34,732 nucleotides of DNA, taken from the NCBI GenBank assembly GCA_020851115.1, contig JADZDJ010000162.1:1-34732 (forward strand), written 5' to 3'. Below the pieces are notes generated by a model. That model saw nothing but the letters and a program-made list of their open reading frames with translations, made no database searches and had not been told where the DNA came from. Made by a program: the position numbers and the translations under genes. Source of the DNA: Pirellulales bacterium. GTDB taxonomy: Bacteria; Planctomycetota; Planctomycetia; Pirellulales; JADZDJ01. This document shows positions 1-34,732 of the stretch, in pieces (position 1 is the first letter of the stretch; each line of letters begins with the position of its first letter).

Positions 1-836
1 GGCTTGTGGAGGGCGTAGGAAGTTGCCACACCTACCGTGCCAGGCGGCGGCGAAACGGTAGCGAAACGGTAGCGAAACGGTTGCGGAGTTTCGGCACGGT
101 AGCGAAGTTTCCCGCCGTCGCGGGCGTCTCGCTTGACTTCGGGGTCGTTCGGGTCGATACTTTGGTCAGAAGGCCCGGCCGCCTGCTTCGCTGAATCTTC
201 GGATTTGGCTTCTGGCTTATAAGTCGGGCCTTCATTTTTTTGTGTGACATGCTGATCGTAATACAGATGCCCCCGGCCGCCGCCTTCGTCGCGGTAGGGG
301 TTGCCGGGCTTGGCATATTGCGTCGGCAGCGCTGGCGGTGGATTGCCGCCTCCCGTCCCTCCTGTCCCTCCTGTCCCTCCATCACCGACATCACCGCCGC
401 CACTACCAAGATCGTCGCCGTCGCCGCGAATCGTTGCCAACAGCGGCCCGAACAGGTCGCGCAAGTCGTCGGTTTGACCCGGCTGGCCGCCGCCGTCCAG
501 CTCGCCGCTTTGCATGTCGCGGGCCGGCAGCCGCATCTGCTGAATCACTTGCGGGTTGAATAATTTCTTGTCCCCCGATTGCGGCTCGCTCAATCCAATC
601 AGGTCGTAGATGTCCCCGGCCTTGATTTCCAACCCCATCTGCCAAGCTTTGTTGGCCGCGTCCAGCTTCTTGTCGCTTTCCGCCGAATCGGTATCGATCT
701 TGAACCGCACCTTGATCGACCGGGCGGCCGCGCCGAAATTGAACTCCTTGAGCGGCTCGATGAGTTCCCTAGTCAGCGTCTCTTCGAGGTTCACGGCGTC
801 GAAATCGCGAATTCGCAATAACGATTCGTAATGCAT
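1..836 (-). CDS. C-terminal part of Mu gp29-like (DUF935) phage portal protein, partial
   Basis: An open frame on the minus strand begins at ATG 836-834 and runs off the left edge, giving at least 278 residues. An in-frame TAG (842-840) lies two codons upstream. The first ~70 residues match what I remember of the C-terminal part of the Mu gp29-like portal family: a segment of the type LEETLTRELIEPLKEFNFG, then a conserved stretch ending in IYDLIGLSEP. A glycine-rich linker and a polar tail follow. Family members are roughly 450-500 residues with this segment well past the middle, so about 300 N-terminal residues are missing. This looks like a prophage remnant rather than a working portal gene. 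The glycine linker comes from a 9-bp tandem repeat near 356-381. An 11-bp tandem repeat lies near 52-85. Family assignment is from recall of the motif; the truncation is directly visible. Confidence 0.6.
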   Translation of the reverse strand, partial: MHYESLLRIRDFDAVNLEETLTRELIEPLKEFNFGAAARSIKVRFKIDTDSAESDKKLDAANKAWQMGLEIKAGDIYDLIGLSEPQSGDKKLFNPQVIQQMRLPARDMQSGELDGGGQPGQTDDLRDLFGPLLATIRGDGDDLGSGGGDVGDGGTGGTGGTGGGNPPPALPTQYAKPGNPYRDEGGGRGHLYYDQHVTQKNEGPTYKPEAKSEDSAKQAAGPSDQSIDPNDPEVKRDARDGGKLRYRAETPQPFRYRFATVSPPPGTVGVATSYALHK

Positions 837-927
837 GAACTAACACTGCCCCCCATCGCGACCGCCCCCGGCAGTCACCGAAGAAAGCCGCCTCGGTAGT
901 ACCTTTATGGGAATAGCGGGAGCGCGT

Positions 928-1173
928 TCACTTCGCCGCCCCAATCAGCACCAGAATCGTCAATTTGGTGTCAGTCGGCAGCATCGGCCACGCATCAACC
1001 ACCGCCGCCAATTCGGGGCCAATCGGGGCTTTCCGTTCGCCGAGTGCGCCGCATTCTGCGCCGCCTTGACCGAGAATTGGCGTTTTTCCCGAAGAATCCG
1101 CAGGGGGTTCGAATCCAGTCGCCGCTACTTTTGGGGGCAGCGATAAATCGCTATTCCTCGCAAATCCTGGCAA
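928..1173 (-). CDS. Small ORF resembling the C-terminal tail of planctomycete tyrosine integrases
   Basis: An 81-residue frame ends in a segment of the type LAAVVDAWPMLP...ILVLIGAAK. It also carries GGAECGAL and, earlier, ATGFEPP. From memory, tails of this type end many planctomycete site-specific recombinases and related short ORFs. No catalytic R-H-R-Y region is present, so at most this is a detached tail. The TGFEP residues arise because the opposite strand carries a tRNA T-loop-like string (GGTTCGAATCC) near 1106-1116. That is a common integration site for such recombinases. The fragment ends about 90 bp from the truncated portal gene, which suggests a decayed integrated element. It may not be translated. 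Confidence 0.3.
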   Translation of the reverse strand: MPGFARNSDLSLPPKVAATGFEPPADSSGKTPILGQGGAECGALGERKAPIGPELAAVVDAWPMLPTDTKLTILVLIGAAK

Positions 1174-1498
1174 GAACTAGGTTTTGTTGATTTCGAATGC
1201 ATTTTCCGAAAGGGCATTCGGCCCATGGCGGACGCCTGCGGTGGCGGATTTTGCACCTCCACTACATCGGTCGATTTTGCCTCGCGAGCCTGGCACCCGT
1301 CACTCGATCGTAGTATTCCGCCGTGGTCATCAGGAAGTGTGGTCATCAGGAAGTGCCGAAAGGCAAACTTCGGAGAGTCGCCCAGCCAACTTGCACTCTG
1401 TCCAGGCTACATGTTCGAGTTGCCAAACCGCTGATGTTGGGGACGCGCCTGCCGAGTTGCCAATTGTCGCTCGCGCGGAGAAAGCCGCCGAAACAAAT
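1174..1498. other. Gene-poor stretch with a 16-bp tandem duplication
   Basis: I see no convincing gene here. The short overlapping frames have no recognisable domains. The visible structure is an exact 16-bp tandem duplication (GTGGTCATCAGGAAGT) at 1323-1338 and 1339-1354. The stretch separates the prophage-like debris from the hypothetical gene that ends at 1499. Confidence 0.4.
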
Positions 1499-1882
1499 CT
1501 ATTGATTCTTGAAAACTCGCTGAGCCTGCTCCTTGATTTCGGCGACAGCATAGATCAGCAACTTCTGTCGAAGCCATTGTTTGACGATCTGCCGATCGAG
1601 TACTTGCGATTCAATTGCCGCCGACAAACGCTTTGTGCCTTCGGATGTCTTGATGTTGCCTTGGACCGCAAGATCGCGTAGCTCTCGATCGAGCTGGTGA
1701 CATACTGATACAATCGGCGTTACACGCCGCTCGAGGTGCGGCGGCCCCGAACGACAAATTACTTGTGCTGTATCACCGAACGTGGTGAGGCCCAAGTCGA
1801 ATTGCTTCGCAGCCTCAGTCTCACCATGCTCCGTCGCCATCTCGACAATTTCATCCAAATTTAGTGAAATATAACCCACCAA
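1499..1882 (-). CDS. Hypothetical protein
   Basis: This is a 127-residue frame with the residue make-up of a real soluble, mainly helical protein. Examples are [23 protein letters not shown] near the N-terminus and a charged C-terminal helix ([20 protein letters not shown]). I recognise no family. The longest frame begins with TTG at 1882. An ATG at 1840 (MATEHGE) is an alternative start, so the N-terminus is uncertain or truncated. It lies between prophage debris and mnmG on the opposite strand and is probably accessory. A frame on the plus strand (1184-1681) overlaps it but looks like antisense shadow. Confidence 0.4.
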
Positions 1883-1934
1883 ACCGCACGGAAGTCCATT
1901 GCTGAACGACGAAATCCTTTAACTTGGACTAGTC

Positions 1935-1966
1935 CACGCTCCCAATTCCTCACGCTCCCAATTCCT
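1935..1966. repeat. Exact 16-bp tandem duplication upstream of mnmG
   Basis: CACGCTCCCAATTCCT occurs twice back to back (1935-1950 and 1951-1966), followed by a partial third start (CATTCC). It lies 19 bp before the mnmG start codon, in the 5' leader, just upstream of the AGGA ribosome-binding site. Confidence 0.85.
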
Positions 1967-1984
1967 CATTCCGCAGGACTTCTC

Positions 1985-3958
1985 ATGTCCTCGTCCTACG
2001 ACTACGACATCCTTGTGATCGGCGCTGGCCATGCCGGTTGTGAAGCTGCTCTGGCCGCGGCACGAATGGGGGCACATACCGCACTACTGACCACCAACTG
2101 CGACACCGTCGCGCAGATGAGTTGCAACCCAGCCATCGGCGGCGTGGCCAAGGGGCAGATTGTGCGAGAACTCGACGCGCTGGGCGGTGCCATGAGTCGG
2201 GCTATCGATGCCACCGGAATCCAATTCCGCCTGCTCAATCGCCGCAAAGGCCCCGCCATGCATAGCCCGCGGGCCCAGACCGACAAGAAGGCCTACCAAC
2301 AGGAAATGAAACGGATCGTCGAAGGACAGCTCAATTTGGTGCTGCGGCAGGAGGTGGTGGAGGATTTGCTTGTCGAAGGTTCAGGGTTCAGGGTTCATGG
2401 TTCAACAAAAGTTGGAAGCGAGAAGGCGGAAGTCAGAACATCGAACCCCGTAGGCCAACAGGCCGTAAGACTTAAGACACCAGGGTCAACATCCCTTCCC
2501 CTGCAGACCTCGTCACCCAATCCCGCCGCTTACCGCCTACCTCCTACTGATTACCGCATCTGCGGCGTCTCTGTCCGCGGCGGCGCCACCTACCGCGCGG
2601 GCGCCGTCATCCTCACCACCGGTACGTTTCTGCAAGCTGTCATGCACACGGGCCAGTCGCAAACGCCGGGCGGCCGCGCGGGTGAGGGAACGACATCGGG
2701 CATCAGCGGCGCACTGAATCGACTCGGCTTCGAGCTGGCGCGCTTCAAAACGGGCACACCCTGCCGCTTGAACGGTCGCACAATCGACTATTCCAAGTGC
2801 GAAATTCAACCCGGCGACGATAATCCGCAGCCGTTTAGCTTTCTCACCGATCGCTTGCCTGAGCCGCAAGTGCCGTGCTGGATCACGTATACCAACAAGG
2901 CGGTTCACGAGTTGATCCGGGCCAATCTGCACCGAACTCCAATGTATTCGGGGCAAATCCAAACGCGCGGGCCGCGTTATTGTCCGTCGATCGAAGACAA
3001 AGTCGTTCGCTTCGCCGATAAAGATCGACATCAGCTTTTCCTGGAACCTGAAGGTCGCAACACGCTGGAAGTTTACGTCAACGGCATTTCGACTAGCCTC
3101 CCGCGCGACGTGCAAGACGCCATGCTGCCGTTGATTCCAGGATTGGAACAGGCTGAAATCATGCGTTACGGTTACGCGGTCGAATATGACTATGCCCCGC
3201 CCGATCAGCTTTGGCCCAGCCTAGAAACGAAGCGCGTTGACGGCCTCTACTTTGCCGGACAAATCAACGGCACCACCGGCTACGAGGAAGCCGGTGCGCA
3301 AGGCTTGATGGCCGGAATCAACGCCGCTCTGAAACTACGCGGCGACGAACCGCTGGTACTTTCCCGCGATCAAGCCTATATCGGCGTGCTCGTCGACGAC
3401 CTCGTTACCCGCGGGGTTGATGAGCCATATCGCATGTTCACCAGCCGGGCCGAATACCGCCTCTCGCTCCGCCAAGACAACGCCGACCGCCGGCTGACTC
3501 CAATCGGCCGCCGTATCGGCTTGGTGGATGACACACGCTGGCAGCGCTTTGAAGAAAAAACGGTTGAAATCGCCCGCGTACTCGCATTGCTCGAATCGAC
3601 TCGCATCGAAGGCGAATCGCTGTCCAAGTTGCTCCGCCGTCCCGAAATCACCTGGAGTAACTTAATCTCGCACTTGCCCGAGCTTGCCGCAGTGCCGGAG
3701 GAAGCCGCCCGTCAAATCGAGTACGACGTGAAATATGCCGGCTATATCGCCCGGCAGGAAGTCGAAATCGCAAGGCTCGCGAGGCTCCAGGAAAAGCGTA
3801 TTCCAATCAGCCTCGATTACTCCCATATTATGCAGCTTCGCGCGGAAGCCCGCGAAAAACTGCATCGCGTCCGCCCAATCACTCTCGGGCAAGCGAGCCG
3901 CATCAGCGGCATCACGCCAGCCGATCTCGCGATAGTGCTACTGCATTTGGATGGATGA
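1985..3958 (+). CDS. mnmG: tRNA uridine-5-carboxymethylaminomethyl modification enzyme MnmG (GidA)
   Basis: MnmG is the FAD-dependent partner of the GTPase MnmE. Together they install (carboxymethyl)aminomethyl groups on U34 of certain tRNAs. The 657-residue product has the N-terminal dinucleotide-binding motif [18 protein letters not shown] (12-29), the family motif [12 protein letters not shown] (46-57), [10 protein letters not shown] (96-105) and [16 protein letters not shown] in the second FAD-contact region. The helical C-terminal domain contains the [15 protein letters not shown] signature. The start has AGGA eight bases upstream. The odd part is residues ~131-190. Where relatives go directly from VEDLLVE to the [22 protein letters not shown] strand, this protein has ~58 extra low-complexity residues, encoded by 7-bp-periodic DNA (2378-2405 and 2527-2554). 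The reading frame stays open, so the enzyme is probably functional with a surface loop. Confidence 0.97.
2378..2554. repeat. Heptad-repeat insertion inside mnmG
   Basis: Four successive 7-mers stand at 2378-2405: GGTTCAG, GGTTCAG, GGTTCAT, GGTTCAA. Four more stand at 2527-2554: CGCTTAC, CGCCTAC, CTCCTAC, TGATTAC. Between them is irregular sequence. The segment is in frame and corresponds to residues absent from ordinary MnmG proteins. The GGTTCAG consensus recurs at 17313-17326 and 17835-17897 in this window. Confidence 0.7.
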
Positions 3959-4023
3959 TGGCGGAAACTTTGCCGTCTGCGTAAACTGTTTAGTCTCAGC
4001 CGTTTGCGGCGATTAAGTTAATC

Positions 4024-4051
4024 TTGACCTAATCCGTAGGCTAGTTATAAT
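4024..4051 (+). promoter_or_regulatory. Sigma-70-type promoter
   Basis: TTGACC at 4024-4029 and TATAAT at 4046-4051 are separated by 16 bp. This is one of the best matches to the housekeeping consensus in the window. Transcription would begin near 4058, giving a leader of about 360 bases before the start codon at 4420. Confidence 0.55.
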
Positions 4052-4261
4052 CCGTTTAGATGGCAATTTCGGTAATCCAGGCTGGATTGCAGAACTGGCT
4101 GTCTGCCGACGGCTCTGGCCTATTCGGCATGGAGTCTTGTTACGTCACGGTTGGACGAAGGGAAAATGCTTCCCGCCAAGAATCGCAGCGTTTCGCGGTT
4201 CCGGCGCTCGTCTTGGCCGGTGGTTCCGGCAGTTAACCGCGGCATTTGTATGCGATTCAGG

Positions 4262-4319
4262 TTGTCTGAACGAAATAGCATTTGTCCAAGCGTAACAGTA
4301 TTGTCTGAGCGTAACATGG
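4262..4319 (+). repeat. Three 19-bp direct repeats upstream of the HTH-receiver gene
   Basis: Copies at 4262-4280, 4282-4300 and 4301-4319 share the pattern TTGTCYRARCGWAA. The third copy starts 101 bp before the next gene. Regular spacing of 19-20 bp puts the sites near two helical turns apart, as for a cooperatively bound regulator. The adjacent gene encodes a DNA-binding domain, so autoregulation is a possible reading. Confidence 0.45.
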
Positions 4320-4419
4320 AGGACTTAGGAACCCTCGGCGACTCGGCGAAATGCCTGCAGCTCTCCGTGGGTCCCGCTTTGACTAGCTGCACCACGGCTA
4401 GGGAGAGGGTGGTTGGCAG

Positions 4420-5001
4420 ATGAAAACAGTATTCACGACCGGCGAAGCCGCCAAAATCTGCAAGGTCAGCCAGCAGACCATTATTCGCTGCTTCGATTCC
4501 GGTCAGCTCAAGGGATTCCGAGTTCCCGGCAGCCGTTTCCGTCGCATTCCGCGGGTCGAATTGTTCGCCTTCATGCGTGACAATGGCATTCCGACCGACG
4601 CCCTGGAAAGTGGCAAGCGCAAGATTTTGGTCGTAGACGACGATCAAGAGCTGGTCGATTTGATCGTGGACGTGCTCGAAAAAGACGGACGATTCGAAGT
4701 CCGCGCGGTCAACAACGGCTTCGACGCCGGCATGATGGTCAAGGAATATCATCCCGACCTATTGGTACTCGATGTCATGCTCCCCGACATCAATGGCCGC
4801 GAAGTTTGCCAGCGCGTGCGCAGCGACAAAACGATGGACGATGTGAAAATCATTTGCATCTCCGGTATGATCGAAAACGACAAAATCGAAGACCTGAAGG
4901 CTGCCGGCGCAAACGACTTTTTGCACAAACCGTTTGAAGTGGATACGCTTATTGATCGCATCAGCGGACAATTGGATATCGAGTCGGTCACGGCGGGATA
5001 G
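4420..5001 (+). CDS. MerR/excisionase-type HTH fused to a response-regulator receiver domain
   Basis: This is a 193-residue protein. Residues 5-52 form a helix-turn-helix of the excisionase/MerR type (TTGEAAKICKVSQQTIIRCF, then a wing around RVPGSRFRRIPR). Residues 67-185 form a CheY-like receiver with the acidic pocket VVDDDQ (71-76), phospho-acceptor Asp118 in VLDVMLPD, and conserved Lys170 in HKPF. The usual order is receiver then effector. This N-terminal HTH arrangement is, to my knowledge, frequent in planctomycetes. A histidine kinase gene follows 120 bp downstream after a terminator, so the kinase is a plausible but unproven partner. The start at 4420 follows the purine-rich stretch GGGAGAGGG. 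Confidence 0.85.
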   Translation: MKTVFTTGEAAKICKVSQQTIIRCFDSGQLKGFRVPGSRFRRIPRVELFAFMRDNGIPTDALESGKRKILVVDDDQELVDLIVDVLEKDGRFEVRAVNNGFDAGMMVKEYHPDLLVLDVMLPDINGREVCQRVRSDKTMDDVKIICISGMIENDKIEDLKAAGANDFLHKPFEVDTLIDRISGQLDIESVTAG

Positions 5002-5081
5002 AAAATTCGAGAATAAAGATTTCAAACGCAATTTTGAAATCTACAAAGTGAATTTGAGAATCGATCGGCGATTCACTTCAG

Positions 5082-5112
5082 GCCCAGGGTTCACACCCTG
5101 GGCTTTATTATT
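5082..5112 (+). terminator. Intrinsic terminator after the HTH-receiver gene
   Basis: GCCCAGGGT (5082-5090), loop TCAC and ACCCTGGGC (5095-5103) form a perfect 9-bp stem. It is followed by TTTATTATT. It ends transcription of the 4420-5001 gene just before the kinase start codon, unless partial readthrough links the two. Confidence 0.8.
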
Positions 5113-5121
5113 CGGCAAAGC

Positions 5122-6609
5122 GTGACGATGTCCGCAGCCCAAATCTTCACATTGCCGCCGGTGGTGCTCGACGCGGTCGATTGGCGTTTGCCGCTGTGCG
5201 ATGCCACGGCGATGGATTTGGCACAGGCCTTAGTCGAGCCTGATACGTCGCGGCAAGCAACCCGGCTTGCCGCGGCCTTGGCAATCGATCCGGCCTTGGC
5301 AATTTGGGCGAGGTTATCAGCGGCATCGCAACAGCGCACGCCATGCGAGCGTTCCAACCTGGATCGAATGCCGCCACTAGCCGAATGGCTATCGGCCCAT
5401 CTCATTGATTTTATTGCGGCGCCAGCGGCGGCGTCGATCGAGGGTTGCTCGCCGGAACAACTCAGCCAGTTCGCAGCGCTGGTGGCTGAATCGGTCGGCA
5501 AGGCTCGCGCAGCAACTCGCGGATTTCCGTACGAATTCGCCATTTTGCAACCGCAGTATCTGGCTGCACTTACCGCACAGTGGTCAGCGTGGCTACAAGC
5601 TGCGCATCCTGACCGAACGGTTTCCGAAGAACTCGGACGATGGTTGAATTCATCCATCGCCGATCCCAACGAGGTCATTCCTTCCACCGAAGAGAAACAA
5701 ACCGCCGACGAAGCATGGCGACGTTGGCTCGGCAAAGTTCCCGGCGTGCAAGCGCTATTGCCGCCATTAGCCATGCAATTGCGGCGATTGCGCCAATCAC
5801 AATTCAATTTCGCCGATCAACTGCAAGCCGCCAAACTCGACGCGATGAAGGAATTTGCCTACGGCGCTGGGCACGAAATTAATAACCCCCTGGCGAACAT
5901 CGCCAGCCGCGCCCAAATGCTCCTCGTCGACGAAAACGACCCCGAACGTCGGCGGCGTTTGGTCGCCATCAATACACAAGCATTTCGCGTTCATGAAATG
6001 CTGGCCGACATGATGCTTTTCGCCCGCCCGCCAAAGCCACAGTTTCAGCGCGTCGATGCCGCTCGTCTGGCGGATGACGTGCTGAGTGAACTCGCCGACG
6101 AAGCAGCCGCTCAAGGAACTAAGCTCGAACGCCGCGGCGAAGCCGGCCCCTGCCTCATCGACGCCGACCCCGCTCAGTTCCACGTTGCCCTCCGAGCTTT
6201 GTGCATCAACTCGCTGGAAGCATTGGGCAGCGGCGGAGTTATTTGCATTGAAATTCAGTGCCAGCAGCCTCTTGAAAGCGGATGGCGGATGGCGGATGGC
6301 GGAATCGAAACTTCTGCGCATCACCAAACTGCCGCGCACCAGACACCAGACCACTGCGCCGTACAAATTTCCGTTGCCGACACCGGCCCAGGTATTCCAG
6401 CCGAAATCGGTGAAAAAATCTTTGATCCCTTCTTTTCTGGCCGCGAAGCCGGTCGCGGCCTCGGATTTGGACTTTCAAAGTGCTGGCGAATCGTAACACT
6501 TCACGGCGGAAGGATCGAAGTCGAAAGTCATTCTGCCATTGGAGCAAAGTTCACCATCACATTGCCTGCCAACCAAAGTAGAAATCTTGACCTCGCGCAA
6601 AGGAGCTGA
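5122..6609 (+). CDS. Soluble sensor histidine kinase
   Basis: The product is 495 residues with no membrane segment. Residues ~1-215 form an alanine-rich helical region that may be a degenerate HDOD-like sensor; this is uncertain. The dimerisation helix carries phospho-acceptor His251 in AYGAGHEINNPLANI. The ATPase domain has the N box (ALCINSLEAL, Asn363), G1 box VADTGPGIP (418-426), F box IFDPFFSG and G2 box GRGLGFGLSKC. The start may be GTG at 5122 or ATG at 5128. Between the N and G1 boxes (residues ~385-412) is an in-frame low-complexity insertion. It is encoded by three GGATGGC heptads (6280-6300) and two CACCAGA heptads (6337-6350). It falls in a loop region, so activity may be preserved. 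Its substrate is possibly the receiver protein just upstream. Confidence 0.9.
   Translation: MTMSAAQIFTLPPVVLDAVDWRLPLCDATAMDLAQALVEPDTSRQATRLAAALAIDPALAIWARLSAASQQRTPCERSNLDRMPPLAEWLSAHLIDFIAAPAAASIEGCSPEQLSQFAALVAESVGKARAATRGFPYEFAILQPQYLAALTAQWSAWLQAAHPDRTVSEELGRWLNSSIADPNEVIPSTEEKQTADEAWRRWLGKVPGVQALLPPLAMQLRRLRQSQFNFADQLQAAKLDAMKEFAYGAGHEINNPLANIASRAQMLLVDENDPERRRRLVAINTQAFRVHEMLADMMLFARPPKPQFQRVDAARLADDVLSELADEAAAQGTKLERRGEAGPCLIDADPAQFHVALRALCINSLEALGSGGVICIEIQCQQPLESGWRMADGGIETSAHHQTAAHQTPDHCAVQISVADTGPGIPAEIGEKIFDPFFSGREAGRGLGFGLSKCWRIVTLHGGRIEVESHSAIGAKFTITLPANQSRNLDLAQRS
6280..6350. repeat. Heptad-repeat insertion inside the histidine kinase gene
   Basis: Three exact GGATGGC 7-mers (6280-6286, 6287-6293, 6294-6300) and two exact CACCAGA 7-mers (6337-6350) flank irregular sequence. 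As in mnmG, two different heptad tracts bound an in-frame, low-complexity insertion in a conserved domain. The encoded peptide includes GWRMADGG. Confidence 0.75.
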
Positions 6610-6684
6610 GGCAACTGGTTGTGACACGAGTCTGTCAACCGTGCCACCATAGGAAGCCACTTGTCGCCAATTCTCATGTATCGG

Positions 6685-7704
6685 CTATTTTGTCTCGCGA
6701 TCTAACCGGACCCAATCGACGATCTCGCTCGCCACCTCGCCTGGCGATTTGTCTTCGGTATCGACAATCAGATTCGCACACTCCTGATACCACGGCTCGC
6801 GCTGGCTGAGCAGCAATCGAATCTCCGCCATTCCGCCGGCGCCGGTTAGGTTCGGCCGACGAGCCTTGGTGGCGTCATCTCCAGTGATTCGTCGGTGCAA
6901 CGTTTCCGGCGCTGCCTGCAACCAGACGACGGCACGATGCATTGTACACAATGTCGCGCGATTTTCGGCACGCAGGACCACGCCGCCTCCCAACGCCAAT
7001 ACTGCTTGCTCCAGTAATATCAATTCGCCCAGTACCGCACTCTCCAAATCGCGAAAGGCAGCCTCCCCTTCGTCGGCGAAAATCGCCGCGATCGTTTTGC
7101 CGGCACGGCGTTCGATTTCGTCGTCGGCGTCGATGCACGACCAGCCCAGTTTTTCGGCAACCAACGGCGCAACCTTCGTCTTGCCGCAGCCGCGATAGCC
7201 GATCAAAGCGATCGACGAAAGGCATGGGTTTGCCGCAACGGACTTGGCAACCGCCGCCAGCGCTGCTTGGCACGTTTGGCCCACTGCGCGCAGCTTAAAT
7301 TTTCGCTGCACTCGATCGACAGGCTCGATATCGATTTCCAATCGTTCCGGCGGCAGGCAGTGCTCAACGCGGTCAGCCCACTCGATAAATGCCCATCCTG
7401 GGCGGGTGAAGTATTCCTCTGGGCCTAGTGCCAGAAATTCGTCTTCGTCGCGCAGCCGATAGACGTCAAAATGAAAGATCGGCACTCGCCCTGAGTATTC
7501 GTGGATCAGCACAAAGGTCGGGCTTGCCACATTCCCTGATGCGACGCCCGCAGCATCCCCCACGGCTTGCACGAGCCGCGTCTTTCCCGCCCCCAGTGGA
7601 CCAATCAGCGCTATCACCGTGCGCGGCGGCAACGATGCTGCCAAAGCACGACCTAACCGTATTGTCAGCGATTCGTCACCCGGTCCGATTGTAAGCTCGT
7701 TCAT
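6685..7704 (-). CDS. TsaE-shikimate kinase fusion protein
   Basis: Two P-loop enzymes lie in one 339-residue frame. Residues 1-~145 match TsaE, the ATPase of the threonylcarbamoyl-adenosine (t6A37) tRNA-modification complex: Walker A GPLGAGKT (35-42), SPTFVLIHEY (61-70), HFDVYRL (78-84) and FIEWADRV. Residues ~163-335 match shikimate kinase (AroK/AroL): Walker A GYRGCGKT (169-176), shikimate-binding DADDEIERRAG (192-202), the GGG loop (239-241) and a lid with RRPNL (282-286). Both sets of key residues are intact, so both activities are plausible. The domains are joined by a short alanine-rich linker. The gene lies 21 bp downstream of aat on the same strand, so the two probably share a transcript. 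It is convergent with the histidine kinase gene. Confidence 0.93.
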   Translation of the reverse strand: MNELTIGPGDESLTIRLGRALAASLPPRTVIALIGPLGAGKTRLVQAVGDAAGVASGNVASPTFVLIHEYSGRVPIFHFDVYRLRDEDEFLALGPEEYFTRPGWAFIEWADRVEHCLPPERLEIDIEPVDRVQRKFKLRAVGQTCQAALAAVAKSVAANPCLSSIALIGYRGCGKTKVAPLVAEKLGWSCIDADDEIERRAGKTIAAIFADEGEAAFRDLESAVLGELILLEQAVLALGGGVVLRAENRATLCTMHRAVVWLQAAPETLHRRITGDDATKARRPNLTGAGGMAEIRLLLSQREPWYQECANLIVDTEDKSPGEVASEIVDWVRLDRETK

Positions 7705-7725
7705 GGGATGCGCGGATTAGCGAGC

Positions 7726-8421
7726 CTACAAGGATTGAACGTCGGCATCCAGTCGCCCAAAGCTGACCTGCAAGTTGACGGCCAATGTCAGTCGGTGTAG
7801 ATATCGCGATCGAGAGATCTCGACCGCACCAAGCGAGGCAGTATGATCGGTCAATTGTTGAATGTCGAGCAATTGAAACCCTTGCCGCTGAAGATGACCG
7901 ATCAGGGAAGCGAGCGCCACTTTCGATGCGTCTCGCTCGCGGAAGAACATTGACTCGGCCGCGAACAACCCACCGATCGAAACGCCGTAAGTGCCGCCAA
8001 CGAGGTCTTCATCTTGCCATACTTCAACGCTGTGTGCATGGCCCGACCGGTGCAAATTCTCGTATGCGGCAATCATCTCGTCGCTCAACCAGGTGTTGCC
8101 TGTCCGGTCGCCAACCGAGGCGCAGCCGCGGATCACACCGGCAAAATCGCGATCACTAGTCACCGCAAATTTGCCGCTGCGAATTCGCCGGGCGAGGCGA
8201 CGGGAAATATGAAATCCCTCAAATTCAAAAATCGCTCGTGGATTCGGCGACCACCACTGCACTTCGTCGCAATTTTCTAGTAGCGGCCATGGAAATATGC
8301 CGTGGCGGTACGCGTCCAACAACCATTCCGTGGAAAGCTCCCCACCGACCAGCACCAGGCCCCAGCGGTTGGCCTGCTGGGCTGGTGGGAAATAGCGAGA
8401 TGGTGAAAGCGCGGGTGTCAT
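7726..8421 (-). CDS. aat: Leucyl/phenylalanyl-tRNA-protein transferase
   Basis: Aat transfers Leu or Phe from aminoacyl-tRNA to N-terminal Lys/Arg of proteins, marking them for ClpS/ClpAP degradation (bacterial N-end rule). The 231-residue product has family hallmarks: GGELSTEWLLDAYRHGIFPW near the N-terminus, WWSPNPRAIFEF, SVEVWQDEDLVGGTYGVSIGG and ESMFFRERDASKVAL. The frame is open to 8496, but the extra 25 residues are not family-like and ATG 8421 (MTPALSPSRYFPP) fits better. No clear Shine-Dalgarno sequence is visible at either start. It heads a two-gene unit with the TsaE-AroK fusion. Confidence 0.94.
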   Translation of the reverse strand: MTPALSPSRYFPPAQQANRWGLVLVGGELSTEWLLDAYRHGIFPWPLLENCDEVQWWSPNPRAIFEFEGFHISRRLARRIRSGKFAVTSDRDFAGVIRGCASVGDRTGNTWLSDEMIAAYENLHRSGHAHSVEVWQDEDLVGGTYGVSIGGLFAAESMFFRERDASKVALASLIGHLQRQGFQLLDIQQLTDHTASLGAVEISRSRYLHRLTLAVNLQVSFGRLDADVQSL

Positions 8422-8759
8422 AGTCAGCGTCGCGGGGCAACTCTCGTCTCTTTGAACAGTAGTTAATTGCGATCGCTCTGGCAACTGGAGTTCCACACCC
8501 CACAGGACGAATCATCCATTCAAACTCAGCGCGACTCCAAAGCCCGCCGCGCCAGTCAGAATGCGACGTCTCCAAATCAGAGCCACGCCCATCAGGAATC
8601 GGATGGATCGATTCCGCGTTCTCATGGGCGAGCTTCGCAATGGCATGGAATGGGCGCGGCGTGAAATCTGGCGCCTCTGGTGACGAAACGAGGGGCGAAT
8701 CGCAATCGGTGGAGGTTGCTCGCGGGCGGCCGTTACGGTTGATGGATTGCTAGAGCGCG

Positions 8760-9932
8760 CTAGTGTTGCGAATCGACATCGACCAGCAATTCTTCAAAGA
8801 CCGGATCGACCAGTCGATTTTCATCCGACCAGCGTTTGGCCTTCACTTTGCAAGTCAAAGCAGGGCGGATCCATTTGCCATCTATTCGCAATGGAATGAA
8901 CGGATTCGGCTGGCGTAGTTCAGCCATGCGCCGATTGAGCTGCGCTCGCACTTCAGAGGAGATGCCGTCGCTGACGGTGCCGACATACTGCAATTTACCG
9001 CCGACATCGGCTGCCAAGATGAGATGATAAAAATCGTGGTCCCCCAGCGGCTTGAAGCCGAGAATCAAGCAATCGACCGGCAGCTTTGGCTTGCCGGGCG
9101 GCTGTGGCTCATCTTGATCGATCGGTTCCTTGGCTTTCCCGGCGAAGTCTTCGATCGATTCCTGGAGCGATTTGTCGCTGCTCGCATTCGCAGCGAGTTC
9201 TTGAGCCCGATCGGCAATGGCTTTTGTCAGGTTGTAGCGAGCCGGTGTACCTCCCCAATCGAGCAGGTCTTTGTCCGCCAGCCCTCCAATGAGCAAGCCG
9301 CCAAGAATCGCCGTCACGCCCCAGGCGCCGACCGCCGTTTGCCAGAAAGTGGTCGGCAACTCACGGAGAACCGTAATCCAAATTGCCACAGGCTTCAGGA
9401 CAATATCGAGCAGATGATACCGATCGTTATGCATGATCGCGAAGATGTAGCAAGCCAGATGAGCTCCGCAAAAAATCAATCCTCCAACCAGCATTTGCCC
9501 AACCGTCCAGACGAACCGAATATTGCCGTGTTGCGGCAGCATCAACCGGAGGAGAAAACTTGCGATCAGCACGGCCGCCACACCGCCCATCAGTTTCCAT
9601 GCCCAAAGGGGAATCATGGTTTTGCAGATATCCAGTTTCGACTTCGGCGCTGGCTGCGGCAAGTCTTCGCGATCCCACGGATCGAGTTCGACAAACGTCG
9701 CCAGCCGTGGATACCAGCCGCAGCGCCGGCACCAGCCCTGACCACCGGTCCGTGGCGTTTCGCACTTCTCACAGGCGGATTCGCTCAGATTGAGGTCGCA
9801 TTCGGAGGTCGTTGCCGCAACGTCAATGGTTTCCAATGCGGCTTCCGGCGCAAACGACATTAGCTGCTCGGCTTCCGGCAACGCGCGCGGTTCGATATCA
9901 GCGTCAAATTCGGTCAGTTCGGCTGGAGGCAC
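8760..9932 (-). CDS. Membrane zinc-ribbon protein with a C-terminal DNA-ligase-type OB domain
   Basis: The product is 390 residues. An acidic N-terminus leads to a four-cysteine ribbon CEKC...CRRC (C54, C57, C68, C71). Three or more hydrophobic segments follow (~112-132, 139-168, 196-218), then a helical linker. Residues ~287-388 closely resemble, in motif order, the C-terminal OB-fold domain of ATP-dependent DNA ligases: DCLILGFKPLG, LQYVGTVSDGI (ligases: YVGKVGTGF), an NPF turn, KWIRPALTCKVKAKRWS and NRLVDPVFEELLVD. No nucleotidyltransferase domain with a KxDG lysine is present, so it cannot be a ligase itself. The OB domain may serve as a binding module. The role is unknown. It stands alone on the minus strand, divergent from the HtrA gene. 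Confidence 0.7.
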   Translation of the reverse strand: MPPAELTEFDADIEPRALPEAEQLMSFAPEAALETIDVAATTSECDLNLSESACEKCETPRTGGQGWCRRCGWYPRLATFVELDPWDREDLPQPAPKSKLDICKTMIPLWAWKLMGGVAAVLIASFLLRLMLPQHGNIRFVWTVGQMLVGGLIFCGAHLACYIFAIMHNDRYHLLDIVLKPVAIWITVLRELPTTFWQTAVGAWGVTAILGGLLIGGLADKDLLDWGGTPARYNLTKAIADRAQELAANASSDKSLQESIEDFAGKAKEPIDQDEPQPPGKPKLPVDCLILGFKPLGDHDFYHLILAADVGGKLQYVGTVSDGISSEVRAQLNRRMAELRQPNPFIPLRIDGKWIRPALTCKVKAKRWSDENRLVDPVFEELLVDVDSQH

Positions 9933-10230
9933 GGCAAATTTCTCATCATTTTTGGCCCAAAGACGCAGAAAAAATCACAAACAAACATAGAACATGGAGG
10001 AAACGAAGCCCCATCTCGACCTCGCTGGAACCGCGGTAAATTCTGAAAAAGCACTCCCTACCACAAACATGTTGGATGCCCAATTTAACGCCTTTGTGTG
10101 ACGATTTTTTGATTTTCGCACCATGTATCGGTTATCAGGAGGCCGCTGGTGCCACGACGAGCGATGCGTTGGGGCAGCTTGTTGGTTATATTGAGGCTAA
10201 GCAGCAATGCCCTACAATCAGGTGAATACC

Positions 10231-11409
10231 ATGGACAGCGAGCCTCTGTTTTCCGAGCCGGTCGCAATCGGCAACTCGGAACTTCACACTCGGCGGCCGT
10301 CGAACCGCCTGCCGCTGCTGCTCATGTTGCTCTTGGTTGTGATCGTGCTTGCTTTGATCTCTCCGGTAATGGAGCGAATTCAATATTCTCGCACGCGCGG
10401 CGAAGTCCTGGCCTTGCGAAAGGAGCTGCCCGAATTGAATTTGAAAGCGCTGAGCAAGGCATTCACGCTGGTTTATCGACAGGTCAAACCGAGCGTCGTA
10501 CACATCGACACCAAGCGTTCTCTGGGCAGTGGTCGCGGCGATTTTTTTTCGATGTTCGGCGGACGCCAGCAGTTGTACGAAGCTCAAGGACAGGCTTCAG
10601 GCGTCATTATTGACGACGCAGGTTACATCATCACGAACCTGCACGTTGTGGAAGACTCGGAGGAGATCGACGTGCAACTCGACGACGGCCGGACATTCCT
10701 GGCGGAATTGATCGGAATCGATCCGAAAATTGACCTGGCGGTGCTCAAAATCGATGCCGCTGGGCTTGTTGCAGCCGCTTGGGGGGACAGCAACCAACTT
10801 GAAATCGGCGAAATGGTGTGGGCCATTGGCAATCCGTTCGGACTTGATCAGACCATCACTTCTGGCATCGTCAGCCAAAAAGGCCGCCAAGGGCAAAGTG
10901 TCTATCAGGAGTTTCTGCAGACCGATGTCGCCATCAACCCTGGTAATAGCGGCGGGCCACTGGTGGACATCAACGGTGAAGTGCTCGGCATCAACACGGC
11001 GATCTTGGGCCACGGATATCAAGGAATCAGCTTCGCAATTCCAAGCAACCTCGTTCACGAATCCTATGAAAAAATTCGCAAGGATGGCAAAGTGATTCGC
11101 GCCTTTCTAGGCGTCGAACTAGATTTGCCGACCCGCAAGGATATTCAACAATTGGGCCTGCCGTTCGATCGGCCGATCGGAGCGATCGTTCGATCGGTGA
11201 CACCCAACTCGCCGGCCGCGACGGCCAAGTTGCTCCAGGGCGATGTAATTACCCAGTGGAATGGTCAACCGGTGGCCGACCATCGGGAGCTGACGTTGAT
11301 GATCGCCCGTACGCCGCCAGACGAAAAAATCGAATTCCAAGTCATCCGCCAAGGAAAGGAAATCACGCTGGAAGCAACGGTGATCGAAAAACCGGCCGCG
11401 TTGAGATAA
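10231..11409 (+). CDS. Membrane-anchored HtrA/DegP-type serine protease with one PDZ domain
   Basis: Trypsin-like protease of the periplasmic protein-quality-control family, 392 residues. An uncleaved N-terminal anchor (residues ~27-45) precedes the protease domain, which carries the triad His138 (TNLHVVED), Asp168 (KIDLAVLKI) and Ser240 (NPGNSGGPL). A single PDZ domain covers ~290-385, with GAIVRSVTPNSPAATAKLLQGDVI. DegP has two PDZ domains; this layout is closer to DegS or HhoA types. I chose ATG 10231 because AGGTGA lies six bases upstream. The ATG at 10207 adds eight residues without a ribosome-binding site. It is convergent with the DUF707-like gene, with only three bases between the stop codons. 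Confidence 0.93.
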   Translation: MDSEPLFSEPVAIGNSELHTRRPSNRLPLLLMLLLVVIVLALISPVMERIQYSRTRGEVLALRKELPELNLKALSKAFTLVYRQVKPSVVHIDTKRSLGSGRGDFFSMFGGRQQLYEAQGQASGVIIDDAGYIITNLHVVEDSEEIDVQLDDGRTFLAELIGIDPKIDLAVLKIDAAGLVAAAWGDSNQLEIGEMVWAIGNPFGLDQTITSGIVSQKGRQGQSVYQEFLQTDVAINPGNSGGPLVDINGEVLGINTAILGHGYQGISFAIPSNLVHESYEKIRKDGKVIRAFLGVELDLPTRKDIQQLGLPFDRPIGAIVRSVTPNSPAATAKLLQGDVITQWNGQPVADHRELTLMIARTPPDEKIEFQVIRQGKEITLEATVIEKPAALR

Positions 11410-11412
11410 GGC

Positions 11413-12207
11413 TTACGCGGCCGAGCGCTTTTGCTGCATCCATTGAATGTGATCGCGCAGCCGCTCCAGCCAACTGCGGCCGTCGGTCGGGTCTTTCACC
11501 CGCTTCATCCGCAAATTTCCGCGGAGCATGGCACGGTGCAAGCTCCAGTCGATGCCGCCGTGGCGAGCGACGGTTTCATCAAAATCTCGGTACGGATCGA
11601 TGCCCAGCGCGGCGAGATGTTGATAGTGCTCGCCTTTGCCCAAGGGGCCGGTGTGGTGGATGCCGACCTTATCGATGATCGCCATCTCGTGCTTCGCAAA
11701 ATGCTTCGGCCATATCCAATCCAATCCCCAGCCAGATCGGTTTTCGAGAAACGTCGGCTTCACTTGGAAAAACGCTTCTCGCGTAAAGATCGGGCACATC
11801 ACCTCGACGTAGGGCGTGTATCGCAAGATATTGCCGCGACGCTGCGTGAGACCGCGGAACGAAAAATCTCCCTTGGCAATCGCAGGCTGGGCAAGCTTCA
11901 GTTGGTAATGCTCGAACAACTCGAACAGCAGGTTGACCCCTGCCGTATCGCAGGCGATGTCGTCGTCGGGGCACCAGATTCGGTCATAGTGTTGCAGCGA
12001 CGCGAAGTGTTCTTCCGCAACATAGTGTACATGCTCCCACTTAAATCCTTTGCGGCGGACATAAAACTTGGCACCTGGCTGAACTGGGTCGGAGCCATTG
12101 CCGTAATACAGCAAAAACAGATCGAAATTCGGCGTGTCGGGGCCTTCGATCCACGTTCGATGAACGGAGTGATCTCCGATGGGTGAAATAACCAGATTAC
12201 ATGTCAT
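11413..12207 (-). CDS. DUF707-like putative glycosyltransferase
   Basis: The product is 264 residues. The N-terminal half has a nucleotide-sugar-transferase look: FDLFLLYYGNG (28-38), then RIWCPDDDIACD with Asp81-83 at the position of a metal-binding DxD motif. The C-terminal half has GWGLDWIWPKH and a conserved His-rich segment (IHHTGPLGKGEHY). I place it near the DUF707 family from memory. It follows glf by 11 bp with a good ribosome-binding site (AAGGGG), so it is very likely co-transcribed and acts in the same surface-polysaccharide pathway. Confidence 0.75.
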   Translation of the reverse strand: MTCNLVISPIGDHSVHRTWIEGPDTPNFDLFLLYYGNGSDPVQPGAKFYVRRKGFKWEHVHYVAEEHFASLQHYDRIWCPDDDIACDTAGVNLLFELFEHYQLKLAQPAIAKGDFSFRGLTQRRGNILRYTPYVEVMCPIFTREAFFQVKPTFLENRSGWGLDWIWPKHFAKHEMAIIDKVGIHHTGPLGKGEHYQHLAALGIDPYRDFDETVARHGGIDWSLHRAMLRGNLRMKRVKDPTDGRSWLERLRDHIQWMQQKRSAA

Positions 12208-12218
12208 CGCTTGCCCCT

Positions 12219-13337
12219 TTAAGCTGCCTGCGCGCGTTGCTCTTGCTCAAGCTCCTTGTCGGCCAGCGCCAACGCTTGCGCAACGACCTGGTGCATATCG
12301 TAATACATATACGTGCCCAACCGGCCGCCGAAGATGATCTTAGTCGCCGCGCCAAGTGTACGATACTGCTCGTACCGAGCGGTGTTCTGCTGGTCGCGCA
12401 CCGGGTAATACGGAATTTTCGATTCGTCGTACTTGTCGGGATACTCGTATGTAATGACCGTTCGCGCGGAGTCGAGCAAGTCGAAATGTTTGTGTTCGGT
12501 GATTCGCGTATGCGGCACATCTGCGGCCGTGTAGTTGACGATGGCGCTGCCTTGGAAATCGCCATCCAGCACGCGGTGTTCGAATCGCAGCGAGCGGTAT
12601 TCGAGCCGCCCGAAGCGATAATCGAAAAACTCGTCGATTTTTCCGGTATACACCAGGGTCGGGGCTTGTTGTTGAACCCACTGGCGGTTCTCGAAGAAAT
12701 CGACGCCGGTTTCAACGCGGATGTTGTCGTGATCGAGCATGTTTTCGAACAGCTTCGTGTAGCCGCCGACGGGTATGCCTTCATAGGGATCGTCGAAATA
12801 ACGGTCGTTGTACGTGCGGCGGATCGGCAGGCGGCGAATAATCGAAGCCGGCAACTCCTTCGGCTCGCGGCCCCATTGTTTCGTCGTGTAGCCGCGGATA
12901 AAAGTCTCGTAGATTTCCGGCCCGACTTGAGCGAGAATCCAGTCTTCCAAATTGCGAGGATTTTCGCACGGCACCCGCACGCTGGCCAACTTTCGTTCGG
13001 CCTCGGCCGGTGAAGCGACACCCCACAATTGATGCAACGTCATCAAGTTGATGGGAAACGAAAACAGCCTGCCGCCGAAGTTCACGGGCGTTCGCAAACG
13101 AAAGTGGTTAAACTCCGCGAAGCGATTGACGAACTGCCAAACTTGCATGCTATGCGTATGAAAGACGTGCGGCCCGTAACGATGCACGTGAATGCCTTCC
13201 ATCGCTTCGCTATAGCAGTTGCCGCCGATATGAGGTCGCTTTTCGATCAACATCACTCGGCGATCCTTCTCGGCGACGACTCGCGCAAACACCGCTCCAA
13301 ACATGCCGCAACCGACGATAATGTAATCGAATGGCAT
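12219..13337 (-). CDS. glf: UDP-galactopyranose mutase
   Basis: This flavoenzyme interconverts UDP-galactopyranose and UDP-galactofuranose, supplying galactofuranose for cell-surface glycans. The 372-residue product begins with the FAD-binding motif DYIIVGCGMFGAVFA, then IEKRPHIGGNCYSE and HRYGPHVFHT. It has FIRGYTTKQWG and the late motifs LGTYMYYDMHQVVAQAL expected for this family. ATG 13337 (MPFDYII) is the likely start; the frame opens three codons earlier at 13346. It lies between a GT2 gene and a DUF707-like gene on the same strand, forming a small glycan cluster. Confidence 0.95.
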   Translation of the reverse strand: MPFDYIIVGCGMFGAVFARVVAEKDRRVMLIEKRPHIGGNCYSEAMEGIHVHRYGPHVFHTHSMQVWQFVNRFAEFNHFRLRTPVNFGGRLFSFPINLMTLHQLWGVASPAEAERKLASVRVPCENPRNLEDWILAQVGPEIYETFIRGYTTKQWGREPKELPASIIRRLPIRRTYNDRYFDDPYEGIPVGGYTKLFENMLDHDNIRVETGVDFFENRQWVQQQAPTLVYTGKIDEFFDYRFGRLEYRSLRFEHRVLDGDFQGSAIVNYTAADVPHTRITEHKHFDLLDSARTVITYEYPDKYDESKIPYYPVRDQQNTARYEQYRTLGAATKIIFGGRLGTYMYYDMHQVVAQALALADKELEQEQRAQAA

Positions 13338-13398
13338 TCGCGTCAATAACCGTCTTCATTGAACCGCGGATGGACCTCCGCGAAAATGCGCTGCTCGA

Positions 13399-14235
13399 TC
13401 ACGCGGCGCGACCGAACCGCATTTCTTCTTTGACCAATCCCTTTGCGCATCGCATCGGAACGTCTTTTCGCGTCAAATAGGTCACGTTTCGCCCTTGTCG
13501 CCAGTTGGTCGGCGCAGTCGCATCGGTCCGATGCCAAAGGTGATAGGTATACGTCCAGCGCAAGATCGACTCGATCCGCACGCCGCCCATTCGCAGGCGC
13601 AATCGCAGATCGTCGTCTTCGCAGCCCCATCCCTCGAAGTTTTCGTCGTAGCCATTGACCAATACGTAATCCGATCGCCAAATGCCAACGTTGTTGCCGA
13701 TGAGTTTGGGTTTCGTCGGATGACGCAGCCATTGATAGAGTCGGGATTTGCGATCTTGTTTTTGTAGCCGTCGCAACTCTTCGCGCGGCGCAGCACTGAC
13801 AAATTCCCCCAAACGAATCGCTGCTTCGTCGATCTTGTCTGAGGTCGATTCATCGAGCCGCGCGCAGTCACCTGCCATCACGATTCCACGCCTTCGCCGT
13901 CGGAGATGAATTGCCACATGATCCGGTGGCAAAATGCAATCGCCGTCTAAAAACAGCAAATACGGCGCTGTGCTCGCGCTTGCGCCTTCGTTGCGGCAGC
14001 GAGCCAACTGAAATGTGCTGTGTTGATGGGTGGTAAAATTCACCGGAAAGTCAACCGACCTGGCGAACTGATGCACAATCTGGGCGGTGTCGTCGGTTGA
14101 ACCATCGTCGGTCACGACGACCTCCATCTTGTCCTGGACGTCGCGCTGCAAGGCAATGCTCAGTAGTGCCCGCCGCAAGTGGCCGGGACGCTGATACGTC
14201 GAAACGAGCAAGGCAATTTCGGGTTGAGCAATCAC
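13399..14235 (-). CDS. Glycosyltransferase family 2 protein
   Basis: GT-A fold transferase. It has IALLVSTYQRPGHLRRALLS at the start, VTDDGSTDDT, the DxD motif in LFLDGDCILPP, and a C-terminal half with GYDENFEGWGCEDDDLRLRL. That last segment is typical of the galactosyltransferase-like (Glyco_transf_7C) subdomain. The frame is open to 14301. GTG 14235 (VIAQPEIALLVS) lies right before the conserved strand, has GAGG nine bases upstream, and avoids translating through a hairpin. I prefer it, giving 278 residues. With glf and the DUF707-like gene it likely builds a galactofuranose-containing polymer. Confidence 0.88.
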   Translation of the reverse strand: MIAQPEIALLVSTYQRPGHLRRALLSIALQRDVQDKMEVVVTDDGSTDDTAQIVHQFARSVDFPVNFTTHQHSTFQLARCRNEGASASTAPYLLFLDGDCILPPDHVAIHLRRRRRGIVMAGDCARLDESTSDKIDEAAIRLGEFVSAAPREELRRLQKQDRKSRLYQWLRHPTKPKLIGNNVGIWRSDYVLVNGYDENFEGWGCEDDDLRLRLRMGGVRIESILRWTYTYHLWHRTDATAPTNWRQGRNVTYLTRKDVPMRCAKGLVKEEMRFGRAA

Positions 14236-14238
14236 GCG

Positions 14239-14264
14239 TAAAAACCTCGCCTGGTAAGCCAGGC
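14239..14264 (-). terminator. Hairpin plus T-tract just before the GT2 start codon
   Basis: Read on the minus strand, GCCTGG, loop CTTA and CCAGGC (14264-14249) are followed by GAGG and five T. The structure sits directly upstream of GTG 14235, and the GAGG next to the stem could serve as its ribosome-binding site. It may be a weak intrinsic terminator or leader attenuator. Confidence 0.4.
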
Positions 14265-14301
14265 ATTTCAACCGGGCTGGATCGAAACCACTTGCTGGCA
14301 C

Positions 14302-15020
14302 AGCACCGAAACGAAGGAGATTTCGGAAAAACGGCCGCGCCGACGGGCGGCGAAGAGTAGCGAATTTAGCGAGGTAGCGTCAATGCCAGCGTGAAAGGCG
14401 GCAGCAACTCAGCAACTCGAGCGTAGGACAGGCCCTGATGAAATGCTGTTTTTCTGTGGTTTTGGTATGAATTATGGCTCAGCGACATTGCGGAATTCTC
14501 GGTGGGCCGCTTGGCGTTTTGCGGCACGAGTCTTTCCCATCTTTTTGGAAAACCACATGTGCGTGCGATGGGCGGATACCAACGCGAAGCCACGGTGGAT
14601 GCTTGCTGCGGTTGTCGGATACCGGAGGCGGCCATCGCTCGCCAGCAAGCTGGTGAAGCCGCCTTTGCAGTGTTGGCGTTCCAGTTGCTGAAACAATCCC
14701 ATTACAACCGCAATTGAGCGATGGTTTTTCAGTCGCTGTAGCTGTTTAGTCGAATGAAGTACATTGAACCGAAAGTTGTCTGTTGCTTGCACTTGCAGTT
14801 TTTGCTTGCATTGGTGCAACAACAACACTTAACCGTTGGCAGTAAAGCAGTTGTGTCAATTTTCCTGGTCGAGTTACTTTATCCGGCTAAAGAGATGCCA
14901 GATGTGATTTCCTGTGGACCATGTTCTCCTTCAGAAATGCAAGCCATTGGCCGAACGCGGCAACGATTCATCCTCGATTGTGCAGAAGTCGGCCGGTCGA
15001 GTTCCACGATCAAATCATTT
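14302..15020. other. Long gene-poor region
   Basis: No gene is convincing in this ~720-bp stretch. Frames at 14443-14691 (+), 14472-14828 (-) and 14754-15047 (+) lack family signatures. The one structured element is a 35-bp segment at 14865-14899 that recurs with five mismatches at 24563-24597, in front of a lipoprotein gene. A decayed gene with its leader is one explanation. Confidence 0.4.
14865..14899 (+). repeat. Copy 1 of a 35-bp dispersed repeat
   Basis: It contains GTCGAGTTACTT, ATCC and AAAGAGAT. It matches 24563-24597 at 30 of 35 positions. No recognisable gene follows this copy. Confidence 0.6.
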
Positions 15021-15081
15021 GACATTTCCACCGGCGGCCGCCCCTGAAATCTGCGGTCGCGGTGAGGTCCATGGAAATGTC
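15021..15081. terminator. Long imperfect hairpin at the 3' end of the TIM-barrel gene
   Basis: GACATTTCCA (15021-15030) is perfectly complementary to TGGAAATGTC (15072-15081). Inside, ACCGGCGGCCGC pairs imperfectly with GCGGTCGCGGT. The outer arm overlaps the TGA stop of the gene ending at 15080. No T-tract is obvious on the minus strand, so it may act in RNA stability or be a palindromic element rather than a simple terminator. Confidence 0.5.
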
Positions 15082-15853
15082 ATAAATTACGCAAGTATTT
15101 TACTGCCTCGCCAATTTCGTACTCTGCGTCTTCCACGCGATCGCGTTGAATCGTGAAATAACCGCGATAGCCACGTTCTTCAAGCGCCCCCAGCAATGCC
15201 GGAAAATCAACGGACCCGCGCCCGAGCGGAACTTCTTGGCCGCGACCGCGATTGCGATCGAAAACGCCGTCGGTAGCATGGACGTGCAAAAGATGCGATG
15301 CCAGCGACTCGACCGCCTCCAGTGGGCTGAATCCATTCATCACGAGTTGGCCGGGATCAAGATCGACGCCGATCGAGCCGTCAGGCAATGCCGCGACCAA
15401 ACGCGCAAGGTCAGCGCCGCTGACACTGCCGGTTTGTGCCGTTAGCAATGCGCCCAGATGCTGCCCGTGGCGCCCCAAGTCGGTCAGCACTTGCAGCAAC
15501 AAATTCCACTGTGGCCCTTCCGCTTTTTCCGGAATCTGGCCGATATGGTTGATGACCACGGATGCTCCAAGCGATTGAGCCATTCGCATCGCATCCTTTG
15601 TTCCGGCAACGCGGCGATCGAGGTCTTCCAGCGAATCATATCCCCGTCGCGTGCGATAAGAAACGGCGGACACGCGCAGCCGCTGGTCATCGAGCATCTT
15701 GCGCAATTGCCGTAACGCCGTTTGCGTCATCTCCGCCGGCTTCAAGCTCCAGCGGGCATCGATTTCGATGGCATCGGCTCCCAGCTTGGCCGCCAACGGA
15801 ATTCCTTTGGCCATCGGCGTGCGTAAACTCGGCAAGTGAATTCCGATTTTCAT
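15080..15853 (-). CDS. Sugar phosphate isomerase/epimerase family TIM barrel
   Basis: The 257-residue product belongs to the xylose-isomerase-like AP-endonuclease-2 superfamily. It starts KIGIHLPSLRTPM and has GADAIEIDARW, the second metal-site region SVVINHIGQIP, the IGVDLDPGQLVMNG strand with its Asp, HLLHVHATDGVFDRNRG and the final YRGYFTIQRDR with the usual terminal acidic context. The frame opens at 15943, but ATG 15853 starts exactly at the first strand and avoids overlapping mqnD. Substrate is not predictable. It lies 64 bp after mqnD on the same strand. Confidence 0.85.
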   Translation of the reverse strand: MKIGIHLPSLRTPMAKGIPLAAKLGADAIEIDARWSLKPAEMTQTALRQLRKMLDDQRLRVSAVSYRTRRGYDSLEDLDRRVAGTKDAMRMAQSLGASVVINHIGQIPEKAEGPQWNLLLQVLTDLGRHGQHLGALLTAQTGSVSGADLARLVAALPDGSIGVDLDPGQLVMNGFSPLEAVESLASHLLHVHATDGVFDRNRGRGQEVPLGRGSVDFPALLGALEERGYRGYFTIQRDRVEDAEYEIGEAVKYLRNL

Positions 15854-15917
15854 GGTGGACGAATGTGGCGGTGAACGGCGATCGCCGTCCATTCCAACGG
15901 ACGGCGCACCTCCACCA

Positions 15918-16787
15918 TCAACTTTCAACAAATTCCGGAGCAACTTGCTTGGAAATCACGCCAGCTCGATAGCCTTCCGCAAGAAGACGCGAGACAGCTT
16001 CTCGTCCGCGCGGACCAAAGTCGAGCGTCCAATCGTTCACATACATCCCAACAAATCGATCCGCTCTGGCCTGATCGAGATCGCGACCGTACTTCATCGC
16101 ATAATCGAGAGCTTCCTGACGATGCTGCAAACCATAGCGAATACTCTCCTTCAACAGCCGATTGACTTCGCGGATCGTATCGCGGCCGAGATCGCGTCGC
16201 AGAACGTTTCCACCCAAGGGCAACGGCAAACTGGTGGTTTCAAACCACCATTGGCCCAAATCGACCGCCAGCTTCAAATTTCGATCGCCGTAGGTGAGTT
16301 GCCCTTCGTGAATAATCAAGCCGGCATCGATCGGCTTCCCTTCATATTGCCCCTCGACGGCCGCATCGATGATCCGGTCGAACGGCACAACGACGTATCG
16401 AAAATCGTTCCCCAGGCACAATCGCAGGGCGAGAAAGGCTGTGGTCAGCGTACCAGGAACGGCGATCGTCAGCGGCCGAAGCTGCTCGACCGTGAATTGC
16501 GAAGTCGCCACAACCATCGGACCGTAACAATCTCCCATGCTCGCGCCACACGGACAAAGAACATACTTGTCGGTCAAGTGGGCGTATGCGTGAATGCTGA
16601 CCGCGGTCAGTTCCAATTCGCCCGCGAAAGCGCGACGGTTGAGAGTTTCGATATCGACCAATTCGTGACGAAATTTGAACCGACCGGTGTCAATCTTGTC
16701 GTTCGCCAGTGCGTGGAACATAAATGCGTCGTCCGGATCTGGACTGTGGCCGACGCGAATGACCTGTTTAGCGGCGGTGGCGATCAA
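15918..16787 (-). CDS. mqnD: 1,4-dihydroxy-6-naphthoate synthase MqnD (futalosine menaquinone pathway)
   Basis: MqnD converts cyclic dehypoxanthine futalosine to 1,4-dihydroxy-6-naphthoate. The 289-residue product has the family N-terminal signature IRVGHSPDPDDAFMFHAL, then VSIHAYAHLTDKYVLCPCGASMG, TIAVPGTLTTAFLALRL, the histidine segment GLIIHEGQLTY and LPLPLGGNVLRRDL. The frame starts with TTG at 16787, with GGAG eight bases upstream; no ATG gives a better N-terminus. It implies menaquinone is made by the futalosine route. The other mqn genes are not in the window. Confidence 0.92.
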   Translation of the reverse strand: MIATAAKQVIRVGHSPDPDDAFMFHALANDKIDTGRFKFRHELVDIETLNRRAFAGELELTAVSIHAYAHLTDKYVLCPCGASMGDCYGPMVVATSQFTVEQLRPLTIAVPGTLTTAFLALRLCLGNDFRYVVVPFDRIIDAAVEGQYEGKPIDAGLIIHEGQLTYGDRNLKLAVDLGQWWFETTSLPLPLGGNVLRRDLGRDTIREVNRLLKESIRYGLQHRQEALDYAMKYGRDLDQARADRFVGMYVNDWTLDFGPRGREAVSRLLAEGYRAGVISKQVAPEFVES

Positions 16788-16896
16788 AGGAGTTGCTCCG
16801 GTGCGAGGATACGTGATTGGACACGCCCATGATACGCCGCTGGAGCGTTAGCGCAAAGCGGTTGCGCGTACAACAGAAGAAGTATTGAATGGGCGA

Positions 16897-16946
16897 GGGG
16901 GAGAAAGGGAGAGGGGAGGCGGTGTCCCTTTCTTTCTTCCCCCCCT
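16897..16946 (-). terminator. Purine/pyrimidine-rich hairpin downstream of csrA
   Basis: On the plus strand GAAAGGGA (16903-16910) pairs with TCCCTTTC (16925-16932), extended outward by runs of G and C. It lies just past the csrA stop on the minus strand. It probably ends the fliW-csrA transcript, though a T-tract is poor. Confidence 0.4.
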
Positions 16947-16956
16947 TCGCGTTCGC

Positions 16957-17217
16957 CTACGATCTTGGTCCATTGTGAGATCGTGGCGCTTCTTTGCCGA
17001 AGCCGCGACCGACGGCCTGGGCGTCTTTGGGGTCGAGCCTTGAGGCGCGGACGTTTTCGCGCTGAATGGCGTCGTAGACCTCCTGGCGGTGAACGGGAAT
17101 TTCCGTCGGGGCGTTGATGCCCAAGCGAACTTTGTCGCCGCGAATATCAACGATGGTGACAACAATATTGTCGCCGATCATGATGCTTTCGTCGCGTTGT
17201 CTCGACAAGACCAGCAT
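16957..17217 (-). CDS. csrA: Carbon storage regulator CsrA
   Basis: CsrA is a dimeric RNA-binding regulator that blocks or modulates translation at GGA motifs. The 86-residue product begins [20 protein letters not shown]. It has the [21 protein letters not shown] core whose final strand and Arg residue contact RNA. It carries ~25 extra polar residues at the C-terminus compared with the ~61-residue E. coli form. The leader has AAGGAAGGAG upstream of the ATG, both a strong ribosome-binding site and two GGA motifs. fliW lies 155 bp upstream on the same strand, the standard partner-switch arrangement for flagellin control. Confidence 0.96.
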
Positions 17218-17236
17218 CGAGGACTCCTTCCTTGCA
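17218..17236 (-). promoter_or_regulatory. csrA ribosome-binding site with overlapping GGA motifs
   Basis: Immediately before the csrA ATG the minus strand reads AAGGAAGGAGTCCTCG. It contains two GGA triplets inside the Shine-Dalgarno region. CsrA proteins bind such motifs, so negative autoregulation is an attractive inference. Confidence 0.45.
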
Positions 17237-17312
17237 GTTCGAGGCCGATGATGGGTGCATCGGCCAGTGTTTATGTTTTCGCCGGCGACGATTTGTAAAT
17301 AAACGACCTTAG

Positions 17313-17326
17313 GGTTCAGGCTTCAG
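17313..17326. repeat. Two heptads in the csrA leader
   Basis: GGTTCAG followed by GCTTCAG, sharing the consensus of the mnmG and fliW-upstream tracts. It lies between fliW and csrA and is transcribed in their shared unit, if they share one. Confidence 0.5.
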
Positions 17327-17372
17327 AACTTTGATGGATAGTTCTTGTTCGCAACCTAATCCCGGAATTCTA

Positions 17373-17813
17373 CTAAGCACTCTTCCGCAGCGCCATCGGC
17401 TCGGGTGTGAGTGGAAATTGCAGCGGCAAATCTCCGTTGGTAATTACCTGGCGACCGACGCGGCGCTTGAGGTTGATCACCAGCGGGGCCTTCAAATTCA
17501 ATGTAATGCCACGGTCGTTCTTGCCAACGACCGCCAACACCTGCGCTTCCTTCACCTCGTTCAACTCCAGCGGCAATAGCTCGCCACGCGACACTCGCAC
17601 TTGGTAATCGGGCACAAAGCGCCTCGGACTGACCACGGCTAGTGCCAATTCTGGCTGTGCGGTGCTTTGCAACCAACCGAGCGCTTCGTTTTCTGTGTCG
17701 GCCAAGAGAACCCAGTGACGAGCATGTTCCAATCCCAGCAGGCCGGTGGGAAAGTGAATCAGGTCATCTGGCTCCATCTCAACGTCGCCGAATCGTGTCG
17801 TTTCGAGCTTCAT
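17373..17813 (-). CDS. fliW: Flagellar assembly factor FliW
   Basis: FliW binds CsrA and flagellin in a partner switch that couples flagellin synthesis to export. The 146-residue product begins KLETTRFGDVEME, then DLIHFPTGLLGLEHARHWVLL, contains LGWLQSTAQPELALAVVSP, and ends in the FliW-type region ITLNLKAPLVINLKRRVGRQVI. Length is normal for the family. The start has GGAGG six bases upstream. Its pairing with csrA implies a flagellated cell. Confidence 0.95.
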   Translation of the reverse strand: MKLETTRFGDVEMEPDDLIHFPTGLLGLEHARHWVLLADTENEALGWLQSTAQPELALAVVSPRRFVPDYQVRVSRGELLPLELNEVKEAQVLAVVGKNDRGITLNLKAPLVINLKRRVGRQVITNGDLPLQFPLTPEPMALRKSA

Positions 17814-17832
17814 GTGGACCTCCTGTCCATTA

Positions 17833-17899
17833 AGGGGTCAGGGTATAGAGTTCAGGAGAGAACCCAATTGCACTGACTGAATCCCGTACCCTGAACCCT
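17833..17899. repeat. Inverted pair of heptad triplets upstream of fliW
   Basis: The left arm (17835-17855) reads GGGTCAG, GGTATAG, AGTTCAG. The right arm (17877-17897) reads CTGAATC, CCGTACC, CTGAACC, whose reverse complement is GGTTCAG, GGTACGG, GATTCAG. The arms, ~23 bp each and separated by 21 bp, could form a stem-loop. The same GGTTCAG consensus occurs inside mnmG. Confidence 0.7.
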
Positions 17900-18106
17900 C
17901 CTTTGCCGTGCCCGGCCGCGGATTCCATCGCGGTTTTCCGCAACACACCAGTTACATCGGCTAGCACTTTCGGCGACCAAGAGAAATTTGCTTGGATGTG
18001 GCAAACTAACGAACGTGGCGATTATGTGCCGTAAGCGCGATATTCAAGCGTGGGGCGAATTGTGCGGCCTGCGGGAAGTCGGCAAGCAAGCCAGCAAAGT
18101 TCGAGA

Positions 18107-19585
18107 TCAATGGGCGGCACTTTGCGAAGCTTCTGCTTCTCCTCCGCCGGCGTTCCAGGTGGGCGCTCGCCCGTCGCTTTCGACCACGGCCCGGCGCAAT
18201 TGCACGATAAAAGTCGCGCCTTCTCCGGGCGAACCGCCAGCGCGAATGGTGCCGCCGTATAGAGTCACGATCGCGTGACAAATGCTCAAACCTAAACCAC
18301 TGCCGTGCAAGGGATTGTCGCGCTGCCGAGCTTTGTCGCCGCGGTAAAATCGGTCGAAAATGTGTGAGAGATCCTCCGCCGAAATACCGGGGCCGCTATC
18401 GCTAACTCGCAGCGTGGCCATCGGACTATCCGGCTCGCTTGTTACTTCAACCTTAACCCAACCACCGGAATGATTGAACTTTAGGGCATTGTCGATCAGG
18501 TTGTTGACAACCTGTCGCAGTCGTAGGGCATTGCCAAAAACTAGGGTGCGATCGAGCCGGTCGATGCAAAGATCGATTCCGCGCTCTTCCGCGGCACCAC
18601 GGAACATTTCGACCGATCGGACGACGACTTGGCCCAAGTCCACGGCCTCGATCGGCGACTGGGTACCGGCCATTTCAACTTCGGCGAGAGTCAGCAATTG
18701 ATTCACAAGCACTCGCAAGGCCCCACATTCTTCGGCGATCTCACCCAACAGGTCGTGATATTCGCGCGGCGTCCGGCCGGCGGTAAGTGCCACCTCCACC
18801 GAGCTTTGCACCGCCGCCAACGGCGAGCGCAATTCGTGAGCGGCGTTAGCGAGGAATTGGCGATGCCGGTCGATGTACGCGGCAATGCGGTCGAGCAGTC
18901 CGTTGATGGTGTCCGAGAGCCTGTCGAGTTCGTCGCCGCTGCCGCGAATGGGAAGGCGCTCGTTCATCCGATCGGGACGCAATGCTGCGGCAGTACGGTG
19001 CATGTCCGCTAGCGGTCGCGTGGCACGCCCGGCCAGCCAGTATCCTCCCAATGGTGACAACACTAGGATAAATCCGCCGACCAGCACAATGATTCCCGTC
19101 AGTCGAGAAACGTCTTGCTCGATAAAATCCAACGACTTGCCGATCCAAACTCGGTATTCTGAACCACTCGGTAAATGGACGCTTTCGCTTGCCAGTCGAT
19201 AATTGTCGATTGTCATCATCCGCGCCGCCCCCGATGAGGCCACTGAGGGTAATTCCAAATTGGGAGCACCATCGGTTGTCCAGGCATTTTCTTCGTTCGG
19301 GCCAATCAGGCGAACAAACATGTTTTGAGCTTTGTGCCCCTCGGCCTTTCGCTCCAGTTCACCAATAATCTGTTTCTGGGAAAGGTCGAGCCGTTCAATC
19401 GTAAGTTTAATTTCCTGGGCGTCGCCGCGCAGTTGCTGGTCGGTCTCGCTTAGCAGGGTCACTCGCAATCCTTCGCGCAGGGCAACCAGCGAGGCAATGG
19501 CGGTCAACAGAACGACCGCCGAATTCCAGAGCGTGAGGCGGAACCGCAGCGAGCGGTAGATGTGCTTAAACTGCTCGAATCGCAT
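18107..19585 (-). CDS. Membrane sensor histidine kinase (HAMP, HisKA, HATPase)
   Basis: The product is 492 residues. TM1 is ~17-36, an extracytoplasmic sensor ~37-161, TM2 ~162-185, and a HAMP linker starts GRATRPLADMHRTAAALRPD. The dimerisation domain carries His250 (ANAAHELRSPLAA). The ATPase domain has NNLIDNALKF, VSDSGPGIS, IFDRFYRGD and GSGLGLSICHAIV. Overall it resembles the CusS/heavy-metal class of OmpR-partner kinases, but the ligand is not deducible. Its start overlaps the response regulator by 20 bp, so the two are translationally coupled. Confidence 0.94.
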   Translation of the reverse strand: MRFEQFKHIYRSLRFRLTLWNSAVVLLTAIASLVALREGLRVTLLSETDQQLRGDAQEIKLTIERLDLSQKQIIGELERKAEGHKAQNMFVRLIGPNEENAWTTDGAPNLELPSVASSGAARMMTIDNYRLASESVHLPSGSEYRVWIGKSLDFIEQDVSRLTGIIVLVGGFILVLSPLGGYWLAGRATRPLADMHRTAAALRPDRMNERLPIRGSGDELDRLSDTINGLLDRIAAYIDRHRQFLANAAHELRSPLAAVQSSVEVALTAGRTPREYHDLLGEIAEECGALRVLVNQLLTLAEVEMAGTQSPIEAVDLGQVVVRSVEMFRGAAEERGIDLCIDRLDRTLVFGNALRLRQVVNNLIDNALKFNHSGGWVKVEVTSEPDSPMATLRVSDSGPGISAEDLSHIFDRFYRGDKARQRDNPLHGSGLGLSICHAIVTLYGGTIRAGGSPGEGATFIVQLRRAVVESDGRAPTWNAGGGEAEASQSAAH

Positions 19586-20237
19586 AGCCGCGGCCGCGAA
19601 CCGTTTGGAGTGTCGATTCCTTTTGACCTTTGTCGAGTTTACTGCGCAGCCGGTTCACATGCACCTCAATGACGTTGGTGGTGCCTTCCCAATCGAAATC
19701 CCAAAGATGTTCGCACAGCATCTTGCGCGTGACAACCTGCCCTGCATATCGCATCAACAGTTCGAGCAGACTGTACTCGGTGGGGGTCAAATCGATATCC
19801 CGCACCCCGTGCTGGACTCGCCGAGTGCTCAAATCAAGCGTCAAATCACCTACCTTCAATACTGCCGGCGGCCGGTCGCTCGATCGTCGGCGCACAGCTT
19901 CCAACCTGGCCAGTAGCTCGGCGAACGCAAAGGGCTTGACGAGATAATCATCGGCCCCGCAATTGAGACCATCGACTCGGTTTTCAATCGAGCCAAGCGC
20001 CGTTAGCACGACAACTGGGACTCTCAGGCCCTGGCCGCGAAGTTCCGTCAGCAGCTCCAAACCCGATTTGCCGGGCAACATCAAATCCAGCACAATTGCG
20101 TCATATCGCTGCGTCAACGCCTCGTGCAAGCCCCGAATGCCGTCTTTCACCCAAGTGCAATCGTGCTTGGCTTCCACGAGGCCTTTTTGCAGCGACTTAC
20201 CAACGACCGCGTCGTCTTCAACTACCAAGACGTTCAT
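19566..20237 (-). CDS. OmpR/PhoB-family response regulator
   Basis: The product is 223 residues. The receiver has VVEDDAVVGK at the acidic pocket, phospho-acceptor Asp in IVLDLMLPGKSG (near 51) and KPF with the conserved Lys near 102. The C-terminal winged helix spans LTPTEYSLLELLMRYAGQVVTRKMLCEHLW to the hairpin TVRGRGYAIRAV. First gene of the two-gene unit with the kinase at 18107-19585, its evident partner. No clear ribosome-binding site is visible before ATG 20237. Confidence 0.94.
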   Translation of the reverse strand: MNVLVVEDDAVVGKSLQKGLVEAKHDCTWVKDGIRGLHEALTQRYDAIVLDLMLPGKSGLELLTELRGQGLRVPVVVLTALGSIENRVDGLNCGADDYLVKPFAFAELLARLEAVRRRSSDRPPAVLKVGDLTLDLSTRRVQHGVRDIDLTPTEYSLLELLMRYAGQVVTRKMLCEHLWDFDWEGTTNVIEVHVNRLRSKLDKGQKESTLQTVRGRGYAIRAV

Positions 20238-20399
20238 AGGAAATAATGAGGCAAGTGGGTTACAGCCGCTGAAATTCTACGGCGCGGTGCTGCAAGTTAC
20301 AACAACAATCGTCGCCGGGATCCTAATCCTACGGAATGAACGGCTGGGCGGATGGATGGATTCCTCGCCGATAGCTGGCGGCCTCCGCCGCTCGATTCA

Positions 20400-21061
20400 T
20401 TACTTTTCGGTAAGACGTTCTTCAACCACTCCCTGGGACTCCGAGCGTGCGATTGCTCGCGGGGCCATCATGACCACGACTGCCTGCACAATCAGCGCAA
20501 AGGCGGCCCAGCCGGTCGGCCGTATTTTCTCTCGAAGCCAAAGAAAATTGAACGCTACGAATACCGCGATCGTAATAATCTCTTGAAGGATCTTCAGTTG
20601 CGGCGCACTGAACCGGCACTTCCACCAGCGGCTCACGGTAGCGGAAGGCATCAGGGCCAGCGCTAACTTTAGAGGAAATAGGCAGTTACCCAATCCACGC
20701 AACTTCAATTGCGAAAGGACGGCAATTTGGTATGTGCGATGTACATTTCCGGGTTTGCCATACACGGTATTGTCATTCATTGCAATTGAGACCTGGGAAA
20801 GTTTGGAATACCGCATATTCTCCAGTCATATCTAAAAGTACGCGCTGGCCCTGCGGAAGGCATGCTCCCGCCCGCAGCTTGTTCGATGGTATCGCTATGC
20901 CCCAAGCGATTAGCAGGAACCTGCAGCATATATTCCGGCAAGGCAGTCAACCAACTCACCAGTATTGCGACCAAGAGAGGAGTTGATTTGTACCTCAAGT
21001 GGCCATACCACGCGGCCGTCATAAACGCATTTGAGCAGATGAGCAGCATGGCTGTCCGCAC
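20400..21061 (-). pseudogene. DUF486 (DMT-type) membrane protein gene interrupted by a miniature transposable element
   Basis: The N-terminal half (GTG 21061, GGAG eight bases upstream) encodes RTAMLLICSNAFMTAAWYGHL, LLVAILVSWLTALPEYMLQVPANRLGH. The C-terminal half (from ~20618 to 20400) encodes FSAPQLKILQEIITIAVFVAFNFLWLRE. These two pieces match the DUF486 four-helix membrane family, whose members are ~110 residues. A 202-bp element at 20652-20853 plus its 10-bp target duplication shifts the frame. Removing the element and one duplicate joins the halves in frame through MPSATVSRWWKC. The gene is therefore probably inactivated recently. Even the restored protein has ~20 extra residues in the mid-loop. 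Confidence 0.8.
20652..20853. mobile_element. 202-bp miniature inverted-repeat element (MITE), possibly IS4-family derived
   Basis: The ends are perfect 12-bp inverted repeats, CAGGGCCAGCGC (20652-20663) and GCGCTGGCCCTG (20842-20853), extended imperfectly by (T)AACTTT(T)AGA. Exact 10-bp direct repeats CGGAAGGCAT flank it (20642-20651 and 20854-20863). No transposase is encoded, so it must have moved in trans. A 10-bp duplication and an end of the type C..GGC..AACTT suggest the IS4/IS231 group, which is a tentative assignment. Confidence 0.82.
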
Positions 21062-21410
21062 GAGGAATCTCCGAAGTTGGGGCGAATACTTGCAATGGCA
21101 AAGAAATACGTTGCGTTGACAAAACGAAACAATTTGGCGGAATTGTGGGCGCATTCCACGATGAATTTTCCCCACATCGCAAAAAATACCTACTTCGGCG
21201 TCAATGAGAAGGCGAAACAATTCGCGAAACTCGATGAAAACTCGTATAATAGAGGAATCGTAAATCCCTGCTTGAATGGTCGAAATTCGTTTTCGGCATA
21301 TGGGATGCAGAAGTTCGCCAGAGGTGTCGAATACGGTTAGTTCTGGTGTCCGGCACGCAACTTCTTGTCGTCAGATTGACGACTCCCTCTTTCGCACAGG
21401 AGTATCAGCC
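21062..21410. other. Divergent intergenic region between the DUF486 pseudogene and the YXWGXW gene
   Basis: I see no separate gene in this ~350 bp. It carries a clear TATAAT at 21245-21250 reading rightward, with a poor -35, and the AGGAG ribosome-binding site for ATG 21411. Confidence 0.45.
21222..21250 (+). promoter_or_regulatory. Candidate promoter for the YXWGXW-repeat gene
   Basis: TATAAT at 21245-21250 is perfect. Upstream TTCGCG, 18 bp away, is a weak -35. Transcription from about 21257 would give a ~150-base leader before ATG 21411. Confidence 0.35.
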
Positions 21411-22994
21411 ATGCGGACATCAATTCCGTTGGCAGCAGCGGCAGTCACAACCGTGGTTTCGTTGATTGGCTTCTTCGGATTGCCGGAGGCCGGTCTTGCC
21501 CAAATTGGGAATGTGCCGCCAACTCCAGTCCCTGCCGATTCGTCGCTAGACGATCCGACCGAGCCAGCGCGCGCCGATGGCGGTGCCAACTTGAGGGGCG
21601 CCGAAGTACTAACCCGCGGCCCAGTTCACGAGGCATTTGCCAGTCCAACGCCGCTCGACCCTCAAGCGACTCCGACAATCAAGCGTAAGCCTCCTGATTC
21701 GATTGAAGAAGTTCCGCCCGACGAGCAACCCGATGGCGACCATGTTGTCTGGATCCCCGGCTATTGGTCATGGGACGACGAGCGCAACGATTTTATTTGG
21801 GTCAGCGGCCTCTATCGGAACGCCCCGCCGAACCAGACATGGGTTCCAGGTTGCTGGAACGAAGTGTCCGATGGCTACCAATGGACGCCGGGATTTTGGA
21901 CGTCGGCAAAACAGGATGCTGTGACGTATTTGGATACAGCGCCGCCAGCGTCGTTGGAATCTGGCCCTTCCAGTCCTTCGCCTTCCGACGATCACTTTTG
22001 GATACCCGGTTGTTGGATCTATCAAGACATTCGTTATGTCTGGCGACCAGGATATTGGTCGGCGGCGCAACCCAATTGGGTGTGGGTGCCAGCTCACTAT
22101 CAATGGAGTCTTGGCGGGTACATTTTCGTTCCAGGCTATTGGGACTTCTTGCCGGTTTCTCGCGGTTTTCTGTTTGCGCCCGTCTATTTCACTCAGCCGA
22201 TTTATTATCAGCCAGCGTTCGTCTTTCGCCCGGCAGTCGTGATTGATTCCGGATTCTTCTCCGCCAACCTATTTTGCCGCCCATCATTTTGTAATTACTA
22301 CTTTGGCGATTATTTCGGCGTGCAATACTCGAATGTTGGGTTTCGCCCATGGTTTTCGGTCGCTGTCGGCATCGGCGGCAGACCCTGCTACGATCCTTTT
22401 TTTACCTACTATAACTGCCACAACCGGCATCACGACCGCGATTGGCTGGTTCATGCGCAGCGCCGCTATGACCAATTGCGCCACGACGAGCATCTGCGAC
22501 CGCCACACACGTTTGTCGCCGCCCACAACGACACTCGGCGAGCAGGTCGTGCAAACCAAGGCAGCCACGAAGCGATAGCGAAGGCTCTGAGCGACGTGAA
22601 GCGCGATGGCGGCACTGGCGATGTGAAAGCACGCACCGTCAATCTTGCCGACCGCGGCAAGTTTATCAAACAAGCAGCGGAGCTAAGAGATTTTGCCAAA
22701 CATCGGAAGGAAGTGGAAAAGAAGTTCGATTTATCGCAAACCGATCGCAACGCGGATCGTCATCGCGCTAGCAATGCTGGGGCGGTCGCGAAGTCACCTG
22801 ACAGGAATATGAGGCTGCCAGCGCTGGCCAAAATCGATTCGCCGGCGCTCGATCGCAACAAATTGGCCGGCGACAAATTGGGCCATTCAACCGACGCGGC
22901 CAGGAAGGTAGGTTCGCACGATCGCCCGACGCCCGCAACAGGGCCACGACGGGACGATGAACTTCGGCTTAAAGTAGGCGGCTCGAACGCCTAG
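21411..22994 (+). CDS. Secreted YXWGXW-repeat protein, ends at an in-frame TAG
   Basis: The product is 527 residues to the TAG. A signal peptide (MRTSIPLAAAAVTTVVSLIGFFGLPEAGLAQ) has AGGAG eight bases before the ATG. Residues ~110-260 carry tryptophan repeats of the YXWGXW type: HVVWIPGYWSWDDER, IWVSGLYR, TWVPGCWNEVSDGYQWTPGFW, HFWIPGCW, YVWRPGYW and WVWVPAHYQW. A tyrosine/phenylalanine-rich segment follows, then a long polar disordered tail. The same reading frame continues immediately after the TAG (22992-22994) for 424 further sense codons of identical character. The ancestral gene therefore probably ran 21411-24269 (~950 residues). The function of such envelope proteins is not known to me. 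Confidence 0.85.
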   Translation: MRTSIPLAAAAVTTVVSLIGFFGLPEAGLAQIGNVPPTPVPADSSLDDPTEPARADGGANLRGAEVLTRGPVHEAFASPTPLDPQATPTIKRKPPDSIEEVPPDEQPDGDHVVWIPGYWSWDDERNDFIWVSGLYRNAPPNQTWVPGCWNEVSDGYQWTPGFWTSAKQDAVTYLDTAPPASLESGPSSPSPSDDHFWIPGCWIYQDIRYVWRPGYWSAAQPNWVWVPAHYQWSLGGYIFVPGYWDFLPVSRGFLFAPVYFTQPIYYQPAFVFRPAVVIDSGFFSANLFCRPSFCNYYFGDYFGVQYSNVGFRPWFSVAVGIGGRPCYDPFFTYYNCHNRHHDRDWLVHAQRRYDQLRHDEHLRPPHTFVAAHNDTRRAGRANQGSHEAIAKALSDVKRDGGTGDVKARTVNLADRGKFIKQAAELRDFAKHRKEVEKKFDLSQTDRNADRHRASNAGAVAKSPDRNMRLPALAKIDSPALDRNKLAGDKLGHSTDAARKVGSHDRPTPATGPRRDDELRLKVGGSNA

Positions 22995-22997
22995 GAC

Positions 22998-24269
22998 TTG
23001 GACCGCGGCCGGGCGGCAATCAATCAATCGGCGACAGATGCGAAAAAGCCCCGCGGCGAAGAACATCGCACCGATGGCCCTGGGCGCAACGAAATTACCG
23101 CTGGAATCGAAAAGAAGCAAGTGGACCCTGCCAGCGCGGGTAAGGAGCCGATCAATCGCGCACCTGAATCGAACAAGTCAGCCAATCGCGAGATAACGAA
23201 TCGTCCTGCGCTCACCCAGTCTGATACTGCCAATCGCCGGTCGACAGAAAACAATGTCATTCCACGAAAAGCAACGAGTGGCCCCAAGAATCCGTCCGAT
23301 CGGCCTCCCAATAGGTCGCCGCCGACTTCCGCCGCTCCGGGCGACAATGCGATCGGACTGTCCCGCTCAGGGGGTGCTATATCGGGATCGAATCGCGACG
23401 ACCGCAACGGTCAGCACACAAAGCGGCAGCCGGACAGGCCGAACGAGACCAATCCGCCGCGATCGAATGTCGATCTCTCCACGAATTCACCCGATTTATC
23501 CAGTGTCACTCGGAGCGTCGACGAACAACTCAAAACACAGCGAGAAGCTCGCGAGACTAAAAAAGATCCGTGGGCCGAACGTGTGCGCGATGTAGTCCGC
23601 GGCGCTCCGCGCGAAAATTCGGATGCCAATGCACCTCGCCGCGATGCCGCGTCAGACGATCCGCGATTGGGCACCTCCACTCCGAGAGAGCAAGGCCTCA
23701 CGCAATCGAGCCATCGAGGCCCAGCACTCGATTCGACGAGTGGCCCAAATGCCCCAGACGAAGGCCAGCGGGCGGAGTCTCGGCGAAGCTTTGCAACGTC
23801 TCAAAACGAGGCTAATCGACGGCGCAATCAAGACCAGAACCCGCCCGGGCCCGAATTAGGTGGTGCTCAACCGGGCCGAAGCCCACGCTCGAATTACGAC
23901 AGCCTGCTGCAACACGGACAAACGCTTAGCCGCGGCAGCGTTCGCGAGCGGCCGGGAGCGGTCGATCAAGACGGAAACATCGATCCGCGAAAGGCGAAAG
24001 ACCCCATCGGCTCGATCGGCTACGGCGCATCTCCCCAACGATTCGGCGCGCTGCGGGCATTCGGACCGCTGGGCCAGCCCTCCGGCGCTGGTCGAGGAAC
24101 TGCTGCCGGCGCCGATCGACAATCCTCTCCAGGTGGTTTAATGAGCGGCGGCCTGCCGCGCTGGCAAACGTCGTCTCGCCCGCAGTTGCCGCACCTTCCG
24201 CACCGCTTTGGTCCGTCGCGGAACACCGATCCGACAAGCCGCACCTACGATCCAAACCGCGGATATTAA
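22998..24269 (+). pseudogene. In-frame continuation of the YXWGXW protein beyond an amber codon
   Basis: The frame is the same as 21411-22994 and resumes one codon after TAG; a TTG at 22998 could serve as a start. The ~423 residues are very polar and rich in R, N, P, S, D and G, with no hydrophobic or catalytic segment. They match the tail of the upstream product in composition. No ribosome-binding site precedes TTG 22998, so independent translation is unlikely. It is either reached by readthrough or is the lost tail of a nonsense-mutated gene. The lack of any stop over 1.27 kb suggests the mutation is recent or tolerated. Confidence 0.6.
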
Positions 24270-24613
24270 TGGTCAATGGCGTACCTGATCGGCACGGCGG
24301 ACCGCGCCAACGATTGTTGTTGTCCGTGCATGTTATCGCATGTATAGGTACCTGCCAGGAGGTTCGAGATTAAAAAATGGGATGGGGGTTGCCGAGCGGG
24401 GATCGGATCACGAAAACACGAAAGAACGCAGCGGCTGCTTGCCCGGTTGCCGCGTGGCATTGCAATATGGCACACGAGAGGATAATTTCGGAGGTCGATG
24501 GCCGGCTTGCGTGGCCCCTGGCCCATGCTACGCTGCCGCTGTCCGAAAGTTCCGGGCTATCGCAGGTCGAGTTACTTCATCCAGCGAAAGAGATACCCAA
24601 TTGGAGCAATCCC
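24270..24613. other. Leader region of the lipoprotein gene
   Basis: No gene is visible. The longest frame (from 24377) only extends the lipoprotein with unlikely residues. The stretch contains the second copy of the 35-bp repeat (24563-24597) and the GGAG site at 24603-24606. Confidence 0.45.
24563..24597 (+). repeat. Copy 2 of a 35-bp dispersed repeat
   Basis: It matches 14865-14899 at 30 of 35 positions, sharing GTCGAGTTACTT and AAAGAGAT. This copy ends 16 bp before the lipoprotein ATG, inside its leader, so it could carry a promoter or regulatory site. Confidence 0.6.
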
Positions 24614-25186
24614 ATGCCGACCTTCCCGCCTCGGCTTGTCGCGGTCGGATTGATGATCGCCGCGTGTGCATGTACCGGCTGTGTTTCCAGCCTCAAGCCC
24701 CTGTCCGACGAAAAGGCATCGACGCCCGATGAGCGGCTGCTTGGCACTTGGGAATTTGAAGACAAAGAAACGATGGAGAAGCACACGATCGTCGTGGAAC
24801 GCAAGCAAGATGCCGCGAAGGTTTTGCGAGCCTCCGCCATCGAAAAGGGCAAGCAGGAATCGGCCGACTTGTTGATTACCAAGATCGGCAATGATCATTT
24901 TGTCAGCGTCGGCAACAAGGATGGCCAAGGAGTGATGAAGTACACCATTGCCAAGTACGAATTGGCCGACGGCAACACGCTGAATTTCTGGGGCTTCGAG
25001 ACTGAGTTTTTCGCGAAGGCCGTGGAAAACAATGAACTGAAAGGAACGGTGAAACAAGATTTGTTCAAAGAAGTCACGCTCGATGATACGCCAGAGAACT
25101 TGCGCAAGTTTATCGAAAAAAACGGAGCCCAGTGCTTCACGAAAGAGACGGCGATGACGATCAAACGATTGAAAGGCGGCAAGTAG
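24614..25186 (+). CDS. Hypothetical lipoprotein
   Basis: The product is 190 residues. The N-terminus has a basic residue, a hydrophobic run and a lipobox (ACTGC) with the lipidated Cys near residue 22. The mature part is soluble and charged. It has LGTWEFEDKETMEKHTIVVERK, VSVGNKDGQGVMKYTIAKYEL and a Lys-rich end. Its beta-rich pattern with alternating GTWE and TIVV strands recalls lipocalin-like TIGR-type planctomycete proteins, but I cannot name a family. ATG 24614 is supported by GGAG seven bases upstream and by the signal peptide; the longer frame from 24377 is not. Confidence 0.75.
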   Translation: MPTFPPRLVAVGLMIAACACTGCVSSLKPLSDEKASTPDERLLGTWEFEDKETMEKHTIVVERKQDAAKVLRASAIEKGKQESADLLITKIGNDHFVSVGNKDGQGVMKYTIAKYELADGNTLNFWGFETEFFAKAVENNELKGTVKQDLFKEVTLDDTPENLRKFIEKNGAQCFTKETAMTIKRLKGGK

Positions 25187-25380
25187 CTGCACAAGCTTGG
25201 CCTTCGGCTCCTTGATGGTCGGCTAAAGATTGATCGGCGGCGTCCGCGGAACGACGACGACGCAAAGCAGCCAGCCTCCAGTTATTCATCGCGCTGCACC
25301 GAGAGAAGGCAACGCGCGCGGTGCGTTCATCGCGCGGTTGGTTGATCGATGCTCGATCGAATCATTGTCTCCCAAGAAAA

Positions 25381-26211
25381 TCACTCTCGCCAGCCCGCGG
25401 CTGCTTCACCATCCAGCCGCAGCGTCAGGCACTTCGCGCTACCGCCGGCTTTGACGAATTCATCCAGCGGGGTTTCGTGCGGCGTGAAGCCGCGTTGGCG
25501 GAGCGCCTGGTGAAGCTTCGGACAGCCGGTGTTCGTCACGACATCGCGGCCGACGACCACGGCATTGCCAGCGAAGCTGGACGCTTCGACGGGATCGATT
25601 TCGATAAGCTGGGGAATATGCGCTTCGAGTGCCGCCCGGCCATAGTCGTCGAACGCCGGCGGAAAATAAACGGCTTCGCCCGGCGCTAGCGGGCAAAAGC
25701 ACGTATCCAAGTGGTAATAGTACGGATCGACCAATTCGACCGGAATCACGCGGCAGCCTAGCAACTCGCCGATTTGTTGATGTCCGCGGGCGTGACTCCG
25801 AAAGCGATAGCCCGCAAATAGCGTGTCGCCACAGAACAACGCATCGCCGGCACCTTCAAAATGCAAGTCGTCGGGGACGTGGTGGATTTCATACCCGGCT
25901 ATCCGCAGCCAGGCTTCGTCGAACGCCACTTCGCCTTGCCGTTCAGGATGGCGAAACCGAGCCATCACGGCAATGTTTCGGTAGATCAACGCGGCATTGG
26001 CGGTAAACACCAAGTCGGGCAGACCCGGCTGCGGCGGCAAGAGTTCGATCGCCGCCCCGGCAGTTTCGAGCAGTTGCTTCAAGGCCGCCCATTGCTGGCG
26101 CGCCTTGGCCGGATCGCTCTGCCGCTGCCGGCTCATCCAAGGATTGATTTCGTATTCAATCCCGTAGTAATCGGGCGGGCACATGAGAATAGTGGGAGCA
26201 GTGAAAGGCAT
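25381..26211 (-). CDS. Arginine dihydrolase-type amidinohydrolase (ArgZ/AgrE N-domain-like)
   Basis: The product is 276 residues of the guanidine-modifying (amidinotransferase/DDAH/arginine deiminase) fold. Visible active-site segments are NPWM (Asn23), DLVFTANAAL (Asn72), FEGAGDALF, YYYHLDTCFCPL (general-base His) and GGSAKCLTLR with nucleophile Cys261. The Asn23 and Asn72 pattern and the MCPPDYYGIEYEINPW start resemble, as I recall them, cyanobacterial arginine dihydrolase ArgZ/AgrE. That enzyme makes ornithine, ammonia and CO2 from arginine. The strand-mate at 26785-28062 resembles the other domain of that enzyme. ATG 26211 is preferred over 26253 because it avoids overlap with the small upstream gene. 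Confidence 0.82.
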   Translation of the reverse strand: MPFTAPTILMCPPDYYGIEYEINPWMSRQRQSDPAKARQQWAALKQLLETAGAAIELLPPQPGLPDLVFTANAALIYRNIAVMARFRHPERQGEVAFDEAWLRIAGYEIHHVPDDLHFEGAGDALFCGDTLFAGYRFRSHARGHQQIGELLGCRVIPVELVDPYYYHLDTCFCPLAPGEAVYFPPAFDDYGRAALEAHIPQLIEIDPVEASSFAGNAVVVGRDVVTNTGCPKLHQALRQRGFTPHETPLDEFVKAGGSAKCLTLRLDGEAAAGWRE

Positions 26212-26228
26212 GAGAGCTGCAATTGCTT

Positions 26229-26483
26229 CTAGTCGGGCGGAATATCGTGCCACCAGTGAGCATCGACATAACGCGTGAAACGGTCAATGTTGGTCGTGAC
26301 GATCACGGCGTGCAAATCATACCCAAACTCCGCGACCTTCGCTCGTGCCGCCGAGACGCGAACGAGGTTCTCGGTTGAGGCAAACAGATCGGGCCATTTC
26401 AAGCAACTCTCATCCTCGGCATTTCGGCTCCGATTGCGAAACAAGCCCAAGTCGATGGGAGCAAGCAGCACAGCTTGACTCAT
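26229..26483 (-). CDS. Small hypothetical protein
   Basis: The product is 84 residues and not recognised. It has a mixed charged and aromatic make-up, with AAVIVTT-like strand VIVTTNIDRF and a tryptophan-rich end (HWWHDIPPD). Its ATG overlaps the stop of the upstream small gene as ATGA, so the pair is translationally coupled. It ends 17 bp before the likely start of the arginine dihydrolase gene. Two coupled small genes of 61 and 84 residues recall toxin-antitoxin layout, but I see no family motif to support that. Confidence 0.5.
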   Translation of the reverse strand: MSQAVLLAPIDLGLFRNRSRNAEDESCLKWPDLFASTENLVRVSAARAKVAEFGYDLHAVIVTTNIDRFTRYVDAHWWHDIPPD

Positions 26484-26665
26484 GAAAACATCTTTCGTGA
26501 AGTGCGGCAGTTCTCGTCCAACGCGTTATTGAAAAATTCCAGAGTCCCTTGCTGATCTTCGCCGGCTACTTCGACGCATTCGATCCAAGATCGCAGCATT
26601 TCGCCAAACTGCCGCTTTTGTTCCTCGGTGGGAATCGTCGGTTTTGCCTGTAATTCCGCGATCAT
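26480..26665 (-). CDS. Small hypothetical acidic protein
   Basis: The product is 61 residues, largely helical and acidic (EEQKRQFGEMLRSWIECVEV). No family is recognised. It overlaps the next gene by four bases (ATGA). It lies 119 bp downstream of the LOR/SDH gene on the same strand, inside what may be one arginine-catabolism transcript. Confidence 0.45.
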   Translation of the reverse strand: MIAELQAKPTIPTEEQKRQFGEMLRSWIECVEVAGEDQQGTLEFFNNALDENCRTSRKMFS

Positions 26666-26784
26666 ACCACATCTCGATCAAAATGTTCTTTGATCCATTT
26701 TCGGCGTACGTTGTGGCCTAGTCCACATCGGCGAGTCGCCGCGCTGACTCCTGAAAAGCTCCGCGACGGAGTATGCATGATAGG

Positions 26785-28062
26785 TTAGGACGCTTTCTCA
26801 AGCATCCGCACTTCCTCCACCAGCGCCCGTAAAAACGGCTCGACGTCGGTCACCAGTCCCACCGTTTGAAACGAGCCGCGGTCGTTGAGTTTGATCACCG
26901 TCGAAGGATTGATATCGACGCAGACAACCTTGACCCACGCGGGCAGCAAGTTGCCGACGGCCACGGAGTGCAGCGTCGTGGCGATCATCAGGCAAAAATC
27001 GATGTCGCGAATTTTCGCGCGCATTTGTCGCTGAGCTTCCATCGCATCGGTGATGACGTCGGGCAACGGGCCGTCGTCGCGAATGCTGCCGGCAAGCAGG
27101 AAATCGATATTGTGCTTGACGCACTCGTACATGATGCCGCTCTTGAGTACTCCTTGATCGACGGCTTGACGAATTCCACCGGCGCGACGGATGCGATTGA
27201 TCGCGCGCAAATGATGCTCGTGCCCGGCTTCGGCCAAATCTCCGCGCTCGAGATGGACGCCAAGGCTGGTCGAAAACAACGCCTGTTCGATGTCGTGCGT
27301 CGCCAGCGCATTGCCGGCGAACAAACGATGAATATAGCCGCGGCGGATGAGTTCGCACACGTATGGCCCGCTGCCGGTGTGGATGATCGCAGGGCCGCCG
27401 ACGAGGAGCGATTTGCCGCCGGTTTGTTTGGTGCGAAACATCTCCTGTGCGATTTGGCGGATTGCGACGCCCTTGGGCTTTTCGGTCGAAACGGCGCTGT
27501 TCATGAACTCGAACGCCTGTCGCTCCATCTTCTTCTGCTCGGGAAAGACGCGGACGCCCATATGGCCAACGACAATTTTCATGCCGCGGCGGACATCGGT
27601 CATCGCAATGCAGCGAGCCTTGCCAGCCTCAGCATCCACGACGATGCCACAGTCCATTTCCTGATCGCCCACTGCGGCCCAATGTCCGCCAAGGCGCACT
27701 TCGGTTCGCTGGTTTGTCGTGCTATAAAAATCTTCGGGAAATGCTCCGTCGATGTCCGCATCCACCAGTCGAGCATCGTGCATGGTGGTCGGTTCAGCGC
27801 CGTGGTCGGCAATTTGTGCTAAAATTTCATCTAACCGCGACTGCGTGCCGGCTTGCACCTCGAGGAGGGCAAAACTGGGGTCGATTCGCCCGTGGCCAAT
27901 GTTGATCTTCTTGATGCGGAACGCTCCGCCGCAAGCCGTGATTACGTCGAGCACTTTGGGGAGGATCAGACTGTCGATAATATGCCCCCGCACTTCCACA
28001 TCCTCGACATAGGGCAATTCGGCGCTCGAAACAGATTTGTCGATTGGCATGGAATGGTCCAT
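26785..28062 (-). CDS. TIGR00300-type LOR/SDH-domain protein, putative ornithine cyclodeaminase
   Basis: The product is 425 residues. Its N-terminal half (VEVRGHIIDSLILPKVLDVI, GHGRIDPSFALLEVQA) is the LOR/SDH-type domain. The C-terminal half has a Rossmann-like pattern: GGKSLLVGGPAIIHTGSG, RLFAGNALATHDIEQAL, LLAGSIRDDGPLPDV and VKVVCVDINPSTVIKL. This is the arrangement of the TIGR00300 family and of the C-terminal part of cyanobacterial ArgZ/AgrE, which converts ornithine to proline. Here it is a separate gene upstream of the arginine dihydrolase-like gene. The frame is open to 28596, but the extra residues are antisense of another gene; ATG 28062 fits the family start. Confidence 0.88.
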   Translation of the reverse strand: MDHSMPIDKSVSSAELPYVEDVEVRGHIIDSLILPKVLDVITACGGAFRIKKINIGHGRIDPSFALLEVQAGTQSRLDEILAQIADHGAEPTTMHDARLVDADIDGAFPEDFYSTTNQRTEVRLGGHWAAVGDQEMDCGIVVDAEAGKARCIAMTDVRRGMKIVVGHMGVRVFPEQKKMERQAFEFMNSAVSTEKPKGVAIRQIAQEMFRTKQTGGKSLLVGGPAIIHTGSGPYVCELIRRGYIHRLFAGNALATHDIEQALFSTSLGVHLERGDLAEAGHEHHLRAINRIRRAGGIRQAVDQGVLKSGIMYECVKHNIDFLLAGSIRDDGPLPDVITDAMEAQRQMRAKIRDIDFCLMIATTLHSVAVGNLLPAWVKVVCVDINPSTVIKLNDRGSFQTVGLVTDVEPFLRALVEEVRMLEKAS

Positions 28063-28297
28063 AATTGGTACTTCGATGCTGGCGACGGGTCCAAAGGCGG
28101 CGAGTATCTCGCAGGAAATCGCGGACGCTCGCGGTAAACCTGGGAATTGATCCGACTTCCCAGTATAGCCAAGTCCATCTATACTAAACGAAATTGCTTC
28201 GTAGCTGAATTCGCCAATATTCCGGCAACCTAATGAATGAATTCCCATTCCAGCGGAATTCATGAGCAAATTCCGAAACGTTTCTATTAATTCTGAC

Positions 28298-29443
28298 ATG
28301 AGCGACGAATCATTCGATCCTTGGAAATCACTCGCCTCCGATCTGGGCGTCGATCCAAACACTGCACCTCCGCCTCCTCCACCGTTGCCGTCGATTGTTC
28401 CAGCTTCGCACGCGCCTTCGAGCGGCCCCGAGCCAAAGAAGGCGACTTCTGATTGGTCGGCGTTAGCGAGCGATTTGGGCATCGAAGTTCCGCCGGAACC
28501 GGAAAAGCCGATCGAACGGAAAGATCCGGTTGCGGAGTTGCTCGGCTGGCCGACACAGACACGATCGCCGGAGCCGAAGCCGCTCGAAGCAGACAAGTTC
28601 GAAGAGCGTCAGCCGTGGGATGCCGAAGATGTTCATGGCCGTTGGGGAGACGAAGGCGACCTGCCACTCGGCGAATCCGATTCCCAACTCGAATCGCGCC
28701 AGAGCCGGCGTGGCGACCGCGGCTCAAGTCGCGAGGATGCTCCGCGGAGTGGTCGGAATCGTCGAGGCGGCCGAAGCCGAGGCCGCAGCGAGGGCCGCAG
28801 CGGGCGCGGCGACGATAGTGGCCGAAGAGAGAATCGCGATCGGCAATTCCGTGAGCGAGGCGATCGCCGTCCGCCGGACGAAGCTTATCGCGACGAAGGA
28901 CCGGCTCACGACGAAGAGCGCGAATTGATTGCCGATGATGAAGTGTCCCCCACGAATTTCGACATGACGGGTGAAAGAGGTCAAGAACCTCTCGACATTG
29001 ATGCACCGAATCGCAAGCGTCGCAGTCGCCGCGGACGTCGTCGTGGCCGTGGCGGAGATCGAGCCGAACGAGGTCGCGCCGGCGAACCCTCCAAGCGAAA
29101 GTCACCGACCGCTACTGGCCGCCTCAATGAGCCAGACTCCGTCGCGTTTGGCGACGAGCCGGACGACATCGATGAAATCGAACGACTGGACGACGGCGCG
29201 GGTGAAGAATTCGCGATGGATGATGCGGCGGAACAGGACGTCGACCTTCACCACAATGCGGACGACGTTCCTCGCAGTGGTGGCAAGGGGTCGGTGCGCG
29301 ACATCATGACCTGGAAAGAAGCTATCGGCATCATGATCGAAGCCAACATGCAGGAGCGAGCCCGCAATCCTCGCTCCGGCGGACCTGGTGGGCATGGCGG
29401 CCACGGTGGGCGTGGGCGGCGTGGCGGTCGGCGAAATCGGTAG
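28298..29443 (+). CDS. Disordered, Arg/Gly- and Asp/Glu-rich protein with repeated WxxLASDLG motifs
   Basis: The product is 381 residues from ATG 28298; the frame opens at 28262. The N-terminal part repeats DPWKSLASDLGV and SDWSALASDLGI, with DPVAELLGW as a looser third. The middle is RG-rich (RSRGRSEGRSGRGDD, RRGRRRGRGGDR) with alternating acidic blocks. The end has SVRDIMTWKEAIGIMIEANM followed by GGHGGHGGRGRRGG. RG-rich tails of this kind usually bind RNA, so a role in RNA handling is inferred but unproven. It lies divergent from the LOR/SDH gene. Confidence 0.72.
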   Translation: MSDESFDPWKSLASDLGVDPNTAPPPPPPLPSIVPASHAPSSGPEPKKATSDWSALASDLGIEVPPEPEKPIERKDPVAELLGWPTQTRSPEPKPLEADKFEERQPWDAEDVHGRWGDEGDLPLGESDSQLESRQSRRGDRGSSREDAPRSGRNRRGGRSRGRSEGRSGRGDDSGRRENRDRQFRERGDRRPPDEAYRDEGPAHDEERELIADDEVSPTNFDMTGERGQEPLDIDAPNRKRRSRRGRRRGRGGDRAERGRAGEPSKRKSPTATGRLNEPDSVAFGDEPDDIDEIERLDDGAGEEFAMDDAAEQDVDLHHNADDVPRSGGKGSVRDIMTWKEAIGIMIEANMQERARNPRSGGPGGHGGHGGRGRRGGRRNR

Positions 29444-29580
29444 GTCGTTCTAATCGTCAGAAATGTTGATCCGCAAACCCGAATCGTTCGACTGTTTGGT
29501 ACGTGCCTTGGATGGCGTATGCTCCTTTGACGTCACGAGTATTTCACTGCACGAATACTTTCGATTGGTGATTGATATCC

Positions 29581-29612
29581 TTCTCCGCTTCTCTGCGGCT
29601 CCGCGGTTCAAT
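29581..29612. repeat. Octad-like periodic sequence before the decarboxylase gene
   Basis: Successive 8-mers TTCTCCGC, TTCTCTGC, GGCTCCGC, GGTTCAAT run up to nine bases before ATG 29621. It is similar in style to the heptad tracts but with an 8-bp period, so I treat it as a separate, weaker observation. Confidence 0.35.
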
Positions 29613-29620
29613 TCGACGCA

Positions 29621-31270
29621 ATGACCGAACCTCTCGACCTGGCGCCGCATCAATCCTTACTCCAGCAGTTGAGGCAGCAATTTCCGCAGCCGGTTTCAGA
29701 TCCGGTTCACGATTCTTACGTGGTGTTTTCCATCTTGCGGGCGCTCGATCAAGTCGATGCGCTCAAGTCGCAAGCGCCAATTCTCGGTAGACCCACGGAG
29801 CCAGATTATTCGCGGGCCCGCACGGCGAAAATCGAATCGAGCGTTCGCACGCTGGAAAATGTGCTTCCCGAACTTGTGCGCTATCTGCATGGGATGTTTA
29901 TTTGGGGCCATCCGCGAAGCCAAGTTAACGTCGTGCCGCAGCCGTCGATTGCCAGCATCATCGGAACGCTGTTGCCGGTCGTCTACAATCCGAACTTGTG
30001 CAGCGACGAAAGCGGCCATCTTATTTCCGAAGCGGAAGTGCGCGTGGCGGCGATGGTGAGTGAACTGATCGGTTACGAAACGAAGCTTGCCGATGGCGTA
30101 TTTACCTTCGGCGGCACGGGCGGACTGCTTTACGGTTTGAAGGTGGGGTTGGAAAAAGCCGTGCCGGGAAGTTCTCGCCGCGGACTGCGCGAAGACGTCG
30201 TTGTGCTGACTTCCGATTGCAGCCATTACGGCTGCCGCACCGTGGCCGCCTGGCTCGGCATCGGGCAAGATCAAATCGTCGCCGTCGATTCACATGTCGA
30301 CAACTCGGTGAAGGTCGATGCCTTGGAGACGGCGGCCCGCGAAGCGATCAAGTCCGGCCGCCGTTTGGCGGCCATCGTGGCCACGATGGGTACGACCGAC
30401 GCCTTTGGCATCGACGATTTGCATGCCATCCACGCTTTGCGCGACCGGCTCGTCCAGGAGTTCGACTTAGGCTATACCCCCCACATTCATGCCGACGCAG
30501 TGATCGGCTGGGCTTGGAGCGTATTCAACGATTACGATTTCCACCGCAATCCACTGGGGTTCCGCGGGCGGACGGTGCGGGCGCTTGCCGCCGCGACCCA
30601 TCGCATTCGTCATTTGCACCTGGCCGATTCCCTGGGAATCGATTTTCACAAGACGGGATTCGCACCCTATATTTCGTCGCTGGTGCTGTTTCGGCGCGGC
30701 TCGGATTTGCAGAAGATCGCACGGCCTCGCGAAACAATGCCGTACTTGTATCAGACGGGCGAACATCATCCCGGCATGTTCACGCTCGAAACATCGCGAT
30801 CCGGAACTGGGCCACTGGCCGCACTGGCCAGTCTGCTGCTGCTCGGCAAGGAGGGCCTGCGTGTGTTGCTCGGCCATGCCGTCGAAATGGCCGAAGTGCT
30901 GCGCGAGCAGATCGAATCGCATCCGAATTTGTCGGTGCTCAACGGCGAGAACCACGGCCCGGTCACACTCTTTCGCGTCTATCCCGACGGCATCGACACC
31001 TTTGAGGTGAAAGACCGAGAGCGCCACGACGCCAATTATCGCCAGCAGTTGCTCGCGCACAACGATTACAACCGCCGCATCTACCATTTGGTCCACGACG
31101 AAGCCCTTCGTGGCCAAGGCGTGGCAATTTCGCTGACCGAGTGCTACCGCCAAAGTGACTTCGGCGAGCCGATCGCGGCGATGAAGAGCTACGTTCTCTC
31201 GCCATTTTCCGACGAAAGTCGCATGGATTCGATGATCCAACACGTCTTGAAAGCGCGCGACCGCGTATGA
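29621..31270 (+). CDS. Group II PLP-dependent amino acid decarboxylase
   Basis: The product is 549 residues of the glutamate/aromatic-amino-acid decarboxylase class (PF00282 type). The large PLP domain has HPRSQVNVVPQPS, FTFGGTGGLLYGLKVGL and SDCSHYGCRTVAAWLG. It then has IVATMGTTDAFGIDDL, HIHADAVIGWAW with the pyridine-binding Asp292, and DFHKTGFAPYISS with the Schiff-base Lys344. The C-terminal domain ends normally. The family includes glutamate, aspartate, tyrosine and diaminobutyrate decarboxylases; substrate cannot be set from the sequence alone. I have some memory of similar proteins named putative PLP-dependent aspartate 1-decarboxylase. No strong ribosome-binding site precedes ATG 29621. 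Confidence 0.9.
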   Translation: MTEPLDLAPHQSLLQQLRQQFPQPVSDPVHDSYVVFSILRALDQVDALKSQAPILGRPTEPDYSRARTAKIESSVRTLENVLPELVRYLHGMFIWGHPRSQVNVVPQPSIASIIGTLLPVVYNPNLCSDESGHLISEAEVRVAAMVSELIGYETKLADGVFTFGGTGGLLYGLKVGLEKAVPGSSRRGLREDVVVLTSDCSHYGCRTVAAWLGIGQDQIVAVDSHVDNSVKVDALETAAREAIKSGRRLAAIVATMGTTDAFGIDDLHAIHALRDRLVQEFDLGYTPHIHADAVIGWAWSVFNDYDFHRNPLGFRGRTVRALAAATHRIRHLHLADSLGIDFHKTGFAPYISSLVLFRRGSDLQKIARPRETMPYLYQTGEHHPGMFTLETSRSGTGPLAALASLLLLGKEGLRVLLGHAVEMAEVLREQIESHPNLSVLNGENHGPVTLFRVYPDGIDTFEVKDRERHDANYRQQLLAHNDYNRRIYHLVHDEALRGQGVAISLTECYRQSDFGEPIAAMKSYVLSPFSDESRMDSMIQHVLKARDRV

Positions 31271-31483
31271 ATTGTTGGCCCTCGTTCTCCTCTCTTGAGA
31301 TGAACTCGGTCGCAGTCTGAAGGCGTGGCGATTTCTTCGCCAGCACCGACGCGCAAATCGCCACCACCGGGCGGATGCCATTGCATCTACCGCGGAATTT
31401 CTCGGATGAATCGACGAATTCGATTGGCACGACGATTGCACTGGAACACAGTGTTTTTTGCACCCTCCTCGCGAGATCCACCG

Positions 31484-31690
31484 ATGATTCCCGCCGAATT
31501 CGTTCGATCACCGGTCGAAAGCTCAAAGTGTGCCGCTTCGCCCTGCGGCTCAACAAAAACGCCTCTACCGCCCATCATCTATTCGTCGAACGAACTCATG
31601 AACGGCCGCCGCGAAGTTTGGATCGAACACGGCGACCAGATGTATCGCCTGCGGGTAACCAGCGCCAAGAAGTTGTATCTGACGAAGTAG
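31484..31690 (+). CDS. hemP: Hemin uptake protein HemP
   Basis: The product is 68 residues. The C-terminal ~40 match the HemP family (SNELMNGRREVWIEHGDQ, then MYRLRVTSAKKLYLTK), a small protein found with haem-uptake genes and linked to their expression. The N-terminal extension is not conserved. ATG 31484 follows a GAGA-rich stretch; the longer frame from 31325 is less likely. No TonB-dependent receptor or ABC haem transporter is next to it in the window. Confidence 0.8.
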   Translation: MIPAEFVRSPVESSKCAASPCGSTKTPLPPIIYSSNELMNGRREVWIEHGDQMYRLRVTSAKKLYLTK

Positions 31691-31700
31691 ATCGGCGCTG

Positions 31701-32999
31701 CTATTTGCTGCCGGCGGCGGCCGTGTCGCCGCGCAATTTGCTTGCCAGCGCGTAGCTGATCCGAGTGAGTTCTTTTTCCAGCCTAAGGTTGTCCTCGTAA
31801 ACATCTCGCAATTTCACGCCGATCGCTTGGAGTTCCTCTTCGAGTGCTTTGACGTGAGCCTTCACACGTTCGCTTTCCGCCACAAACCGGGCCTTATCGC
31901 TGGTAAGCAGCTTTTTCTCCTGACTGCGGAACGCCAAGTCGGCATCAACCTTTTTCTTCGCCTCTTGAACGATCGCCAATTCGCCACTCGTCTCCCCGAT
32001 CTTTCTTAACTGCGCGCCGATGCTCAAGTTCAAGTCGCGATACTGTCGCAGATAGTCGCGGAGCGAGCGACGATAAACCTTGTCATTCCCTTCGACCGGC
32101 GCTACATCTCCGGCGGCAATCCGTTCTTCGGCTGACTTGGGGTCGAGAATCAACTCGGCCCCTTCCGGCACGGTCACGGATTCGGCTTTCTCGCCTGCGC
32201 CAATGGACACTTCAAAGCTCTTCAGCGCTTTCACCCTCCGCCAAACATGTGACGCGTCGGTTTCACTGCCATCTGGCGCAGCACCGTCTTTGGCAAATTG
32301 TTGTTTGACGTCGTTGGGGACATCCGCCGAAAACAGGGCCATTCGCTGCGCTGGGGCCAACTCCGCATACAAATCGTAGCTGTCGGTCGGCATGATCTCG
32401 TAGAGCCACAGTGAACGATTCTTTCGCTGAGCCAAGCGTTTCGAGTCGTTGGGCAAGAGAGGCAACACGGGCGCGAGAGCCAGATCCTGACCATTCACTT
32501 TCGCGACCTCGAATTCACCGACAAACTGACCGCCTTTGTCGGCAGGTAATGCATCGAAGACGAACAAGATTGTCTTTTCGAGAATTCCGTGTGCGGCGGG
32601 CTCGACCTTGACCTGAAGCGTGCCATCGGCGCCGACATTAACGTCTTGCGCCTGAAACCAAATCCGCCCCCGGCCCTGCATGGCCGTTTCAACTCGGCGT
32701 CGCCATTCGGCAAGACTTGGTTCGATCCACTGATGTTCGGCAGCGTCGTATTTCCCTTCGCGAAGTTGCTCGATCTTCTTTTCTTCCTGATTGACTTCCA
32801 ACTCGAATTTCGCAATCTCGCTTCGCCAGCCTTGCTGAATTCGCAAGTTTTTCGCCGCGAGAAAGAAAAAAAGCGTGCCAAGCAGCAGGAACAGTGTCAC
32901 CAACGTGATGTTTTGCCACCTCCAGTTTTCGCGGCTCATCACGACGAAAACAATGCCGACTAGCACAATCACGCCGCAAGCTATCAGGGCAGTCGGCAT
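31701..32999 (-). CDS. Membrane-anchored coiled-coil hypothetical protein
   Basis: The product is 432 residues from ATG 32999. Two N-terminal membrane segments (~2-22 and ~31-49) lead to a short charged helix (EVNQEEKKIEQLREGK). A soluble mixed region (~75-320) includes a beta-rich part with VFDALPADKGGQFVGEFEV. A C-terminal coiled coil (~330-425) contains EKKLLTSDKARFVAESERVKAH and ELTRISYALASKL. No family is recognised. The frame continues upstream to 33188 with another hydrophobic stretch, so the start is uncertain. It could be an envelope scaffold. It is convergent with hemP, ten bases apart. Confidence 0.7.
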   Translation of the reverse strand: MPTALIACGVIVLVGIVFVVMSRENWRWQNITLVTLFLLLGTLFFFLAAKNLRIQQGWRSEIAKFELEVNQEEKKIEQLREGKYDAAEHQWIEPSLAEWRRRVETAMQGRGRIWFQAQDVNVGADGTLQVKVEPAAHGILEKTILFVFDALPADKGGQFVGEFEVAKVNGQDLALAPVLPLLPNDSKRLAQRKNRSLWLYEIMPTDSYDLYAELAPAQRMALFSADVPNDVKQQFAKDGAAPDGSETDASHVWRRVKALKSFEVSIGAGEKAESVTVPEGAELILDPKSAEERIAAGDVAPVEGNDKVYRRSLRDYLRQYRDLNLSIGAQLRKIGETSGELAIVQEAKKKVDADLAFRSQEKKLLTSDKARFVAESERVKAHVKALEEELQAIGVKLRDVYEDNLRLEKELTRISYALASKLRGDTAAAGSK

Positions 33000-33190
33000 A
33001 GGAACGATATGAAAAGGGAAGAGATATCCAGCTAGCAGCATTGAAGCTGCCGAGGTTGGGCCTTGAACTGATGCTATCTTCTGACGGCTTAACGGCTTGC
33101 AGCGAAGAAAACAGTACAAATCGATGATAAGCAGGGTAAACGGGGCTGTCAAGAAAGCAAGGCGGGGTAGTTTGTAGGGCCAATTCACTA

Positions 33191-33240
33191 GAATCGTTCA
33201 AGTCTGAACGTTTTTATCCCGAATCGTTAAAGGCCGAACG
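33191..33240 (+). promoter_or_regulatory. Two operator-like 20-bp repeats upstream of the MarR-like gene
   Basis: GAATCGTTCAAGTCTGAACG (33191-33210) and GAATCGTTAAAGGCCGAACG (33221-33240) match at 16 of 20 positions and start 30 bp apart, about three helical turns. Each is an imperfect palindrome with arms of the type ATCGTT...AACGWT. They lie ~100-150 bp before the GTG of the MarR-like gene, where autoregulated MarR operators are normally found. Confidence 0.6.
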
Positions 33241-33338
33241 ATCGGCACAACCGCGATCGTTCCGCGATTTGAAGCCCACACAAAAGGTTCTCGTCACCTT
33301 TCGCCGCGTAGTACGCCCCCTCGGATAGCGCCATTTCA

Positions 33339-34732
33339 GTGCCTGAATCTGCCATCTCCACCGACAACCGCACAAGCTCAACCACCACCGACGCTTCTTG
33401 GCGCTGGCTTGAGGTCTTTGAGCGGTTCTTTACGTGTGCGCGCCAAATGCGGCGAGCTCTGACGGATTGCACCGAGCGGCACGGATTGAGCGATGTCGAA
33501 CTATCGATGCTATCGCATTGTTTCCGCAGCGGTGAAGTTGGAATGAGTCAAGTCGAGCTTGCCGAGGCAACGAGCCTCTCAACGGCGCAAATCAGCGGCA
33601 TGGTCGAGCAACTGCGTGCCCGCGGGCTGATCGCGGGCTGTCGGGATGCGAATGACCGGCGGCGACAGATTTGGCAGATCACCGCGGCAGGACGCGATTT
33701 GTTGAACGGCGTGCTGGCCGACTTACACGGGCTGGCCGAAAGGCTGTTGCCATTTTGGAACGATCAGGCAAGCCAGACCATCGAACGATTGACAGAACAG
33801 TGCGTTGGTCAACAGCACCATCGCCCAACTCGCACCCCTGAGAAATCAAGCTCTCATCGGTCGGCCAAGCCGATGCTCCGCGTGATTAGCTCCTTGGTCA
33901 TTCTGCTAGCATGTTGGTCCAGCGGATGTACGCGGGCCTATTTTCGCAAGTGGGCCGACAACGAAATTTACGACTTGGTACGGGAGAAATCGCAAGACTC
34001 GCGCTGGCCGCTGAACGACTACACGATCAATATCGACCCGCGCTCGCGGATGTACGATCCATCCTGCCCCGACTTCGAGTTGGAGCCCCCCGACGATCCT
34101 GCCGCCTCAAAACTCATGAAGTGTGTCGACGGCATGCGCGGCGACGCCTGCTGGGATTGGTACGGCGATACTCCCTTTGCCCAGAACCCGAATTGGGACG
34201 CCTGCCTGCCGCGGAATGAGCGCGGAGAAGTTGTCGTCGATCTGACGCAGGCCGTCCAGTTAGCGCTGCTCAATTCGCGCGATTATCAACGCGAGTTGGA
34301 GCAACTCTACCTGTCGGCGCTCGATGTGAGCTTCGAGCGGTTCCGCTTCGACGTGCAGTTTTTCGGCAACAATAGCACCGCCTACGCGGTCGCTGGACCC
34401 ATGGCGCCAGGCGCGGCCGGAAGTAGTTCGAGCTTGCTCACCAACAATACGTCCTTCCAAGCCCATCGGATGTTCGCCAGCGGCGGACAATTCATGGTGG
34501 GGCTTGCCAACTCGCTCGTCTGGCAATTTTCAGGCTCGAACAATCAATTTTCCACAACACTGCTGGATTTCAGCATGTTGCAGCCGCTCCTGCGCGGAGG
34601 CGGGCGTGCTGTCGTCATGGAGCGATTGACGTTGTCCGAACGCGTTCTGCTGTACAACGTGCGGGCCATGGAGCGCTACCGCCGCGGCTTCTTTACGCAG
34701 GTATTTGCCGGCAATAACCCCAGCGACGGCCC
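33339..34732 (+). CDS. MarR-type HTH fused in frame to a TolC-like outer-membrane channel, partial at right edge
   Basis: A single frame from GTG 33339 runs to the window end without a stop (464 codons so far). An in-frame TAG at 33309-33311 rules out a longer start. Residues ~15-165 are a winged-helix MarR-like domain: LTDCTERHGLSDVELSMLSH, MSQVELAEATSLSTAQISGM as the HTH, and GLIAGCRDANDRRRQIWQIT as the wing. A Pro/Ser/His linker leads to MLRVISSLVILLACWSSGC (ATG 33873), a lipoprotein signal with a lipobox. TolC-like sequence then follows, with LTQAVQLALLNSRDYQRELEQLYLSALDV and later LRGGGRAVVMERLTLSERVLLYNVRAMERYRR. Either this is a true fusion or a second start at 33873 yields a separate lipoprotein channel. 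No good ribosome-binding site is visible at either start. Confidence 0.75.
   Translation, partial: MPESAISTDNRTSSTTTDASWRWLEVFERFFTCARQMRRALTDCTERHGLSDVELSMLSHCFRSGEVGMSQVELAEATSLSTAQISGMVEQLRARGLIAGCRDANDRRRQIWQITAAGRDLLNGVLADLHGLAERLLPFWNDQASQTIERLTEQCVGQQHHRPTRTPEKSSSHRSAKPMLRVISSLVILLACWSSGCTRAYFRKWADNEIYDLVREKSQDSRWPLNDYTINIDPRSRMYDPSCPDFELEPPDDPAASKLMKCVDGMRGDACWDWYGDTPFAQNPNWDACLPRNERGEVVVDLTQAVQLALLNSRDYQRELEQLYLSALDVSFERFRFDVQFFGNNSTAYAVAGPMAPGAAGSSSSLLTNNTSFQAHRMFASGGQFMVGLANSLVWQFSGSNNQFSTTLLDFSMLQPLLRGGGRAVVMERLTLSERVLLYNVRAMERYRRGFFTQVFAGNNPSDG

Follow-up and report, generated by a model that had tools for sequence, protein, structure and literature searches.

The window analysed here, a 34,732-nucleotide stretch of DNA from a Pirellulales bacterium, is the whole of contig C162 (JADZDJ010000162.1, assembly GCA_020851115.1). 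At its right-hand end lies a forward-strand frame that contains no stop codon from a GTG at 33339-33341 through to the end of the contig (33339-34730). No other usable start opens the MarR frame, whose nearest in-frame stop upstream is the TAG at 33309-33311, and the Shine-Dalgarno sequence of this GTG is weak (-3.3 kcal/mol). The first part of the frame encodes a MarR domain (33381-33809, + strand, residues ~15-157) with a complete fold. Residues 48-109, the core at 33480-33665, match Pfam MarR_2 with an E value of 3.6e-9 (37.1 bits against a cutoff of 27), and the fold predicted for residues ~15-157 matches crystal structures of the MarR family, MepR being the top match (Foldseek E 2.9e-7). 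The winged helix with flanking dimerisation helices that characterizes the family is present, together with the invariant DRRR of the wing. Prediction of the entire window piece gave a confident structure for the MarR half only.

The MarR domain is followed on the same strand by a linker (33810-33872), without the stop codon and the Shine-Dalgarno sequence that relatives have here, and by a signal peptide segment, MLRVISSLVILLACWSSGC (33873-33929), which begins at the ATG at 33873 and carries its lipobox cysteine at 33927-33929. In the window frame, a net positive charge precedes the hydrophobic stretch of this segment. The lipobox reads SSGC in the window and SIGC in a second fused genome described below (G192); the signal and the cysteine are conserved in relatives and are internal to both fused frames. 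The remainder of the frame (33930-34730, + strand) encodes the N-terminal part of an outer-membrane efflux protein. This truncated piece alone gave no match to Pfam OEP, because it is truncated; OEP (PF02321) is matched by the full-length channel relatives and by the G192 fusion. The part that follows the signal shows ~40-60% identity to proteins of ~1000 aa found in most genomes of the order, the channel part (P0001) being matched in 317 of 396, and on this identity to full-length relatives it is assigned to the OMF/TolC family. Pfam, the fold match and the identity to relatives bear out the domain reading of the earlier note, made from the letters alone, of a MarR winged helix, a lipobox signal and a TolC-like channel in a single frame. 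A chance open frame was rejected, both halves being conserved proteins in the same frame, and so was stop-codon reassignment, since the frame contains no stop codon to reassign.

The earlier note had called for an extension of the sequence to the right, and this is probably supplied by another contig of the assembly, C237 (3023 bp). It begins at the homologous residue (RRGGVFGGAGL...) and encodes the remaining 656 aa up to a stop (L089:1052-3022, minus strand), so that the contig break falls inside the channel gene. The gene is thus probably whole, with ~1120 codons, the joining of C162 to C237 being inferred from homology and not from overlap.

A MarR profile was searched against 396 genomes of the window's own order, Pirellulales, and hits were counted at E values below 1e-23 (the next being at 3e-18). 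A MarR of the window type was found in 61 of these genomes. In 59 of them the MarR frame is short (137-279 aa); it is longer only in the window (473 aa, ended by the contig) and in G192 (1149 aa). The junctions were read in 32 relatives with separate genes, where the channel gene directly follows the MarR gene, whose frame is almost always the one that is a base ahead. At more than half of these junctions, the end of the MarR gene and the start of the channel gene share 4 nt (NTGA), and the last MarR codons, often RGAA*, contain a strong Shine-Dalgarno sequence (GAGGTG, GGAGG) just 5' of the channel start. In another subgroup of relatives, the stop is followed by a start 17-20 nt further on. 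A stop/start overlap with the Shine-Dalgarno sequence in the upstream gene is the usual layout of translational coupling (PMC6728339). In the relatives, the channel is a lipoprotein made from its own gene, and many of them carry it without MarR, including G021, the closest channel relative. Two separate genes are therefore the usual and, judging from this comparison, probably the ancestral state, which means that the window frame arose by merging.

A possible trace of how this might have happened is found at the junction itself. A TGA at 33883-33885 (+ strand), in the T+1 frame, overlaps a GTG at 33882; the frame that it closes ends in ..RCSA*, where relatives have ..RGAA*, so that it may be a remnant of the ancestral NTGA overlap. 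With a stop codon in such an ancestral-like setting, a single indel, whether an error or a fresh mutation, could explain the window frame. The fusion in the window does look like the product of a linker indel, either in the organism or in the assembly; the codons used in the linker favour neither frame. Were the indel one of sequencing or assembly, the organism would have an ordinary two-gene operon, and G192 would be a separate, real case. The T+1 frame, which is open for ~33 codons up to the TGA at 33883 and produces a GTGA overlap, has the offset seen in relatives, and the assembly is a draft of 304 contigs that breaks within the same gene. On the other hand, the assembly is 98.8% complete, the other long genes of the contig that were tested are intact, as is the 656-aa remainder on C237, and a single indel leaves the missing Shine-Dalgarno sequence unexplained. 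There is, moreover, a second fused genome. We consider an artefact unlikely, though a rival to be taken seriously.

This second genome, G192, belongs to a different family and carries a complete frame of 1134 aa that matches both MarR_2 (4e-12) and OEP (8e-9). Its MarR ATG is preceded by a strong Shine-Dalgarno sequence (-12.9 kcal/mol). The stretch from the MarR domain to the signal core contains neither ATG nor GTG, just one poorly placed TTG, and the linker has no stop in a neighbouring frame that could end MarR right before the signal. To judge from the sequence, a true fusion is the best reading of G192. Neither fused junction has the stop or the internal Shine-Dalgarno sequence, and the overlap of the first gene's stop with the second gene's start, seen in relatives, is found in neither the window nor G192. 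Thus, unlike the termination-reinitiation pairs (PMC6728339) whose layout the relatives show, the two fused genes have lost the stop, and the coupling with it. The earlier note had suggested looking for the same fusion in other genomes; G192 is the one that was found, no further long fused frame having been detected in its family (119 genomes) or in a class-wide sample (397 genomes). It had also held that clearly separate orthologues, with this gene alone fused, would reduce the case to an error or a one-off mutation. Separate orthologues are indeed the rule, but the window is not alone, since G192 is fused too. Two fused cases out of 61 argue that the merging of these genes really happens. 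In a tree, the fused genes stand apart, G192 lying among the separate-gene relatives of its own family (f18), although a topology joining it with the window is not rejected by the AU test (p 0.127). Some rows of the tree labelled as lacking MarR do carry it, having entered under a second locus id, and solely the placement of the fused rows was used. On this placement, the fusion probably arose independently in two lineages.

The earlier note had offered three possibilities: a membrane-tethered fusion, the loss of a stop codon, and an internal start at 33873 giving two proteins from one frame. The comparison with relatives favours the merging of separate genes, while the internal start is weakened by the absence of the Shine-Dalgarno sequence found in relatives. 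If the ATG at 33873 were also used, an ordinary channel lipoprotein would be made, as it is from a separate gene in relatives, and the long product would be minor or degraded. This codon is the sole plausible internal start, and its position would suit a normal signal peptide whose n-region is positive. Strong Shine-Dalgarno motifs are described as few in several groups, Planctomycetes included (PMC6728339). The codon has no clear Shine-Dalgarno sequence in front of it (-3.3 kcal/mol, random 20-mers giving ~-2.8). The window has no stop that would permit termination-reinitiation, and G192 has no such start. Two proteins from the one frame are, in our estimation, rather unlikely.

The region upstream of the window's MarR frame contains two operator-like palindromes on the + strand, GAATCGTTCAAGTCTGAACGTTT (33191-33213) and, 30 bases further on, GAATCGTTAAAGGCCGAACGATC (33221-33243). 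The first agrees with the consensus AATCGTTCAAGTCNGAACGATT at 20 of 21 positions and overlaps a promoter-like box, so that the window has what appears, from its sequence, to be the palindrome near its own promoter that is expected of the MarR family. At least 16 of the 21 consensus positions are matched upstream of MarR in 31 of 34 genomes from ten families; no good copy was found upstream of MarR in G192. With up to 3 mismatches allowed, no genome has more than one or two copies, and the two copies in the window are the sole sites in its 5.2-Mb genome. The right half of the palindrome tracks the presence of MarR (7.3 versus 3.5 of 8, p 4.5e-10). The left half, AATCGTTNAAGTC, was considered as the MarR operator and rejected, as it also precedes channel genes that lack MarR, and unrelated genes too; more probably it belongs to a promoter box. 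A two-box element, AATCGTTNAAGTC-N14/15-CCGAA, lies at 33192-33213 of the window and before channel genes in ~50 relatives, with and without MarR. It is also found before a FliG-like gene (L101) and before a small MNIATALPLGIGAAS protein (L115-L117, L120), and a search for it gave 29 matches in 12 genomes versus 3 for a reversed control. It is faintly like a sigma-28 promoter, from which it differs in its longer spacer. The putative MarR operator seems to sit in the spacer of this promoter, which fits repression by blocking of the polymerase.

The window gene keeps the core residues of MarR and the operator-like sites. This bears on the possibility that a recent, real indel merged the two genes into a functionless product, in a lineage that is losing MarR or the channel. 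Only 2 of 61 genes are fused, and many relatives, G021 among them, have the channel without MarR; yet G192 retains both domains intact along 1134 aa, and a functionless merger appears distinctly improbable. The reading as a functional regulator-channel chimera draws support from G192 and is plausible for the window.

The explanation that we prefer, and to which we give about an even chance, is that an operon encoding an autoregulated MarR repressor and a lipoprotein channel of the OMF/TolC family has turned into a single gene, with MarR tethered at the membrane or released there by cleavage at the lipobox. The ribosome would make one continuous MarR-channel chain, the MarR domain of which would dimerise in the cytoplasm and bind its own operators. 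The internal signal segment, with positive charge before the hydrophobic stretch, would insert with its N-terminal side in the cytoplasm and export the channel part. The repressor could then be held at the inner membrane, in an arrangement like that of ToxR and CadC; as far as the order of the segments tells, the product is probably a MarR repressor tethered via the signal segment of the channel. Alternatively, signal peptidase II could cut at the lipobox and give, in a 1:1 ratio, a repressor with a C-terminal membrane tail and a channel. It counts against this explanation that an uncleaved chain would have to reconcile a dimeric MarR with a trimeric channel, and that G192 has no good copy of the operator. 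The broader proposition, that a single repressor-channel chain evolved at least twice and that export of the channel or cleavage at the lipobox sets where and whether MarR binds its own operator, is doubtful.

Like MepR and MexR, the MarR repressors of efflux operons, the window protein has a complete MarR fold, a palindromic operator-like site and an efflux neighbour. MepR and MexR are free cytoplasmic dimers, whereas the MarR domain in the window runs on into a secreted channel. With the outer-membrane lipoproteins of the OMF/TolC family (OprM/NodT-like, Pfam OEP), it shares a lipoprotein-like signal and, in full-length relatives, the OEP domain; it differs from OprM/NodT-like proteins in the length of ~1000 aa with a long middle region, and in its signal, which is internal, ~180 residues from the N-terminus. 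The order of a cytoplasmic winged helix, a single membrane segment and a periplasmic part would be that of ToxR and CadC, a likeness of topology for which no homology is claimed: these proteins have an OmpR-type winged helix and a periplasmic sensor, in place of which the window has a MarR domain and an efflux channel, and it does not belong with them. No MarR-channel fusion was found in the literature that was searched, and we know of no described efflux system in which where the regulator sits depends on the export of the product that it controls. Should a single chain be produced, the biogenesis of an efflux channel would be linked to transcription via the location of the regulator. Even if this is merely a merged operon, genomes with no MarR, an overlapping MarR and a fused MarR form a natural series for studying the step from coupled to fused genes, and the relatives also offer a conserved operator-like site.

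The window contig carries a second unusual fusion. An intact frame at 6688-7704 (minus strand) joins a TsaE domain to a shikimate kinase domain, and their junction has neither ATG nor GTG. Among 24 sampled relatives, no match covers both halves, which are mostly found at different loci. This fusion is genuine-looking and was counted in favour of a real MarR-channel fusion. Closer to the MarR frame, a divergent gene at 31701-33188 (minus strand) encodes a membrane protein with no strong Pfam match; in G021, which has no MarR, a similar-looking divergent gene adjoins the channel gene. Downstream of a MarR-channel operon with separate genes, in another relative (G038, L086:923-2761, minus strand), lies a gene for a membrane-fusion protein of the HlyD/CusB type with an EF-hand motif.
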